Positions 1 to 64,000 of a stretch of 64,000 nucleotides of DNA are shown here, piece after piece. The position numbers were made by a program, and so were the translations under genes. The notes beneath the pieces were generated by a model. That model did not search any database, was not told where the DNA came from, and was given only the letters and a program-made list of their open reading frames with translations. The stretch is from Corynebacterium sp. (lineage in GTDB: Bacteria > Actinomycetota > Actinomycetes > Mycobacteriales > Mycobacteriaceae): contig JAUMZY010000007.1 in NCBI GenBank assembly GCA_030527885.1, positions 1 to 64,000 of the forward strand, in the 5' to 3' direction. Every line of letters starts with the position of its first letter. Positions within the stretch are counted from its first letter, which is position 1.

Positions 1-557
1 ACTGTCCCGTACACCGCGACGGTGACCACCACGGCTACTGTCAGGAGAACCCCTAGTTGCATCCAGAAGTCTTGTGTGGAGACTTCGTTGAGGGAAATCA
101 CCATGATTTCTGCGGATAGGATTAGGTCGGTGGTGATGGCGGCGCGCACCAGGGTGTTTTCATCTTTGGCCGCTGCTTCTTCTTCGGCTTCTTTGTTGTG
201 CCCGAAGATGAATTCCCATACCTTTTCCGCGCCTTCAAATGACAAATAAATGCCACCCATCATCAGGAGTGGGGTAAGCGCCTTGGGGGCTAAGGCATTC
301 AATATTAAGCAGATCGGCAAAATGATGATGATCTTATTAAAAAGGGACCCCTTGGTAATGCGAAAAATAATAGGTAATTCGCGTGCCGGGGTGACGCCTT
401 TGACGAAGCGGGGCGTTACGGCGGTGTCATCAATGACTACACCAGCGGCTTTGGCAGAGGTTCGGGCTGCTGCGGCGGCCACGTCATCTACACTGGCAGA
501 TGCGGTTTTTGCTATTAGAGCCACGTCGTCAAGCAATGCAGCAAGGCCACTGGGCAT
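1..557 (-). CDS. DUF808 family membrane protein (YedI-like), cut by window edge
   Basis: The minus strand reads open from an ATG at 557 down to base 1, giving about 185 residues without a stop, so the C-terminus lies outside the window. The product begins MPSGLAALLDDVALIAK, which I recognise as the start of the DUF808/YedI inner-membrane family. Alanine-rich helices are followed by hydrophobic segments around residues 70-95 and 165-185. A GAGG ribosome-binding motif sits just upstream of the ATG. The function of the family is unknown. The open frames on the plus strand over the same bases are shadows, as they match nothing and this reading does. Confidence 0.85.
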   Translation of the reverse strand, partial: MPSGLAALLDDVALIAKTASASVDDVAAAAARTSAKAAGVVIDDTAVTPRFVKGVTPARELPIIFRITKGSLFNKIIIILPICLILNALAPKALTPLLMMGGIYLSFEGAEKVWEFIFGHNKEAEEEAAAKDENTLVRAAITTDLILSAEIMVISLNEVSTQDFWMQLGVLLTVAVVVTVAVYGT

Positions 558-632
558 GATTAATCCTCACATTGGTTGGGGAAATAAAAAAGTGCATATT
601 CATCCTAGTCGAATGAACATTACAGTGGAGGT

Positions 633-1514
633 ATGAAGATTGTTGTTTATGGGGCTGGGGCGGTCGGAACATGGTACGGCGGGCACCTCAAAAAAGCTGG
701 TGCGGATGTGATTTTTGTGGCTCGCGGGAAAACATACGATAGATTAAAGCAATCACCTATTGAGCTACGAAGCCCGCAGAGTACTGTGCTTATCGATGCC
801 CCCGTCACCCACACCATCACCAACGCGGACCTACTCATCATTGCCGCAAAAACCCTCGGCGCAGTGGACCTACCAGATCTCTCCGACCCCACAACCGTGG
901 TGATGACCACCCAAAATTCCGTCGAAATGCCCAGCATCGCCATAGAAAAATACGGGGCTAACCGCGTCATACCCGCTGTTGTTCGCGGCTTCTTCACCAA
1001 AGTCGCTCCCGGTATCACCGCACACGACGGCAATATTCAAAGCCTGACCTTTGGCAGTATCCACTCCGACACCCAAAACATCGTGGCCGAACTCGCTGCC
1101 CTCTTAGCAGTAACCCCCATAATTCCATGCGTCAAAGACGATATTTTGGCCGACGTGTGGGTAAAAGCCATGTTCGTCAGCCCATTTGGGGCCCTCGGGG
1201 CGGTTTTCAACCAACCTCTCGGCGTGCTGCGCACCACCTACCGCGACAGCCTGCGGGCACTGATTGACGAAGCCGCAACCACCGCCCGCGCCCACCACAT
1301 CAACCTACCGGCCGACATCGTGGACCAGACCCTCACCTTCGCCGACGAACAAGACCCAGCATCCACCACCTCCATGCAACGCGACATCCTCGACGGTAAG
1401 TCCAATGAATTAGATGCACAAGTGGGCGCCATCATCCGCATGGCAAATCGCGTGGCCGTACCAGTGCCATTGCACCAGCTCATCGTGGAAATTCTCACTG
1501 CCAGACAACAATAA
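633..1514 (+). CDS. 2-dehydropantoate 2-reductase family protein (ketopantoate reductase-like)
   Basis: A 293-residue protein with an N-terminal Rossmann nucleotide-binding motif GAGAVGTWYGG (residues 8-18) and the two-domain layout of the PanE/ApbA family, which uses NADPH to reduce ketopantoate to pantoate for coenzyme A synthesis. The family lysine is probably K178 in the segment DVWVKAM. The Asn-rich motif that normally follows is changed to VSPFGAL, so the substrate may differ. The acidic helix containing the family GRxTE-like motif is present near the C-terminus as DGKSNELD. A GGAGG motif lies directly before the ATG at 633. It stands alone, divergent from the DUF808 gene. Confidence 0.8.
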   Translation: MKIVVYGAGAVGTWYGGHLKKAGADVIFVARGKTYDRLKQSPIELRSPQSTVLIDAPVTHTITNADLLIIAAKTLGAVDLPDLSDPTTVVMTTQNSVEMPSIAIEKYGANRVIPAVVRGFFTKVAPGITAHDGNIQSLTFGSIHSDTQNIVAELAALLAVTPIIPCVKDDILADVWVKAMFVSPFGALGAVFNQPLGVLRTTYRDSLRALIDEAATTARAHHINLPADIVDQTLTFADEQDPASTTSMQRDILDGKSNELDAQVGAIIRMANRVAVPVPLHQLIVEILTARQQ

Positions 1515-1540
1515 TTTTGTTTTGCAGCAATTCGTTTTAT

Positions 1541-1667
1541 ACTCTGGGGGTACATAACCTAACACGAGTGCTAACCCGCCCATCTAAGTGAGCTGAGATA
1601 ACGCCAAACATGCCAGCGGTGCGTTGAATCGTCGAACCTGATCCGGGTAATACCGGCGCTAGGGAGC
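1541..1667 (+). promoter_or_regulatory. TPP (thiamin pyrophosphate) riboswitch
   Basis: The leader carries the conserved thi-box blocks: CTGAGAT near 1593-1600, then ACCTGATCCGGGTAATACCG near 1636-1655, closed by GCTAGGGAG. The extended P3 region before CTGAGA is usual in actinobacteria. The AGGGAG that closes the aptamer is also the ribosome-binding site of the ATG at 1672, which suggests that bound TPP blocks translation directly. No separate terminator is visible between aptamer and start codon. Confidence 0.93.
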
Positions 1668-1671
1668 AAAT

Positions 1672-2271
1672 ATGACTGAGAATAATCACACCACCTCATC
1701 ACACACATGGCGAGTCATTGACATCATCATCGCCGCAGTTTTAGCGGTCGCCATTGGCCTCATCTTCTGGATCTGGAACACCGTCGGCTATGCCTGGTAC
1801 ACCGCAGCCACCCCCGGCCTAGGCGGCATCGCCACCGGCATCTGGCTCCTCGGGGGAGTCGTCGGCGGCCTTGTCATCCGCAAACCTGGTGCCGCCATCT
1901 TCGTCGAGGTCGTCGCCGCCTGCGTATCCACCGCCATTGGCAACCAGTGGGGCATCGGAACCGTGTATTCCGGCCTCGCCCAAGGCCTAGGTGCGGAACT
2001 CATCTTCCTCGCTTTCGCCTACAAGAGGTTTGGGTTGGTGCCAGCCACCTTGGCTGGTGTGGGTGCTGGTGTGGGCGCGTTCATCCTGGAACTCTTCACG
2101 TCCGCTAACGCCTCCAAAGCCTTGGCCTTTAACATCACCTACCTGAGCACCCTGGTTATCTCCGGGGCAATCCTGGCTGGAGTGTTGGGTTATTACCTGG
2201 TTGCAGCCTTGGCGCGCACTGGTGCACTCGACCGGTTTGCGGTGGGGCGTGAACAACGGGCTGTTGTTTAA
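1672..2271 (+). CDS. ykoE: Thiamine-precursor ECF transporter, S component YkoE
   Basis: A 199-residue membrane protein with about six hydrophobic helices. In the YkoEDC family this is the substrate-binding subunit for hydroxymethylpyrimidine or thiamine. The call rests on membrane topology, the TPP riboswitch directly upstream, and the two following genes, which encode the double ATPase and the T component. The start ATG at 1672 lies right after the AGGGAG of the riboswitch. The next gene begins seven bases after the stop, so the three form one operon repressed by TPP. Confidence 0.9.
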   Translation: MTENNHTTSSHTWRVIDIIIAAVLAVAIGLIFWIWNTVGYAWYTAATPGLGGIATGIWLLGGVVGGLVIRKPGAAIFVEVVAACVSTAIGNQWGIGTVYSGLAQGLGAELIFLAFAYKRFGLVPATLAGVGAGVGAFILELFTSANASKALAFNITYLSTLVISGAILAGVLGYYLVAALARTGALDRFAVGREQRAVV

Positions 2272-2278
2272 CTAACAG

Positions 2279-3691
2279 ATGGCCAGTAGTAGTCACATTA
2301 GTGCCCGCGGCTTTGGTTACCGCCATGCCAGCCGCAAACTACCAGCTTTTAGTGACCTGGATTTCACCATCGAGCACGGTGAGAAACTCCTCCTCCTGGG
2401 GGCTTCAGGAGCAGGAAAATCCACCTTGTTAGCTGCCATCGCCGGGGTACTGGGCAGCGACGATGGTGATTCCATGGGGGAATTACACGTCAACGGCATC
2501 GTGGGCATGGTTCTCCAAGACCCAGACTCCCAAGTGATCTCCACCAAAGTTGGCGATGACGTCGCCTTTGGTTGTGAGAACTTGGGGGTTCCGCGGGAAG
2601 AGATTTGGCGCCGGGTGCGGCGTAGCCTGGAACTCGTTGGTTTGGATGTGTCGTTGGATCACCCCACGGCGGAATTATCTGGGGGACAGAAGCAACGGTT
2701 GGCGCTCGCAGGTGTGCTTGCCATGGGTGCCGACATCATCGTGTTGGATGAGCCCACTGCCAACCTGGATCCCGAGGGGGTGCAGGAAGTGGTGCGGGCG
2801 GTCACTCACGTTGCGGCGGAAACCGGCGCCACGCTCATCATCGTGGAGCATCGTGTTTCCACCTGGGCGGATGTGGTTGATCGGTGCTTGGTGCTGGGGG
2901 AGCAGAGCCTGCTTGCGGATGCGTCGTTGTCGCAGATCGTGGCTGAATATGGTGAAAGCCTCGCCAGGGCTGGCATCTGGATGCCCGGGCATGACCCGGT
3001 GTTTACGCCGGTGCCGGTGGCGTCGACAAGCGAAGCAGCACTGACGTTGCGGGGAGTTGTCACCGGCTGGAACCAGCCACTGCCTGGCATGCAGCCGCTG
3101 GATTGGGCGATTCCGCGTGGCCATTCCACCGTCATCACCGGGCCGAACGGGGCGGGTAAATCCACGCTGCTGCTCAGCATGTGCGGCCTTTTGCCTGTGC
3201 ACGCTGGGGATATCAGTGTGCATCCGGACATCGCGGCTGGTTTGGGCCTGAATCCCCGCGCGTGGAAATCGAAGGAGTTGGCCCGCCGCATGGGATACGT
3301 TTTCCAAGACCCCGAACACCAGTTCGTGGCGCGCACTGTTGTAGAGGAATTATTGGTCTCAACCAAAGTACTGCGCCAATCCGAAGATACGATTCGTGCC
3401 AAAGCCATGGACATCCTCGCCCAATTACGCCTCGAACACTTGGCTGAGGCGAATCCATTTAGCCTTTCTGGCGGTCAAAAACGTCGCCTCAGTGTCGCCA
3501 CCACGCTGATCAACACCCCGCAGGTGGTGTTTCTCGACGAACCCACCTTCGGCCAAGACCGCACCACCTTCATCGAACTCGTGCAGCTGCTGCGCAACCT
3601 GACAGCCACCGGCACCACCGTGGTCTCTGTCACCCACGATGAGCTTTTTGACCAAGCGATGGCCGACCACACACAGGTAGTGGGGTGCTAA
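2279..3691 (+). CDS. ykoD: ECF transporter double ATPase YkoD
   Basis: A 470-residue protein made of two fused ABC ATPase domains, the energising A component of the YkoEDC transporter. Domain 1 shows Walker A GASGAGKST (about residue 43), signature LSGGQKQR and Walker B IIVLDEPTANLD. Domain 2 shows GPNGAGKST, LSGGQKRR and VVFLDEPTFGQD. Both ATP sites therefore look complete, unlike the second ECF ATPase of this window at 59331. Its stop abuts the ATG of ykoC, indicating tight translational coupling. Confidence 0.93.
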   Translation: MASSSHISARGFGYRHASRKLPAFSDLDFTIEHGEKLLLLGASGAGKSTLLAAIAGVLGSDDGDSMGELHVNGIVGMVLQDPDSQVISTKVGDDVAFGCENLGVPREEIWRRVRRSLELVGLDVSLDHPTAELSGGQKQRLALAGVLAMGADIIVLDEPTANLDPEGVQEVVRAVTHVAAETGATLIIVEHRVSTWADVVDRCLVLGEQSLLADASLSQIVAEYGESLARAGIWMPGHDPVFTPVPVASTSEAALTLRGVVTGWNQPLPGMQPLDWAIPRGHSTVITGPNGAGKSTLLLSMCGLLPVHAGDISVHPDIAAGLGLNPRAWKSKELARRMGYVFQDPEHQFVARTVVEELLVSTKVLRQSEDTIRAKAMDILAQLRLEHLAEANPFSLSGGQKRRLSVATTLINTPQVVFLDEPTFGQDRTTFIELVQLLRNLTATGTTVVSVTHDELFDQAMADHTQVVGC

Positions 3692-4441
3692 ATGCTCAAC
3701 ACCATTAACCCGGTTGCTCGCATCATCGCTTTGCTGCTCTTCACCACACCATTACTCATCAGTGTTGACATCGTCTCTGCCGCAGTATCGCTTACATGGA
3801 CGATCATGGGGGCGTCAATACTGGGCGTACCTTACCGAGTGCTCTTCCGCCGTAGCCTACCGATCATTCTGATCACACCTATTTCTGGCATGTCTATGGT
3901 GCTCTATGGTAGGCCCGAAGGGCAGGAATACTTCTCCTTCTTCTTCGCACATGTAACCGACAACTCTCTAAGCCTCGCGGCCGCCATTATGGTGCGGGTA
4001 CTCGCTGTCGGCCTTCCCGTTATCGTGCTGTTGGGCACCATCGACCCCACCGAACTAGGCGATGGTCTTAGCCAAAACCTCAAACTCCCACCCCGCTTCG
4101 TCATCGGTACGGTCGCCGGGGCACGCCTCGTCAGCCTGTTCCGCCGCGACTGGGAAGCCATGCAACGAGCCCGCCGAGTGCGCGGCCTTGACGGGCAGGG
4201 CCGCATCCGCCGCGCCCTGACCATGACATTTGGGTTACTAGTGTTGGCAATCCGCCGCGGTACGAAACTCGCTACTGCCATGGAAGCCCGAGGATTCGGG
4301 CTTGATGCACCCCGCACCTGGGCTCGGGAATCCCACTGGGGCACAAAAGAAACTAAGTTGGTGGTTATTTGTTTTCTTGCCGGAATAGCGTCCATTGGCA
4401 TTGCGGTATGGTGTGGATCATTCCGATTTTTGGGGGCATAA
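3692..4441 (+). CDS. ykoC: ECF transporter transmembrane T component YkoC
   Basis: A 249-residue integral membrane protein of the CbiQ/EcfT family, which couples ATP hydrolysis by YkoD to substrate movement through YkoE. Hydrophobic helices occupy the N-terminal half and the extreme C-terminus. The two cytoplasmic coupling motifs typical of T components are visible as ARRVRG (about residues 160-165) and EARGFG (about residues 194-199). The ATG follows the ykoD stop with no gap. Confidence 0.92.
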   Translation: MLNTINPVARIIALLLFTTPLLISVDIVSAAVSLTWTIMGASILGVPYRVLFRRSLPIILITPISGMSMVLYGRPEGQEYFSFFFAHVTDNSLSLAAAIMVRVLAVGLPVIVLLGTIDPTELGDGLSQNLKLPPRFVIGTVAGARLVSLFRRDWEAMQRARRVRGLDGQGRIRRALTMTFGLLVLAIRRGTKLATAMEARGFGLDAPRTWARESHWGTKETKLVVICFLAGIASIGIAVWCGSFRFLGA

Positions 4442-4442
4442 C

Positions 4443-5048
4443 ATGATTATTTTTATTGACGGGCCATCTGGCTCCGGAAAAACCACTATAGCAAAACACC
4501 TAGGTAAAACACTGAACTTACCAGTTGTGCACATGGATGAATTCTACCCCGGCTGGTCCGGTCTAGCGGCGGGCGCAACCATCATCGCCCACGACGTATT
4601 GCATGCAACAAACCCGGGCTATCATCGCTGGGACTGGAAACACAACCAAGCTGGAGACTGGGTAACCCTACCCAAAGGCGGAAAAATCATTGAAGGCGTC
4701 GGCGCAGTAACCAGCGACACTGTGCAAGCAGCACTACGCATCGAGAAACACGTGCTGGTGATCATCCTCTCCGCCGACGCCGCGGTGCGCCGCACCAGGG
4801 CACTACGCCGGGACCCATCCTACGAACCCTACTGGCACATGTGGGCCGCCCAAGAACAAGTCCACTTTGCCACCCTAGCCACACTGCCAACAGACGCGGT
4901 GCCCTGGACCCGAATTGATGGCTCCGGCATGCACATACAACAAGTATGCACACAACTTGAGGCGTGGATAGCAGCACAAACACCAACGCCAAACGCACCC
5001 CAAGACGTGCCAAAAACCCAGGAAAAACTCGTAGAATCTGACACGTGA
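4443..5048 (+). CDS. P-loop nucleotide kinase-like protein (uridine kinase-like)
   Basis: A 201-residue protein starting MIIFIDGPSGSGKTT, with a clear Walker A motif at residues 7-15 followed by HMDEFYPGW, which resembles the substrate region of uridine or shikimate kinase-like P-loop enzymes. The substrate cannot be fixed from sequence. I chose the ATG at 4443, one base after the ykoC stop, because the P-loop then begins at the expected distance from the N-terminus; a longer frame from 4395 would overlap ykoC. It is probably transcribed with ykoEDC, but nothing here shows a thiamine role. Confidence 0.78.
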   Translation: MIIFIDGPSGSGKTTIAKHLGKTLNLPVVHMDEFYPGWSGLAAGATIIAHDVLHATNPGYHRWDWKHNQAGDWVTLPKGGKIIEGVGAVTSDTVQAALRIEKHVLVIILSADAAVRRTRALRRDPSYEPYWHMWAAQEQVHFATLATLPTDAVPWTRIDGSGMHIQQVCTQLEAWIAAQTPTPNAPQDVPKTQEKLVESDT

Positions 5049-5155
5049 TGAGTAAGTCGCGTGTCGAACCTGTGAAGATGTACCGTTAGTATTTGAAGGT
5101 AGGTAGCAACTGCCACATGCACCACGAACCTGGTACTAAAGGTTGAGCCATTGCC

Positions 5156-6751
5156 ATGCTGTTTATAAACACGCTGTTCAAAAAGACCCTCGCTGTGAGC
5201 GCCACAGCAATGCTCACACTGATTTTTGCAGCCTGTGCCGCCACCACACCCACAGACCGGGATGACAAAAACCTCATCACCGCCTGGGGAACTGAACCAC
5301 AAAAACCACTCCTCCCCGGGGAGACCAACGAAAACGGCGGCTTCAAAAACATACATTCCCTCTTCGCTGGCTTGGTGTACTACGACGCTTACGGGGAAAC
5401 TCGAAACGACATGGCCGAATCCATCGAACTGGAAGGCGACCGCATCTACAAAATCAAACTCCGCAACGCCACATTTGGCGACGGGACCCCCGTACGGGCT
5501 AGCAACTTTGTCCTAGCCTGGAACTACTTAATCAAACACAAACAGGCCTTAAGCAGTCTATTCAAGCCCATCAAAGGTTACGATGCCACGGGGAGCCGCT
5601 CACTCGAAGGCGTGAAAATCATCAACGAGAAAACATTCACCATTGAATTATCCGAACCTTTGAGCAACTTCCCCGACCGACTGGGACACCAAGCTTTCTA
5701 CCCACTGCCGGATTCTGCTTTCGAAGACATGGATGCGTTTGGGGAACATCCCATCGGCAACGGGCCGTATGCTTTCGCATCCTGGAACCACAACCAGGAC
5801 ATTACCCTGGTGGCTAATGATTCCTACAGTGGGCCGCGTCGGGCACAAAACAATGGTGTTAAATTTGTGGTTTATCCTGATATTGATGCTGCTTACAAGG
5901 ATTTGTTGGTTGGGCGGCTCGATGTGTTAGAGACTGTGCCGCTCAGTGCCTTTTCAACGTTTGAAGCCGAGTTGGGGGACCGGACCATTAATAAGCCAAC
6001 AGCCGTGAATCAGTGCCTCATGATTCCCTAGAAATTTGAGTATTTCAGTGGGGAAGAGGGGAATTTGCGCAGGCAAGCAATCTCAATGGCATTTGACCGG
6101 GAGGCTATCACGAAGAATGTGTATTCGGGAGTTTATACGCCAGCAGTTGATTTCGGTACGCCCAGTGTGGAGTGCTATTCTAACATTATTCCGGGCAATG
6201 AGGTGCTGACCTACAACCCACAGAAAGCCAAGGAGCTCTGGGCACAGGCAGATGCCATATCACCGTACACGGGGGAATTTATCATTTTTTATAACGCTGA
6301 TGGTGGGTATCAGGCATGAGTGGAGATAGTGACGCAACAGATACATGAAACGTTGGGCATTCCGGCAGTGGGGGAGCCGTATCCTACATATAGTGCGTTG
6401 ATTCGAGATGTGACGCAGCATACGATTGGCGGCCCGTTTCGCTCTGGATGGCAGGCGGATTATCCTATGATTAATAGCTTTTTGTCTGCGCAGTTTGCCG
6501 CCGATGATAGTGCTAACAGTGGGGATTATTATTCGCCGGAATTTGATGATCTTTTGGCACAGGCGGATGCTGCAGCGACGACCACGGAGGCCATTGATTT
6601 TTATCATCGGGCGGAGGAGATTTTATTCCGGGAGCTGCCAGCTATTCCACTGTGGACATACAGCACCATCGGTGGGTATTCCGACAAGGTGTCGAATGTG
6701 GAATTTGGTTGGGATTCCGTTCCGTTGTACTACAACATTGTTAAAAACTGA
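5156..6751 (+). pseudogene. Peptide/oligopeptide ABC transporter substrate-binding lipoprotein, broken by two stops
   Basis: One reading frame runs from 5156 to 6751 with recognisable SBP family 5 (DppA/OppA-type) sequence throughout, interrupted by TAG at 6029-6031 and TGA at 6317-6319. Before the first stop lie a signal peptide with lipobox-like FAAC and the family pattern FGDGTPVRASNFVLAW. After it come GEEGNLRRQAISMAFDREAI and, after the second stop, typical C-terminal sequence ending YYNIVKN. The TGA probably replaced a TGG, since tryptophan fits that position in relatives as I remember them. No frameshift is needed, so these are point mutations. No permease or ATPase partner is nearby. 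Confidence 0.9.
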
Positions 6752-6816
6752 TGGCTGTTGAGTATTGTGTATGCCTGATGTGGCGCTGAAATAGTAGGGC
6801 AGAAGACCCGGTTTGT

Positions 6817-6850
6817 AACCCAGTTCGCAATCGTGTGAGCTGGGTTTTTG
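6817..6850 (+). terminator. Rho-independent terminator after the broken peptide-binding gene
   Basis: A 13-bp stem, AACCCAGTTCGCA pairing with TGTGAGCTGGGTT through two G-U pairs, has a four-base loop (6830-6833) and is followed by a T run ending at 6849. It separates the pseudogene from the AmtR-controlled amtB promoter region. Confidence 0.85.
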
Positions 6851-6880
6851 GTGCTTTTTGGAGAGGCTGGTGAATTATTT

Positions 6881-6917
6881 CTATCGCTCGATTGAAATTA
6901 ATTCTATAGCATGATAG
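6881..6917 (+). promoter_or_regulatory. Two AmtR-type operator boxes upstream of amtB
   Basis: CTATAGCATGATAG at 6904-6917 exactly fits the CTAT-N6-ATAG core that I know for AmtR, the TetR-family nitrogen regulator of corynebacteria. A second, weaker box CTATCGCTCGATTG lies at 6881-6894 within a TTTCTAT...GAAA context. Both are 60-95 bases before the amtB start. I infer repression by AmtR in nitrogen excess and release when GlnK is modified; the amtR gene itself is not in the window. Confidence 0.78.
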
Positions 6918-6975
6918 TTTTTTAGAGGTACAGAGAATGGTTGCTGTATAAAACACATTATTGAGGAGTTCTGAT

Positions 6976-8289
6976 ATGGGAGCCGAAGCAGGAAACGCGG
7001 CGTGGATACTCATTTCCGCATCACTGGTGCTACTGATGACACCAGCTCTAGCATTGTTTTACGGAGGATTGTCCCGACAGAAGTCGGTCCTCAACATGAT
7101 GATGATGTCCTTCTCCGCAATCGGAGTCGTGGGATTCATCTACATCCTATGGGGCTGGTCCATGTCCTATGGCACCCAATCCTGGGGTGGCATCCTTGCC
7201 AACCCCTTCGAATTTTTTGGATTGAAAAACAGCATCACCGACGCCAACGGCGAATACATCACCGGCGCCAACGGCTACGCCAACGTCATTGATGTGTGTT
7301 TCCAACTCACCTTCGCCGTGATCTCCACCGCCCTGATCTCTGGCGCAATCGCAGAGCGCGTGAAATTCGCCACCTGGTTGGTCTTCACCGGCTGTTGGGT
7401 CACACTGGTGTACTTCCCACTAGCACACATGGTGTGGGGCGGCGGCCTGCTGGCGCACAATGAAACCGGTTTCGCAGCCTGGATGTTCGGCACCATTGAA
7501 GAAGCCGGCGAAAAAGTAGCAGCCATCCAACCCGTCGACTTCGCCGGTGGCACCGTGGTGCACATTTCCGCAGGCACCACCGCCCTGGTCTTGGCCTTCC
7601 TCGTCGGCAGGCGACGCAGCTTCATGAAATCACCCCACCGGCCCCACAACCTGCCCATGGTCATGCTGGGCGCTGCACTCCTGTGGTTCGGCTGGTTCGG
7701 ATTCAACGGCGGCTCCGCCTTCGCCGCCGACGGGCTTGCCGGCCTGGCCTGGCTAAACACCACTGCCGCCGCGGCTGCCGCCATGCTCGGCTGGCTGGTC
7801 GTAGAACGCATCCGGGACGGACACGCCACCTCCCTGGGTGCCGCCTCCGGCATCGTCGCTGGCCTAGTCGCCATCACTCCCGCCGCCGGCGCATTAACCC
7901 CGATTACCTCACTCATCGTCGGTGCCATCGGTGGCGCCATCGCCGCATGGGGCGTGAGCCTCAAATTCAGATTCGGCTTCGACGACACCCTGGACGTGGT
8001 GGGCGTGCACCTCCTGGCCGGTCTGTGGGGCACCGTGTCCATCGGCTTCTTCGCCAAAGACACCGGCCTACTCACTGGCGGCGGCGTGGCCGGCCTGAAA
8101 CTGCTGGTAGTACAAACCGTCATTGCCCTGATTGCCATGATCTTCGCCGGCGTCCTCTCCGCACTGATCGCCATCATCCTGAAATCCACCATGGGCTGGC
8201 GCATTGATGACGAAGCCGAACGCTCCGGTATCGACGCTGATCAACACGGCGAATCTGCCTACGAATCCATGGGTTCCGAAATCCGGTAG
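6976..8289 (+). CDS. amtB: Ammonium transporter AmtB
   Basis: A 437-residue protein of the Amt/Mep/Rh family with about eleven membrane helices, which takes up ammonium. The twin pore histidines sit in the family contexts PLAHMVWGGG and VVGVHLLAGLWG. The start is the ATG at 6976, placed after a GAGGAG ribosome-binding site; the upstream in-frame TTG at 6961 lies before that site. It is followed 39 bases later by glnK, the usual pairing in which GlnK plugs the channel. Two AmtR-like boxes upstream point to nitrogen control. Confidence 0.95.
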   Translation: MGAEAGNAAWILISASLVLLMTPALALFYGGLSRQKSVLNMMMMSFSAIGVVGFIYILWGWSMSYGTQSWGGILANPFEFFGLKNSITDANGEYITGANGYANVIDVCFQLTFAVISTALISGAIAERVKFATWLVFTGCWVTLVYFPLAHMVWGGGLLAHNETGFAAWMFGTIEEAGEKVAAIQPVDFAGGTVVHISAGTTALVLAFLVGRRRSFMKSPHRPHNLPMVMLGAALLWFGWFGFNGGSAFAADGLAGLAWLNTTAAAAAAMLGWLVVERIRDGHATSLGAASGIVAGLVAITPAAGALTPITSLIVGAIGGAIAAWGVSLKFRFGFDDTLDVVGVHLLAGLWGTVSIGFFAKDTGLLTGGGVAGLKLLVVQTVIALIAMIFAGVLSALIAIILKSTMGWRIDDEAERSGIDADQHGESAYESMGSEIR

Positions 8290-8316
8290 CCTGGCACACT
8301 AACAAACCAATACTGA

Positions 8317-8667
<351 letters not shown>

Positions 8668-8679
8668 TACCAATACGAA

Positions 8680-8706
8680 ACGCCCCCTGAAAACTCAGGG
8701 GGCGTT
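8680..8706. terminator. Bidirectional terminator between glnK and the protease gene
   Basis: A perfect hairpin, ACGCCCCCTGA / TCAGGGGGCGT with a four-base loop, lies 12 bases after the glnK stop and 10 bases from the stop of the opposing protease gene, so it can serve both. Flanking T runs are short (two on the plus side, three on the minus side). Confidence 0.8.
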
Positions 8707-8716
8707 ATGCTACGCA

Positions 8717-9526
8717 CTAGCTTGACAACGGAATCGGAATAAACCGCAAATCCAACCCATAATTAAGGACAGACTCTAAGACCGAACTACCAGTAACCGG
8801 GAACCGCGGCTGCGGCACCACCGTTGGGTACTTCACCGCATCTACATCATCACTAGGACCATCAGTCACCTGCGGTTGCACAATACCGGTGTGGCGCGAA
8901 ATCCATTCCACATGGTCCGTCACCGGCACGTGGAAGGCCACCGTACCTGGGCCTGCGGCAGCAGACTGGACACCAGCAAGCTTCCCTTGGTCGTCGAAAA
9001 GCGGGCCGCCGGAATCACCCAGCTGAATACGACCCCGCTCAATCTGCGACTCAATAACCGTCACCCCAGCCAACGGATCCGGCAAATTATGCACCCGCCG
9101 CTGCACCACAGCATCCGCCATCAACGCGCCGGTGTACTGGCCACCACCCCAGCCGGCAACAGTCGCCCGCTCCTGCGGATGCAAATGCGTGCTGGCCAGC
9201 GGCGTAGGAATAGCATTAGTCGGGCGATCCAAGCGAATCAACGCAATATCATTCTTAGGATGCAGAATTGCTTCCTTGGGGTGGTAATTCTCCTTCTTAA
9301 TAAAGATCGCAGAATTACCCTGATGCACACAGTGCTTAGCAGTAACAACCCACTCCGGTGAAATAACAGTGCCCGAGCACTGGGCGCCACCCAAAATCAA
9401 CAACGCCAAACTCTCGGCATTATTAATCCGCCCACCAGAAATAGCGCCAGCCGGGGGCGCCATCACGCTCGTCGATACCACCGCGATCGCCGTCGCAATC
9501 ACAGCTTTTTTTATCCAATTCAGCAT
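8717..9526 (-). CDS. Secreted trypsin-like serine protease (S1 family)
   Basis: A 269-residue protein with an N-terminal signal peptide (hydrophobic residues 8-28, likely cleaved after PPAGA). The catalytic triad is present: His65 in TAKHC, Asp93 in KNDIAL and Ser172 in GDSGGP. Cys50 and Cys66 probably form the disulfide that brackets the histidine. The mature protein starts close to ISGGRI, so there is little or no propeptide. After the protease fold come about 50 residues without obvious domain. Its start follows the ArsC-like gene by three bases, so the two share a transcript. Confidence 0.88.
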   Translation of the reverse strand: MLNWIKKAVIATAIAVVSTSVMAPPAGAISGGRINNAESLALLILGGAQCSGTVISPEWVVTAKHCVHQGNSAIFIKKENYHPKEAILHPKNDIALIRLDRPTNAIPTPLASTHLHPQERATVAGWGGGQYTGALMADAVVQRRVHNLPDPLAGVTVIESQIERGRIQLGDSGGPLFDDQGKLAGVQSAAAGPGTVAFHVPVTDHVEWISRHTGIVQPQVTDGPSDDVDAVKYPTVVPQPRFPVTGSSVLESVLNYGLDLRFIPIPLSS

Positions 9527-9529
9527 GGG

Positions 9530-9886
9530 TTATAAGACCTCCGCGATCTTTGTTATGGGGCGTGCAATAACCACGCCCAGTTCTGTTTCGATAATGGGGC
9601 GTTGAATAAGTATAGGGTGGGCCACCATGGTTGAAATTAAATCTGCATCACTCATGGTCTCGTTTAATGCTAATTCGTGGTACGCGGGTTCGCTAGTGCG
9701 GATGGCATCGTGTGCCCCCATTCCACCCCGCCGCAACAGCTCAGCAAGTTTGCTGTGGCTGGGTGGGGTGTCCAGGTAATTAATAATGACAACATCCCGG
9801 TCTGGTGCCTGGGTTGCCAAATACTCCAAGGCCGCCCGGGACTTGGAGCAATCCGCATTGTGATAAATGGTGACTGTGTTACTCAT
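9530..9886 (-). CDS. ArsC-family reductase-like protein
   Basis: A 118-residue thioredoxin-fold protein of the ArsC/Spx group. It has the active-site motif HNADCSKSRAAL with Cys13 and the downstream arginine motif ILIQRPI with Arg96, as in glutaredoxin-dependent arsenate reductases. No arsenite exporter or ArsR regulator is near, so arsenate may not be the true substrate; many genomes carry such stand-alone copies of unknown target. It is the first gene of a two-gene unit with the secreted protease. Confidence 0.8.
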   Translation of the reverse strand: MSNTVTIYHNADCSKSRAALEYLATQAPDRDVVIINYLDTPPSHSKLAELLRRGGMGAHDAIRTSEPAYHELALNETMSDADLISTMVAHPILIQRPIIETELGVVIARPITKIAEVL

Positions 9887-9913
9887 GATTACTCATGTGG
9901 CCTATCTTATCGG

Positions 9914-9947
9914 AAGAAAAAGCGCCACCATGATGCATCGTGGCGCT
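9914..9947 (-). terminator. Terminator after the DUF402 gene
   Basis: On the minus strand AGCGCCAC pairs with GTGGCGCT across an 11-base loop and is followed directly by a run of five Ts. It lies 23 bases past the frame-corrected stop of the DUF402 gene at 9970. Confidence 0.82.
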
Positions 9948-9969
9948 GTCGGCTATGACAAAAACAACG

Positions 9970-10493
9970 TTATGAGGCAGGCGCTAATGTAACATTCTGC
10001 GCCCAATCAATGGTAATCCCCTGCGACTTGAGCCACTGTGCCGGATTATCATTGTGGCGAGTAATGCCCTCAACCGCCGCAAGTGTCGCCTCAATGGCCT
10101 TTTCCGCGAAATCAACCCGGCTGATGTCGCAGCAGCGAGTTCATCAATATCGACAACCTCAATTCCATTGCCGTTATTCCAAATCAAATCTACATACAGA
10201 TCCCGGGTAGTCCACACATCATTCGCCACCGAAATCTCTACTACATCAATGTAGATATCCTCGCGCTCGGTTATCCCGTCACGATAGTGGAAAATATTGG
10301 CGCGTAGTCCTAATTCTGGCAACAGCCAGCTTTCCAAATAACCAAAATTCGGATGATCAGCACCCCGTGCCATGTACAACCCAAATTCAGTTTCCCGGTA
10401 GGTATCTACCCGGCGGAGGAAGCCTTTGGGGTCAACATTAGTGTTGGCCTTCAGATTGAAAGTTTCTTCCTTCACTGGATGTAGATGTGTCAT
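9970..10493 (-). pseudogene. DUF402 family protein with a frameshift near its C-terminus
   Basis: The N-terminal two thirds (from ATG 10493) read as a normal DUF402 protein, including the family segments around FGLYMARGADH and WTTRDLYVDLIW. Near base 10116 the frame switches: in the original frame the end becomes an arginine-rich tail stopping at 9984, while the other frame gives DFAEKAIEATLAAVEGITRH and a natural end at 9970, which is what the family looks like. Loss of one G in a G run would explain it. DUF402 members I know are nucleoside phosphatases or RNA-binding proteins. The ATG overlaps the stop of the upstream gene (TAATG). Confidence 0.8.
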
Positions 10494-11290
10494 TAGTTCA
10501 CCTCAAAGAAAGCGGCCGTTGGAATAAACGAGCAGTGAGCATTACTTTCTTTCTCTATCGTATCGATGGAACCGTCCATTACAGCAATGACCGTCCCTTT
10601 ATCCGTGGGGGCATTACCGGATACCGTCGCAGGTCCTTCTGGGTTAATCCCGTTACCCCCCATGGATGCGATCCCACTTTTGAGGGTATTGAGGTTAAAC
10701 CAATACACTCGCATATCAGTCTTGGCTAGCTTGCCAGTTCCCAACGCAGTAAACAGGAATGCGGTTTCGCCTTCCTTGGCGCCAGGGACGGGGATGGTGG
10801 TCGGGCCGGGAACTGCAATGCCGGAGCCAATCGCATCGGCTTGCGCATTGATGCACTTCGAGGCAATGGATGGCCAGTAGAATTGCTTGAACCTGGGCGC
10901 ACCATCAGGCAATTTCACTTCGGAGCCGCTGCTGCCTTCCCAGAACATCACGGTGGCGAGGATAGCGCCCCGGATTTTATCGGGCAGGGGAGCGGTGTTA
11001 GCGAAGTTGCGGGCCTGGTCGAGGATTTCTTTGCGGGGACGACCGAGGTTGTCAACGGGCATGAGATCCTGTGGGCCGGCGAGGGTGGAAATCGGAAGTC
11101 CTGGTAGGGGATGGCCGGCACCAATAGCCAAGGCGGAAGTAAGAGCAATCTTGGCTTCTTCTTCCTTCTTCTTGGCTAATTCTTGAGGTGTTTCTGCGGA
11201 GGCAATTGCTGCCCCACTCACGGCAAGGGTAATTGCGGTTAGCGCACCAACAAGTGCACGCCGGGCGCGGTGGGAAAGTGCTGGTAGCAC
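10493..11290 (-). CDS. Secreted protein of unknown function
   Basis: A 265-residue protein with a standard Sec signal peptide: basic start (SHRARR), hydrophobic core at residues 13-30 and a probable cleavage site after ASA. The mature part begins with a short charged helix (ELAKKKEEEAKI). It has two cysteines (in ASKCI and AHCSF) that could form one disulfide outside the cell. I do not recognise a domain. Conserved secreted proteins next to typA are familiar in corynebacteria. The DUF402 gene follows with a one-base overlap of stop and start. Confidence 0.72.
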   Translation of the reverse strand: MLPALSHRARRALVGALTAITLAVSGAAIASAETPQELAKKKEEEAKIALTSALAIGAGHPLPGLPISTLAGPQDLMPVDNLGRPRKEILDQARNFANTAPLPDKIRGAILATVMFWEGSSGSEVKLPDGAPRFKQFYWPSIASKCINAQADAIGSGIAVPGPTTIPVPGAKEGETAFLFTALGTGKLAKTDMRVYWFNLNTLKSGIASMGGNGINPEGPATVSGNAPTDKGTVIAVMDGSIDTIEKESNAHCSFIPTAAFFEVN

Positions 11291-11763
11291 GGTGGCAACC
11301 TTTCACGTCAGGGAGTCTTGGAATGAAATAGAGTTGTGACCTTTCGTTCACCAAAGGAGTGTACCCGTAGGCTTGGCATTTAAGAAGGAAAATCTTAAAT
11401 TCACTGTTGTCACATAAACACCATTAGTCACTTCCGTTTCATTCCACCACAGTAATAGCAGTTAGCAGAAAGTCAAGACGTTTCTTTAAGGGAACCAGTA
11501 TTACATGTGTGTAATTCAAGCAAAATCACAGGTAGAGGCCTAAAATGAAGAGAAAAGGAATATTTTCCTAAACTAACCCCGTCGAGAAGCTAAAAATGCC
11601 AGGTAAAAGCCTAAACCGCAGATATGAAGCTATGGTGTGAGACCTGCGCCGACATTATCCCAATACGTGTTTAACACCTCACCCATTGTGTCTAATGTGC
11701 GCTACCCCCATGTGGTGGAGTAAGGTTGTTTCGTTTTAATTTTCTTTTAAATAGGAGCGCTCG
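11291..11763. other. 473-base intergenic region between the secreted-protein gene and typA
   Basis: No convincing gene in six frames. It must hold the divergent promoters of the secreted-protein gene and typA. Visible structure: an ATTTAAG/CTTAAAT hairpin at 11378-11400, and an imperfect direct repeat, CAGGTAgAgGCCTAAA at 11529-11544 and CAGGTAAAAGCCTAAA at 11600-11615 (14 of 16 identical, 71 bases apart). An AGGAG motif ends the region before the TTG of typA. Confidence 0.5.
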
Positions 11764-13677
11764 TTGTCTCGTCCAGAGTTTCGCAATGTTGCCATTGTTG
11801 CCCACGTTGACCATGGTAAAACCACCCTCGTTAACGCCATGCTGGAACAATCCGGTGTCTTCGGCGACCGAGGGGAAGTCACTGACCGAGTCATGGATTC
11901 CGGCGACCTTGAAAAAGAAAAAGGCATCACCATCCTTGCCAAAAACACCGCCATCCGGCGCAAAGGTCTGGGCAAAGACGGCAATGACCTTGTCATCAAC
12001 GTCATCGACACCCCCGGCCACGCCGATTTCGGCGGTGAAGTCGAACGCGGCCTGTCCATGGTTGACGGCGTCGTACTGCTTGTCGACGCCTCCGAGGGCC
12101 CCCTTCCGCAGACTCGCTTCGTACTTGGCAAAGCCCTTGCTGCCAAAATGCCCGTCATTATTGTGGTGAACAAAACCGACCGACCCGATGCCCGCATTGA
12201 TGAAGTCGTGGAAGAATCCCAAGACCTGCTCCTAGAACTTGCCTCCTCGCTGGATGATCCCGAGGCCGCAGAAGCTGCCGAAAGCCTCCTGGACCTGCCG
12301 GTTCTCTATGCTTCTGGACGGGAAGGTAAAGCCTCTACCGACAACCCTGGTAACGGCAACGCTCCCGAAGCCGCCGACTTGCAGGCGCTTTTCGATGTCA
12401 TTTACGAGGCGCTGCCTGAACCTTCGGCCACTATCGAAGCACCGTTGCAAGCTCACGTTACCAACCTGGACTCCTCGTCCTTCCTTGGGCGTATCGCACT
12501 CGTGCGTATCCACGCCGGTACCTTGAAGAAAGGCCAGCAAGTAGCCTGGATTCACTACGACGACGAAGGTAATCAGCACATCAAGAACGTCAAGATTGCT
12601 GAGTTACTGCGCACTGTCGGTGTGGACCGCGAATCCACGTCGGAAGAAATGATCGCCGGCGATATCGCTGCTATCTCTGGCATCGACAACATCATGATTG
12701 GTGACACTCTCGCCGACATCAACGAACCTGTTTCCCTGCCTCGCATCACCGTGGATGAGCCCGCGATCTCCATGACCATTGGTGTGAACACCTCTCCGCT
12801 AGCTGGTCAAGGCGGCGGCGATAAACTCACCGCCCGTGTGATCAAAGCTCGCCTGGATCAAGAACTCATCGGTAACGTCTCCATCCGGGTGCTGCCTACC
12901 GAACGCCCTGATGCCTGGGAGGTCCAAGGCCGTGGTGAAATGGCCCTATCAGTGCTGGTGGAAACCATGCGCCGCGAAGGCTTCGAACTGACCGTTGGTA
13001 AGCCCCAAGTGGTGACCCACACCGTCGACGGCCAGATTTACGAGCCTTACGATCACATGGTTATCGACACCCCTGCTGAATACCAAGGGGCTGTCACTCA
13101 GCTCATGGCCAACCGCAAGGGCATCATGACATCCATGGCCAACCTCTCCGGGGAATGGGTGCGCATGGAATTCGACATTCCCGCCCGGGGTCTTATTGGT
13201 TTCCGCACCACTTTCCTCACCGAAACCCGCGGTGCAGGCATTGCAAACTCTTATTCGATTGAGCCGCGCCCCTGGGCCGGCGAAATTAAAGACCGGGCGT
13301 CCGGTTCCCTGGTGGCGGACCGCTCTGGCCAAATCACCGCCTACGCCCTCCAGCAGCTCGCTGACCGGGGTAATTTCTTCGTGGAACCCGGCATGGAAGC
13401 CTACGAAGGCATGGTTGTTGGTGCCAATAATCGTGATGAAGACATGGACATCAACATCACCAAGGAAAAGAAGCTAACAAACATGCGTTCGGCCACCGCT
13501 GACGCCACCGTCACCCTGGCCAAAGCACACGTGCTGTCGCTGGATGAGGCCATGGAATTCTGCGGCCAAGACGAATGCGTGGAAGTCACCCCCCAAACAC
13601 TTCGGGTGCGCAAAGTGCTGCTCAACGCCACCGATCGGGCGCGCGCCCGATCGTGGGAAAAGGCCCGCAATAAATAA
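11764..13677 (+). CDS. typA: Ribosome-associated GTPase TypA/BipA
   Basis: A 637-residue translation GTPase. G motifs: AHVDHGKTT (residues 14-22), DTPGHADF and NKTDR; the effector loop region follows as EKGITILAKN. After the G domain come the EF-Tu-like beta barrel and the EF-G-like C-terminal domains, ending in the lysine/arginine-rich BipA tail. It acts on the ribosome in stress and subunit assembly. The start is a TTG at 11764, placed nine bases after AGGAG; the reading MSRPEFRNVAIV matches the family N-terminus. First gene of the typA-lpqW-mshB block. Confidence 0.96.
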   Translation: MSRPEFRNVAIVAHVDHGKTTLVNAMLEQSGVFGDRGEVTDRVMDSGDLEKEKGITILAKNTAIRRKGLGKDGNDLVINVIDTPGHADFGGEVERGLSMVDGVVLLVDASEGPLPQTRFVLGKALAAKMPVIIVVNKTDRPDARIDEVVEESQDLLLELASSLDDPEAAEAAESLLDLPVLYASGREGKASTDNPGNGNAPEAADLQALFDVIYEALPEPSATIEAPLQAHVTNLDSSSFLGRIALVRIHAGTLKKGQQVAWIHYDDEGNQHIKNVKIAELLRTVGVDRESTSEEMIAGDIAAISGIDNIMIGDTLADINEPVSLPRITVDEPAISMTIGVNTSPLAGQGGGDKLTARVIKARLDQELIGNVSIRVLPTERPDAWEVQGRGEMALSVLVETMRREGFELTVGKPQVVTHTVDGQIYEPYDHMVIDTPAEYQGAVTQLMANRKGIMTSMANLSGEWVRMEFDIPARGLIGFRTTFLTETRGAGIANSYSIEPRPWAGEIKDRASGSLVADRSGQITAYALQQLADRGNFFVEPGMEAYEGMVVGANNRDEDMDINITKEKKLTNMRSATADATVTLAKAHVLSLDEAMEFCGQDECVEVTPQTLRVRKVLLNATDRARARSWEKARNK

Positions 13678-13801
13678 ACAATAAGTATTTCACCAAGCCC
13701 CACCCCAACTACACAGCAGCACATTCTAAAAACCGCTGGTTATGTGGTTGGGTTACTACTGGAATGGGTTTAGCAAATAATAGGTAAGTAAACTAATCCC
13801 T

Positions 13802-15433
13802 ATGATAAAACTGCGACGTGCTTCACTTCTACCGTTCCTAACGGTATGCATTGCAAGTTGCGCAGCTGCACCCGGACCAGCCCCCATCGAAGAACCCCAA
13901 CAAGCCTCCCAAACCACCACCACAACCAGCGCCCCCCGCAAGCAGGCAAAAGAACTCTCCGTCGGCATTGACCCTGTTCATACGGGGTTTAATCCGCACC
14001 TCCTCGCCGATGATTCCCGTTTCATCCAAACTCTCGCCGGCCTCATTTTACCCAGTGTTTTTATTGACAACAGGCTCAACACCGATCTGATCACCAAAGT
14101 GGAAGAGCTCAACCAAACTGGTGACGTTATCTCCACCACTGATGCCGAGCATCCGGAAGGTCAGGAGTCGATAACCAATGTGGAGCAAAGCAGTACCGAA
14201 CCCACGAGCGATAACGCTGATGACAATGGTCCGGTAAAAACCATCCGCTACGAACTCGCTGCCGGTGCCCAATGGAGCGACGGCACCCCCATCACCGTTG
14301 CTGATTTTGAATACTTATGGAGCTCCATGCTCAACACTCCCGGCACCCTCAACCCCGCCGGCTACTGGGCGATAACGGACATACGTTCGACAAAAGGGGG
14401 CAAAACCATTGAAGTGGACTTCAACAAAAACATCAGCAACTGGCGCACGCTTTTTACCCACCTGCTGCCCAGCCACGTGCTGCGGGGCGTGAGCTTTACC
14501 GACGCCCTCAGCTCCGGTGTGCCCGTTTCCGCCGGCAAATTCACCATGAAGACTTACGACCGCAACCGCGGCATTATCGCCCTCAACCGCAACGATCGCT
14601 TTTGGGGCAAAGAAACCGCCTTGGTTGAAAGCCTCAACTTCCACGAAGTGCGCAGCACCGACCAGGGCATAGAGCTGGTGCAAAACAACCAAATCAGCTT
14701 CATGGACGTCACGCCCACCGAAACCTCCAAGGAGGCCTACTCCCTGGTGCCCAAAACCCAGACCCGCACTGAGATCGACAAATACACTCTAGAAATCGTG
14801 GCCAACACGCGTCTGGCCAAACCCCTGCGCAAAGAACTGCGCTCCCTCATCGACCCCGACCTGATCAGCCGCCTCGCCTACGATCGCCGCACTGACCTCG
14901 CGGTTATTCCCAAGGTGGAAGAATCCGTCAGCGCCATCGGCCTGCAGTCGCTTAACCGCAACATCATCATCGGCGTCGACCCCGCCGAGCCCGTTACCGC
15001 TAGCGCCGCCAAGAACCTCGTGAACTCCCTCATCAAACAAGGCGTACCAGCAACCATCAAAAACGCCGACACCAACGAACTCATGCAAACCCTCATTCCC
15101 CGCGGCCAAGTCGACGCCGTGGTAGCCAAAAGCGGCACGAATCTCGCCGACAATTACGCATGCCCTAACATTGGATTATTAGGGTCCAACCGATCCGGGT
15201 ACTGCCAAGCCGACACCCAAGCCATGCTCAACGACTACCTCACCGGCACCAGAACTGAGGAAGAACTCACCGACTACCTCAACCGCCTCGAAGCCGATGA
15301 AGCATTACGAACTGCCATAGCCTTCGACACCCGGCTGGAAATCCTCGGAACCGGAATCACCGGGCCCGACGCCGACCTGGCCAAATGGCCCACTGGATAC
15401 AACTCAATCGACACCTGGCGCATACACCAATAA
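13802..15433 (+). CDS. lpqW: LpqW-like lipoprotein (SBP family 5 fold)
   Basis: A 543-residue lipoprotein. The signal peptide ends in the lipobox IASC (Cys20), followed by a Pro/Thr-rich linker to about residue 45. The rest has the peptide-binding-protein fold, with the family segment GAQWSDGTPITVADFEYLW. The position between typA and mshB is that of LpqW in mycobacteria, where the protein steers polar glycolipid (PIM/lipoarabinomannan) synthesis and is not a transporter subunit. I transfer that role by synteny. No ABC permease genes are nearby. Confidence 0.82.
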   Translation: MIKLRRASLLPFLTVCIASCAAAPGPAPIEEPQQASQTTTTTSAPRKQAKELSVGIDPVHTGFNPHLLADDSRFIQTLAGLILPSVFIDNRLNTDLITKVEELNQTGDVISTTDAEHPEGQESITNVEQSSTEPTSDNADDNGPVKTIRYELAAGAQWSDGTPITVADFEYLWSSMLNTPGTLNPAGYWAITDIRSTKGGKTIEVDFNKNISNWRTLFTHLLPSHVLRGVSFTDALSSGVPVSAGKFTMKTYDRNRGIIALNRNDRFWGKETALVESLNFHEVRSTDQGIELVQNNQISFMDVTPTETSKEAYSLVPKTQTRTEIDKYTLEIVANTRLAKPLRKELRSLIDPDLISRLAYDRRTDLAVIPKVEESVSAIGLQSLNRNIIIGVDPAEPVTASAAKNLVNSLIKQGVPATIKNADTNELMQTLIPRGQVDAVVAKSGTNLADNYACPNIGLLGSNRSGYCQADTQAMLNDYLTGTRTEEELTDYLNRLEADEALRTAIAFDTRLEILGTGITGPDADLAKWPTGYNSIDTWRIHQ

Positions 15434-15450
15434 AACAGAACGGATAGAAT

Positions 15451-16374
15451 ATGAAAAACCTCAATGGCGTCAACGTCATCGCAGTTCACGCCCACCCCGA
15501 TGACGAAGCAATCTGGACCGGCGGCATGCTCGCCGACCTAGCCATGCGCGGCGCCAATGTCCTCGTCGTCACCTGCACGCTCGGGGAACAAGGCGAAGTC
15601 ATCGGCGAACCCTTCGCCCACCTCGTCGCCGACCAAGCCGACCAACTAGGTGGCTTCCGCATCCACGAACTCCAAGAATCCCTCAACATCCTCGGCGTTC
15701 ACGGCACATTCCTCGGCGGCGCCGGTTGCTGGCGCGACTCCGGCATGGCCGGCGACCCCGCCAACCAGCACCCCCGTGCCTTTATTAACGCCAACGACGA
15801 TGCGGTTGAGCAACTCAAAGCCATCTTCCTCACCCATTCGCCACACCTCATCATCACCTATGGGCCCGACGGTGGGTACGGCCACCCGGACCACATAAAA
15901 GCCCACGAAATCACTCACAAGGTGGCGGAACAATTAGGGCTGGTTACGCCCATCCTGTGGGCGGTGACTGACCGCCAACGCCTTGACGAAGGCCTTGCTG
16001 TTATTACCGCGCCCACCACCTCCGGGTGGCGCATGCCCGACCCGAACGAAATCGCCTGCGTTGCGGCTGCTGATATTGAAATTCGCCTGAGCGACGCCGC
16101 CCTCGCCGCCAAGGTGCAAGCCATGAAAGCCCACGCCACGCAACTATGGATCGCCGACGGCAGCGTGAATAGCACCAACCCCACCGCTGCTTTCGCACCC
16201 ATCACTGACCCGGAAAAAGCCCCCTTCGTTTTCGCCCTTTCTAACCTCATCACCCAGCCTCTCCTGCGATTCGAACACTACCAATTAGGTACCGTCCTGA
16301 ACGTTGACACCCGCAACACCATCGAAGCCCTCGTTGCTGGTGAGCTGGAAGCCCCGAAAGGAAATGGATCGTGA
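15451..16374 (+). CDS. mshB: GlcNAc-Ins deacetylase of mycothiol synthesis, MshB
   Basis: A 307-residue PIG-L family zinc deacetylase. The zinc motif AHPDDE lies at residues 14-19 and the second ligand motif GHPDHIKAHE at about residues 145-155. MshB removes the acetyl group from GlcNAc-inositol in the mycothiol pathway. A close relative, Mca, shares these motifs, but the position next to lpqW and before the small membrane protein and ferredoxin genes is that of mshB. The stop overlaps the GTG start of the next gene. Confidence 0.9.
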   Translation: MKNLNGVNVIAVHAHPDDEAIWTGGMLADLAMRGANVLVVTCTLGEQGEVIGEPFAHLVADQADQLGGFRIHELQESLNILGVHGTFLGGAGCWRDSGMAGDPANQHPRAFINANDDAVEQLKAIFLTHSPHLIITYGPDGGYGHPDHIKAHEITHKVAEQLGLVTPILWAVTDRQRLDEGLAVITAPTTSGWRMPDPNEIACVAAADIEIRLSDAALAAKVQAMKAHATQLWIADGSVNSTNPTAAFAPITDPEKAPFVFALSNLITQPLLRFEHYQLGTVLNVDTRNTIEALVAGELEAPKGNGS

Positions 16375-16910
16375 CCAACGGGAGCAGTACTAACGAGGGC
16401 ACGACCAACAAGGACATGACTAATGGGGGCGTGGGGCAGGAGAGTGCTGCGGGTGCTGGGGGTGCGGCTGCCGAGGGTGCCGCTGTCGCCGAGGGTGTTG
16501 GCAGCGGCGCCGCTGTCGGTGGCGCCGCTGAGCCCACACCCCGGCGCGTCTATCGCGTCGCAAGCCGCGGCGAAGCAGTAGTAGGAATGCTATGGCTTTG
16601 TGTGGGGGCAATCATAAGTATGTTCCTGGAGGTCATCTATCTGAGTACCTGGATATTCGGTGTTGCGGTGCCGTACACCATCATCATTGCCTTCTTTTTC
16701 AACATGGTTTTGACCAAGACTGCATTGCTTTGGACCAAAAATACCTTGTTTGCCATGATCCCTCTCTGGGCGTGGATGATCGGGATTCTGCTCATGGCTT
16801 TTATATTTTCATTCACCGGAGATCAGCTCGTAGGCTCGAATATCCGCAGTATATTACTCATGGTGGCTGGAGCGGCCGGTGGTAGTTGGCCTTTATTTGT
16901 TAAGAAGTGA
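16371..16910 (+). CDS. Small membrane protein downstream of mshB
   Basis: A 179-residue protein. Residues 1-55 are a low-complexity, Gly/Ala/Thr-rich hydrophilic stretch; after PRRVYRVASRG come four predicted membrane helices (about 68-90, 95-115, 125-147, 155-175). The GTG start overlaps the mshB stop by four bases, so the two are translationally coupled. It occupies the place of Rv1171 of M. tuberculosis. I know no function; a link to mycothiol is only suggested by coupling. Confidence 0.75.
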   Translation: MTNGSSTNEGTTNKDMTNGGVGQESAAGAGGAAAEGAAVAEGVGSGAAVGGAAEPTPRRVYRVASRGEAVVGMLWLCVGAIISMFLEVIYLSTWIFGVAVPYTIIIAFFFNMVLTKTALLWTKNTLFAMIPLWAWMIGILLMAFIFSFTGDQLVGSNIRSILLMVAGAAGGSWPLFVKK

Positions 16911-17034
16911 CATAATAGGGCAATCACCCAACCGGGCGTTAATGAAAACGCCCGAAAAAAGTTAAAACCTAGCCACCCATGGTTCTCGCCCAGCCATGCG
17001 TGGCTACAACCCCACCATGGAGAAGTAACCACCA

Positions 17035-17352
17035 ATGACGTATGTTATCGCACAGCCCTGCGTCGATGTCATGGACCGAGCTTGCGTCGAAGAATGCCCC
17101 GTCGATTGCATCTATGAAGGACAACGATCCCTCTACATTCATCCTGATGAATGCGTGGACTGCGGTGCCTGCGAACCAGCCTGCCCTGTCGAAGCGATCT
17201 TCTACGAAGACGATGTGCCGGACGAGTGGATTGATTACATAGATGCCAACGCCGCCTTTTTCGACGATCTAGGTTCCCCCGGTGGCGCCCAGCAATTAGG
17301 GCCCCAAGACTTTGACGCGGAACTGGTTTCCGAGCTGCCGCCTCAGGCTTAA
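17035..17352 (+). CDS. fdxC: 7Fe ferredoxin (FdxC/FdxA type)
   Basis: A 105-residue ferredoxin with the cysteine pattern of 3Fe-4S/4Fe-4S proteins: Cys9, Cys17, Cys21-Pro in the first half, and Cys40-x2-Cys43-x2-Cys46-x3-Cys50-Pro in the second. The C-terminal extension after residue 55 is acidic, as in actinobacterial members. It is a soluble electron carrier. A GGAGAAG motif precedes the ATG. Order mshB, membrane protein, ferredoxin, dapC is conserved in mycobacteria and corynebacteria. Confidence 0.94.
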
Positions 17353-17634
17353 ATTTTTCTAGTGGCATGACGGCGATGGTGCGCTGACGGTGCCGACTGC
17401 CGCAGCAGCACTAACGACCGAAGCAGCACGCCGCCACCGCAGCACCAGGATGATGCTGGCAGCTGAAGCAGTAACTGCCCGCTTATTCGTTCTCTTTCAT
17501 GCCCTCTGATGCTGCCCGGCCACCATTGGCCGCACATGGAGCCGCAGCCCGCAACTATCACCAGTGAACGCCATAATGATAACCTTGGCTTTTGTCAGAA
17601 TCACCCTTGTCCACAAAAACCAAAGGTTCCGCAC

Positions 17635-18774
17635 ATGGCACGCACGAAACTAAGCAGCATTCTTCCAGATTTCCCTTGGAATCTGCTCGAACCGGCGAAG
17701 AAGAAAGCCGCAGCCCACCCCGATGGTCTGGTTAACCTCTCTGTTGGTTCGCCTGTCGACCTGGTGGCGCCCGGCATACAACTTGCGTTAGCTGAAGCCG
17801 CCGCTTATCCCGGTTATCCGCAAACCATTGGCACCCCGCAATTGCGTGCTGCTATTACGGCGTCGCTGGAACGACGCTACGGTATCCCCAATGTGGATGC
17901 GGTGCTGCCTGTGATTGGCACCAAGGAGGCCATCGCGTGGCTTCCCACTTTGTTGGGTTGTCGCGGCACTGTTGTTATTCCGGAAGTTGCTTACCCCACC
18001 TATGAGGTGGCGGCTTTGTTGGCCGGGGCGACTCCTGTGCGCAGTGACACCCCGTGGGAATTAGATAATCCTGCTGATATTGATCTGGTGTTCCTCAATT
18101 CGCCTTCTAACCCGACTGGGAAAGTCCTGGATGTGGGGCAATTGCGCCAGGTTATCACGTGGGCCAGAGAGCATGATGTCATCATTGCTAGCGATGAATG
18201 CTACCTCGGGTTGGCGTGGGAGGGTAAGGCGCCGTCGATTTTGGACCCGGCGGTGTGTGATGGTGATACTCATAACCTTTTGGCCATTCACTCGTTGTCA
18301 AAGACGTCTAATTTGGCTAGTTACCGCGCTGGGTTTTTCGCTGGTTGCCCGGAGCTCATTGCGGAGCTGACGGAATTGCGTAAGCATGCGGGCCTCATGG
18401 TGCCGTATCCTATTCAGTCGGCTTTTGCTGCTGCGCTGGCGGATGATGAGCAGGAGGAGATGCAGAAGCTGCGTTATGCCACGCGGCGGGCGCGGTTGAT
18501 GCGGGCGCTTGTGGATGCTGGATTCAAGATTGAGCATTCTGAGGCTGGTTTGTATTTGTGGGCTACGCGGGATGAAGATTGCTGGGATAGCGTGGATTGG
18601 TTTGCACAGCGGGGGATTTTGGTGGCGCCAGGTTCGTTTTATGGGCCGGCTTCGCAGAAATTTGTGCGGGTGGCGTTGACGGAGACGGATGAGCGTGTTG
18701 GGGAATGTGTGCGTCGGTTGGAGGAAGCAGCAGGGGAGCACGCGGGGGAAGTAGCCGACAATGAGGGGAGTTGA
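17635..18774 (+). CDS. dapC: N-succinyldiaminopimelate aminotransferase DapC
   Basis: A 379-residue fold-type I PLP aminotransferase. The PLP lysine lies in HSLSKTSNLASYRAGF, and the NSPSNPTGK motif and C-terminal FVRVALT arginine motif are present. DapC makes N-succinyl-LL-diaminopimelate in the succinylase branch of lysine and cell-wall synthesis; dapD and dapE are in this window. I chose the ATG at 17635 (MARTKLSSILPDFPW) after AAAGG because the family starts there; the frame stays open up to 17509 but that part looks non-coding. The 282 bases between ferredoxin and dapC show no other gene. Confidence 0.93.
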   Translation: MARTKLSSILPDFPWNLLEPAKKKAAAHPDGLVNLSVGSPVDLVAPGIQLALAEAAAYPGYPQTIGTPQLRAAITASLERRYGIPNVDAVLPVIGTKEAIAWLPTLLGCRGTVVIPEVAYPTYEVAALLAGATPVRSDTPWELDNPADIDLVFLNSPSNPTGKVLDVGQLRQVITWAREHDVIIASDECYLGLAWEGKAPSILDPAVCDGDTHNLLAIHSLSKTSNLASYRAGFFAGCPELIAELTELRKHAGLMVPYPIQSAFAAALADDEQEEMQKLRYATRRARLMRALVDAGFKIEHSEAGLYLWATRDEDCWDSVDWFAQRGILVAPGSFYGPASQKFVRVALTETDERVGECVRRLEEAAGEHAGEVADNEGS

Positions 18775-18955
18775 GGGGGTGTTTAACCCCCGATTCAAAG
18801 ATAACAATTTGGCAACAAATGTTGTTTTCGGGGGTGAGGTCCGTACTCCAGTTTTGATACTTTTGACTAAAAGTGGAGGAAAACCCCATAGGTAGTATAT
18901 CTACTGCTATTTTTGCTGGACAATAAGCAAAACCCAACTATGGTTCAAGGTTGAT

Positions 18956-18992
18956 TTAAGGCTCTGCCACTACTGTTGTGGCAGAGCCTTAA
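18956..18992. terminator. Perfect 15-bp hairpin before a HicA-like gene
   Basis: TTAAGGCTCTGCCAC (18956-18970) pairs perfectly with 18978-18992 across a seven-base loop. There is no T run on the plus side, so as a dapC terminator it is atypical; the sequence on the minus side is also poor in Ts. It lies 18 bases before the start of the small gene at 19011 and could instead regulate that gene. Confidence 0.6.
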
Positions 18993-19010
18993 GCGCCCCT
19001 ACCTATTACA

Positions 19011-19301
19011 TTGACTCACCGAAAGAGGTGGAAGGAGTTGATTGAGATCGCTAGACCAAGAATCCCAGCCCGACTACGAAAACTACAAAAGATAGCGGAG
19101 CGGCAGGGTTGGCGCGTCGACGTTACTCGCCGTGGACACCCTAGATTCACCCCGCCGAAAAATTGGGACACCGGCAACGACCACTTTGCCCACCCCATTA
19201 CATTTCCGCTAACTCCATCCGATAGCAAAGGAGATAAAAACTCTATAGCAGAGTTACGTCGTTATGGTTTGCAGATACCTCGGGGGTTTTCCACTCGTTA
19301 A
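19011..19301 (+). CDS. Small HicA-like (dsRBD-fold) protein
   Basis: A 96-residue basic protein. The segment RKLQKIAERQGWRVDVTRRGHPRFTPP, followed by a block ending SIAELRRYGLQIP, follows the HicA pattern: helix, glycine, strand with a His near its end, then a C-terminal helix. HicA toxins are mRNA interferases, but similar stand-alone proteins occur in actinobacteria and their phages. No HicB-like antitoxin partner follows. The start is a TTG at 19011 without a good ribosome-binding site, so start and even expression are uncertain. Confidence 0.5.
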   Translation: MTHRKRWKELIEIARPRIPARLRKLQKIAERQGWRVDVTRRGHPRFTPPKNWDTGNDHFAHPITFPLTPSDSKGDKNSIAELRRYGLQIPRGFSTR

Positions 19302-19477
19302 TGCAGATATACTACGCTAACCCCGCTCGGCCACCCCCGATGATGTTGCTAAGCTTGCTTAATTGGCTTTGCTTTTCGACGATTTACGATGTCCACATAT
19401 CCCCCGAAGTATTGCGCATGCCGCAATGCGAGTAAGCTCATAAAGGTTATGCCCCATGAGCTTCAGGGAGATTCACG

Positions 19478-20038
19478 TTGGCAACTATGGATCGATTAGG
19501 ACGCAACTTCGGCCAATTTATAAAATTTGGCATGGTCGGAGGTTCCGGCGTCTTCGTTAACCTCATTGTGGTCTATTTGAGCAAAAAAATTGCCGGATGG
19601 TGCTTTGACCTGCACGAAGATGATATCTTCATGAATCTGTTGGGTACCAGCTTCAATATACGTTGGTACCACATTTTTCTAACCATCGCTTTCCTCATCG
19701 CCAACACCTGGAACTACCAACTCAACCGAATGTGGACCTTTAGGTCCTCCTCAGTGGGTTGGATCAGAGGATTTTTCGCCTTTTTAGCCATTGGTGTCCT
19801 CGCCTTCCTTGTGAACCTAACCGTCACCACGTTATTGATGAACCCCACATCACCCCTAGCTCTGCCCTCGGATATCTTTGATAATTCCACTGGGTTGCGC
19901 ACCAAACTGTACTACGCCACAGCCATTGGTATTTTCGTGTCCATGCCAGTGAACTTCCTCATTAATAAACTCTGGACCTTCCGGAAAGCACCAGCGTCCA
20001 AAGTCATTATCCAGACTGAGCCCACAGTTACCCGGTAA
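19478..20038 (+). CDS. GtrA family membrane protein
   Basis: A 186-residue protein with four membrane helices (about 14-34, 62-82, 92-115, 145-165) and the GtrA pattern: FIKFGMVGGSGVFVN near the start, NTWNYQLNRMWTF in the middle and NFLINKLWTF at the end. GtrA proteins are thought to help move lipid-linked sugars across the membrane for envelope glycosylation. The TTG at 19478 is seven bases after AGGGAG; the ATG at 19487 is too far from it. Two short hairpins lie in the leader (19411-19427 and 19434-19463). Confidence 0.85.
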   Translation: MATMDRLGRNFGQFIKFGMVGGSGVFVNLIVVYLSKKIAGWCFDLHEDDIFMNLLGTSFNIRWYHIFLTIAFLIANTWNYQLNRMWTFRSSSVGWIRGFFAFLAIGVLAFLVNLTVTTLLMNPTSPLALPSDIFDNSTGLRTKLYYATAIGIFVSMPVNFLINKLWTFRKAPASKVIIQTEPTVTR

Positions 20039-20078
20039 CATTAACCGATGAAGCTTGGTTGCTGTTATACTCAACATA

Positions 20079-20147
20079 GGTGAGGCACCCAGAAGCTTGT
20101 TACTTCATTCTCTTTCTCAGAATTCCACAGGCTTCATTATCCTCACC
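20079..20147 (+). promoter_or_regulatory. Structured RNA element, copy 1
   Basis: Outer stem GGTGAGG/CCTCACC (20079-20085 with 20141-20147), inner stem GAAGCTTGT/ACAGGCTTC (20092-20100 with 20127-20135), then a loop starting TACTTC that holds an extra small hairpin ATTCT/AGAAT. It shares fold and loop sequence with copy 2 at 20205. A TATACT sequence at 20066-20071 could be the -10 element of a promoter whose transcript starts at this element. I do not recognise the class. Confidence 0.65.
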
Positions 20148-20177
20148 GTTACTCTTTATATAAAAACTTGACAGTCA

Positions 20178-20205
20178 CAACATTCCAACGCATACTGGAA
20201 TGTTG
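20178..20205. repeat. Inverted repeat over a likely promoter
   Basis: CAACATTCCA (20178-20187) is repeated inverted as TGGAATGTTG (20196-20205) with an eight-base spacer. It fills the space between TTGACA (20168-20173) and reaches past CATACT (20191-20196), a -35/-10 pair with 17-base spacing. The position fits a repressor operator; alternatively it forms an RNA hairpin between the two structured elements. Confidence 0.6.
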
Positions 20206-20260
20206 GCGAGGCCTCAAAAACCTGTTACTTCATGGAACCACAGGTTTTACTATCCTCGTC
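20205..20260 (+). promoter_or_regulatory. Structured RNA element, copy 2
   Basis: Outer stem GGCGAGG/CCTCGTC (20205-20211 with 20254-20260), inner stem AAAACCTGT/ACAGGTTTT (20217-20225 with 20240-20248), loop TACTTCATGGAACC, and CTAT between the inner and outer 3' strands. Compared with copy 1 the base pairs differ but stay paired (T-A to C-G in the outer stem; G-C to A-T in the inner stem), while the loop start TACTTCAT and the linker end TAT are the same. This is what a conserved RNA fold would show. Confidence 0.68.
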
Positions 20261-20274
20261 GCTATAAGTCATAG

Positions 20275-20314
20275 TCGACCGATGCCAACAACGCATCGGT
20301 CGATTTTTATATTT
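20275..20314 (+). terminator. Intrinsic terminator in the leader of the TerD-like gene
   Basis: A perfect 11-bp stem, TCGACCGATGC/GCATCGGTCGA with a seven-base loop (20286-20292), is followed by ATTTTTATATTT. It stands between structured RNA copy 2 and the GGAG ribosome-binding site at 20315-20318, only 15 bases before the ATG at 20329. A terminator in this place implies transcription attenuation of the gene downstream. Confidence 0.85.
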
Positions 20315-20328
20315 GGAGTACAAAAATT

Positions 20329-22386
20329 ATGATTACCCCCGCCATGCTACGCCGCGGCATCATCCCGATGTCCATGAACCTTCAGCACGCCACCCGGGAA
20401 CAAGCTACCACCGCAGCCGCCGAACTGGTGGCCTTAGGTTTTGTTGCCAACCCTACGGAATTACAGCAGCTCTCGCCCGCAGGCCTTAAGAATCTGCTCA
20501 TGCAAGCCGCAATTGTTGTGGGCGCAGATCGCACCTGGCGGCCCATGTTTTCCGGATTCCCTAAACAAGTGATGAAGATGTCGGACATGGATATTTTGGT
20601 AAAACAGCTCATGCATTACTACACCTACGGTACCTGGTGGCCCAACGTCACCGAGGCTTTTGCTCGCACCAAATTGAAAAAAACCGATTGGAGCCGCAAC
20701 TACCAAAAACTCACACTCACCAAGCTCACCCCAGAAATGGTCAGCACTGAGTGGAACAAAGCCGTGGCATTGAGCCCCACCGATCAGCAATTTGCCATAG
20801 ACATTGCACGTGCACTCAACCTGAACGTGCCAGAACTCATGGCGCGCACCACTTTCCACAACGGCGAAAACTTTGCCGTAGCACTGTGCACCATGACTGA
20901 TCCCACCGAAATCCTTGACACTGGGCTACAGTATGCACGCAATGCCACTTACGTGTTGCGCACCATCCTTGCTGCCTACTGCAAGGACCGCACCCGGGCC
21001 GTTGACTTGATGTGCCACCGCTACCTGCCTGTGAATATGCGCAGCATTCCCCGGGCTAGTCGGCGCGCCATCATTCAGGCATTAGCGCGGTTTAATGACC
21101 AAACCAACCTGGATTTACTTGTACACCATCGGGTGATCTGGCGTCGGGCATTGCGACCAGTGCATCCTTACGAGCTGGCGGAGGCTCAGAAAGTGGCGCC
21201 GCACCTGGACATCATTTTCGGAAGGTCACAACACCGGACATTCAACGCGCAGGTGGAACTAGCATTGCGCAATCATGATGTGTTTACCGCGATGCAACTT
21301 CTGTCCACCAATCCGGGCAACCTGGTTCGGCGTATTGATCACTTGATGCGGCTAGTGGACAGTAGTGGCGAGGAGCAGGAGAAAGCCGCCCTGATTGCCG
21401 CTATCAGTGATGCTGCCCCGCAGGTGCGGCTTACCACGCTCATTTCGTGTTACAACGGCATTAGCAATAGGTTGGCTAGCACCAAGGTGTACCGTCTGCG
21501 GAGCCGTAATGTGCTCAGGATCTCAGAAACCACCCCGGTGGATTCAGCGCTGAAGCAGGAGGTGCTAGAGACCCTAGAAACCGCCATGATGATGGTGCTC
21601 ATGGCTGCACCCGCACCCACTGAACCCGTGAAAGTGGGATCGATGATACCGGTGGAATTGGTGCAACGGACGGCGTCGAAAAGCAAAATTGCGCTAGCCC
21701 GCGGCCAGCGCCTCAAGCTTAACCAGGGTGATGTGGTGCGGCTTTTTGTGCACTGGTACGGCCACGACGTTGATCTGGGCGTGTGCTTTACCGATGAGGG
21801 TTTGCAAGAGCAACTGGGCTACCTGGATTACACTAACCTGTCTGCCAACCAGTGGAAGAAAGTCGTGGTACATTCCGGTGATATCACGTATGCACCGCAG
21901 CCGGAGGGGGCGTGCGAATTTATTGATATTCACAGTAAATTGCACACTAAAATGCCCAAGGTGCGCTACGCCATTCCGCAGCTCATCAGTTATTCCGGTC
22001 TGTGTTTCCGAGATATTGACAACATTGCCGGGGTTATGGTGCGCAGCTCCGGCATGGCCGGAAAAGTGTTCGAACCACGCACTGTGGAAACTGCCACGTC
22101 TGTTCTGGTGCAATCCACGTCGTCGATCCCTTTTATCATGGACCTGAAAACCAATGAGTTGATCTGGATGGATACATCATTGGGAACCCAGTCGGGCCTG
22201 TTTAATGCTGGCGATTCTGCCGGGGTGCACATGGTTCGCGCGGAACTCGAAGCTCTTTCGAACATGATGACGAACGGGAAGCTATTATCTTTGTGGGCTG
22301 AAGCACACGACATGCCTACCGTTCCTAGCGTCGGGGATGAAGCCGCCACCCGCGCACAGGTGGCAGAACTCTTGTCTATTGATTAG
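20329..22386 (+). CDS. TerD-domain protein of the MXAN_6230/SCO0854-like family
   Basis: A 685-residue soluble protein. The N-terminus ([12 protein letters not shown]..., then AAELVALGF and [18 protein letters not shown]) follows a family often annotated as RING-domain MXAN_6230/SCO0854 proteins, but the zinc-binding cysteines of that RING are not visible here. Residues about 455-660 look TerD-like, with [18 protein letters not shown]. TerD proteins bind calcium and belong to tellurite and chemical stress systems; no other ter genes are present. Expression is probably set by the leader with two RNA elements and a terminator. The stop overlaps the opposing dapD stop by four bases. Confidence 0.72.
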
Positions 22387-23357
22387 TTATTGGCGTGCAG
22401 GTCATCGTTGAGTGCCACGGCGGCGGAATTCCACCCAGTGGCCTCCACCGCACCTGTGATGGAATTGCGCCGGTACAGGACATTATTAGCGCCCGATAGC
22501 TGCAGGGCCTTGACCGTATCGCCATCGTTGAGCTGCAACGCCTTGGCCACATTGCCGCGCACCGTGATCTTGGTGCCGGCGGTCACATACAAACCGGCCT
22601 CAATCACGCAATCATCGCCCAGCGAAATACCGCAACCCGCATTGGCACCCAAGAGGCAGCGCTTGCCCAAGGAAATCACTTCCTTGCCGCCGCCGGACAG
22701 CGTGCCCATGATGGAAGCGCCGCCGCCAATGTCCGTGCCGTCACCAACAACCACACCAGCGGAAATGCGGCCCTCCACCATGGAGCTGCCCAATGTGCCG
22801 GCGTTGAAGTTCACGAACCCCTCATGCATCACCGTGGTGCCTTCCGCCAGGTAGGCGCCCAACCGCACGCGGTCGGCATCACCAATGCGCACCCCAGTGG
22901 GCACAACATAATCCACCATGCGGGGGAATTTATCCACCCCGTACACCGCAACTGGGCCGCGTTGTTGCAACTTAGCGCGCGTGATCTCAAAATTAGCCGG
23001 TAGGCACGGCCCAAAGTTCGTCCACACCACATTGGCCAGCAACCCAAACACGCCATCAAGATTCAGGCCGTGTGGCTGAACCAACCGGTGGGACAAGAGG
23101 TGCAGCCGCAGGTAGGCGTCGTATGCGTCGACGGGGGCGTCGTCAAGCGAAGCAATCTGGGTGCGCACTGGCACCTGCTTTACATCCCGATCCGCATCAA
23201 CCGTAGCCGACAGGTGCAGATCATTATTGGCATCATCAAGCAACTCTGTGCCGGCGGTCACCGGGGTTTCCCCCAGCTCTGGATTGGGGTACCACACAGC
23301 AAGCACAGTACCGTCAGAATGAATAGTGGCAAGGCCAATAGAAAAAGCAGAAGTCAT
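22383..23357 (-). CDS. dapD: Tetrahydrodipicolinate N-succinyltransferase DapD
   Basis: A 324-residue enzyme with the left-handed beta-helix of actinobacterial DapD. Key segments are present: [28 protein letters not shown] with the catalytic Glu, the glycine-rich [14 protein letters not shown] loop and [17 protein letters not shown]. It transfers succinyl from succinyl-CoA to tetrahydrodipicolinate in lysine/DAP synthesis. The start at 23357 (MTSAFSIGL) gives the usual length; the longer frame runs over the aroP end. A diverged paralogue lies at 24950 on the same strand. Confidence 0.94.
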
Positions 23358-23373
23358 GAAAAATGAGTCTACT

Positions 23374-24759
23374 TTACTTTTCAATGTCACGGTCAGCTGG
23401 ATGGAACCGTTTCGCCACAAAACTCATGGCCACTGTGAACGCAAACACCACCGCCACAGAAATAATCTGCGCCCGCGAAGCATCATCCCACAGCATCAAC
23501 AACACTAAGATCGTCAACAAAACCAAACAAATGATTGCCGGCCATGGATACCCAGGCATGCGCACCGTGGTGATCTCATTCTTACGCACCAACTCCGGAT
23601 GCAACTTCAGCCACGACACCACAATCATTATCCACAACACCAGCAGGCAACCACCCACCGCATTGAGCAAGAATGGCAATAACCCCGGCGGATTCCAATA
23701 CTGTAATCCCACTGATACGAAGGCGAAAAACATGCTGAGCAGCACTGTATTAGTCGGCACACCATATGAATTCGTTTTAGCAAAAACCCGCGGCGCATCT
23801 TGCCGTTTAGCAAACGAATACACTAGCCGCGATGTGCCATAAATCTGCGCATTAAATGCTGATAGCAGCGCCAACACAATGATGCCTTCCATGAAGCCCA
23901 CCACATATGGCAGATGCGCCATACCCAAAATAATGGTGAAGGGTGATTCCGCCGCAGTTTCTGCACCCCCAATGGATTTATACGGCATTAGGAAAATAAT
24001 GATGAGCACTGAACCCAGGTAGAACAACGAAATACGCCAAATCACCGACCGCACTGCAGTAGCAATCGACGATTCTGGATTTTCAGACTCCGCCGCTGCA
24101 ATGGTCACAATTTCAATGCCACCAAAAGCAAACGCCACCGCCAGCAACCCAGCAGCAAACCCCGAAACCCCATTAGGCAAGAAACTTGTTTGGGAAATAT
24201 TACTGATACCAATGAAATCCGTGCCAGGTAACCACCCAAAGATGAGCAGAACACCCACCACCAAGAACAGGATGATCACCGCCACCTTGATGAATGCAAA
24301 CCAGAACTCAAACTCCCCAAAACCCTGCACGTTAGCGAGATTAACCACGGCAAAAAATATCACGCACACCAATGCTGGGATCCACGGTTCAACGTCAAAC
24401 CATTTGCTCATGATGGCAGCCGCCCCAGTCATCTCAACACCCATCACCATGGTGAGCGTGAACCAATACAGCCAACCAATGGTAAATCCAGCCCAATGAC
24501 CATGCGCCTGCTCTGCATAGACAGAGAAGGAACCAGAATTAGGCCGCGCAGCAGCCATTTCCCCCAACATTTGCATGAATAACAGGAAGATAGCACCAGT
24601 GAAAATATAACCAAAAATGACGGTTGGTCCAGCAAGATGAATACCCACACCAGTGGACAGGAACAACCCGGCGCCAATGGCAGAGCCAAGTCCCATCATG
24701 GTGAGATGTCGAGGTTTTAGACCAGTACTTAACGCGGTGGATTTCGGTGATTCGGTCAT
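23374..24759 (-). CDS. aroP: Aromatic amino acid permease AroP
   Basis: A 461-residue transporter of the amino acid-polyamine-organocation superfamily with about twelve helices. The N-terminal signature [16 protein letters not shown] and the [12 protein letters not shown] segment are typical, and the whole closely follows C. glutamicum AroP, which also lies in the dapD-dapE cluster. It imports phenylalanine, tyrosine and tryptophan by proton symport. It reads toward dapD with only 16 bases between its stop and the dapD start, so both may share a transcript. Confidence 0.9.
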
Positions 24760-24949
24760 AGCTAAAACTCTATCCCCTCAAGTGGGGTAGTGTGCAATTA
24801 ATTAAGGTTAGTTGTAAGAATTCTGCAATGATCTTGCGTAATGCGCTGAAAATATTTCGGAAATAGTGTTAGAAAAACCACGTGGTGGCTGCTTTTTGAA
24901 ACTACATTGCGGGGAAGGGCTATGCTGAGTTGATTGCTGGGGTTGCTTA

Positions 24950-25969
24950 TCAATGCGCGGAGCTGACGCTTTCGGTAGAATTGAAGTTTTCAGTGGGACT
25001 GAGATAGTTGGTGTGATTGGTTGTTGGGGGCTTCTGTGCTAGAAATTGCAAGTCATGATCACTAATGCGGCGTGCTACTGGCTCTACTGAATGTTTTTCG
25101 GCTTTGATTAACCAATCTGATTGCCCATCAATTTCTCCAGCCAAGTGGATTTCTCCTGTGTCCGCAAACAATAGTGGGGTAGTGGGGTCCAACACAATAT
25201 TGTTACCAACATGCACATTATCGCCTAAGTTTAGGCCGATGACTGAGGCTGAAACCCCAAAAGAACAGTTATTGCCCACGTGCATGATGGCGGGTTTCAT
25301 TGATACAAGTGATGCGGAAATTCCAAGGTCAACGTTGGTTCCGATGACAGTTCCAGAGGAGATGCGACCTTCGACCCGCCCTGGCCCTAGGGTGCCGGCA
25401 TTGTGGGACACGAAGCCTTCCCGCATGACACGGGTTCCGGGTGCTAGGTAGGCGCCGAGGCGCACTCGTTCCGCTTCGGTGATTTGCACACCGGAAGGCA
25501 CCACATAGTCCACCATCCTGGGCAGCGGATCGATGCCATAGACATGGATGAGGCCGCGAGACATGAGTGAGGTCCGCATGTGTTCGAAGTTATCTGGCAG
25601 GCAGGGGCCTTTGTTGGTCCACACGGTGACCGTGAGTTGGTCAATTGCCCGGTCCATGTTGATGGTTGCGGGTTTGACGAGTCGATGTGACAAGAGGTGC
25701 AGCCGAAGGTACACATCGTGTGCATTGATAGGCGGTTTTGAGAGGTCTGCGATGGTGGTGTGCACGGCTACTTGTTCTACCATGCGGTCTTCGTCGATCC
25801 TGATGAGGTTGAGAAGTTTGATTGGCAAGTCTTGCGCACCGAGTCGTTCGGTCCCTGAATAGTCGAGGCCATTGGTGACTAATTCTGGGGTGGGAAACCA
25901 TGTGTCTAGTACTGACCCGTCCATTGCGATATTGGCAATACCAATCGCTTGTGCACCGATTATTGTCAT
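24950..25969 (-). CDS. DapD paralogue (DapD2-like succinyltransferase homologue)
   Basis: A 339-residue protein clearly related to DapD: both have the segments [14 protein letters not shown] / [20 protein letters not shown] and [11 protein letters not shown]. The VEGRISSG segment with the catalytic Glu is kept, but the glycine-rich succinyl-CoA loop of DapD is replaced by SLVSMKPAIMH and the [11 protein letters not shown] segment by FGVSASVIGLNL. A hydrophilic tail of about 50 residues is added. C. glutamicum also has a second dapD-like gene here. Whether this copy is active, has another acceptor or serves as a partner subunit cannot be told from sequence. Confidence 0.8.
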   Translation of the reverse strand: MTIIGAQAIGIANIAMDGSVLDTWFPTPELVTNGLDYSGTERLGAQDLPIKLLNLIRIDEDRMVEQVAVHTTIADLSKPPINAHDVYLRLHLLSHRLVKPATINMDRAIDQLTVTVWTNKGPCLPDNFEHMRTSLMSRGLIHVYGIDPLPRMVDYVVPSGVQITEAERVRLGAYLAPGTRVMREGFVSHNAGTLGPGRVEGRISSGTVIGTNVDLGISASLVSMKPAIMHVGNNCSFGVSASVIGLNLGDNVHVGNNIVLDPTTPLLFADTGEIHLAGEIDGQSDWLIKAEKHSVEPVARRISDHDLQFLAQKPPTTNHTNYLSPTENFNSTESVSSAH

Positions 25970-26189
25970 ACAGACTATTTTAGCTAGAACCCTTGATATT
26001 TCCGGAAATTTGTGAATAATGTAGGCCCATAAAGGGGTTCTCTGATGTGTTGATGTTGATAGGTTTTAGCATGTAGATGCGTATTTCCTGGGATTAAAGT
26101 TTCGTTCTTATTGTATGGTTACTCTCATAAAAATTAAACACATTTGCGGGGGAAGGGGGCTGGAGTGGGATCCAGGTATGGTGTAATGC

Positions 26190-27287
26190 ATGGAAAAATT
26201 ATTGGCTCTGGATCCGATTGATCTTACGGTGGCGCTGGTTGAGATCGCCTCAGTCTCCCATAATGAAAAATTATTAGCAGATACATTAGAAGCCGCATTA
26301 CGCAGCATTCCCGATGTGGAGGTGTTGCGGCATCAGAATTCATTAGTGGCGCGTACTCAGCGGGGGTTGGGGTCGCGGGTCATCCTGGCGGGCCATATTG
26401 ATACCGTGCCCATTGCGGATAATGTTCCCTGCGTGCGTGGGGTTAACTCCTCAGGTGAAGACACATTATTTGGGTGTGGCACGGTGGACATGAAGTCGGG
26501 TTTGGCGGTGTACATTCATGCGTTTGCAACGCTGGCGGCGGATCCTCGGTTGGCTTATGACCTCACGTTAGTCTGCTACGAGGGGGAGGAAGTGGCGTCG
26601 CAATACAATGGGTTGCGGTTGATTAATGAGGCGCATCCGGAATGGTTGGCCGGCGATGTGGCCTTGTTGGGGGAGCCGTCGGGCTCCATGATTGAGGCGG
26701 GTTGTCAAGGCTCAATTCGGCTGCGGGTTACCGCGCACGGGGTGCGGGCGCATTCGGCACGGTCCTGGCTGGGCAAGAATGCTATGCATGCGTTGGCGCC
26801 GGTGATCACGCGCATCGCCGACTATGAGGCACAAGAGGTGCTTGTCGACGATTGCCTCTACCACGAAGGCCTTAATATTGTGCACTGCGAATCCGGAGTG
26901 GCCACCAATACCATTCCGGATGAGGCCTGGATGTTCGTCAACTTCCGGTTCGCCCCGAACCGCACAGAGGCGGAGGCCTTGGATCACATGCTGGCGGTAT
27001 TAGACTTGCCGGACGGCGTGGAGTACCACGTTGACGACAGTGTGCCCGGGGCGCGGCCGGGCTTGGACCAGCCGGTGGTGCGCAAACTTATCGACGCCAC
27101 GGGCGGCAACGTGCGGGCCAAGTATGGTTGGACTGATGTGGCCCGGTTTAGTGAACTGGGGATCCCGGCGGTGAATTTCGGCCCGGGGGATCCCTCCTAC
27201 GCCCACAAAAAAGATGAACAATGCCCAACGCATATGATTACTGAGGTAGCCCAAACCCTGAAGTCATATCTCACCAATGGAGAATAA
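26190..27287 (+). CDS. dapE: Succinyl-diaminopimelate desuccinylase DapE
   Basis: A 365-residue M20 family zinc hydrolase. Metal-binding motifs: GHIDTVP (about residues 68-74), the bridging Asp in GTVDMKSG, catalytic Glu pair in YEGEEVA, and a C-terminal histidine in DPSYAHKKDE. It releases succinate to give LL-diaminopimelate. The dimerisation domain lies between residues about 175 and 290. The LOG-family gene starts two bases after its stop, so the two are co-transcribed. Confidence 0.95.
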   Translation: MEKLLALDPIDLTVALVEIASVSHNEKLLADTLEAALRSIPDVEVLRHQNSLVARTQRGLGSRVILAGHIDTVPIADNVPCVRGVNSSGEDTLFGCGTVDMKSGLAVYIHAFATLAADPRLAYDLTLVCYEGEEVASQYNGLRLINEAHPEWLAGDVALLGEPSGSMIEAGCQGSIRLRVTAHGVRAHSARSWLGKNAMHALAPVITRIADYEAQEVLVDDCLYHEGLNIVHCESGVATNTIPDEAWMFVNFRFAPNRTEAEALDHMLAVLDLPDGVEYHVDDSVPGARPGLDQPVVRKLIDATGGNVRAKYGWTDVARFSELGIPAVNFGPGDPSYAHKKDEQCPTHMITEVAQTLKSYLTNGE

Positions 27288-27289
27288 AC

Positions 27290-28066
27290 ATGAGTAAAAA
27301 ACGCCTGCTGCGCGGCCCCGTCCTGGTGCGTCAAACCGGTGACCATCAAACCTCAACCTATGATCAGCGCTTGTTAGAGCACGAATCCGACCATGATTGG
27401 AACCACGCCGACCCCTGGCGGGTGCTGCGCATCCAATCGGAATTTGTCACCGGGTTTGATGCGCTGCATGACTTGCCGTTGGCCGTGACGGTTTTCGGCT
27501 CGGCGCGGCACGCAGAAGACAGCCCCTATTATCAACTAGGCCGCGACCTGGGGAAGAAACTGGTGGAAGCCAATTACGCAGTGATCACCGGCGGCGGGCC
27601 GGGCGTGATGGAGGCCGCCAACCGGGGCTCCCAGGATGCCGATGGGCTCTCGGTTGGCCTTGGCATTGAATTGCCGCATGAGCAGGGCATTAACGAGTAC
27701 GTCGATTTGGGTGTGAACTTCCGCTACTTCTTTGCCCGGAAAACCATGTTCTTGAAGTACTCCCAGGCATTCGTGTGTCTGCCAGGTGGGTTCGGCACCT
27801 TGGACGAACTATTCGAAGTGCTCTGCATGGTGCAGACCGGTAAAGTGACCAACTATCCCATCGTGCTGATCGGCGTGGACTTCTGGGGGCCATTGGTGCA
27901 ATGGTTTAAAGACCGGCTGGTGGCGCAGGGAACCATTCATGCGGATGACTTGGATCTGTTCCTGCTCACCGATAGCGTTGATGAGGCCGTGGCGCATATC
28001 ATCAAAGTCCACCAGGCAATGCAGAAGGCGAACGGTGCTGGTACTACTGCCGTCGACAAGCAATAA
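27290..28066 (+). CDS. LOG family protein (TIGR00730, cytokinin riboside phosphoribohydrolase-like)
   Basis: A 258-residue Rossmann-fold protein with the two LOG motifs, GGGPGVMEAANRG (about residues 103-115) and PGGFGTLDELFE (about 165-176). LOG enzymes cleave nucleoside 5'-monophosphates to base plus ribose phosphate. The product of the M. tuberculosis homologue (Rv1205) makes cytokinins and is kept low by the proteasome; the gene is next to dapE there too. A proteasome link here is unproven. Confidence 0.88.
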   Translation: MSKKRLLRGPVLVRQTGDHQTSTYDQRLLEHESDHDWNHADPWRVLRIQSEFVTGFDALHDLPLAVTVFGSARHAEDSPYYQLGRDLGKKLVEANYAVITGGGPGVMEAANRGSQDADGLSVGLGIELPHEQGINEYVDLGVNFRYFFARKTMFLKYSQAFVCLPGGFGTLDELFEVLCMVQTGKVTNYPIVLIGVDFWGPLVQWFKDRLVAQGTIHADDLDLFLLTDSVDEAVAHIIKVHQAMQKANGAGTTAVDKQ

Positions 28067-28121
28067 ATGCTAGGGTGGGGCTGATGTTAGTTATGAACGT
28101 TGAAAGGGCACAAGAACTGTA

Positions 28122-28427
28122 ATGATGTCGTGGATTATACTCATTGTGCTGATGGCCATCCTGGGCGTGATATTCTTTATCATTTTTGCCGGTATCTTCG
28201 GTCGCGGTGAAGAGATACCCCCGATGGCAAGCACGCCCAAAGTCAATGCTGAAAACCTTGAGGCCATCAAACACAAAGGGATAAACGACATCAAGTTTGA
28301 CACCACAGTTCGGGGTTACCAACAAGGCCAAGTCGACGTGGTGATCGAAGCACTATACGACGAAATCGAGCAGCTGCGCGAACAGCTCAAAAACGCCAAC
28401 GCAACCGCAGCCGAGGAAAAAGCTTAA
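28122..28427 (+). CDS. Small membrane protein with DivIVA-like coiled coil
   Basis: A 101-residue protein: one N-terminal membrane helix (residues 3-25), a short linker, then FDTTVRGYQQGQVDVVIEAL, which is the DivIVA-domain pattern (F-x-x-x-x-R-G-Y-x-x-x-V-D), and a charged coiled coil to the end. DivIVA-domain proteins mark the growing pole or septum; this small membrane-anchored form corresponds to the Rv1209-like gene of mycobacteria. An ATG three bases later is an equally good start. Confidence 0.78.
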   Translation: MMSWIILIVLMAILGVIFFIIFAGIFGRGEEIPPMASTPKVNAENLEAIKHKGINDIKFDTTVRGYQQGQVDVVIEALYDEIEQLREQLKNANATAAEEKA

Positions 28428-28576
28428 CGCAGCAGCCACCCCTAAAAGGCGGAGAATATGGGGTAATTTCGGGCACAATAATCACGGGTATTCCGGATAA
28501 AACCGGCCGCTACCTGGTCAATGCCTGTGGAAAAACCAGGTCCCAGGTGGTTTGCGGATGAGACAACATTAGGCTA

Positions 28577-28597
28577 TTAACCTGACAGTCAGGTTAA
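28577..28597. promoter_or_regulatory. Perfect 21-bp palindrome, probable operator
   Basis: TTAACCTGAC, one central A, then GTCAGGTTAA. A possible -10 element TAAGAT (28595-28600) overlaps its right end, so a bound repressor would block the promoter of the DUF3117 gene that starts at 28676. Its length and symmetry fit TetR- or MarR-type regulators. No regulator gene is adjacent. Confidence 0.65.
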
Positions 28598-28675
28598 GAT
28601 AGAAGTAACGCTGTGAGCTCCCCCTGTGAGAGCCGCAATAAATTTCTGTCAACACTAGGGAATGGTGAAGTGCCC

Positions 28676-28846
28676 ATGGCTGCTATGAAGCCCCGAACCG
28701 GTAACGGCCCAATGGAAGCGGTCATCGAAAGCCGAAAAATTGTCATGAGAATCCCCACCGACGGTGGGGGACGATTGGTCATCGAGCTCAATAAAGACGA
28801 AGCAGCAGAGTTAGGCCAGCTTCTCACCGCTGTGGCTGAGTCTTAA
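28676..28846 (+). CDS. DUF3117 small conserved actinobacterial protein
   Basis: A 56-residue protein, MAAMKPRTGNGPMEAV..., with the typical DUF3117 pattern GGGRLVIELNKDEAAELG. It corresponds to Rv1211 of M. tuberculosis, which has been described as calmodulin-like, though that role is not secure. I start it at the ATG at 28676 because the family begins MAAMKPRTG; an in-frame extension to 28613 has no family support. A perfect palindrome lies 80-100 bases upstream and may control it. Confidence 0.9.
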   Translation: MAAMKPRTGNGPMEAVIESRKIVMRIPTDGGGRLVIELNKDEAAELGQLLTAVAES

Positions 28847-28947
28847 CTGACCAGACCAATCGGGTTCGTCTACACTTAGGCGAGCCCATTTTTCGTGTAA
28901 TAAAACTTAAACCAAGCTTTATATTGCCACCAAAGGAGCCCACTATC

Positions 28948-29814
28948 GTGCTCAAACATATCATTGATGTCTTATCAGATCCCGCCGACGGCACCCCCCT
29001 ACACGGCGTTGACGACTACACCCGCCTCGTCTCCGAATCTGGACATCCCTATGATGTGGCCCGCCAAGGATACGTCACCCTCGCCAGCGGCGCCGGCCTC
29101 CGCTACAGCGGCGACGACCTCTCCATGATCCAAGCGCGCGAAACCTTTCTCTCCCACGGACACTTCGCCCCCTTCGTCGAAAAAGTCTCCACCACCGTTG
29201 AACAAGTATTCGACGACATCCATCTACCCGACGACGCCCAACCCGTCATCACCGAAGTAGGCGCAGGCACTGGCTACTACCTCTCCCACGTCCTCGACTC
29301 CATCGAAGGCGCCCGCGGCATCGGCATCGACGTATCCGTACCAGCCGCCAAACTACTAGCCCGCTGCCACCCCCGAGTGGGTGCCGTCGTTGCTGATGTG
29401 TGGTCCACCATGCCCATCCTCGACGCCAGCATAGACGCCATCATCGTCGTCTTCGCACCCCGCAACGCCTCCGAATTCGCCCGCATCCTCAAACCAGAAG
29501 GCGAAGTCATCGTGGTCACCCCCAACCAAGGGCACCTGGCCGAACTGCGCCAACCACTCGGCATCATCGACATTGAAAAAGGCAAGCTAGAACGCATGAT
29601 CGCCCAAGCCTCTGGGCACCTCGTTCCCGCCGCCGACCCCGAAACCATCGAATTCGAAATGCAACTCGACCAACAATCCATCGCCACCCAAATCGGCATG
29701 AGCCCCTCCGCCCGCCACATCCACCCCGACATCCTGGCCGAACGCATCGCCACCCTCCCGGACTCCATGGTGGTCACCGCCAAGGCATCTGTGACCCGTC
29801 TGAAGAAGGCCTAA
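28948..29814 (+). CDS. RlmA-like 23S rRNA guanine-N1-methyltransferase homologue
   Basis: A 288-residue SAM-dependent methyltransferase with motif I EVGAGTGYYL (about residues 90-99), DVSVPAAK and the RlmA-type N-terminus (GHPYDVARQGYVTL). RlmA methylates G745/G748 in 23S rRNA and TlrB-type members give macrolide resistance. The four zinc-binding cysteines of the RlmA N-terminal finger are absent here, so RNA recognition may differ. The GTG at 28948 follows AAAGGAG by nine bases, and is better than the TTG at 28924. Confidence 0.8.
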   Translation: MLKHIIDVLSDPADGTPLHGVDDYTRLVSESGHPYDVARQGYVTLASGAGLRYSGDDLSMIQARETFLSHGHFAPFVEKVSTTVEQVFDDIHLPDDAQPVITEVGAGTGYYLSHVLDSIEGARGIGIDVSVPAAKLLARCHPRVGAVVADVWSTMPILDASIDAIIVVFAPRNASEFARILKPEGEVIVVTPNQGHLAELRQPLGIIDIEKGKLERMIAQASGHLVPAADPETIEFEMQLDQQSIATQIGMSPSARHIHPDILAERIATLPDSMVVTAKASVTRLKKA

Positions 29815-29838
29815 CAGTAAGATAATTACAATGGTGGC

Positions 29839-31020
29839 ATGAATCGCCGATCATTTCTCATGGCGCTGGCCCTCGGAGCCACCACGCCACTCATCCTCAG
29901 CGCCTGTACCACCGCTGACGCCCAGGTAGATACCACCTTCCACCCACTAGAAGGCGACCAATCTAACCTCTACCTCATCGGCCTCTCCCTACTCGGAACC
30001 CCTGACGTCACCACCAGCCCAACAAACACCATCGTCAGCCCCGTCGGAGCCGCAGCCGCCGCCAGCATCGTCGCCGAAGGCACCACCAGCCCCACCAAAA
30101 TCAACCCCGAACAACTCAAACCCACCTGGACCCAATGGGCACAATGGAACGGCACCCCCACCGACAAACCCGGGGACGAACCCGTCATCGCCGCCCGCGC
30201 CCGCCTCGTCGCCGACCCCGAAATACCCCTCAAACCTGCCTACACCACCGCCATCAAAACCTGGGACATCCCCATCGAGGCAACCAAAATCACCAAAACC
30301 GACCTAGACGCCTGGGCTGACTACAATACCGCCGGCCTCGTCAAACACTCCGGCATCAAAGTCACCGGCGACACAAAAATCGTCCTCCAAAACGCACTCA
30401 CCTTCGCCGCCAAGTGGGACCAACCCTTCAACGCAGAAGAAACCGACAAAGACGACTTCACCCGCGCCGACGGCCGCACCATCAGAGTCGACATGATGCA
30501 ATCCACCAACCACACCGTTCCCTACGTCCAAACCGACACCGGTTGGCGCGGCATGCGACTCGACTACAGCTACGGTGAACTCGCAGCCTTCATCCTCGTC
30601 CCCGGCGACACCGCCCAGGTCAACCCCACGGAACTACACGACATCACCACCCAACTAGCCGGCACAGACGTCCCCACCCACAACCTCAACATCGGGCTAC
30701 CAAAAGTAAAAGTCACAACCCACAAAGACCTACTCGGATTCTTCGACCACCTCGGCCTAGGGCCCACCGCCGACCTCTCCGGAATCACCGATGCCCCCAT
30801 CAAAATCGCCCAAGCCGTACAACAAGCAATGCTCGTGGTCGACGAAGAAGGCACCGTGGCCGCCGCACTCACCGAAGTAGGCATGGAAGTCACCGCCACC
30901 TACAACCAAGAACCCGCCATCGACATGATCGTCGACCGACCCTTCTACCTCGTCATCGGCGACGTCGAAACTGGCACCCCACTCTTCCTCAGCCACATCG
31001 GCGACCCCAACGCCTCCTAA
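29839..31020 (+). CDS. Serpin-family lipoprotein with Tat-type signal
   Basis: A 393-residue protein. The N-terminus MNRRSFLMALALG has a twin-arginine motif and ends in the lipobox LSAC (Cys23), so it is probably exported folded and lipid-anchored outside the membrane. The rest follows the serpin fold: a breach strand NALTFAAKWDQPF, the reactive-loop hinge EEGTVAAAL (residues 336-344) and the C-terminal VDRPFYLVIGDVETGTPLF. An inhibitory hinge (Gly338, Thr339, three alanines) suggests it can trap proteases. The predicted P1 is near Thr352. Its stop overlaps the opposing gene's stop by four bases. Confidence 0.82.
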   Translation: MNRRSFLMALALGATTPLILSACTTADAQVDTTFHPLEGDQSNLYLIGLSLLGTPDVTTSPTNTIVSPVGAAAAASIVAEGTTSPTKINPEQLKPTWTQWAQWNGTPTDKPGDEPVIAARARLVADPEIPLKPAYTTAIKTWDIPIEATKITKTDLDAWADYNTAGLVKHSGIKVTGDTKIVLQNALTFAAKWDQPFNAEETDKDDFTRADGRTIRVDMMQSTNHTVPYVQTDTGWRGMRLDYSYGELAAFILVPGDTAQVNPTELHDITTQLAGTDVPTHNLNIGLPKVKVTTHKDLLGFFDHLGLGPTADLSGITDAPIKIAQAVQQAMLVVDEEGTVAAALTEVGMEVTATYNQEPAIDMIVDRPFYLVIGDVETGTPLFLSHIGDPNAS

Positions 31021-32465
31021 CGAATCACACCCTCGTCAATATCATCAAAATTGCGCAACCCCGCCATGGTGGGCGCAATAACATTCGTGTGCTCCACTGT
31101 CACCCCAGGGGAGTGGTGCACATGAAAATCCTCACACTGACCATTGAAATACACCCGACTAGCCATCGCCACCTGACCCCCATCAGCAAACACCTCCACG
31201 GTGGAACCATCCGCAATGATCGTAATCGTGTCAGTATCACCCTCACCCAACGGCGCCACCGCCACCGCATCCCCCGAATGGTGATTATTCATCGACCGAT
31301 CCAACTCCAACCGATCCCCATAATGCGTAATGATCGCCGCAACCTGACCACAAGAATCCGTCAACTCCACACTGATGAAATCCCCCGGCGGCACCTCAAA
31401 AATCGCCGTGAACATCAACGCATGATCAGACTCCTCAATGGCCGAAATGAGCCCCCGCGCCGGGGTTTGGTAGAGAATGCCATCCTGCAGCGTGATGTGC
31501 CGGGGCAAACTCAGGCAATTGGCCCACCCCTCCGTGAGGTAGCTTTCATGCTGGTAGGCGTCGTCAAGGCGACCCACGCCGTTCATCAAACCGAACAAAT
31601 ACGCATCCTTGTAATGCGTGGCAATGTCGTTTGAGCGGGACACAAAATTGGTGTTGCGCGGCCGGGTGAAATCATGTCCATGATCAATGCGGCTAAATGG
31701 CTTATCGACGTGAAACTGCGTGCCAACCAAAGAGCCCACGAGATAGCCGGATACATCAATGCCATCACGCTCCAAGGTAATCAATAGCACATCAAAAACT
31801 TTGTCTTTGACTTCATCATGCAGCCGCACGATGCGGGGCGCTACCATGCGTTCCCCAGCCAACCCTGAATCGCCTACCAGTTCTAACGGCCCAATGACCG
31901 ACCAATGCACCCCATCCGGTGATTTGCATACCATCACTTCGGGCGCATTGTGATGATCATGAACAGCCAACATGATCCACCCGGAATGCCCACAATCCCG
32001 GTCTGTGTGATCCCGCCAATCCGGCACCACACACGGGGAACGGAACCACCGGCCGCCGTTGATATCCCCAAGAATTTCCCCCGTGCGATGCACGTGCGGA
32101 TCCAAAGCGGTGGGGTCATCGTTGACGTTTTCGATGGTTGCGGAAATATCCGCAATGGTGGCCAGATGGATGCTGCGGCCGGTGTCTGTGACAGAGGTGA
32201 AATACAGGTTGACCTCGTCATCTTTGGCGGTTACTGAGCCGGCTCGGACCTCAGTTTCAGCACCCTCGGGGGCTAAAACATCGTCGCATTCTTCGAACGA
32301 AAACGGTGAGCCTTCTGCATATTGGTGAGCCCATCGAGCTCCTTCGGTGAGGCGCGGGCAAAACTGGTGGAAAATGTGCCAGTTGGCGCCGTCGAAAAGT
32401 GCACCGGCGGGGGCGCGCAAAACTCCGGTTCCGGGGGTCACATGAAGCTCGGGGCGGTGCGTCAT
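31017..32465 (-). CDS. GH32-like protein with lost catalytic residues
   Basis: A 482-residue protein with the five-bladed propeller plus C-terminal beta-sandwich layout of glycoside hydrolase family 32 (invertase/fructanase). The three catalytic motifs are altered: NDPNG is LRAPAG (residues 16-21, nucleophile Asp to Ala18), RDP is RSP (142-144), and the ECP acid/base motif is VAP (208-210). The sandwich domain keeps ADGSTVEVFADGGQ, typical of the family. It has no signal peptide. I infer it binds sugar or has another role and is not a hydrolase. It lies next to glgA/glgC. Confidence 0.75.
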   Translation of the reverse strand: MTHRPELHVTPGTGVLRAPAGALFDGANWHIFHQFCPRLTEGARWAHQYAEGSPFSFEECDDVLAPEGAETEVRAGSVTAKDDEVNLYFTSVTDTGRSIHLATIADISATIENVNDDPTALDPHVHRTGEILGDINGGRWFRSPCVVPDWRDHTDRDCGHSGWIMLAVHDHHNAPEVMVCKSPDGVHWSVIGPLELVGDSGLAGERMVAPRIVRLHDEVKDKVFDVLLITLERDGIDVSGYLVGSLVGTQFHVDKPFSRIDHGHDFTRPRNTNFVSRSNDIATHYKDAYLFGLMNGVGRLDDAYQHESYLTEGWANCLSLPRHITLQDGILYQTPARGLISAIEESDHALMFTAIFEVPPGDFISVELTDSCGQVAAIITHYGDRLELDRSMNNHHSGDAVAVAPLGEGDTDTITIIADGSTVEVFADGGQVAMASRVYFNGQCEDFHVHHSPGVTVEHTNVIAPTMAGLRNFDDIDEGVIR

Positions 32466-32559
32466 AGGGGAGGTCTCCTCACACAGAAATTGATGGGAAT
32501 GATGTAGACCACGTCAACCCCGAGGGTAGTTGTAAAATCGAAATTGTGCACCAATAATG

Positions 32560-32598
32560 CATCAGCTATGGCCCCACAATGGTTGACCATAGCTGATG
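32560..32598 (-). terminator. Probable 3' hairpin of glgA
   Basis: A perfect 12-bp stem, CATCAGCTATGG/CCATAGCTGATG with a 15-base loop, lies 14 bases beyond the glgA stop on the minus strand. Only a weak T-rich stretch follows, so it may act as a terminator or as an mRNA-end stabiliser. Confidence 0.6.
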
Positions 32599-32611
32599 TG
32601 ACATGGTGAAA

Positions 32612-33784
32612 CTACATCAAAGATTTGTAGATATCCACCGTCTGCTGCGCGATATTCGCCCATGAGAATTCTGTGACGGCGCGCTCTCGACCCGCCACCC
32701 CAAACTTCTTCGCCAGCTCTTGATCGTGAACAACCTTATTCACCTGTTCGGCCAACGCCCGCTCAAAAGCTTCGGGATCCTGCTCGTCATAGTGCACCAA
32801 AGCACCAGTCTCCCCATCGACCACAACCTCAGGAATGCCGCCCACATCGGACGCCACCACCGCAGTGCCGCAGGCCATGGCCTCCAAATTCACGATGCCC
32901 AGCGGCTCGTAAATCGACGGACACACGAACGCATCGGAAGCGGTGAGGATTTCTTGAATCTTATCCTTCGGCAGCATCTCCTGGACCCACACGATGCCAT
33001 CACGCTCAGCCTGCAACTCCGTGACAAGCTTCGTGGTGCGCTCCGCAATTTCCGGAGTATCCGGCGCGCCCGCACACAACACCAATTGCACGTCCTTGTC
33101 GAAGTACCGCGCCGCCCGCACCAAGTGCTCTACCCCCTTTTGGCGGGTAATGCGACCCACGAAGGCAACAATCGGGCGATCGGGATCTATGCCAAGCTTC
33201 TTCAACACGGAATCCTCCGCCTCGTCGAAGGTGGGGCGTGGCTGCCACAGTTCCGTATCAATCCCATTGAGCACCACATGCACCTTGTCTGGCTCAATTC
33301 GGGGGTAGGCCTCCAGGACGGCTTTCTTCATCTGGCCGGACACCGCAATCACCGCATCGGCATACTCCATGGTGTTCTTCTCAGACCAGGATGAAACATC
33401 ATAGCCGCCGCCCAATTGCTCCCGCTTCCACGGCCGATCTGGCTCCAGGGAGTGCGCGGTAGCCACATGCGGAATACCATGCAAAAGCCCAGCTAGATGG
33501 CCGCCCAAGCCGGCGTACCAGGTGTGGGAATGTACAACGCTTGCATCTTTTGCTGCCTCTGCCATGCGCAACCCTGTGGATAGGGTCTTGATGGCGGGGT
33601 TAGCATTTGCGAGATCTGCGTCTACGCTGTGGACGTAAACGTCTTTTTCATCACGGGGAACGCCCATGCAGTGCACATCTACGGGCACGATATCCCGTAT
33701 GTAGCGTGTGAGTTCTGTCACATGTACGCCCGCGCCGCCGTAAATCTCCGGCGGGTACTCTTTTGTCATCATTGCAACTCTCAT
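32612..33784 (-). CDS. glgA: Actinobacterial glycogen synthase / GT4 glycosyltransferase GlgA (GlgM)
   Basis: A 390-residue GT-B glycosyltransferase of family GT4. Motifs: [18 protein letters not shown] at the N-terminus, HSHTWYAG, and the nucleotide-binding EX7E-type segment [18 protein letters not shown] in the C-terminal domain. In this group the enzyme uses ADP-glucose to extend glycogen, or, as GlgM in mycobacteria, makes maltose-1-phosphate. It is divergent from glgC, which makes the ADP-glucose; about 100 bases separate the starts and hold both promoters. Confidence 0.92.
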
Positions 33785-33886
33785 ACCCTAAAATGTAGCT
33801 GCTTAAGATGGCAAATGTGCGTGTTATTCGTCGCATTTATTCTTTTGTTAAGTCAAGATCTCAATTTTTTGGATAGATTGGGGGTT

Positions 33887-35104
33887 GTGAAAAGTCAAAA
33901 TAATGTTTTAGCAATCGTACTTGCCGGCGGTGAGGGCAAACGGTTATTCCCACTCACCGAAGATCGCGCTAAACCGGCAGTTCCCTTCGGCGGCGTGTAT
34001 CGACTCATCGACTTTGTGCTCTCGAACCTTGTCAATGCGGGTTACCTAAAAATTTGCGTGCTGACACAATATAAATCACACTCACTCGACCGGCACATCT
34101 CCCAGGCCTGGCAATTCTCCGGCCCCACCTCACAATACATTGCCTCCGTCCCCGCCCAACAGCGCTTAGGTAAACACTGGTACCTAGGCTCCGCCGACGC
34201 ACTGCTGCAATCACTCAACCTCATCTACGATGAAAAACCCGACTATGTGATTGTTTTCGGCGCTGACCACGTCTACCGCATGGATCCAGAACAAATGGTG
34301 GCAGAGCACATTGCTTCTGGCAAAGCCGTATCCGTGGCGGGCATCCGCATCCCACGCTCTGAAGCAACCGCCTTTGGCTGCATCCAATCTGACATGGACG
34401 GTAACATCACCGAATTCCTGGAGAAGCCCGTCGATCCACCTGGTACCCCCGATAACCCAGATGTTACCTACGCTTCCATGGGCAACTACGTGTTCACCAC
34501 CAAAGACCTGGTGGAGGCCCTGAAGGAAGACGAAAACAACCCTGATTCTACCCACGACATGGGCGGCGACATCATTCCCTACTTCGTAGCCAAGGGGCAA
34601 GCACGCGTCTACGACTTCTCCAACAACGAAGTGCCCGGCTCCACCGAACGCGACAAGGGCTACTGGCGTGACGTTGGTACCATTGATGCGTTCTACGAAG
34701 CCCACATGGATTTGATCTCGGTGCACCCGATCTTCAATCTATACAACCAAAAGTGGCCCATCCGCTCGACTGATCTAGGCGAATTACCACCTGCAAAATT
34801 CGTCCAAGGCGGCATCGCCCAATCCTCCATGGTGGCCCAAGGCTCCATCATTTCCGCAGCTACAGTGCGTAACTCCGTGCTATCGACGGACGTGGTGGTG
34901 GAAGAAGGCGCCACGGTGGAAGGCTCCGTGCTCATGCCAGGCGTGCGCATTGGCAAGGGCGCTGTGGTCCGCCACGCCATTTTGGATAAGAACGTGGTGG
35001 TGCGCGAAGGCACCCTGATCGGCGTGGATAAGGAACGCGACGCCGAACGGTTCGCCATCAGCCCCGGCGGCGTTGTCGTGGTGGGCAAGAACGTCGTGGT
35101 GTAA
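33887..35104 (+). CDS. glgC: Glucose-1-phosphate adenylyltransferase GlgC
   Basis: A 405-residue enzyme making ADP-glucose from ATP and glucose-1-phosphate, the committed step of glycogen synthesis. Motifs: [19 protein letters not shown] (substrate and allosteric region), [15 protein letters not shown] and a C-terminal left-handed helix with hexapeptide repeats. The GTG at 33887 gives [15 protein letters not shown], as in C. glutamicum GlgC; the frame stays open upstream to 33629 but overlaps glgA, so I reject the longer start. Confidence 0.94.
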
Positions 35105-35136
35105 AACCCCACGCAACCTAACCGCAAACCGCTTGT

Positions 35137-35190
35137 GAGGTGCGTGCTCTGATACACCGGGAAGTTCCCGGAGTTAAGGGCGCGCACCTC
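35137..35190. terminator. Nested hairpin after glgC
   Basis: An outer 11-bp stem, GAGGTGCGTGC (35137-35147) with GCGCGCACCTC (35180-35190) including one G-U pair, encloses an inner stem CCGGGA/TCCCGG (35157-35171). No T run follows, so it is either an atypical terminator for glgC and the opposing gene or an mRNA-end structure. Confidence 0.55.
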
Positions 35191-35219
35191 CTTGCATTGT
35201 CAGCGCTACTCGCAGAACA

Positions 35220-35915
35220 TCACGCAGCCTGCGTAATATCCACGAAATAATCAACGTTGCTGATGTACATGCGGGTGTCTACATCCCCATTCCAATCAAA
35301 ATCAATGCCGTATTTGGCAAACGTAGGCCGCAGCACCTCATCCGCCAACGCGCGAATGTGCTGCTGATACACTGCTTGCCGGGTGGCATCGTTCATCTTC
35401 TCGAACTCTTCCTTGGGGCAAATATCATGCCAGTCGTAGCCAAACCCCAAGTAGGTGCCCCGGCTTTCCAATAACCGCTCCGTGTCTTGCTCGTGGAAGA
35501 ACAGATACGCGCGGGCCTGCGGATCATCCTGCATCTCACTCCAGGCCTCATCAGAACCACAGTTGCCGCAACAAGAGAAGTTCGCCAACGCCAACACTCC
35601 GTAGGCCCGCAGTTCTGTAAACGCCGCATTCAGGTTGGTTTCCCCAGTAAAGCCTGCGGCTTTGAGCTGAGCAATCTGGTTCTTCCTGGCCGCCACAATG
35701 TCCGATACCGCTTGGGAGATCAGCGGAATGTCGGAATCCTCCAGCTCGTAGATATCAACGACGTCGTAGGATAAATCAACTGCCTCAAGGTAGCCGCTGA
35801 TCACGTTGGACCACAAAAAATCCAGGGCTTCCGGGGCGTCCTCATCAAGTTTGGCGGCTAATTCAGCCGGAAGCTGGGCAGTGTCTGGGCGGGCATTAAT
35901 GTTCTGGGGTGTCAT
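35220..35915 (-). CDS. Conserved protein with CCxxCG motif (DUF6891-like), copy 1
   Basis: A 231-residue soluble protein. It contains FSCCGNCGSDEAW in the middle and FFHEQDTERLLESRGTYLGFGYDWHD after it, all shared in pattern with the neighbour at 35962. The CCxxC cluster next to a histidine-bearing segment (FHEQDTE) suggests a metal site, but no function is known to me. I prefer the ATG at 35915 (MTPQNINAR) to a longer frame. It reads in the same direction as its paralogue, 46 bases downstream of that gene's stop. Confidence 0.7.
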   Translation of the reverse strand: MTPQNINARPDTAQLPAELAAKLDEDAPEALDFLWSNVISGYLEAVDLSYDVVDIYELEDSDIPLISQAVSDIVAARKNQIAQLKAAGFTGETNLNAAFTELRAYGVLALANFSCCGNCGSDEAWSEMQDDPQARAYLFFHEQDTERLLESRGTYLGFGYDWHDICPKEEFEKMNDATRQAVYQQHIRALADEVLRPTFAKYGIDFDWNGDVDTRMYISNVDYFVDITQAA

Positions 35916-35961
35916 GGTGCCCAGGCTAGCAACCCACCCGGACACCAAACCCCGACATTAG

Positions 35962-36684
35962 TCACTTCTTTCGATTATGTTTCCTCAAAAACCGGGTCTG
36001 GCTCCCTAAAGAAGAATGCGTTTCGCACATGGATGCGGGTTCCCGGATTCCCGTTCCATTCCACTGCCACCCATATTTATTCAGCGTGGGCACCAGCAGC
36101 GTGCTGAACAATTCCTGCATGTGCTGCGCTAATAATGCTTGCTTACTCGCCCAGTTCAGCGACTCCCACTGCCCAACCCCACACATGTGCACCGGATTGT
36201 AGTGATACGTCATGAACGTTTCCCCGGAATACACCAACTCCTCAGTATCGTGATGGTGGAAGAAAATATATGCTAACCAGCGGGGATCCTCACGCAGCGT
36301 TGCTGCTGCTCCGTCGTGGCCGCACTCTTCGCAACACGTGTAATCCTCTAGTGCCAACACCCCTTTGTTGCGCAACGCCCGAAACGACAAGGTGAGGTTA
36401 CTGACCGGCCGGAACCCAATGTCCCGCAATTCAGCGATTTGTTTCCGCCGGGCCGCAACGATAGAAACAATGAACTTCCGCACCACCCGATCATCCACGT
36501 TATACAGCGTGTTGTAGCCAATGAAGAACTGCGTCAGATTAGTAATATCCCCATCGCCGCGCAGAATTTGGAACCATAACCTATGCAGCGCTAACTCGTC
36601 TGAGATGGGGTTGTCTAGTTCCGCGAGCGCCCGGCTCACAGCGGCCGGGAGGCGAATATTGTCCGGCATCTGGTTCATGCTCAT
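35962..36684 (-). CDS. Conserved protein with CCxxCG motif (DUF6891-like), copy 2
   Basis: A 240-residue relative of the protein at 35220. Shared landmarks in order: VSIVAARRKQIAELRDIGF, ALRNKGVLALEDYTCCEECG, and AYIFFHHHDTEELVYSGETF. The start is uncertain among ATGs at 36669, 36678, 36684 and 36690; none has a strong ribosome-binding site. An upstream cysteine-rich reading (CCSCCCC) is probably not translated. The methyltransferase gene lies upstream on the same strand. Confidence 0.68.
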   Translation of the reverse strand: MSMNQMPDNIRLPAAVSRALAELDNPISDELALHRLWFQILRGDGDITNLTQFFIGYNTLYNVDDRVVRKFIVSIVAARRKQIAELRDIGFRPVSNLTLSFRALRNKGVLALEDYTCCEECGHDGAAATLREDPRWLAYIFFHHHDTEELVYSGETFMTYHYNPVHMCGVGQWESLNWASKQALLAQHMQELFSTLLVPTLNKYGWQWNGTGIREPASMCETHSSLGSQTRFLRKHNRKK

Positions 36685-36762
36685 CACCATGATTGCCAGG
36701 ATAGTCCCGCCACCGCTCAGGCGGAACCCACGGCAGCAACAACAGGAACAGCACAAACGGTA

Positions 36763-37386
36763 TTAGTGCTTTGTCACAATGATCATGCCGGTGCCCAAGG
36801 GTAATCGGGTCACATGCACATCATCCAAGCTACGTATATATTCATCAGCTTCTTTGGCGGCCAGGGTGTCCCGGTCGGTGCGGGATTCGTCCAACAGGGT
36901 GCCGTCGAAAAGCACATCGGGTAGCACTATGGAGCCGCCGTTGGTGAGCAACGGCAGAGCCGCATCAACCAGTGCTTTTACATCCATGGGGGAGACTTCC
37001 GCAACAATAATCTGGTAGGAATTGTGCGCCAACCGCCCCATCACGTCCAACGGCCGGGACGGCAGGAACCGTATACGGCCGGGGGAGTAGCCGGCGGTGC
37101 GGAATGCGTCTTTTGCTAATTGCTGATGCTCCGGTTCGGGATCGACGCAGGTGAGTATCCCATCGTCTGCCAGCCCGGCCAGTAGATAAAGCCCCACCAC
37201 GTTGACAGCAGGAGTGACTGCAATTGTTGCTTGTGCCTGGGTCGATGCCGCCAAGGTGGTGAGAAGCTGCCCGGTCATGCTGTCGGGCGTGATTAACCCA
37301 AACTCGTGCGCATCCTCGTAAGCCTGCTCCAGGATGGGGTTGTGCGCAGTGGTGGATTCTAGGTAGGTGAGAAGTTCATCAGTCAC
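36763..37386 (-). CDS. O-methyltransferase-like protein beside sigE (Rv1220c-like)
   Basis: A 207-residue protein of the class I methyltransferase fold, similar to catechol O-methyltransferase-like enzymes. The acidic ribose-binding residue is seen in LTCVDPEPEHQQLAKDAF. Motif I, usually E-x-G-x-G, reads AVNVVGLYLLAGL here, so the glycine loop is weak and SAM binding is not assured. It is divergent from sigE, exactly the arrangement of Rv1220c and sigE in M. tuberculosis. Substrate unknown. Confidence 0.78.
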   Translation of the reverse strand: MTDELLTYLESTTAHNPILEQAYEDAHEFGLITPDSMTGQLLTTLAASTQAQATIAVTPAVNVVGLYLLAGLADDGILTCVDPEPEHQQLAKDAFRTAGYSPGRIRFLPSRPLDVMGRLAHNSYQIIVAEVSPMDVKALVDAALPLLTNGGSIVLPDVLFDGTLLDESRTDRDTLAAKEADEYIRSLDDVHVTRLPLGTGMIIVTKH

Positions 37387-37712
37387 GGTTATCAGCTTAG
37401 AACGCGGGAGTCAAAAACTGCGGTTGCAACGACGTTTGTGGTGCAAGTAAATTTAAGTGAATATTGTTTCTGGTTATTAAAAATATTTGCCCCTATATCC
37501 TGAACAGCTAAAACCTAAGGGCGCAGGATAATCCCGCCCCCAAGGTGTATAGCCACAAACTATAAGATTGTTCCCATCAACTTTAGTTGACAGGAAACTC
37601 ACAGGCTCCTTGGTGGAAATAAGGAGTTGGATACGGCACAATCAATGACATGGGACAGAAATCAAATGCTCAAGACTTCCAGCATGAAGCCTTCGACCAG
37701 GAGGAAGCACTC
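37387..37712. promoter_or_regulatory. Divergent region between methyltransferase gene and sigE
   Basis: 326 bases without a confident gene. A hairpin CTCCTT (37606-37611) / AAGGAG (37621-37626) with a nine-base loop hides one Shine-Dalgarno-like site. The frame of SigE is also open from an ATG at 37650, without a well-placed ribosome-binding site, so a longer form cannot be excluded. Confidence 0.45.
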
Positions 37713-38303
37713 ATGGCCGAATCAGACTTGCACGGAACCGCAGCATTTGATGCTGGGGTGGGGGACATGCCCAGCTGGGGTGAAATAGTCGCCCAACACG
37801 CGGACAGTGTTTACCGCCTGGCTTTCCGGCTTTCCGGTAACCAACACGACGCCGAGGACCTCACCCAGGAAACCTTCATGCGGGTGTTTCGCTCCATCAA
37901 AAACTACCAACCCGGCACGTTTGAAGGTTGGTTGCACCGCATCACCACGAACCTGTTCTTGGACATGGTGCGGCACCGGTCGAAGATTTCCATGGAATCG
38001 TTGCCGGAGGATTACGAGCGAGTGCCCGGCACGGATATGACTCCCGAGCAGGCTTACACGGTTGCTAACTTGGATCCGGCGCTGCAAGAGGCGTTGGATG
38101 CCCTCGCCCCCGACTTCCGCGTAGCGGTCGTGCTGTGTGATGTGGTGGGGATGAGTTACGACGAAATCGCCGACACGTTGGGGGTAAAAATGGGTACCGT
38201 GCGGTCCCGGATTCACCGCGGCCGGTCGCAGCTGCGGTCCTTCCTGGAGGCCAAAGCAGAAGTCGATAACGACGCTAAACTACTGCTCCCGCAATATCGG
38301 TAG
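37713..38303 (+). CDS. sigE: ECF sigma factor SigE
   Basis: A 196-residue group 4 sigma factor. Region 2 contains [16 protein letters not shown] (core binding and -10 recognition) and region 4 the helix-turn-helix [24 protein letters not shown] (-35 recognition). In corynebacteria and mycobacteria SigE answers cell-surface stress and is held by the anti-sigma factor encoded downstream. I chose the ATG at 37713 because AGGAGG lies eight bases upstream (37699-37704); an ATG at 37650 would add 21 residues. Gene order with tatB is conserved. Confidence 0.93.
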
Positions 38304-38473
38304 CCGCAGATAGACTTTCCTAGATTTACCGCCCCTGGTCCGCGAATGAACGTAGGCTGGGGGCCTGGTGCTTTTGTCCCTTGAAAATCTTCTACAATAG
38401 GTGTGGCGGAACTTCTTTTTACGGAAGTCCGTTGGAGAAAGTGTAGAGCTGAAAAATCAGGAGGAGGTGAGCA

Positions 38474-38920
38474 GTGACGGATTATTCACGCCCCGCTCGC
38501 CGTACCAGTCGAAACGGTAACGCCAATCGGGCCCGCAGAGCACGACCAGCCACTTTTATTGAAGTGACCGCCGCCGTGGGCAACTTCGCCACCACTGATC
38601 ACCTCAACCCTGAAGCTATAGCCGCGTTCGCCGATAATGAGCTACCGCCCGCCGCCATGCACCGCGCCAAAGTGCATTTGGTGCATTGCTTGGAATGCCG
38701 CCGCGAAGTTGACTGGCAGCGCCGCGCATCAGAGCAGCTCAAGGCAGCCAACGCTACTGAGGTGCACATGTCATCTGAGTTTCTCCAACGTCTCATGGGC
38801 ATCGCCCAGTCGTGCCCGGATGGGCCTAGGGCTGAAGATACTGTGCGGCCGTCCGAAACCTTGATGGATAAATTAGACAGTTTAGCGCGCGCATTACGCC
38901 GCAATAACCACGGTAAATAG
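38474..38920 (+). CDS. cseE: Zinc-containing anti-sigma factor for SigE (CseE/RseA-like)
   Basis: A 148-residue soluble protein with the zinc anti-sigma (ZAS) motif H-x3-C-x2-C in KVHLVHCLECRREVDW (about residues 65-80). It begins with a basic, disordered segment. ZAS proteins hold their ECF sigma until stress breaks the complex. The GTG at 38474 is preceded by GGAGGTGAGCA. It lies 170 bases after sigE and 20 bases before tatB, as in C. glutamicum (cseE) and M. tuberculosis (rseA). Confidence 0.88.
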   Translation: MTDYSRPARRTSRNGNANRARRARPATFIEVTAAVGNFATTDHLNPEAIAAFADNELPPAAMHRAKVHLVHCLECRREVDWQRRASEQLKAANATEVHMSSEFLQRLMGIAQSCPDGPRAEDTVRPSETLMDKLDSLARALRRNNHGK

Positions 38921-38940
38921 CAATTAGGTAAGGTAGTTGT

Positions 38941-39360
38941 GTGTTTGATTCCGTCGGTTGGTCAGAGATCCTCTTTATCCTGGTCATTGGTTTGATTATC
39001 ATCGGCCCAGAGCGCCTGCCTGGGGTTATTCAAGATGTCCGGGCCGCCATTTTTGCTGCCCGCAAGGCAATTAACAACGCCAAGAAAGAACTCAGCGGCG
39101 AATTTGACGACCTCGGCGAAGATTTCAAAGACTTCCGCGAACCCATCAGCCAGATTGCGTCAATCAGCACCCTGGGCCCCAAAGCGGCTTTGGGCAAGGT
39201 GCTTTTCGACGACGACAACGAGGTTCTGGACATGCTGGATCCGAAGAAAGCCTTCACCGAAGACACACCAAAGAAACCCACCAGCACCAGCAAACCGGTA
39301 GCAGGGGACGTCGATAAGCCCAAAAAAACCGGCGAATTTAACTGGGACGATGTCACCTAG
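38941..39360 (+). CDS. tatB: Sec-independent translocase subunit TatB
   Basis: A 139-residue protein with the TatA/B pattern: a short N-terminal membrane helix (residues 4-21) with Glu9, the FG/GP-type hinge IIGPERLPG, then an amphipathic helix (VIQDVRAAIFAARKAI) and an acidic C-terminal tail. TatB helps receive folded proteins with twin-arginine signals, which would include the serpin lipoprotein of this window. The start is a GTG at 38941. Its end overlaps the opposing mrp gene by eight bases. Confidence 0.9.
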   Translation: MFDSVGWSEILFILVIGLIIIGPERLPGVIQDVRAAIFAARKAINNAKKELSGEFDDLGEDFKDFREPISQIASISTLGPKAALGKVLFDDDNEVLDMLDPKKAFTEDTPKKPTSTSKPVAGDVDKPKKTGEFNWDDVT

Positions 39361-40492
39361 TTGGGGTGACACCCAAGCTCAACGACTTGCCCGCTATTGA
39401 TTCCTTGCGCACCACCAATTTATCCACAACCTGCATGATTGCCTGACTGGTGGGGGAGTCCGGGTCCCCTAACACCACCGGCACACCCGCATCGCAGCTT
39501 TCCCGCAGCTTCGGATCCAACGGAATCGAACCCAGCAGCGGCACTTTCGTTCCCGTGAGCAAACTAATGCGGTCGGCGACGATTTCGCCACCACCGGACC
39601 CAAACACATCCAGCAAACTGCCATCTGGCAACACCATGGCTGCCATGTTCTCAATCACACCGGCAACCCGCTGTTTTGTCTGAATGCTGATCGTGCCGGC
39701 CCGCTCTGCTACCTCTGACGCAGCAGCCTGCGGCGTGGTAACCACTAAAATTTCTGCATTGGGCAGCAACTGCGCCACCGAAATGGCAATATCGCCTGTT
39801 CCCGGTGGCAAATCCAACAGCAAAATATCCAAATCACCCCAGAACACATCACCTAGGAACTGCTGAATCGCCCGGTGCAGCATTGGCCCCCGCCACACCA
39901 CTGGCGCATTCCCCTCCACGAAATGCCCAATGGAAATATGCTTAATGCCATGTGCCTGCGGCGGCATAATCATGTCTTCCACCGAATGTGGCTGATCCTC
40001 CCCACCCAACATGCTGGGAATGGAATGCCCATAAATATCAGCATCCAAAATCCCCACAGTCAGGCCCTTCTTCGAAAACGCCGCCGCCAAATTCACCGTC
40101 ATGGAGGACTTACCCACGCCACCCTTACCGGATGCAATGGCGTACACCCGGGTGGTGGAATCCGGTTGCGCAAACGGAATCACCGGCTCTGACACCCCGC
40201 CGCGTAGCGATTGCCGCAGTTCCCGGCGCTGCTCATCGCTCATTACATCGGTGGTGACCGTGACATTGCCCACGCCGTCCAATTCCGCCACGGCGGCTTG
40301 GGTGTTGGTGATGAGGGTGTTTTTCATGGGGCAGCCGGCGATGGTGAGGTAAATTTCCACGGCGACATCACTGCCGGTGATGTCGATGGATTTGACCATG
40401 CCTAATTCGGTGAGGGGCTTACCAATTTCGGGGTCTTCGACCCGGGATAGTGCTTTGCGAACGTTTGATTCGGTGATTGTTGCGGTAGTCAT
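39353..40492 (-). CDS. mrp: Mrp/ApbC-family iron-sulfur cluster carrier ATPase
   Basis: A 379-residue protein: an N-terminal DUF59/MIP18-like domain (residues 1-95, with the family Cys in IAGCPMKN) and a deviant Walker A ATPase, ASGKGGVGKSSMTVN (about residue 122), as in ParA/Mrp proteins. Mrp proteins load iron-sulfur clusters onto apo-enzymes. The usual C-terminal CxxC cluster-binding motif is not visible in this copy, as in several actinobacterial members. Neighbouring DUF1003 and MgtE_N genes read in the same direction. Confidence 0.9.
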   Translation of the reverse strand: MTTATITESNVRKALSRVEDPEIGKPLTELGMVKSIDITGSDVAVEIYLTIAGCPMKNTLITNTQAAVAELDGVGNVTVTTDVMSDEQRRELRQSLRGGVSEPVIPFAQPDSTTRVYAIASGKGGVGKSSMTVNLAAAFSKKGLTVGILDADIYGHSIPSMLGGEDQPHSVEDMIMPPQAHGIKHISIGHFVEGNAPVVWRGPMLHRAIQQFLGDVFWGDLDILLLDLPPGTGDIAISVAQLLPNAEILVVTTPQAAASEVAERAGTISIQTKQRVAGVIENMAAMVLPDGSLLDVFGSGGGEIVADRISLLTGTKVPLLGSIPLDPKLRESCDAGVPVVLGDPDSPTSQAIMQVVDKLVVRKESIAGKSLSLGVTPTR

Positions 40493-40536
40493 TACTGATC
40501 ACTCTAGTCCTTGCGATGAGTCAACAAAACCTGTTA

Positions 40537-41103
40537 TTAATGGCCAGGTGGGCGGCCTTGGATGGGGTCGCCCAGATCTTTGTGGGCGGCTTCTCCTGCG
40601 TGGTGGCGGGCTGCGGTGCGGGCGGCTGCTTCGTCATCGAGTTTGGCTTCGATGCGTTCCAACATGTTGTGGAGGTCTTCTAGTTCGTGGCGGAGGTAGT
40701 CGCGGGTGACCACTTCACCCAATGCTAATCGCAGGCCGGTTAACTCACGAGTAATAAATTCAGTGTTGGATTTGGTTTCGAAGGCGCGGCGGCGGTCTTC
40801 GTTGAGTGAAATGCGGTCGCGGTCTTCTTGGCGGTTTTGGGCCAGGAGGATGAGGGGGGCGGCGTAGGCGGCTTGGGTGGAGAAGGCGAGGTTGAGGAGG
40901 ATGAAGGGGTAGGGGTCCCATTTCCACCAGGTGGCGCCGAGGTTGAGGAGGACCCAGACGACGACGAAGACGGTTTGCCACATGAGGTAGCGGCCGGTGC
41001 CGAAGAAGCGGGCGACTTTTTCTGCGTAGGCACCAACGGTGTCATCATCGAGTTTGAAGTAGGTCTTTTTGCCGCTCAGCCGGGGGGTATCGAGATCAGC
41101 CAT
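40537..41103 (-). CDS. DUF1003 membrane protein
   Basis: A 188-residue protein with two membrane helices (about residues 41-60 and 66-88) joined by the DUF1003 signature WWKWDPYPFILLNLAFS, then a charged cytoplasmic region with a coiled coil (ELEDLHNMLERIEAKLDDEA). Function unknown. It starts nine bases after the stop of the CBS-domain gene, so both form an operon, as their counterparts Rv1231c and Rv1232c do. Confidence 0.85.
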   Translation of the reverse strand: MADLDTPRLSGKKTYFKLDDDTVGAYAEKVARFFGTGRYLMWQTVFVVVWVLLNLGATWWKWDPYPFILLNLAFSTQAAYAAPLILLAQNRQEDRDRISLNEDRRRAFETKSNTEFITRELTGLRLALGEVVTRDYLRHELEDLHNMLERIEAKLDDEAAARTAARHHAGEAAHKDLGDPIQGRPPGH

Positions 41104-41112
41104 GATATGCGT

Positions 41113-42453
41113 CTAGGCCTCCTTTCGGGTTTCGTCGGTCAAAGAGGTTCTGGTGGTGGTCGTGCCAGTTAGCGTGCCGTCTGGGGTGCGGGGCCGGATG
41201 CCGGTATCCCGCCAATCGTCGGGCAGCAAGTGGTCTAAGAGGTCGTCGACGGCCACGGCACCTAATAAGTGGCCGTCGTTATCAATGACCGGCCCACACA
41301 CTAGATTGTAGGTAGCAAAATAGCGGGCTGCGGTTTCTTGGGAATCATCAGCATACAACGGGGGCAAATCCGGGTCCAATGCGCCGGATACCAGGGATGA
41401 TGGTGGCACCCGCAGGAGTTTCTGCAAGTGCACGCAGCCTAAGAATTTGCCGGTGGGGGTGGCTGTGGGCGGCCGCACCACGAACACCATGGATGCAAGG
41501 GAGGTGGGTAAATCGGGGTTGGCGGCGTGGGCTAAGGCTTCAGCGACGGTGGTTTGGGCGTCCAGGATGAGGGGTTCGGTGGTCATCAACGCACCCACGG
41601 TGTCGGGGTTGAAGCTCATGAGGCGGCGAACGGGGGCGGATTCCTCTGGGTCCATCAATTCCAGCAGCACATCGGCTTTTTGGTCGTCGAGTTCGGTGAG
41701 TAGGTCCGCCGCGTCGTCGGGGTCCATTTCCTCCAGGATGTCGGCGGCGCGTTCGATGTCGAGGGTTTCGAGGAGTTCCGCCTGGCGGTCTTCGCTCATT
41801 TCTTGCAGGATGTCGGCGAGGCGTTCGTCGTCAAGCTCACCGGCGACGCTGTGCCGCTGGTTGGTGGGTAGTTCATATAGTGCGGTGGCGACGTCGGCGG
41901 GGCGCATGTCTTCGAACTGGGCGATGAGTTCCGCGGCGGCGTCGGATACGCCCACCCCGGCGGCGGTGATGCCGTGCACGTGTTTCCACGGCACGATGGC
42001 GATGTCGGCGCGGCGCCCGAATTTGGCGCGTTCGCTGATGACCGCGACGGCGCTGATGGCCCAGTCCCGGGTGCGGGTGCGCTCAATTTCGATATCCGCC
42101 ACTTCCACGGGTTTGGCGTGTAGTTTTTCTAGATCGGGGTCGTCGACGTGGACTTTGGCACCAACGATGTCGTTGATGATGGTGAGTTCCCCGGTGCGGG
42201 CTTTGAAGGCACGCAAGGATACTGACCCGGAGGCCAGCATGATTTCATGGGGGTCGATAGAGGCGATGCGCAGCATGGGCAGGAAAATGCGGCGCTTATT
42301 CATCTCTACCACCAGGCCCAGTACTCGTGATTGATGCCCGTAGGGGCGCACATTGACGACGACGTCGCGTACTCGGCCAATAACATCGGTTTCCGGCCCG
42401 CGAACCACCATTCCCGCCAGCCGCCCAGCATATACCCGTGTTACTTCGCTCAT
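41113..42453 (-). CDS. MgtE N-terminal and CBS domain protein without a channel domain
   Basis: A 446-residue soluble protein. A PRC-barrel-like start is followed by the MgtE_N superhelix (repeated EMSEDRQAELLETLD, EMDPDDAADLLTELD) and two CBS domains (about residues 285-410). These are the magnesium-sensing parts of the MgtE channel; the membrane part is missing and the protein ends in a Thr-rich tail. I infer a sensor or regulator, possibly acting with the DUF1003 membrane protein encoded next. The ATG at 42453 (MSEVTRVYAG) is the family start. Confidence 0.86.
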   Translation of the reverse strand: MSEVTRVYAGRLAGMVVRGPETDVIGRVRDVVVNVRPYGHQSRVLGLVVEMNKRRIFLPMLRIASIDPHEIMLASGSVSLRAFKARTGELTIINDIVGAKVHVDDPDLEKLHAKPVEVADIEIERTRTRDWAISAVAVISERAKFGRRADIAIVPWKHVHGITAAGVGVSDAAAELIAQFEDMRPADVATALYELPTNQRHSVAGELDDERLADILQEMSEDRQAELLETLDIERAADILEEMDPDDAADLLTELDDQKADVLLELMDPEESAPVRRLMSFNPDTVGALMTTEPLILDAQTTVAEALAHAANPDLPTSLASMVFVVRPPTATPTGKFLGCVHLQKLLRVPPSSLVSGALDPDLPPLYADDSQETAARYFATYNLVCGPVIDNDGHLLGAVAVDDLLDHLLPDDWRDTGIRPRTPDGTLTGTTTTRTSLTDETRKEA

Positions 42454-42619
42454 GACTTTAAAGTGTAATCCAGTACCTAGTGAAGTTTTCAATCAGCTAA
42501 CGCCCAACCCTTGCTTATAGATGGCACTACTGCTACACCTGGTTGTAGGGAAATTAAGCGCAGGTAGAGCCGTTACAACAAGTGACCAACCCACCACAAC
42601 TAGCACATAGGATAACCTG

Positions 42620-43093
42620 ATGAGTTCACAATTTGCTTCCCGGCCCCGGCCTGAAGGCTGGCCCGTCGGCAGTTTTAGCACCTACGACCAAGCCCAAGCC
42701 GCAGTAGACATGCTTTCGGATAAGGCGTTTAACATTGCTGATATCACCATCGTCGGTTTAGACCTCATGGAGGTCGAACGAGTAACCGGCCGATTAACTT
42801 GGCCACGAGTCATCATCAATGGCATCGTGGCAGGCAGTTGGCTTGGCCTCTTCTTCGGCATGCTTTTGGGGCTGATGAATAATGATTGGCTTAATTCCAT
42901 CATCCTCGGGGTGGGCATGGGCATTGTATTTTCCGTTGTGACCGCCAGCGTGCAGTACGCTATGCAGGGTGGGCGGCGGGATTTTTCCTCCGCCACTCAA
43001 ATCGTTGCCGGCCGCTATGACGTATTATGCAAAGCGGAATCAGCCCCGAAAGCACGAGATCTCATTAGCGAATTTGTCGCCGCCCAGAACTAG
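42620..43093 (+). CDS. General stress protein 17M-like membrane protein
   Basis: A 157-residue protein. Residues 14-55 form the YflT/GSP17M-type domain (WPVGSFSTYDQAQAAVDMLSD), then two membrane helices (about 70-90 and 95-115), and a hydrophilic end. It resembles Rv1234-like actinobacterial proteins. The role is unknown, though the domain name comes from a stress-induced Bacillus protein. It is divergent from the CBS-domain gene. Confidence 0.78.
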   Translation: MSSQFASRPRPEGWPVGSFSTYDQAQAAVDMLSDKAFNIADITIVGLDLMEVERVTGRLTWPRVIINGIVAGSWLGLFFGMLLGLMNNDWLNSIILGVGMGIVFSVVTASVQYAMQGGRRDFSSATQIVAGRYDVLCKAESAPKARDLISEFVAAQN

Positions 43094-43156
43094 AATATGA
43101 AGCACTGATTTTTCGCCGCTGATTTGTCATTACCACCAAGGAGTACTCAACCACCC

Positions 43157-43885
43157 ATGCGCAGCCCCATCACCACCACACTCGCCCCGGCTTTGGTTTC
43201 CCTCCTGCTCCTCACCGGCTGCTCCACCCTCGAACGCTTCGAACCCGACAGAGACAAACTCGCCGATAGTGAAAAAATCGTGGAAATCGCCGTCCGTGCC
43301 AACTCCGTGGAGCAAGTTGTCCTCGGTGAACTGTACAAACAAGGCCTCGAACGCCACGGCCGGCCCGCCGCCATCAACATGGAACGCCTCGGCGTCATGT
43401 ACAACATCGAACGCCTCCGCCAAGGCCGCGCCGACATCATCATCGCCTGCGGCGGCCGCATGCTCCACCACATCAACGCCGGCAAAGCCGACGAATTAGA
43501 AAAGAAATACGGCGCAGAAACCAAAGTCGACGTCAACTCCGGTGACCAGCGCGAAGAAGTCTACCAAGCCGTCATGGGGGCACTCGGGGACAACGTCAAC
43601 GGCACCGACCCCTCCAACGCCCTCGGCTGCTCCGACGAGGATTCCGCCATACCCCAGCACATCATCCCGATCTACCGCGTACCCGTGTTAGACCGCGACG
43701 AACGCGACGCCCTCAACGTCATCTCCGGCACGCTCAGCACCGAAGAGCTGGAAGAACTCGTCGAAAAAAGCCGCGAAGGCAAAAACCCCAGCGAAGTTGT
43801 CTCCCAATTCCTCGACGACCACAACGTGCAATTTGTCAACAAAACCGAAGAACAAGACCCGCTCAGCAACAACACCGACGATTAA
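43157..43885 (+). CDS. Lipoprotein resembling OpuC/ProX-type binding proteins
   Basis: A 242-residue lipoprotein with lipobox LTGC (Cys22) after a hydrophobic core. The segment IVEIAVRANSVEQVVLGELY followed by a paired alpha/beta layout recalls the glycine-betaine-binding proteins of ABC systems, but no permease or ATPase gene is near. The C-terminal 40 residues are acidic. I start at the ATG at 43157 to give a normal signal peptide; the frame is open from 43124. It ends at a strong two-way terminator. Confidence 0.7.
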   Translation: MRSPITTTLAPALVSLLLLTGCSTLERFEPDRDKLADSEKIVEIAVRANSVEQVVLGELYKQGLERHGRPAAINMERLGVMYNIERLRQGRADIIIACGGRMLHHINAGKADELEKKYGAETKVDVNSGDQREEVYQAVMGALGDNVNGTDPSNALGCSDEDSAIPQHIIPIYRVPVLDRDERDALNVISGTLSTEELEELVEKSREGKNPSEVVSQFLDDHNVQFVNKTEEQDPLSNNTDD

Positions 43886-43888
43886 AAA

Positions 43889-43927
43889 ACCGCACCCCAC
43901 GCGATGTTTTTCCCGCGTGGGGTGCGG
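43889..43927. terminator. Strong bidirectional terminator before odhA's end
   Basis: A perfect 14-bp GC-rich stem, CCGCACCCCACGCG (43890-43903) with 43914-43927. On the minus strand it is followed by a run of six Ts, so it chiefly terminates odhA; on the plus strand it can end the lipoprotein gene. Confidence 0.88.
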
Positions 43928-43961
43928 CCTAATTTAGCTTATCGACGCACCCTGGCTGCCA

Positions 43962-46900
43962 CTAGTTGGCAAACGCCTCGTTAACCAGCGCCTCCTGCTC
44001 CAACGCATGCACCTTCGAAAGCCCGGTGGCGGTCGAAGCCTGCGCCCGCCGCGACACCCGCTTCATCGGCAGCAAACCTGGAATCAAATTCGGCAGGTGC
44101 TCGTTCAGGAACGGCCATGGGCCCTGGTTCGCCGGCTCATCCTGACAGAACCGGATCTCCGTGGCATTCGGATACACCGCAAATGCTTCCCGCAGCCGGT
44201 TGAACGGAATCGGATGCAGCATCTCCAGGCGCACAATCGCCACATCATCCCGCTTGTCCTTGGCCGCGCGCTTCGCCAACTCGTAGTACAACTTGCCGGA
44301 CACCAGCATGATGGTCTTCACCTTGCTCACATCACCAGTCACAGCACCGTTGCGATCCACGAAGCGAGGATCATTGATCACCGACTGGAACTTCTTCACC
44401 TCAGTGAAATCTTCCACCGAAGACGTAGCAGCCTTCATGCGCAGCATGGACTTCGGCGTAAACACCACCAACGGGCGCCGCAACTCACTCAACGCATGGC
44501 GCCGCAACAAGTGGAAATAGTTCGCCGGGGTAGTAGGCTGCGCCACAGTCATGCTGCCCTCAGCACACATCTGCAAGTAGCGCTCAATCCGGCCAGAAGA
44601 GTGATCCGGGCCCTGACCCTCATAACCATGTGGCAGCAGCAAAATCACGGAAGACTTCTGGCCCCACTTCGTTTCACCCGACGTGATGTACTCATCAATG
44701 ATGGTTTGGGCACCATTGGCGAAGTCACCGAACTGGGCCTCCCACGCCACCACAGCATCCGGGTTGCCCACGGAATAACCATATTCGAAGCCCATGCCGG
44801 CGTACTCCGTCAACGCAGAGTTGTACACCAAGAACCGCCCGCGATTACCCGTGCTCTCTGCAAGGGCGTGGAGGCTATTGCACTCCGTGCCGGTCTGGGA
44901 GTCATACAATATTGCATGGCGCTGGGTGAAGGTGCCGCGCCGGGAGTCCTCGCCGGCGAGGCGCACCAGCTTGCCGCCATTGGCCAGGGAAGAGAAGGCA
45001 ATGAGCTCGCCCCAACCCCAGTCGATGCCGCCCTTCTCGGCGGACTCCAGGCGCTTTTGCACCACAGGAGCCACCCGGGGATGCAGGTGGAAATTCTCCG
45101 GAATGGTTGCGTAGCCCGTGGCGATGTCCAGGAGTTCTTCCTTTGTGATGTTGGTTTCCAGGCCGTGCGGCAGTTCCTGCGAACTTGTGATGCCTTCCTG
45201 CGGGGTGAATTCCTTCTTCTCGGATTCCTTCACCTCGTTGAACACGGATTCCATTTGGTCATGGAAGTCGCGGGCAATGGTCTCAGCATCTTCCTTGGAC
45301 AGGTCACCACGACCAAGCAGATCCTCGGTGTACTGTTCACGAACGGTCTTGCGGCCCTCAATGAGCTTGTACATCTTGGGCTGGGTCATCGAGGGATCAT
45401 CGGCTTCGTTGTGCCCACGACGTCGATAAGCAATCAAGTCAATGAACACATCTTTGCCGAACCGACGACGGTATTCGGTGGCCAACTTGCCCACCCACAC
45501 AACGGCTTCAGGGTCGTCGCCGTTGACGTGGAAGATGGGGCAGCCGAAAGCCTTAGCCAAGTCGGTGGCGTAGTGGCTGGACCGGCCCGAATCAGGGGTG
45601 GTGGTGAAACCAATCTGGTTGTTCACCACGATGTGCACAGTGCCGCCCACGGTGTAGCCCCGCAGTTGCATGAGGTTGATGGTTTCCGGCACAATGCCCA
45701 ACCCAGCGAACGCAGCATCACCATGCACCAGCAGCGGCATCACGGTGTAACCATTCTTGCCCTTATCCAACAAATCCTGCTTGGCGCGCGCAATGCCCTC
45801 CATGACCGGGTTGACGGCCTCCAAGTGCGACGGATTCGCCGTGAGCGTCACCTTGATCTCGCCATCACCAAACATTTGCAAGTGATCGCCCTCAGCACCA
45901 AGGTGGTACTTCACGTCACCAGAACCACCGGTGGCCTTCGCCTCAATGTGGCCCTCAAACTCGTTGAAAATCGTGGCCAGCGGCTTTGAGACGATATTGA
46001 ACAGCACGTTCAGGCGGCCGCGGTGCGACATGCCAATCACCACTTCATCCAAACCCTGACCCGCAGCAGTATCAATCGCCGAGTCCATCAACGGAATCAA
46101 CGATTCCGCACCCTCCAGGGAGAACCGCTTCTGGCCCACGTACTTGGTCTGCAAGAAGTTTTCGAACGCCTCTGCGGAGTTCAGCTGCTGCATGATGAAC
46201 TTCTGCTCAGCCTGCGTCGGCTTCGGCATGCCCTTCTCCAGCAGCTCCTGCAACCAAGTGCGCTCATCCCGATCCAAAATGTGGGTGTATTCCGAACCCA
46301 CCTTGTGCGTGTAGGCATTACGCAGCCGCGTGAGAACCTCACGTAGCGTCATAATCTCCTTGCCGCCGAAACCACCCACGTGGAAATGCCGATCCAAATC
46401 CCAAATGGTCAACCCATGAGACTCAATATCCAAATCGGAGTGATCCGGCACCGGCATACCCGGCTGCACCCAACCCAAAGGATTAACATCCGCAATCAAG
46501 TGACCACGCGACCGGTAAGCCTGAATCAGCTGCATCACACGAGTGTTCTTATCCAAACCCGTGTTCGGCAAATCCTGCGACCACCGCATGGGGGTGTACG
46601 GGATGCGCATCGCAGCAAATAACTCATCCCAGAACACATCATCCACAAACAACTGGCTCAACGTGCGCAGGAACTCACCAGACTCCGCCCCCTGAATGAT
46701 GCGGTGATCATACGTTGACGTGATGGTAACCAACTTACCCACGCCAAGCTCCGCCAACCGGTCCTGCGAAGCACCCGCAAACTCAGCCGGGTAATCCATC
46801 GAACCCACACCAATGATCGTGCCCTGACCCTTGGTCAACCGGGGCACAGAATGCCGAGTACCAATACCACCCGGGTTAGTCAACGACACCGTCACCCCAG

Positions 46901-47732
46901 AGAAATCCTCCATGGTGAGCTCATTCTTCCGACTGCGCCGCACAATGTCCTCGTACTTCTCCACGAAAGTTTTGAAGTCCAGGGTCTCGCATTCCTTAAT
47001 GGCCGCAACCACAAGCGCCCGACTGCCATCTTTTTGCGGCAAGTCGATAGCTAAGCCCAAATTGATGTGCTCCGGCGTGATAACAGTCGGCTTACCATTG
47101 ACCTCCGCATAATTATTATTCAAATCCGGGTGGGCCATCAGCGCCTTCACCAAGGCATAACCAATGATGTGCGTGAACGACACTTTACCGCCGTGGGTGC
47201 GCTGCATATGCTCATTAATAATCGCCCGGTTTTCAAACATCAGTTTGACCGGCATATCCCGCACAGACGTAGCCGTAGGAATCTCCAACGACTCATCCAT
47301 GTTCTTAGCGATGGCTTTAAAAATACCCTTGAGGTTCTTCTCACCAGCAGCAGGCAAATCCCCCACCCGGCGCAACGGCGATTGCTCCAGCTTCTTGGCT
47401 GCCGCTTCCCGCTTCTCCTCCTTGTTCGCCTCATCAACATGGTAGTGATCAGCCTTGGTAGCCACCTCTTGGTCACCCTCGACGTCATTCCCGGCGGGGG
47501 GGATGACGGTGGTGTCCCCCTTAAGGGTTGTTGTGGTGGCGGCAGGTTGCGCAGGGGACTGCGCGGCTGGTGCTTGTTGCGCACTGGTGGGTACGCCGGA
47601 CTTCTCAAAAAGTTCCCGCCACTCCGGATCGACCGATGTTGGATCTTTCTGGAATTGTTGGAACATTTCATCTACCAGCCATTGATTCTGGCCGAAAGTA
47701 CTAGCGCTGCTCACGGCAGGTGTTCGCCTCAT
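43962..47732 (-). CDS. odhA: 2-oxoglutarate dehydrogenase E1/E2 fusion OdhA (Kgd)
   Basis: A 1256-residue protein in the actinobacterial arrangement: an N-terminal E1 segment (FGQNQWLVDEMFQQF), a linker, an E2-type acyltransferase domain (about residues 105-345, with YDHRIIQGAESGEF) and a thiamin-diphosphate E1 domain (HRGRLNVLF, HGDAAFAG). There is no lipoyl domain, so it must use the lipoyl groups of another E2. It converts 2-oxoglutarate to succinyl-CoA in the TCA cycle. An in-frame GTG 21 bases after the ATG (VSSASTFGQN) could be the true start. Confidence 0.96.
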   Translation of the reverse strand: MRRTPAVSSASTFGQNQWLVDEMFQQFQKDPTSVDPEWRELFEKSGVPTSAQQAPAAQSPAQPAATTTTLKGDTTVIPPAGNDVEGDQEVATKADHYHVDEANKEEKREAAAKKLEQSPLRRVGDLPAAGEKNLKGIFKAIAKNMDESLEIPTATSVRDMPVKLMFENRAIINEHMQRTHGGKVSFTHIIGYALVKALMAHPDLNNNYAEVNGKPTVITPEHINLGLAIDLPQKDGSRALVVAAIKECETLDFKTFVEKYEDIVRRSRKNELTMEDFSGVTVSLTNPGGIGTRHSVPRLTKGQGTIIGVGSMDYPAEFAGASQDRLAELGVGKLVTITSTYDHRIIQGAESGEFLRTLSQLFVDDVFWDELFAAMRIPYTPMRWSQDLPNTGLDKNTRVMQLIQAYRSRGHLIADVNPLGWVQPGMPVPDHSDLDIESHGLTIWDLDRHFHVGGFGGKEIMTLREVLTRLRNAYTHKVGSEYTHILDRDERTWLQELLEKGMPKPTQAEQKFIMQQLNSAEAFENFLQTKYVGQKRFSLEGAESLIPLMDSAIDTAAGQGLDEVVIGMSHRGRLNVLFNIVSKPLATIFNEFEGHIEAKATGGSGDVKYHLGAEGDHLQMFGDGEIKVTLTANPSHLEAVNPVMEGIARAKQDLLDKGKNGYTVMPLLVHGDAAFAGLGIVPETINLMQLRGYTVGGTVHIVVNNQIGFTTTPDSGRSSHYATDLAKAFGCPIFHVNGDDPEAVVWVGKLATEYRRRFGKDVFIDLIAYRRRGHNEADDPSMTQPKMYKLIEGRKTVREQYTEDLLGRGDLSKEDAETIARDFHDQMESVFNEVKESEKKEFTPQEGITSSQELPHGLETNITKEELLDIATGYATIPENFHLHPRVAPVVQKRLESAEKGGIDWGWGELIAFSSLANGGKLVRLAGEDSRRGTFTQRHAILYDSQTGTECNSLHALAESTGNRGRFLVYNSALTEYAGMGFEYGYSVGNPDAVVAWEAQFGDFANGAQTIIDEYITSGETKWGQKSSVILLLPHGYEGQGPDHSSGRIERYLQMCAEGSMTVAQPTTPANYFHLLRRHALSELRRPLVVFTPKSMLRMKAATSSVEDFTEVKKFQSVINDPRFVDRNGAVTGDVSKVKTIMLVSGKLYYELAKRAAKDKRDDVAIVRLEMLHPIPFNRLREAFAVYPNATEIRFCQDEPANQGPWPFLNEHLPNLIPGLLPMKRVSRRAQASTATGLSKVHALEQEALVNEAFAN

Positions 47733-47875
47733 TTCTTTGTGCTGTTAATGTGGTGTTTCGCATTTTTAGTAGCTCAATCTAGGCTAACGGTTTCCCACCG
47801 TTAGATGTAATTGATTCTAAAGTAAATCGGTAAATTAGTGTGTTGCGTTTCACATGGAAAGAATACGCTGCATTT

Positions 47876-50800
47876 TTAGGGCGTATTGCCACGCCACATT
47901 GTGGCATAAATACCCCCAAAAGTAAGTAATGATTCGTGGTTTCCATCCTCAACAATGGTGCCATCGGACACAACCAGAATTCGATCCGCGCGCCGGGCTG
48001 TCGCCAACCGGTGCGCAATCACCACTGCGGTGCGTGCCTGAGTCACCCTATCGCTAGCCGCCAGAATGGTTTTCTCCGTGGCCGGATCCAACGTGGCGGT
48101 TGCTTCATCTAATAACAATAATTGCGGCTGAATCATTTCCGCTCGGGCTAACGCCACGAGTTGTCGCTGCCCAGAGGACAATCCGCGGCCGCGTTCCCCA
48201 ATCTGGGCGTTAAACCCGCCAGGGATAGCCGCGATGGCGTGCAACGCCCCAACCCGGCGCGCCGCCGCCGTGATGTCCGCTTGGGTGGCGCCGGGGGCGC
48301 CGTAGGCAATGTTGTCGGCGATGGTGCCGCTGAATAAATGTGCTTCTTGCGGGACGAATCCTAATGCGGCCCGCCACTGATTGATAGGGGCGGCCATGAT
48401 GTCAGTGCTACCAGCGTAAATGGTGCCGCTGGTGGGGTCGTAGAATCGTTCCAGCAGTTTCATGATGGTGGATTTTCCGGCCCCGGTGGGGCCCACCATG
48501 GCCACGGTGTCGCCGGCGTTGATGCGGAAGCTGACATCCCGCAACGCCGGTTGGGAGCCCTGGTGGTAGGTGAAGCCAACATGATCGAAGCGCACATCGG
48601 AACGGGCCAGCTCCGTACAATCAGCGGGGGTGATGGTGGCGGGATTCTGGGGGGTGGTGGGTTCTGTTGGTTCAGCTAGTAGTGCGGAGATCCGCCGGAA
48701 GCCCACCTGTGCTTGCCCGTAGGAGTCAAATACTTGGCTCAGGTGCTGGACGGGGGAGTACAGCCGATCAAGGTACAGCAAGAATGCCACTAGGATGCCG
48801 GCTGCTAGTTGCCCGTGTGCCACCATTGTGGCGCCCACTGCGAGGATTGCGGCGGAGATGAGTTCGCTCACGGCGTTGATGCCGGGAAAGTACAAGGCCA
48901 CGGCGGTTTGTGTGTGGATGCGGGTGGTGCGGTAGGTGGCTGCGGTGCGGACGAAGCGTTCTAGGTTGGTGGCTTCCATGCCGTGCATTTGGGCGGTGCG
49001 TAGCCCGGCGATGGCTTCGTGAAATAGTGCGTTGACGTCGCTGATTTCCTCCCGGGCGCGGGTGTAGAGCCGGGTGGAGATGGCACGGAAGAAAATTGTT
49101 GCGACCACGATGATGGGGACGCCCAGCAGGGCGATGATGGAGAGTTGCAGGCTGGTGATGGCCAGCAGCACGATGATGCCCACGAGGGTGGCGATTGCCA
49201 CGATAGCGGAGGTGAAGCCGGTTTGGAGGAAGCCATTGAGGGCGTCGATGTCGGTGGTCATGCGGGTCATGATGGTGCCGGTGTTGGTGGCTTCGAAGTA
49301 GCGCATGGGCAGGCGCATCAGGTGGGTGTATGACCGCAGGCGTAGGTCGTAGAGTAGGCGTTCGCCGGTGAGTGTGGTTAGGACTGTGGTGGCGGCGGTG
49401 AGCGCCCAGCTGCACAGGACCACGATGAGCCCGATGATGGTCACGTGCCACATCACGGCGGCGTTTCCGGTGGCCACCCCGTTGTCAATGGCGTAGCGAA
49501 TCAGCCAGGGGATGACGAGGCTGGCTCCCACTCCGGCTACAAATAGGCCGATGACCAGCAGTAATAACCATCGTACGGAGTAAAATAGGGAGGTGGCTGT
49601 GACTGCTGTGGCGGCGGTGTGTGGGGTTTCCTTCAGTACTGCGGTGGCGGGTGGTAGGCGGTCGACTCGGGCGAGTAGTTCTTTGGTGGCGGGCATGGCG
49701 GTGGCGGATGCCATGCCGCCTTGGTTGGTTCCGCGTCCCCCGTTGGCGGGGTTGGCGCCGGCCATGGTTGCGGCCGCCCGCATGGTGGAGCGGGCGATGG
49801 TCATGCGGTTATCCGTGGCATCCACGGTGGGCCACAGCTTTTCGACGCTGGGTTCAGTGCGCCCATCGTCAAATGGGACAGGTTCGGAATCGGCCACTTT
49901 GGGTTGGAAGCTTAAATCCATGAGGTGGCTGAACTTTCGATTGCTGCGCATGGTTGGGAGGTCACCCACTGCGGTGACTGCGCCGGATTCCATCAGGGCA
50001 ATGCGGTCGGCGATCTCTAGGGTGGAATGCCGGTGTGCAATGGTGATGATGGTGGTGTCCGCGAAGTGTTCGCGCAGGTGTCCGAAGATAATCCGCTCGG
50101 TGGTGGCATCAATGGCGGAGGTGGCGTCGTCGAGAATGAGAATGCGGGGGCGCCCCGCTAGGGCCCGGGCTAGGGCGATGCGTTGCCGTTGCCCACCGGA
50201 TAGGGTGAGTCCGCCTTCGCCCACCACGGCATCTAATCCGCCTTCCAGGTTGGTGATGGTGTCTGCAATGTCGGCGTAGCGGGCTGCTTCCCAGATTTCT
50301 GTGTCGCTGAGGTTGCGGCCCATGGCGATGTTGGCCCGGATGGAGGTGGAATACAGGAACGGTTCGTCGAACACGCAGGCGATTTCTTGGCGGAGGTCCG
50401 CAAGCCGCATGTCGGCATAATGGGTGCGGTGGCCGGCGGCGTCGATAAGCGAAATGCTGCCGGAATCGGGGCGGTAAAACCCGCATAATAACTGCACCAG
50501 CATGGTTTTACCTGATGCTGCCGGCCCCACCAGCGCTAACGTTTCGCCCGCCCGCGCCGTGAGGTTCAGTCCGGCCAGCACTTCCCGGCCTTGGGTGCTG
50601 AATGACACGTTGGATATGTCAGTGCCCACGGGGCCAGCTGGGATGGGGGCGGGTTCCTGCGGATCGCTGCTGCTGGGTTGCATCCGAATGAGGTCGTATA
50701 CTCGTGCCGCCGATGATAATCCCAATTGGATTTGCACCAGCATGCCCGCCGACATGGACATCACTGAGGCCAGCGACACCATGTACACGCTAAACGCCAG

Positions 50801-51628
50801 GAACACCCCGATGCTGAGATCCCCGCGCAGCACCAAAAACCCACCCATGCCAATGCTGATCACCAGGGATATGTTGGGTAGTTGCTGCGCCAACGGCCGA
50901 TACCGGGCCGCCAACCAGGTTGCCCGCATCATTTGGGCGTACACCACTCGGGCGGCCTTCTTCAGGGTGGCTATTTCTCGCGGCTCCTGATGAAATGCCT
51001 TGACCACCCGGATGCCACTGGCTGTTTCCTCCACGTGGGTGGACAAATCCGCTACCGATTGCTGTGCCGCCCACGTTGCCGCGAATAGCGTTGGGCGCGA
51101 CTTCGCCGTTATCCACACCAGAAACGGCAGCAGCACCACCGCAATCAGCGTCAGCTTCGGCGAAATCCACAACATCAACCCAAGGGTCACAATGATTTTG
51201 AGAAAATACCCCGCGATCAGCGGCAACATTGCCAACATGGCCTGCGTCAGATTCAAATCTGAGATGGACCGTGATACAACCTGCCCGGTTTGCAGCCGAT
51301 CCTGCTCCGGGCCGTTCAGCCGCTGCAAGCTCCGCAGAATATCCACCCGCAAATGATGCTGCGCACTGTTCGACATGCGGCCGGCGCAATACCGCCGCCC
51401 AAATTGAAACACATACCGCACCAAAGCGGCCACCACCAGCACCCATATCACCGTGGACAACACCGCAGTGCGCGCACCGGTGGCTATATCAATAGCAGTG
51501 GCCGTGATCAGCGGAATCACTGCCTCGCACAGAGTCACCATCACCGTTGACACCAGGGCCATGGTTACAACATATGGAGTTTTAACAACAGTCTGCGCAA
51601 GCAGCCGCAACGTTGATGGTGGGTGCAT
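47876..51628 (-). CDS. Fused double ABC exporter (TMD-NBD-TMD-NBD)
   Basis: A 1250-residue full-length ABC transporter. Each half has about six helices and an ATPase. NBD1: Walker A GPAASGKT, signature LSGGQRQR, Walker B ILILDDATSAID with Asp in place of the catalytic Glu. NBD2: GPTGAGKST, signature LSSGQRQL, Walker B LLLLDEATATLD. So one ATP site is complete and the other weakened, as in many heterodimeric exporters. The counterpart in C. glutamicum also lies next to odhA and is annotated as a multidrug-type exporter; the substrate is unknown. It follows the EcsC-like gene by five bases. Confidence 0.92.
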   Translation of the reverse strand: MHPPSTLRLLAQTVVKTPYVVTMALVSTVMVTLCEAVIPLITATAIDIATGARTAVLSTVIWVLVVAALVRYVFQFGRRYCAGRMSNSAQHHLRVDILRSLQRLNGPEQDRLQTGQVVSRSISDLNLTQAMLAMLPLIAGYFLKIIVTLGLMLWISPKLTLIAVVLLPFLVWITAKSRPTLFAATWAAQQSVADLSTHVEETASGIRVVKAFHQEPREIATLKKAARVVYAQMMRATWLAARYRPLAQQLPNISLVISIGMGGFLVLRGDLSIGVFLAFSVYMVSLASVMSMSAGMLVQIQLGLSSAARVYDLIRMQPSSSDPQEPAPIPAGPVGTDISNVSFSTQGREVLAGLNLTARAGETLALVGPAASGKTMLVQLLCGFYRPDSGSISLIDAAGHRTHYADMRLADLRQEIACVFDEPFLYSTSIRANIAMGRNLSDTEIWEAARYADIADTITNLEGGLDAVVGEGGLTLSGGQRQRIALARALAGRPRILILDDATSAIDATTERIIFGHLREHFADTTIITIAHRHSTLEIADRIALMESGAVTAVGDLPTMRSNRKFSHLMDLSFQPKVADSEPVPFDDGRTEPSVEKLWPTVDATDNRMTIARSTMRAAATMAGANPANGGRGTNQGGMASATAMPATKELLARVDRLPPATAVLKETPHTAATAVTATSLFYSVRWLLLLVIGLFVAGVGASLVIPWLIRYAIDNGVATGNAAVMWHVTIIGLIVVLCSWALTAATTVLTTLTGERLLYDLRLRSYTHLMRLPMRYFEATNTGTIMTRMTTDIDALNGFLQTGFTSAIVAIATLVGIIVLLAITSLQLSIIALLGVPIIVVATIFFRAISTRLYTRAREEISDVNALFHEAIAGLRTAQMHGMEATNLERFVRTAATYRTTRIHTQTAVALYFPGINAVSELISAAILAVGATMVAHGQLAAGILVAFLLYLDRLYSPVQHLSQVFDSYGQAQVGFRRISALLAEPTEPTTPQNPATITPADCTELARSDVRFDHVGFTYHQGSQPALRDVSFRINAGDTVAMVGPTGAGKSTIMKLLERFYDPTSGTIYAGSTDIMAAPINQWRAALGFVPQEAHLFSGTIADNIAYGAPGATQADITAAARRVGALHAIAAIPGGFNAQIGERGRGLSSGQRQLVALARAEMIQPQLLLLDEATATLDPATEKTILAASDRVTQARTAVVIAHRLATARRADRILVVSDGTIVEDGNHESLLTFGGIYATMWRGNTP

Positions 51629-51633
51629 AAAAA

Positions 51634-52377
51634 CTAACTAGTGGGAAAATTTTTGGGCAATGGCCCAAGGGTTTCAGTGATGTGATCGACAAGATTACCA
51701 CCAATTTTACGGTTAGCAATCGAGCCCAACACCGCACCCAAACCCAACGGCATGAGCTTGCCCAACCACGCCAACCGGACCGACTTACTCAACCGCTTGA
51801 GCGCATAATTAAACATCCGCTTATTCAACTCGCTCAACCGCGGCACTGACGCCCGCGTTAGTAACGCAATCGCCGAATCCGTCCCCACCGTGGCATCCGC
51901 AAGCGCGGTACCTTCTGAGCCCACGACCGACAACAACACAATGGCTTTTCGACGCTCCGGGTTGCTGATATCCACACCCCGCAGATACGCCGACGCGATG
52001 GCATAAAACGTCGCAGCATCCAAAAACGCCAACGACTCCACACCAACCGCCGCCGCACCAGTCACAAACCCTACCGCCGGAATCGCCGACGTCATGCCCG
52101 CGCCCGCACCAGTGCCAGTCACCGTCAAAATGAAATGCTTATTTAACTTCGCCTGAATATCAGCCGGGGTGGCCTGCGGATTCTTTTCCTTCAACCGGTC
52201 AACATACTTGATAATCGACTTGTATTGCAGCTTCGCTGCCTTATCCAGGCCAGCCACCAGCCATCTAGCCACCAACCCGGATTCCTTCATCAACACTTCC
52301 GGGTCTGAATTCAGATAATCAGTAACCACAACGGAGCCATTGGACGAAGACTTAGACTGAGATTTAAATACGCCCAT
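51634..52377 (-). CDS. EcsC-like protein
   Basis: A 247-residue protein. The middle (about residues 85-140) holds hydrophobic, glycine/alanine-rich segments (TGTGAGAGMTSAIPAVGFVTGA), and the C-terminal part ends with a helix-rich region. The pattern fits the EcsC family, often encoded beside ABC exporters. Function unknown. It is upstream of the fused exporter in the same operon, five bases apart, which suggests a supporting role. Confidence 0.7.
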   Translation of the reverse strand: MGVFKSQSKSSSNGSVVVTDYLNSDPEVLMKESGLVARWLVAGLDKAAKLQYKSIIKYVDRLKEKNPQATPADIQAKLNKHFILTVTGTGAGAGMTSAIPAVGFVTGAAAVGVESLAFLDAATFYAIASAYLRGVDISNPERRKAIVLLSVVGSEGTALADATVGTDSAIALLTRASVPRLSELNKRMFNYALKRLSKSVRLAWLGKLMPLGLGAVLGSIANRKIGGNLVDHITETLGPLPKNFPTS

Positions 52378-52489
52378 GGGCCTTGAACCTACCTTTCCTA
52401 CGATTCAAAACCAGTAGAGTCCACTTTAAACAAATACCACAACCCAGCGCATGATGATTCGCTTAGGGCGTACGAAACCCCCAACCCCG

Positions 52490-53308
52490 TTACGCCTCCT
52501 GCTGCGCATACTCCTCCGCAGCCGCCACCTCCGCCGCCGACGGCCGCATCCCCGTGTACAACTCAAACTGCTCCGCCGCCTGCTTAGCAATGACCTCACC
52601 ACCATTAATGGTGGGAATGCCCAACCGCGTTGCAGCCTGGATCAACGGAGTCTCCACCGGCCACGCCACCACATCAAAAACCACTGTCGCCTGCGCCAAC
52701 TCCGCATCACTAAACGCCTGCACCGTGGCATCCGAACCCGCCATCCCCAACGGCGTCACATTAACCAACATGCGTGGCTCCGCCGGCGGCACCGCCGCTG
52801 AATACGTCCATCCATACTTCTGGGCCAAACTCTCACCCATGGCAGCATTACGCGCCACGATCGTCCCAGTCATCCCATAATCAGTGATGGCCGCCACCAC
52901 GGCATTAGCCATCCCGCCGGAACCCCGAACCACCACCGGCAGCCCCTTGTCCACCACATGCTCCTGCAACAATGCAGCCACCGCCACATAATCTGTGTTG
53001 TAACCAACCAATCGCCCATCCGTATTGACAATCGTATTCACCGCGTTAATCCGGGCAGCCGAGGGATGCAACTCGTCGATAAGCGAAATCACCGCCTGCT
53101 TATACGGCATCGATACTCCCGTCCCCCGAATACCCAAACCGCGCATCCCCACCACAGCCTGCGTAATATCCGCTGGTGCTACCGCTTTATACAAATAATT
53201 CAAACCCAATTTCGCATAAAGCCAATTATGAAACCGCACCCCATGATTGGACGGACGAGCGGCAAGTGAAATGCACAATACAGTTTCTCGGTCGACGTAA
53301 TTCACCAT
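52490..53308 (-). CDS. aroE: Shikimate 5-dehydrogenase family protein
   Basis: A 272-residue enzyme of the AroE/YdiB family. Substrate-domain motifs are near the N-terminus (NHGVRFHNW in place of the usual SLSPxxHN; GTGVSMPYK with the catalytic Lys), followed by NAVNTIV and the NAD(P)-binding GSGGMANAV. The changed first motif points to a quinate/shikimate-type or other variant, and another aroE may exist elsewhere. The ATG at 53308 follows AGGTGAC. Only 20 bases separate it from the divergent esterase start. Confidence 0.8.
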   Translation of the reverse strand: MVNYVDRETVLCISLAARPSNHGVRFHNWLYAKLGLNYLYKAVAPADITQAVVGMRGLGIRGTGVSMPYKQAVISLIDELHPSAARINAVNTIVNTDGRLVGYNTDYVAVAALLQEHVVDKGLPVVVRGSGGMANAVVAAITDYGMTGTIVARNAAMGESLAQKYGWTYSAAVPPAEPRMLVNVTPLGMAGSDATVQAFSDAELAQATVVFDVVAWPVETPLIQAATRLGIPTINGGEVIAKQAAEQFELYTGMRPSAAEVAAAEEYAQQEA

Positions 53309-53328
53309 GTCACCTACTCTAGTGAAAT

Positions 53329-54981
53329 ATGCGGTACCCACCCAGCCCCCAACCCTCAGACTCCACCAGCAGACCGGAACCCGATGACCTCATCGTCTCC
53401 ACCATCGCCGGCTACGTCCAAGGCCTCAAACTCACCATCCCCGCACCCCTACGCACCTGGCGCGGCGTCCCCTACGGCGACAGCACCGCCGGCGAACACC
53501 GCTTCCGTGCACCCCACCCCGTCACCCCCTGGACCGGCATCAAAGACTGCACCGAATACGGCACCATCGCCGCCCAACCCTCCCTCACACCCGGTGACCG
53601 CATCCGCGGCAGCGAAGACTGCCTCAACCTCGACATCGTCCGCCCCGACGATGACCGCCAACTACCCGTCGTCGTCTACTTCCACGGCGGATCCTTCATC
53701 TACGGATCCAGCCACCAACAAGTCCTGCGCGGCCACTATCTCGTCGAAGCCATGGACGTGGTCTACGTCTCCGTGAACTTCCGCCTCGGGGTTTTCGGCT
53801 ACCTCGACTTCTCCAGCTGCGGCGACGACTGCGTCCCCAACCCCGCCGTTCTCGACCAACTCCTCGCCCTCCGCTGGGTCAAACACAACATCGCCCAATT
53901 CGGCGGCGACCCCACCAACGTCACCCTCATGGGCGAATCCGCCGGCGGCGCCAGCGTCATTACCCTCATGTGCACCCCCGCCGCCCACGGTCTCTTTCAC
54001 CGCGCCATCGCCCAATCCGCACCCGTCGCCGCCGTCCACTCACCCGCCCAAGCAGCCTTCTGGTGCAACGAACTCACCACCCGCGCCGGCCTCACCAACC
54101 CCACCCTCAACACCCTGCGCGAACTCAGCCCCGAAACCCTCATCAGCGCCGGCCAATCCATGCTGTGGCGCAGCGGTGAAATCCTCAACCTCAACACCTG
54201 CTTCAGCGCCACCATCGACGGCGACCTCATCACCGACCACCCCATCACCACCTTCCGCGCCGGCGAGCAACACAAAATCCCCCTCATGATCGGCACCAAC
54301 ATCGACGAAACCTGGTTCGCAAAAACGTTCTACCTCAGGGCAAAAACAAGGGCCCGGCGCGCCCAAACCATGCTGGAAGGCTACGACCCAGTGGGTGCCG
54401 CAACCATCCTGCGCTTCTACAACAACGCCGCCTCCCGCAAGGACTACACCAACCTCCTGGCGGACTCAGTATTCTGGGCGCCTAGTGTCATCGCCGCATC
54501 AGCCCACAGTCTTTCTGCCCCCACGTGGATGTACAGATTCGACTTCGCCCCAGCGGCACTGCGCTGGCTAGGAATCGGGGCCTCCCACACGGCGGAACTA
54601 AGTCCAGTGTTCGGGGACTTGGCCGGCTCGAAAGCAGCCACGTTGAATAAACTAGGCAGTTGGGAGGAACTGCACGTGCTGCGGGACCAAATGCAAAGCT
54701 ACTGGGCAAATTTCATCCACACGGGCAACCCGAACACCAATGGAAATTCCGCTGCCGGCGCCACCGCGGAGACTACTAACACCTCAACCAGTGCGGTTAA
54801 TTCGGAAACCTTCTGGCCGCAGTACCGGATGCCGAGCGATACGCTGCCGGGGCGGGCCACAAAAGTATTCGATACGACTGCTTACGTGGTGTACGACCCG
54901 AATGCGGCGCGCCGGGTGGCGTGGGAGAATTACAACATGGTGGAGTGGGTGAAGGCCGCGGAGTGGGTGCGGGTGGACTAG
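53329..54981 (+). CDS. Type B carboxylesterase
   Basis: A 550-residue alpha/beta hydrolase of the carboxylesterase type B group. The nucleophile elbow is GESAGG, the oxyanion segment VYFHGGSF, the acid is probably Glu in NIDETWF and the histidine in ASHTAELSPVF. No signal peptide, so it is cytoplasmic. Substrate unknown (ester of a hydrophobic acid). The ATG at 53329 has no ribosome-binding site, but TACTCT at 53313-53318 could be a -10 element, suggesting a leaderless transcript. A short acidic/Thr-Ser-rich insert lies near residues 465-485. Confidence 0.85.
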   Translation: MRYPPSPQPSDSTSRPEPDDLIVSTIAGYVQGLKLTIPAPLRTWRGVPYGDSTAGEHRFRAPHPVTPWTGIKDCTEYGTIAAQPSLTPGDRIRGSEDCLNLDIVRPDDDRQLPVVVYFHGGSFIYGSSHQQVLRGHYLVEAMDVVYVSVNFRLGVFGYLDFSSCGDDCVPNPAVLDQLLALRWVKHNIAQFGGDPTNVTLMGESAGGASVITLMCTPAAHGLFHRAIAQSAPVAAVHSPAQAAFWCNELTTRAGLTNPTLNTLRELSPETLISAGQSMLWRSGEILNLNTCFSATIDGDLITDHPITTFRAGEQHKIPLMIGTNIDETWFAKTFYLRAKTRARRAQTMLEGYDPVGAATILRFYNNAASRKDYTNLLADSVFWAPSVIAASAHSLSAPTWMYRFDFAPAALRWLGIGASHTAELSPVFGDLAGSKAATLNKLGSWEELHVLRDQMQSYWANFIHTGNPNTNGNSAAGATAETTNTSTSAVNSETFWPQYRMPSDTLPGRATKVFDTTAYVVYDPNAARRVAWENYNMVEWVKAAEWVRVD

Positions 54982-55071
54982 TGGCGGAATAGGGCTGTGG
55001 GGAAGCGGCACCGTAGACTGGTAAGTGATAATCATTCGCATTTTAGTGAAGTTGTAAGGAGTGGGTGATTG

Positions 55072-55869
55072 ATGTCTACGCCGCAGGATTCGGCAGATCA
55101 GCGCCGCATTGATCACGCCATCAACCGCATGCTTGCCACATTTCCCCGGTATGCGCCTTGCGTGGATTCCACGCTGGGGCGGCACCTGCCAGCCACAGAA
55201 TTGGCCAGTGAGCAGTTGATATCCCGGGCCATTGCGGCTTCCCGGCAGGCGTTTAAGATACCGGCGGATCAGTTCGGGGCGCAGGTGTGGCTGTTTTCCC
55301 TGCTGGGGTCGGTGGGGTCGCCGGCGATGGCGACGATGGTGCTCACGGATGCGATCATTGATTTGGATTTGGGTTCGGGGGTGGTGTTCAACCGGGATGA
55401 GGATGCTGGGTATTGGTTTGGGTTTCGGCCGGGTCGATCGTCGATAAGCTATGAGCAGGCGGGTCAGCATTTGGGGGAGAGCCTCGCACCGGTGATCGCC
55501 ACCATTTGTCGGTTGACGGGGATGCGGCCGGCACCGTTGTGGGCGGTGGTGGCTGATGGGGTGGTGCAGCCGGCGGTGGGTGCTGGTAATGCGGATTTTG
55601 AGCAGTTCAAAGCCATGGCGGTGGCGCGGGCGGTGCATCGGGGGTTGCAGGCCGCGGCGGCGGTGAAAATCCCACCGCCCCGATTCGAACAGATTATTGA
55701 TGATGAGTTTGCGCCGGTGATGGATGAGGAACCGGAGTTTTTGGTGGCGCATCGGGGGAGTTGTTGCATGATTTACCACGGGGCTGATGCGGATTATTGC
55801 GCTTCGTGCCCGCACGTGCCGAAAAAAGTGCGCTTGGCTGGGATTATCGCAGCTGCTGAGAAATATTAG
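55072..55869 (+). CDS. FhuF-like iron reductase family protein
   Basis: A 265-residue protein. The C-terminus HRGSCCMIYHGADADYCASCP has the four cysteines (CC...C-x2-C) of the FhuF family 2Fe-2S centre, which reduces ferric siderophores in the cytoplasm. The rest fits the helix-rich N-terminal domain of that family. The ATG at 55072 (preceded by another ATG at 55069) follows AAGGAG. Upstream, GATAAT (55027-55032) may be a -10 element; it is also part of TGATAATCATT, which resembles metalloregulator half-sites, so iron or zinc control is possible but unproven. Confidence 0.75.
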   Translation: MSTPQDSADQRRIDHAINRMLATFPRYAPCVDSTLGRHLPATELASEQLISRAIAASRQAFKIPADQFGAQVWLFSLLGSVGSPAMATMVLTDAIIDLDLGSGVVFNRDEDAGYWFGFRPGRSSISYEQAGQHLGESLAPVIATICRLTGMRPAPLWAVVADGVVQPAVGAGNADFEQFKAMAVARAVHRGLQAAAAVKIPPPRFEQIIDDEFAPVMDEEPEFLVAHRGSCCMIYHGADADYCASCPHVPKKVRLAGIIAAAEKY

Positions 55870-55966
55870 CCCCATGGTGCTGCGAGTAGATGACTGTGTG
55901 CACTAGAGTTACTGATGTGTAACTGCACACACAATAATCACAATAAAGTCGAGGGTGAGTGTTGTC

Positions 55967-56785
55967 ATGAGCTTCTTTGAGGAAATCGCAACCGCGCTGG
56001 ATGCCGATGGAATTGAATCCCGTGTTAATGGAGAAACCTTATTTGTTCCTATAACCTCAGAGGTGGAAATACAGTTTGTGGAAATTGATCCCCACTTACC
56101 CGCCGCCAACGTATACATCGCCACCGCTGATGGCGACAGCTGGGACGTGGATTTCGAAGCCGTCCTGGTGTCCGTGGCGTTCTCTGTGGCGGATGCCGTC
56201 AACGCCGTTGCCTCCCACATTGCCACTGACCAGGTGGTTACCGTGCTCAACGATTTGCTAGAAGGCACGGATGAGCGCATCGCGGACCTGGATTTCAACC
56301 AGGACGAGCGCGTGGAAAACGGGGTGTTCGCCATGCTCACCGACAACAGCAGCGTGGAAGTCACCATCACAATCGTGGCGGGCGTGCCCACGGCAACGGT
56401 GGAATTCATCACCATTTTGCCCATGTTTGAAACCCTCATGGCCAACGCCGAGGAGCAAATCCAAACCCTTGGGGCGGAAGAAGGCCGGAGCCAAGTCGAA
56501 ATCGACGACCTCATCCAAGACTTCGCCAACGAGGCACTGCCGGAATGCACCGAGCGCCTAGAGCTCGGCACTTTCACCGATTTTGACAAGCTTTTCGACG
56601 TGCTATCGCTCGCCGCCGACCAAGCGGAATCCTGGTCCTCCCAATTGGTACCTTTGTCTGATGAAGATGACGAACCCGACGTGTACGACATTTTCGGGGA
56701 AGACGATGACGATGAATTCTTCTTCCTAGACGAAGAAGACGACGAGGGCGATGACGACGACATCAAAGCCATCGACAAGGAATAA
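55967..56785 (+). CDS. Acidic protein of unknown function
   Basis: A 272-residue protein with about 25 percent Asp and Glu overall and an extreme acidic C-terminal tail from about residue 228 to the end, where nearly every residue is Asp, Glu or Phe. The N-terminal part (SFFEEIATALDADGIESRV) and the repeated beta-rich pattern recall type III secretion chaperone-like/YbjN folds, but I would not name a family. The ATG at 55967 follows GAGGGTGAG. Its end overlaps the start of the nucleoside hydrolase gene by 35 bases. Confidence 0.68.
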   Translation: MSFFEEIATALDADGIESRVNGETLFVPITSEVEIQFVEIDPHLPAANVYIATADGDSWDVDFEAVLVSVAFSVADAVNAVASHIATDQVVTVLNDLLEGTDERIADLDFNQDERVENGVFAMLTDNSSVEVTITIVAGVPTATVEFITILPMFETLMANAEEQIQTLGAEEGRSQVEIDDLIQDFANEALPECTERLELGTFTDFDKLFDVLSLAADQAESWSSQLVPLSDEDDEPDVYDIFGEDDDDEFFFLDEEDDEGDDDDIKAIDKE

Positions 56786-57824
56786 CCCCACCACACCGGC
56801 GGTGGTGCTCGACTGTGATACTGGCATTGATGATGCCTTGGCGCTCATGTACCTGGCTGGCCTCGTGGCCGCTGGGGAAGTGCAGCTGCGGGCTGTAACC
56901 ACCACCGCCGGCAACGTTGATGCCACCCAGACGGCATACAACAGCGCTTATATCCTGCGCTTATGCGGCTTATCGACGGTGCCCGTGGTGCCCGGTTGTC
57001 CCACGCCACTGCGCGTACCGTTAACCACCACACCGGAAACCCACGGGCCGCATGGGCTGGGGTATGTCATACCGCCTCTTATCAGTACGCCTACTGTTGC
57101 GGTGACTCCGGGGGTGGTGCCTGCTGGGGACGTTGTGGGTGTTGGTGCGTCGGATGCTGGGGATGTGCGCGCTGGAGATTTCGCTGTGGAGCCTACGCAA
57201 CCAGCACCGTGGCAAACCCTCTGGCAAGAACACCTGTGCGATGACACCACCCTCATCGTCACCGGGCCCGCCACCAACTTGGCCACCTACATCCACAACC
57301 ACCCATGGCCCCCACACGTATGCCTCATGGGCGGGGCCTACCTGTACCCCGGCAACACCACCCCCACTGCAGAATGGAACACCTGGGTGGACCCCCACGC
57401 CGCCGCCACCGTCTTCCGCAGTGACAACTCCATCACCGTGTGCTCCCTAGAAGTAACAGAACAACTCTTGCTCACACCAGTACGGCTCACACACCTACAA
57501 AACCTCCTGGGCATGCACCCCCTATCGGCGATTCTGCCCGACATGCTGCGGTTTTATTTCGAATTCCACGACGCCATGGGGGAGGGCTACCAAGCCCAAA
57601 TACACGACCTCCTCACCACCATGGTGGCCTTAAACACCATCACCTACCGCAGCACACACGTGGCAGTAGACGTAGAAACCGAATCCCCCCTCCTACGAGG
57701 CACAACCGTCGCAGACACCAAAAACCACTGGGGCCGCAACGCCAACGTGAAACTAGTCACCAACATCGACCCCGAACAAGCCTGGGCGGAATTTTTCCGC
57801 GCCATAAAATTTTTGGTTTTATAA
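56751..57824 (+). CDS. Inosine-uridine preferring nucleoside hydrolase family protein
   Basis: A 357-residue enzyme with the calcium-binding motif LDCDTGIDDALAL (about residues 19-31), the second segment TTTAGNVDATQT and the active-site strand TGPATNLATY. It splits nucleosides into base and ribose. A central Gly/Val-rich stretch (about residues 115-140) has no counterpart that I know. The ATG at 56751 lies inside the preceding gene and implies translational coupling; a GTG at 56803 would cut the catalytic motif close. An ECF transporter follows 90 bases later. Confidence 0.85.
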   Translation: MTTTSKPSTRNNPTTPAVVLDCDTGIDDALALMYLAGLVAAGEVQLRAVTTTAGNVDATQTAYNSAYILRLCGLSTVPVVPGCPTPLRVPLTTTPETHGPHGLGYVIPPLISTPTVAVTPGVVPAGDVVGVGASDAGDVRAGDFAVEPTQPAPWQTLWQEHLCDDTTLIVTGPATNLATYIHNHPWPPHVCLMGGAYLYPGNTTPTAEWNTWVDPHAAATVFRSDNSITVCSLEVTEQLLLTPVRLTHLQNLLGMHPLSAILPDMLRFYFEFHDAMGEGYQAQIHDLLTTMVALNTITYRSTHVAVDVETESPLLRGTTVADTKNHWGRNANVKLVTNIDPEQAWAEFFRAIKFLVL

Positions 57825-57914
57825 CCACCAGTGTCTTAATATTGGGGGCGGCTCCGAGGTGACATAGGGGCAGATACAACCATGCCTAACATCACAAAGG
57901 ACTAGTGTCTTCCC

Positions 57915-58694
57915 ATGTCAACACCAGCAACACTGCAAAATTCCCCGGCCGACTCCACCCCCGCCCTAACCCCCGGCATGCGCATCCGCGCCGGCATCGG
58001 CATGGCAGTCGTTTTTGCCACTTGGTTGTACCTGGTTGTCACCCGCCCTACCGACTGGGAATCCGTCGGCGGCTCCACCCCAGCCCTCATCACCCTGGGC
58101 GGCTACGTCCTGGGCGCACTCCTCCTACTGTCCGCCAGCCTGCCGGCACTACCAGCCCGCGTCATCGCCATCATCCCCGCCGCACTGGTGCTTAACATCG
58201 TCATCGGGCAGATCACCGGCTCCGCCGCCATCCCCCTCTACTTAGATTCCGTGGGCACCATCCTCATCGCCGCACTGGCTGGCCCCATCGCCGGGCTCGC
58301 CACCGGTACTCTCAGCAGCGTCGTCTGGGGGCTTTTCACCCCCGCAGCCTTACCCTTCGCCGCGGTATCCGCCATGGTTGGCTTCCTCTCCGGCTGGGCC
58401 ATCCGCAAAGGCGCATTCAAAAACATCATCACCGCTATCCTCGCTGGCGCAGTACTCGGCATCATCACCGGCATGCTGGCAGCCCCCGTGGCGGCTTTCG
58501 TCTACGGCGGCACCGCCGGCGTCGGCACAGGCGCCCTCGTGTCACTCTTCCGCGAAATGGGCAACTCCCTGCTGGGATCCGTCACCGCCCAATCCTTCAT
58601 CTCAGACCCACTGGACAAAGCACTGGTCATGGCACTCGTCTTCGTCGTCATCCGGGCACTGCCCAAAAAGACCTTAGCGAGCCTCCGTGCCTAA
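57915..58694 (+). CDS. ECF transporter S component, predicted nucleoside-related
   Basis: A 259-residue membrane protein with about seven helices. The segment PLYLDSVGTILIAALAGPIAG and the alanine/glycine-rich helices are typical of S components of energy-coupling factor transporters; this one is longer than the 170-200 residues usual for RibU or BioY. Substrate is not evident from sequence. The nucleoside hydrolase gene just upstream suggests a nucleoside or a nucleobase. Its stop overlaps the start of the T component by eight bases. Confidence 0.82.
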   Translation: MSTPATLQNSPADSTPALTPGMRIRAGIGMAVVFATWLYLVVTRPTDWESVGGSTPALITLGGYVLGALLLLSASLPALPARVIAIIPAALVLNIVIGQITGSAAIPLYLDSVGTILIAALAGPIAGLATGTLSSVVWGLFTPAALPFAAVSAMVGFLSGWAIRKGAFKNIITAILAGAVLGIITGMLAAPVAAFVYGGTAGVGTGALVSLFREMGNSLLGSVTAQSFISDPLDKALVMALVFVVIRALPKKTLASLRA

Positions 58695-59334
58695 CCCCAT
58701 CACCAGCATCAGCTGCGGCCTCAGCACCTGGATCCTCGTGCTCGGCTGCAACAATGCGTGGGTTTCACTCGCCGTCAGCATCATCGCTATCATCGTGGGC
58801 ACCATGCGCACCCGCAGCCTCTCCTTCCTGGCCACCATCATCGCCCTGAGCCTGCCCACCGCACTATCCATGCTGCTCATTTACGTGCCCTTCACCGCCA
58901 CCTACACAGAAGGGCTCCTTCAAGCCGGCCAACTAGCCCTACGATTCATCGCACTCATGGCCGCCCTCCTCGCAGCCTTCACTTTCGTTCACATCCCCGA
59001 CCTGGTCAAAGCGCTGCAATTACTCCGCATCCACCACAGCATAAGCTTCCTGCTTGGTTCCGCCCTCCAATTCCTCCCCCAAGCCCAACAAACCACCCAC
59101 CGCATGCGCGAAGCCCACCTACTAGCCGGCCGCAAACCCACCCCCTTCAACCTCATCATCCCAGTGATCGTGCAAGTTCTCTTCGCCGGCGGCCAACGAG
59201 TCACCGCCGTCAAAACCCTCGGCCTTGACCTCCCCGGCCGCCGCACTGTTCTCCGCTCACCATCAGACTCCCCAGCCCAAAAACTCTTCCGCATCCTCCT
59301 GCCCCTCATCATCCTGGCGGTGGTTCTATTATGA
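58687..59334 (+). CDS. ECF transporter T component (EcfT-like)
   Basis: A 215-residue membrane protein with about five helices and a cytoplasmic loop. The coupling motifs are diverged: MREAHLLAGR (about residue 137) and LGLDLPGRRT in place of the usual ARG motifs. It starts with GTG at 58687 inside the end of the S gene, and its stop overlaps the next start as ATGA, so S, T and A are made in step. As a dedicated module it would not share its ATPase with ykoEDC. Confidence 0.85.
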   Translation: MPNPITSISCGLSTWILVLGCNNAWVSLAVSIIAIIVGTMRTRSLSFLATIIALSLPTALSMLLIYVPFTATYTEGLLQAGQLALRFIALMAALLAAFTFVHIPDLVKALQLLRIHHSISFLLGSALQFLPQAQQTTHRMREAHLLAGRKPTPFNLIIPVIVQVLFAGGQRVTAVKTLGLDLPGRRTVLRSPSDSPAQKLFRILLPLIILAVVLL

Positions 59335-60464
59335 AGCGCTGGCTCATCCTAGGGGCATCCGGCTCCGGCCTCACCACCTGGGCACAGAAGCTTTTCGACG
59401 CCACCCCGCACGCCGCCTTCCTCAGCCAAGACCCCACCACCCACCTCACATACCTGCGCGACACCGTCATTGAAGAAGTCGTCTTCGGCCTAGAACAACG
59501 CGGCATCGCCCCGGAAACCATGCTCACCACCGCCACCGACGCTTTGCAGCAAGTGAACCTGGCCGATCTGGCGGAATGCCACCCCACGCAGTTATCCGGC
59601 GGGCAGACGCGCCGGGTGGCGTTGGCGAGTGTGATCGCGCTGGGGGCCGGCACGTTCATTCTGGATGACCCTTGGGCTGGTTTGGATGCGGAATCCGCGC
59701 GGCAGTTGCTGACCATCGTGGCGAATTATCCTGGTGATGTGATCATCGTGGCGCACACAAAACCCCCGGTGGCACATGATTTTACGTGCTTTGATTTGGT
59801 GGAAGGGGAGTTGGTGCCGCATGTGGCACACCCGCATGCGTTGCCGAAATTAGCGCCGTTGGGGGAGCAGGAGCAGCAGGTCATTGATCTCGGCGAGGTA
59901 GTGGGGTGCCGCCAGCAGCCGCCGCGCAGATGGTGGCAGTTTTTCCGCCAACCTGCGGTACGTGAATTTGCCACCAAGCCGGTTTTATTGCAGCCGGCCC
60001 GGGGCGAAGTGCTGTGGCTGCAGGGTGCTAACGGGTCGGGAAAAACCACCCTGTTCCGCACCCTAGTGGGGTTTTCGGGGGATGTGGGGCAGCGGGATGC
60101 GTCGATAAGCATCAGCATGCAAACCCAACGTGCCTACGACCAAGTCACGGAAACCACCGTGCGGGACTTCATCGGCGGTAAGTTAGAAGGTCTGGATCCG
60201 GATGCGCATCCGCTGGATTTACCCGCCGCGCAGCTGCGGTTAGCGCAGGTAGCGAAAGTTTTATATTTGGGGGTTGATGTGGTGTTACTGGATGAGCCCG
60301 ATGTGGGGCTAGACTACATCGGACGCACCCAGTTCCACCGGCTTTTACACCGCCACCTCGGGCAGCACACACCGCCGGCCATCATCATGACCTGCCACGA
60401 TGCCACCGTCATGGCGGAAGTCTCGCAGTACGCTACCGTGCGGGAACTCTCGTTAGATGCCTAA
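59331..60464 (+). CDS. ECF transporter double ATPase with one degenerate site
   Basis: A 377-residue fusion of two ABC ATPase domains. Domain 1 has a broken Walker A, GASGSGLTT (residues 8-16, Lys replaced by Leu14), an intact signature LSGGQ (88-92) and Walker B ILDDP with Asp113 in place of Glu. Domain 2 has an intact Walker A GANGSGKTT (232-240), a broken signature LPAAQ (297-301) and an intact LLDEP (319-323). In the dimer this gives one full site (Walker A of 2 with signature of 1) and one dead site. Its ATG overlaps the T gene stop. Confidence 0.88.
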   Translation: MKRWLILGASGSGLTTWAQKLFDATPHAAFLSQDPTTHLTYLRDTVIEEVVFGLEQRGIAPETMLTTATDALQQVNLADLAECHPTQLSGGQTRRVALASVIALGAGTFILDDPWAGLDAESARQLLTIVANYPGDVIIVAHTKPPVAHDFTCFDLVEGELVPHVAHPHALPKLAPLGEQEQQVIDLGEVVGCRQQPPRRWWQFFRQPAVREFATKPVLLQPARGEVLWLQGANGSGKTTLFRTLVGFSGDVGQRDASISISMQTQRAYDQVTETTVRDFIGGKLEGLDPDAHPLDLPAAQLRLAQVAKVLYLGVDVVLLDEPDVGLDYIGRTQFHRLLHRHLGQHTPPAIIMTCHDATVMAEVSQYATVRELSLDA

Positions 60465-60964
60465 GCTGCTTGATGCTCCCCGGTGAACAACTCCGCCGGT
60501 GACTTAACCGGCGTGAAGGATGCATCAACCACCCACACGTACGTCGGCGCCGACTCCTGCGGTAATTCGTGCACACATTCGATATGCTCCTCGCCGACGA
60601 AGGCCCGCACCCACCCCTCGGCCACCCCTGGATTCACCCGGGTGCCGGTGGGGGAGGTGATGCGCATGATCATCACATAGGCAGCCACCCGGGATTTCCC
60701 CAGGGCCCACAGCCTTCGGCGCACCGCTATTCCCGTGCGGTGCCTAGTGAGCGAAGCATTGAGGGGATGGTTCGTTATGAGCGCAGGTAGCTTCTTTACC
60801 GGGGGCCGCCAGGTGGCCCGCGGCCGAGAGAGCGACCGCGGGTGCCGCATGATGGAACCCAGCGCGGAAATGGTGTCCGGGAACTCCTCACGGGCGTTGG
60901 TAGCCATGGTGCTAGGGTTTTGGATGGGGTGGGCGAGATGTATGAACGCTTGCGAAGTAATCAT
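60461..60964 (-). CDS. Conserved hypothetical protein (possibly DUF3239-like)
   Basis: A 167-residue protein, basic in its first half and acidic/aromatic in its second, ending APTYVWVVDASFTPVKSPAEL. The C-terminal part looks conserved and recalls DUF3239 proteins of corynebacteria, with low certainty. No membrane segment or known motif is visible. It converges on the ECF ATPase gene with a four-base overlap of stops. Start chosen at the most upstream ATG, 60964; ATG at 60907 is an alternative. Confidence 0.55.
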   Translation of the reverse strand: MITSQAFIHLAHPIQNPSTMATNAREEFPDTISALGSIMRHPRSLSRPRATWRPPVKKLPALITNHPLNASLTRHRTGIAVRRRLWALGKSRVAAYVMIMRITSPTGTRVNPGVAEGWVRAFVGEEHIECVHELPQESAPTYVWVVDASFTPVKSPAELFTGEHQAA

Positions 60965-61085
60965 GGTCTTACCATAAAACTCCGCCCAGACACCAAACCC
61001 ACCAAATAGAAAACAAGTTCGAAGAATTTGGGTGTTCGGCCGGGTTATTGGCTATTTTTTCACCCACAGGTCTAATCTGTAACCA

Positions 61086-62639
61086 ATGACCACGCAGAGC
61101 ACCCCAAAAATCACCATCCCCCGCGAAATCTGGATCCTCGTCATAGCCGCCTTCATCATCGCCCTCGGCTATGGTTTTATCTCCCCAATCCTGCCACAAT
61201 TCGCCAAAAGCTTCGGCGTGGGTGCCGTCGCCGCCGGCGCCGTGATCTCCGCATTTAGCTTCACCCGCCTCGTCTTCGCCCCCGCCTGCGGCAAGCTTAT
61301 CGACATCCTCGGCGCCCGCTGGGTATACATCACCGGCCTGGTCATCGTCGCCATCACCACCGGCCTCATCGCCGCCGCCCAAGCCTACTGGCACCTCGTC
61401 CTCCTGCGCGGTCTCGCCGGCTTCGGCTCCACCATGTTCACAGTCTCCGCCATGAGCCTCATCGTCAGATTAGCACCCCCAGCCATCCGCGGCCGCTGCT
61501 CCGGCGCCTATGCCTCCGGCTTCCTCTTCGGATCCGTCTTCGGCCCCGCCCTCGGATCCATCCTCTCCGTCCTCGGCTTCCGCTGGCCCTTCCTCATCTA
61601 CGGCATCTTCCTCGGCCTCGCCTCCTTCGTCGTATGGTATTCCATGCCCAAAAACATCGGCCGCGTAGAAAACCAACAAGACTCCCGCCCCGCCCTCGGC
61701 GTGCTAGAAGCCCTACGCCACCCCACCTACCGGGCAATCATCGCCAGCTCCTTCGCCAACGGTTGGGTAAACTTCGGCGTCCGCATCGCCATCGTCCCCC
61801 TCTTCGTCCAAGCCACCTTCACCAACGGCGGCGACCTAGCCGGCTATGTCATTTCCGCCTACGCCGTCGGCAACGCCATCGCCCTCCAATTCTCCGGCCG
61901 CATCGCTGACAACATCGGCCGCAAACCACCCATCCTCGCTGGCCTCACCCTCGGCCTACTCTTTACCGCCAGCTTCGGCCTCGCCCACAACTTCTGGCTA
62001 CTCATGCTCTTCTCCGCCCTCGCCGGTATGGGCTCCGGCACCTTCAACCCACCCATCCAAGCCGCCCTCGCCGACATCATCGGCGCCGACCGCAACGGCG
62101 GCAAAGTCCTCTCCGCCTTCCAAATGGCCGGCGACTGCGGCACCATCCTCGGCCCCCTCGCCATCGGCTGGGTCGTCCAACACTACGGCTACGAACAAGC
62201 CTTCCTCATCTCCGGCGTCATCCTCTGCATCACTCTCCTCGTCTGGCTGCCCGCCCGCGAAACCCTCCAAACCCGCACCCCCGTCGTCGGCGCCGTCATC
62301 ACCAAAGACGACACCATCCTCGTCGCCCAACGCCGCGACTCCGGCAAATGGGAATTCCCCGGCGGCAAAATCGAACCCGGCGAAACCCCAGAAGCAGCCC
62401 TCATCCGCGAAATATCAGAAGAACTCCACTGCACCATAAAAGTAGGGGAACAAATCACCACCACTAACCACGAAAACATCAACCTCACCACCTATTACTG
62501 CACTATCATCGCAGGTGCCCCAACTGCCATCGAACACACTCAAATCCAATGGCAACCCCGCACCCAATTAACCCAATTAGAATGGGAAACCGCCGACCAA
62601 TCGACCGTCGATAAGCTCAGCGAAAAAATTGCACCTTAA
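61086..62639 (+). CDS. MFS drug-type exporter fused to a NUDIX hydrolase domain
   Basis: A 517-residue protein. Residues 15-395 form a twelve-helix major facilitator transporter, with the loop 2-3 motif GKLIDILGARWV, the mid-protein GRIADNIGRK and the antiporter-type helix 5 region GSVFGPALGS. From residue 398 a complete NUDIX domain follows: VVGAVITKDDTILVAQRR, then the Nudix box G-K-I-E-P-G-E...REISEEL at residues 427-447. NUDIX enzymes hydrolyse nucleoside diphosphate derivatives. The reading frame is continuous, so this is a true fusion or a fixed frameless junction. It would place the hydrolase on the cytoplasmic face of the exporter. Confidence 0.85.
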   Translation: MTTQSTPKITIPREIWILVIAAFIIALGYGFISPILPQFAKSFGVGAVAAGAVISAFSFTRLVFAPACGKLIDILGARWVYITGLVIVAITTGLIAAAQAYWHLVLLRGLAGFGSTMFTVSAMSLIVRLAPPAIRGRCSGAYASGFLFGSVFGPALGSILSVLGFRWPFLIYGIFLGLASFVVWYSMPKNIGRVENQQDSRPALGVLEALRHPTYRAIIASSFANGWVNFGVRIAIVPLFVQATFTNGGDLAGYVISAYAVGNAIALQFSGRIADNIGRKPPILAGLTLGLLFTASFGLAHNFWLLMLFSALAGMGSGTFNPPIQAALADIIGADRNGGKVLSAFQMAGDCGTILGPLAIGWVVQHYGYEQAFLISGVILCITLLVWLPARETLQTRTPVVGAVITKDDTILVAQRRDSGKWEFPGGKIEPGETPEAALIREISEELHCTIKVGEQITTTNHENINLTTYYCTIIAGAPTAIEHTQIQWQPRTQLTQLEWETADQSTVDKLSEKIAP

Positions 62640-62729
62640 CACAGTGGCGGCCAGCAAAAATCAATTCTGATAGGATGTTTATCACGCTAGTTCGCTATTA
62701 ATGACAAAATAGCGTACCGTGGTGCTGCA

Positions 62730-64000
62730 ATGAGTATTACCGATGACGCTACCGGCAGCGCTTTCGAGCCGGATGAGAATAATGTGTCGGAATCTCAGGA
62801 AACTTCGCAGGACATCGTCGCAGACACCCCCATCACCCTTGACCAGGTGCAGGACAGCGACGACGATTCCCGGGTTGCGGACACTTCTGAGGCCACCGAC
62901 TTTGATGAAGAAAATGACTCAGAAGAACACCACGGCCCCAGCTTTGATACATTGGGCCTGCCCGAAACTGTAGTCAAAGCAGTACATAACGTAGGGTTCG
63001 AAACCCCCTCACCAATCCAAGCCCAAACCATCCCCGTGCTCCTCCAAGGCCACGACGTGATGGGCTTGGCCCAAACCGGTACCGGCAAAACCGCAGCGTT
63101 TGCCCTACCCATCCTGTCGCTTATCGACGCCGACATTCGCCACCCACAGGCACTCATACTAGCCCCCACCCGGGAACTAGCCTTACAGGTAGCAGACTCC
63201 TTCCAAGTCTTCGTCGACCACCTTAAGAGCGACATCTCCGTCCTCCCCATCTACGGCGGCCAAGCCTACGGCATCCAACTCTCCGGACTCCGACGCGGTG
63301 CGCAAATCGTCGTCGGCACCCCCGGCCGAGTCATCGACCACCTAGGCAAAGGCTCCCTCGACATTTCTGAACTCCGCTTCCTCGTCCTCGACGAAGCCGA
63401 CGAAATGCTCAACATGGGCTTCCAAGAAGACGTCGAACGCATCCTGGAAGACACTCCTGAGGACAAACAAGTCGCACTGTTCTCAGCCACCATGCCCAGC
63501 AGCATCCGGCGGCTCTCCAAACAGTACATGAATGACCCCCACGAGATTCAGGTCAAATCCGAAACTCGCACCAACACCAACATCACTCAACGCTTCCTCA
63601 ACGTTGCTCACCGCAACAAACTCGATGCCTTAACCCGCATCCTGGAAGTCACCGAATTTGAAGCCATGATCATGTTCGTACGCACCAAATTCGAAACAGA
63701 AGAACTCGCCGAAAAACTCCGCGCCCGCGGCTTCAACGCCGCAGCCATCAACGGCGACATCGCCCAACAGCAACGCGAACGCACCGTCGACCAGCTCAAA
63801 GACGGCCGCCTCGACATCCTTGTAGCCACTGACGTGGCAGCCCGAGGCCTTGATGTTGACCGCATCTCCCACGTACTAAACTACGACATTCCCTCCGACA
63901 CGGAATCCTACGTGCACCGCATCGGCCGTACCGGTCGTGCCGGCCGCAGCGGTGAAGCCATCCTGTTCGTTACCCCCCGAGAACGCCGCTTCTTGCGCAA
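62730..64000 (+). CDS. deaD: DEAD-box RNA helicase (DeaD-type), cut by window edge
   Basis: Open from the ATG at 62730 to the window end, 423 codons so far. After an acidic N-terminal extension of about 70 residues come the helicase motifs in order: Q motif with PSPIQAQTIP, motif I AQTGTGKT, Ia PTRELALQ, GG, Ib TPGR, II DEAD, III SAT, IV MIMFVRTK, V ATDVAARGLD and VI HRIGRTGRAGR. The long accessory C-terminal region (DbpA-like RNA binding) would lie outside. Such helicases help ribosome assembly and RNA decay, notably in the cold. Confidence 0.95.
   Translation, partial: MSITDDATGSAFEPDENNVSESQETSQDIVADTPITLDQVQDSDDDSRVADTSEATDFDEENDSEEHHGPSFDTLGLPETVVKAVHNVGFETPSPIQAQTIPVLLQGHDVMGLAQTGTGKTAAFALPILSLIDADIRHPQALILAPTRELALQVADSFQVFVDHLKSDISVLPIYGGQAYGIQLSGLRRGAQIVVGTPGRVIDHLGKGSLDISELRFLVLDEADEMLNMGFQEDVERILEDTPEDKQVALFSATMPSSIRRLSKQYMNDPHEIQVKSETRTNTNITQRFLNVAHRNKLDALTRILEVTEFEAMIMFVRTKFETEELAEKLRARGFNAAAINGDIAQQQRERTVDQLKDGRLDILVATDVAARGLDVDRISHVLNYDIPSDTESYVHRIGRTGRAGRSGEAILFVTPRERRFLR

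Follow-up and report, generated by a model that had tools for sequence, protein, structure and literature searches.

What are the two similar RNA structures that lie one after the other in front of a protein-coding gene of a Corynebacterium species? The window, i.e., the whole stretch of DNA that we analysed, spans 64,000 nucleotides, and the genome to which it belongs is incomplete, with 1.64 Mb and a completeness of 53%. The first-pass annotation had described in it a tandem riboswitch or other attenuator ahead of a TerD-like gene, and much of its description of the layout holds. Two units on the + strand, at 20079-20147 and 20205-20260, adopt a common fold made of two helices, an outer stem of 7 bp and an inner one of 9 bp. 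In unit 1, the outer stem is GGUGAGG/CCUCACC, the inner stem GAAGCUUGU/ACAGGCUUC; unit 2 has the same two-helix fold, with an outer stem GGCGAGG/CCUCGUC. The stem sequences differ between the units and the pairing is kept, the linker 5' of the outer 3' strand ends in UAU in both of them, and both loops open with UACUUCAU. The shared loop start was thus described correctly, but the loops are not identical as had been stated, the apical loop of unit 1 being longer. The folding energy of the 281-nt region is -89.2 kcal/mol, whereas shuffled sequences average -51.4 (z = -7.9; none of 200 shuffles equalled it). Downstream of unit 2, a terminator-like hairpin with a T-rich tail was found by scan and by fold at 20273-20305 (+). 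It has 11 uninterrupted Watson-Crick pairs when counted by eye and 13 according to the tool, and is likely to mark where the small RNA transcript or transcripts end. GGAG and then the ATG (20329) come after it, in the order originally described.

Each unit is also preceded by a -10-like hexamer, 7-8 nt from its start, which supports the earlier suggestion of two transcript starts. The one before unit 1 (TATACT, 20066-20071, +) ends 7 nt 5' of the element, lacks a clear -35, and was read by eye, being absent from the output of the promoter scan. The one before unit 2 belongs to a full putative promoter (TTGACA, 17-nt spacer, CATACT; 20168-20196, +) that scored 10/12 and is one of the three promoter-like sites detected by the scan, where 0.7 were expected; the other two lie elsewhere. 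An inverted repeat, CAACATTCCA...TGGAATGTTG, surrounds the -10 box of this promoter (20178-20205, by eye) and may be an operator; a similar, less perfect repeat was seen by eye around the same box in one relative (G109). As for the genomic context, a GtrA-family gene (19478-20038) lies directly 5' of the element region, and GtrA-like sequence also precedes the homologues of the downstream gene in G109, G118, and G197 (by eye). Two DapD-like genes lie near each other on the - strand (22383-23420 and 24950-25969), and the score of the second with the actinobacterial DapD model is under the curated cut-off.

Is this structure under selection? Ten of the 242 Corynebacterium genomes have a match to the downstream protein, and reading the flanks revealed the same element near most of these genes. 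The exact pattern of the window units is found among these 242 genomes only in their own. In an alignment of 14 units (A1), 94.4% of the cells are paired and 33 are double changes, versus 10.6 in shuffled alignments, and the signal of pairing is lost when partners are shifted by 1-3 columns. The covariance model built from it (R1) finds the element in 8 of the 242 genomes, which are those with close homologues of the protein and the same eight from which the model was made. Tandem pairs like that of the window are present in G109, G118, and G197. We also observed that the genomes G118 (L046) and G197 (L051) contain several paralogues of the downstream gene together with 8 and 5 RNA matches, some of the copies lying away from the direct 5' position. 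A draw of 351 genomes at the level of the family added one match to R1, in another genus (G366), where the element immediately follows a homologue on its 3' side. A second model (R2), made of the corynebacterial elements and this one, matched 31 places with E up to 1 in 44 loci, including Streptomyces, Deinococcus, Vibrio (E 7.8e-5), Niallia (E 0.12), and the Rhodococcus phage Weasels2; at least one of these places looks like chance (27 nt in L148, E 0.34). The 26 R2 matches from outside the genus with E up to 0.02 (alignment A6) are 95.1% paired, with 84 double-change cells versus 24.0 in shuffles. For a larger set of 51 rows, 50 of them distinct (A8), these values are 95.3% and 202 versus 64.0, and none of 500 shuffles reached the observed count. 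Because A6 and A8 follow the structure of the model to which they were fitted, their counts lean towards it. The covariation that the first-pass annotation had called for is therefore present, and its view that the stems change while remaining paired is borne out by the fold and by the compensatory changes in relatives. The two-helix fold is conserved, and the window holds two copies of a selected RNA structure. Unit 1 scores 72.1 bits (E 1.5e-11) with R1 and 64.4 bits with a third model, R3, and unit 2 scores 60.3 and 50.1 bits, respectively, both units being part of the training sets of R1, R2, and R3.

In nine further loci, R2 matched in only two; R3 added three (G782, G686, and G737), and one more was recognised by eye. 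The element was not found in G010, G172, and G866, the first two being Corynebacterium genomes with distant homologues only, where a search extending to 12 kb found none either. Separately, a scan of genome contigs for the exact pattern returned 16 stretches, of which only one (L076, Corynebacterium sp. S30M_Sa_12) has an R1 match; the other 15, as well as 49 viral stretches, have none and were taken as chance.

What does the adjoining gene encode? The open reading frame at 20329-22386 (+) specifies a protein of 685 residues. The earlier label of a TerD-like gene is weakly supported: the protein has no Pfam match, including none to RING domains, and two homologues are annotated as 'TerD family protein'. 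We assign it to the MXAN_6230/SCO0854 family, as a member without the RING insert, and propose that it is the protein partner of the RNA. An alignment headed by the window protein (A3) matches that of 14 RING_SCO0854 homologues with an hhalign probability of 100% (E 1.3e-70, 619 columns), and the NCBIfam model NF041916 (RING_SCO0854) gives it 241 bits, for a cut-off of 600. The predicted structure, of moderate confidence (mean pLDDT 68.5, pTM 0.46, from 5 sequences), consists mostly of helices up to about residue 425 and is rich in beta structure afterwards, which would fit a helical RNA-binding part followed by a TerD-like end. Searches among solved structures returned nothing useful for the window protein, and mostly RING proteins among the best 60 of 95 matches for its relatives. 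PADLOC has no match for two family members, and PHROGs match family members only with families of unknown function. We found no recorded function for the SCO0854 family in NCBIfam, PHROGs, or the open-licence literature, and no report of an RNA linked to it among the literature matches listed from open-licence sources.

The element and the gene are tightly associated. Among 394 genomes of the class, 42 have the RNA according to R3, 44 have the protein, and 40 have both, with 4 encoding only the protein, 2 only the RNA, and 348 neither (Fisher p 1.1e-47). The sensitivity behind these counts is flattered, as the 51 elements used to train R3 came partly from family-gene loci in the same genomes, but this does not explain why there are almost no R3 matches elsewhere in the 394 genomes. 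Fifty-six of the 58 RNA matches lie at most 5 kb from a family gene, and all 56 are on its strand; relative to the matched stretch, 37 are downstream and 19 upstream. Less circular evidence comes from the spread of R2 matches across genera and phyla, from the scarcity of matches elsewhere, and from the count of zero on the opposite strand. The architecture is common beside plasmid, phage, and class-genome homologues, where the loop is mostly entered by CUUCCUUCU. This 9-mer occurs on the strand of the gene in 26 of 29 class loci (those with sequence besides the window's, from 52 protein matches) and on the opposite strand in none of them; the motif CTTCCTTCT was chosen from those same class loci. 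In the 26 loci, it lies 3' of the stop codon in 21, upstream in 2, and inside the longest frame drawn by the script in 3. Two of the remaining three loci have the variant CUUCCUCCU, and in the third (G686) the element is matched by R3. Homologues are present in 26 plasmid and 8 phage records; of the 13 that were examined, 10 have an R2 match, and in the others (L127, L128, and L139) the element was recognised by script or by eye. The search by covariance model proposed at the outset thus recovers the element beside homologues of the downstream gene. Some genomes depart from the rule: G642, G584, G866, and G882 have the protein and no R3 match (in G584 an element was seen by eye); G303, which has only the RNA, retains just 5' of it a remnant of the gene, about 33 residues from its end; and G840 shows no trace of a family gene within 11 kb of its RNA match. 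In two genomes of one genus, G366 and G303, the RNA (L061 1069-1135 and L229 5854-5918) is followed by an elongation-factor-G-like frame (by eye).

These positions bear directly on the initial interpretation of a tandem riboswitch or ligand-sensing attenuator, by which a metabolite or ion would be sensed and the terminator before the gene controlled. The order in the window is what such a device requires, namely structured units in tandem, then a terminator, then a start codon, and a terminator-like hairpin also stands between element and gene in several corynebacterial relatives (by eye). However, the 5'-leader position of the window is the less common one in the class, where 37 of 56 copies are downstream of the gene; for several other corynebacterial copies no terminator is visible between element and gene, and we saw no alternative pairing of the element with the terminator arm (both by eye). 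The association of nearly all copies with one protein family is also unlike that of a metabolite riboswitch. In agreement with the first-pass annotation, which recognised no known riboswitch class, Rfam has no match at gathering thresholds in the window, and the four obtained there at E up to 10 are at chance level and none is a riboswitch. We conclude that the riboswitch reading of the units is probably wrong, and regard ligand sensing as improbable.

A further argument comes from the sequences that precede the elements. Of the 26 elements found beyond the genus, 21 have a TANNNT box whose end lies 5-12 nt 5' of the outer stem, versus 2.2% of random positions, which again speaks against an attenuator within a leader. 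The same strict test is positive in 10 of 24 mostly corynebacterial elements, versus 6.7% in the control, and some other elements have near-variants such as CATACT (by eye). Since the box has a fixed place, transcription likely starts at the outer stem, also for the copies behind the gene. Strand-specific linkage on either side of the gene points to an independent small RNA gene rather than to a 5'-leader sensor, and this is what the element looks like. Another possibility is that the product of the gene binds its own nascent mRNA and sets the balance between termination and read-through, with the downstream copies acting on mRNA stability. The 5' position and the terminator in the window, the strict linkage between element and gene, and the variable copy number would all suit such an autoregulatory leader. 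It accounts poorly for -10-like boxes directly before downstream copies, for an RNA kept behind a gene remnant in G303, and for the tRNA-like inserts described below, which suggest a role in trans. Autoregulation is thus unlikely as the whole explanation, if slightly less so than ligand sensing, and it is compatible, as a second function, with the small RNA acting together with the protein.

The number of copies is also informative. Phage WXIN has an array of five units and the IMG/VR contig L131 one of four, and such arrays in two phage sequences are not what one expects of a riboswitch or attenuator. We noticed by eye no clear promoter between the copies of the phage arrays at L128 3480-3860 (five) and L131 3651-3950 (four), so the units may be cut from a single transcript. 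Repeated units raise the question of type III toxin-antitoxin systems, in which tandem RNA repeats neutralise the protein encoded past a terminator. The layout of ToxIN is promoter, RNA repeats, terminator, and gene, i.e., the order seen in the window. Yet the adjoining protein is long, at 685 residues, and has no match to toxin or nuclease families, many relatives have a single unit placed downstream of the gene, and the units are not the near-identical repeats of such systems. We consider this very improbable, and the least likely of the alternatives.

If the units are small RNA genes, which RNAs do they resemble? Bacterial Y RNAs have a basal stem that binds Rsr and a tRNA-like effector domain (PMC8394870). 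The effector domain engages PNPase, which results in a decay machine for structured RNA (PMC8394870, PMC7790460). Genes for TROVE proteins (Ro60/Rsr) are present in 15 of 118 class genomes, and we looked at 16 TROVE loci for comparison. At least 11 of the 16 have the motif UACUUC 5' of the TROVE gene, mostly just past the inner 5' strand in folded units. These units are often tandem, have ends able to pair, and often contain a T-arm (by eye; some fold uncleanly), and we presume that those beside actinobacterial TROVE genes are Y RNAs. The element linked to the SCO0854 family has the paired 5' and 3' ends of a basal stem in the fold and in alignments A1, A6, and A8, taking the predicted ends of the RNA. 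Among 53 loop-motif candidates from relatives, 9 have a T-arm (at least 4 pairs, UUCRANY loop) past the motif, versus 0.41% of random windows, and one unit of the array of Weasels2 has hairpins resembling a T-arm, an acceptor, and a D-arm, closed by a basal stem.

The two groups of RNA nevertheless differ. R2 has no significant match in the TROVE loci, the best one (E 0.5, L187) falling on a presumed Y RNA. The internal loop GGUGCGAA/GAUCUC, seen by eye in the TROVE-linked RNAs, is absent from the window units. We therefore do not class the element as an Rsr Y RNA, because it has neither a TROVE neighbour nor this internal loop. Rfam is silent on 15 loci of relatives at gathering thresholds, as it is on the window, and relaxed thresholds give only chance-like matches. 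In a control with the 16 TROVE loci and L129, it reports only ordinary tRNAs. Since it also misses the presumed TROVE-linked Y RNAs, its silence is no argument against a Y RNA. Rfam seems to under-cover bacterial Y RNAs, the presumed ones (L174-L188 and L190) being without a gathering score. At the level of the proteins, Pfam TROVE is absent from 16 members of the SCO0854 family (E up to 1) and from another set of 14 (E up to 5), and the comparison of the family with TROVE by hhalign is not significant. Homology between the two had been expected and was not supported with a merged profile of 30 sequences either, whose score of 20.2 was exceeded by 3 of 60 column shuffles (maximum 22.8). The best alignments between them share one collinear segment in two comparisons, which is suggestive only.

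We propose that each unit is a small RNA made from its own promoter that is a Y-RNA-like partner of the SCO0854-family protein, with both expression and binding inferred. We hold this to be quite likely. The RNA would be about 55-70 nt long, and about 100-130 nt in relatives with inserts, and it would start close to where the outer stem begins. The basal stem formed by its ends and the conserved internal loop might serve as the dock for the neighbouring protein, whereas the UACUUC or UCCUUC loop, or the tRNA-like insert in some copies, would face outward as an effector or tether and might recruit or gate another RNA enzyme. By analogy to the Rsr-Y RNA-PNPase machine, a role in RNA handling or decay may be envisaged, and in the window read-through of the terminator could also couple the RNA to the expression of the gene. 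What would be new here is a Y-RNA-like RNA linked to the SCO0854 family and working like a Y RNA. If this partnership is real, the biochemistry of the family becomes testable in terms of RNA binding, tethering of PNPase, and RNA quality control.

A broader proposal, to which we give even chances, is that this is a second, independent ribonucleoprotein of the Ro/Y type, present in Actinobacteria, Deinococcus, Bacillota, Vibrio, and several phages. The RNA, in one to five copies and sometimes mimicking tRNA, would be bound by the SCO0854-family protein, in which the helical part would replace the TROVE ring and the TerD-like C-terminus, with or without a RING, would replace the vWA domain. TROVE and standalone TerD are reported in some phages (PMC7824862). 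If the proposal is correct, Y-type ribonucleoproteins are not confined to TROVE proteins, phages carry arrays of them, and the Ter stress response is linked to RNA quality control or decay.

How does the element compare with known systems? With the Y RNAs that accompany Rsr or Ro60, such as YrlA, it shares a basal stem of paired ends, an inner helix, and a large apical part. With the presumed TROVE-linked Y RNAs it also shares UACUUC, with the same letters at the same place, and tandem copies beside the gene of the partner. A T-arm or tRNA-like insert is found in some relatives' copies, and none was seen in either window unit. The internal loop differs, most relatives having GGC-C[CT][AC][CU]... 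/ ...CUUUCC instead of that of the TROVE-linked RNAs (by eye), and so does the partner, which is TROVE for Y RNAs whereas the neighbour of the window element belongs to the SCO0854 family and has no significant similarity to TROVE. The ToxI RNAs share with the window the tandem structured units, the terminator, and the gene, but here there is no ToxN-like toxin, and the units vary in sequence and in position, on both sides of the gene. Finally, the window protein resembles the NF041916 family along the full length of the profile while falling below its curated cut-off, and it has a gap in place of the RING, which 6 of 14 other members carry as Prok-RING_4.
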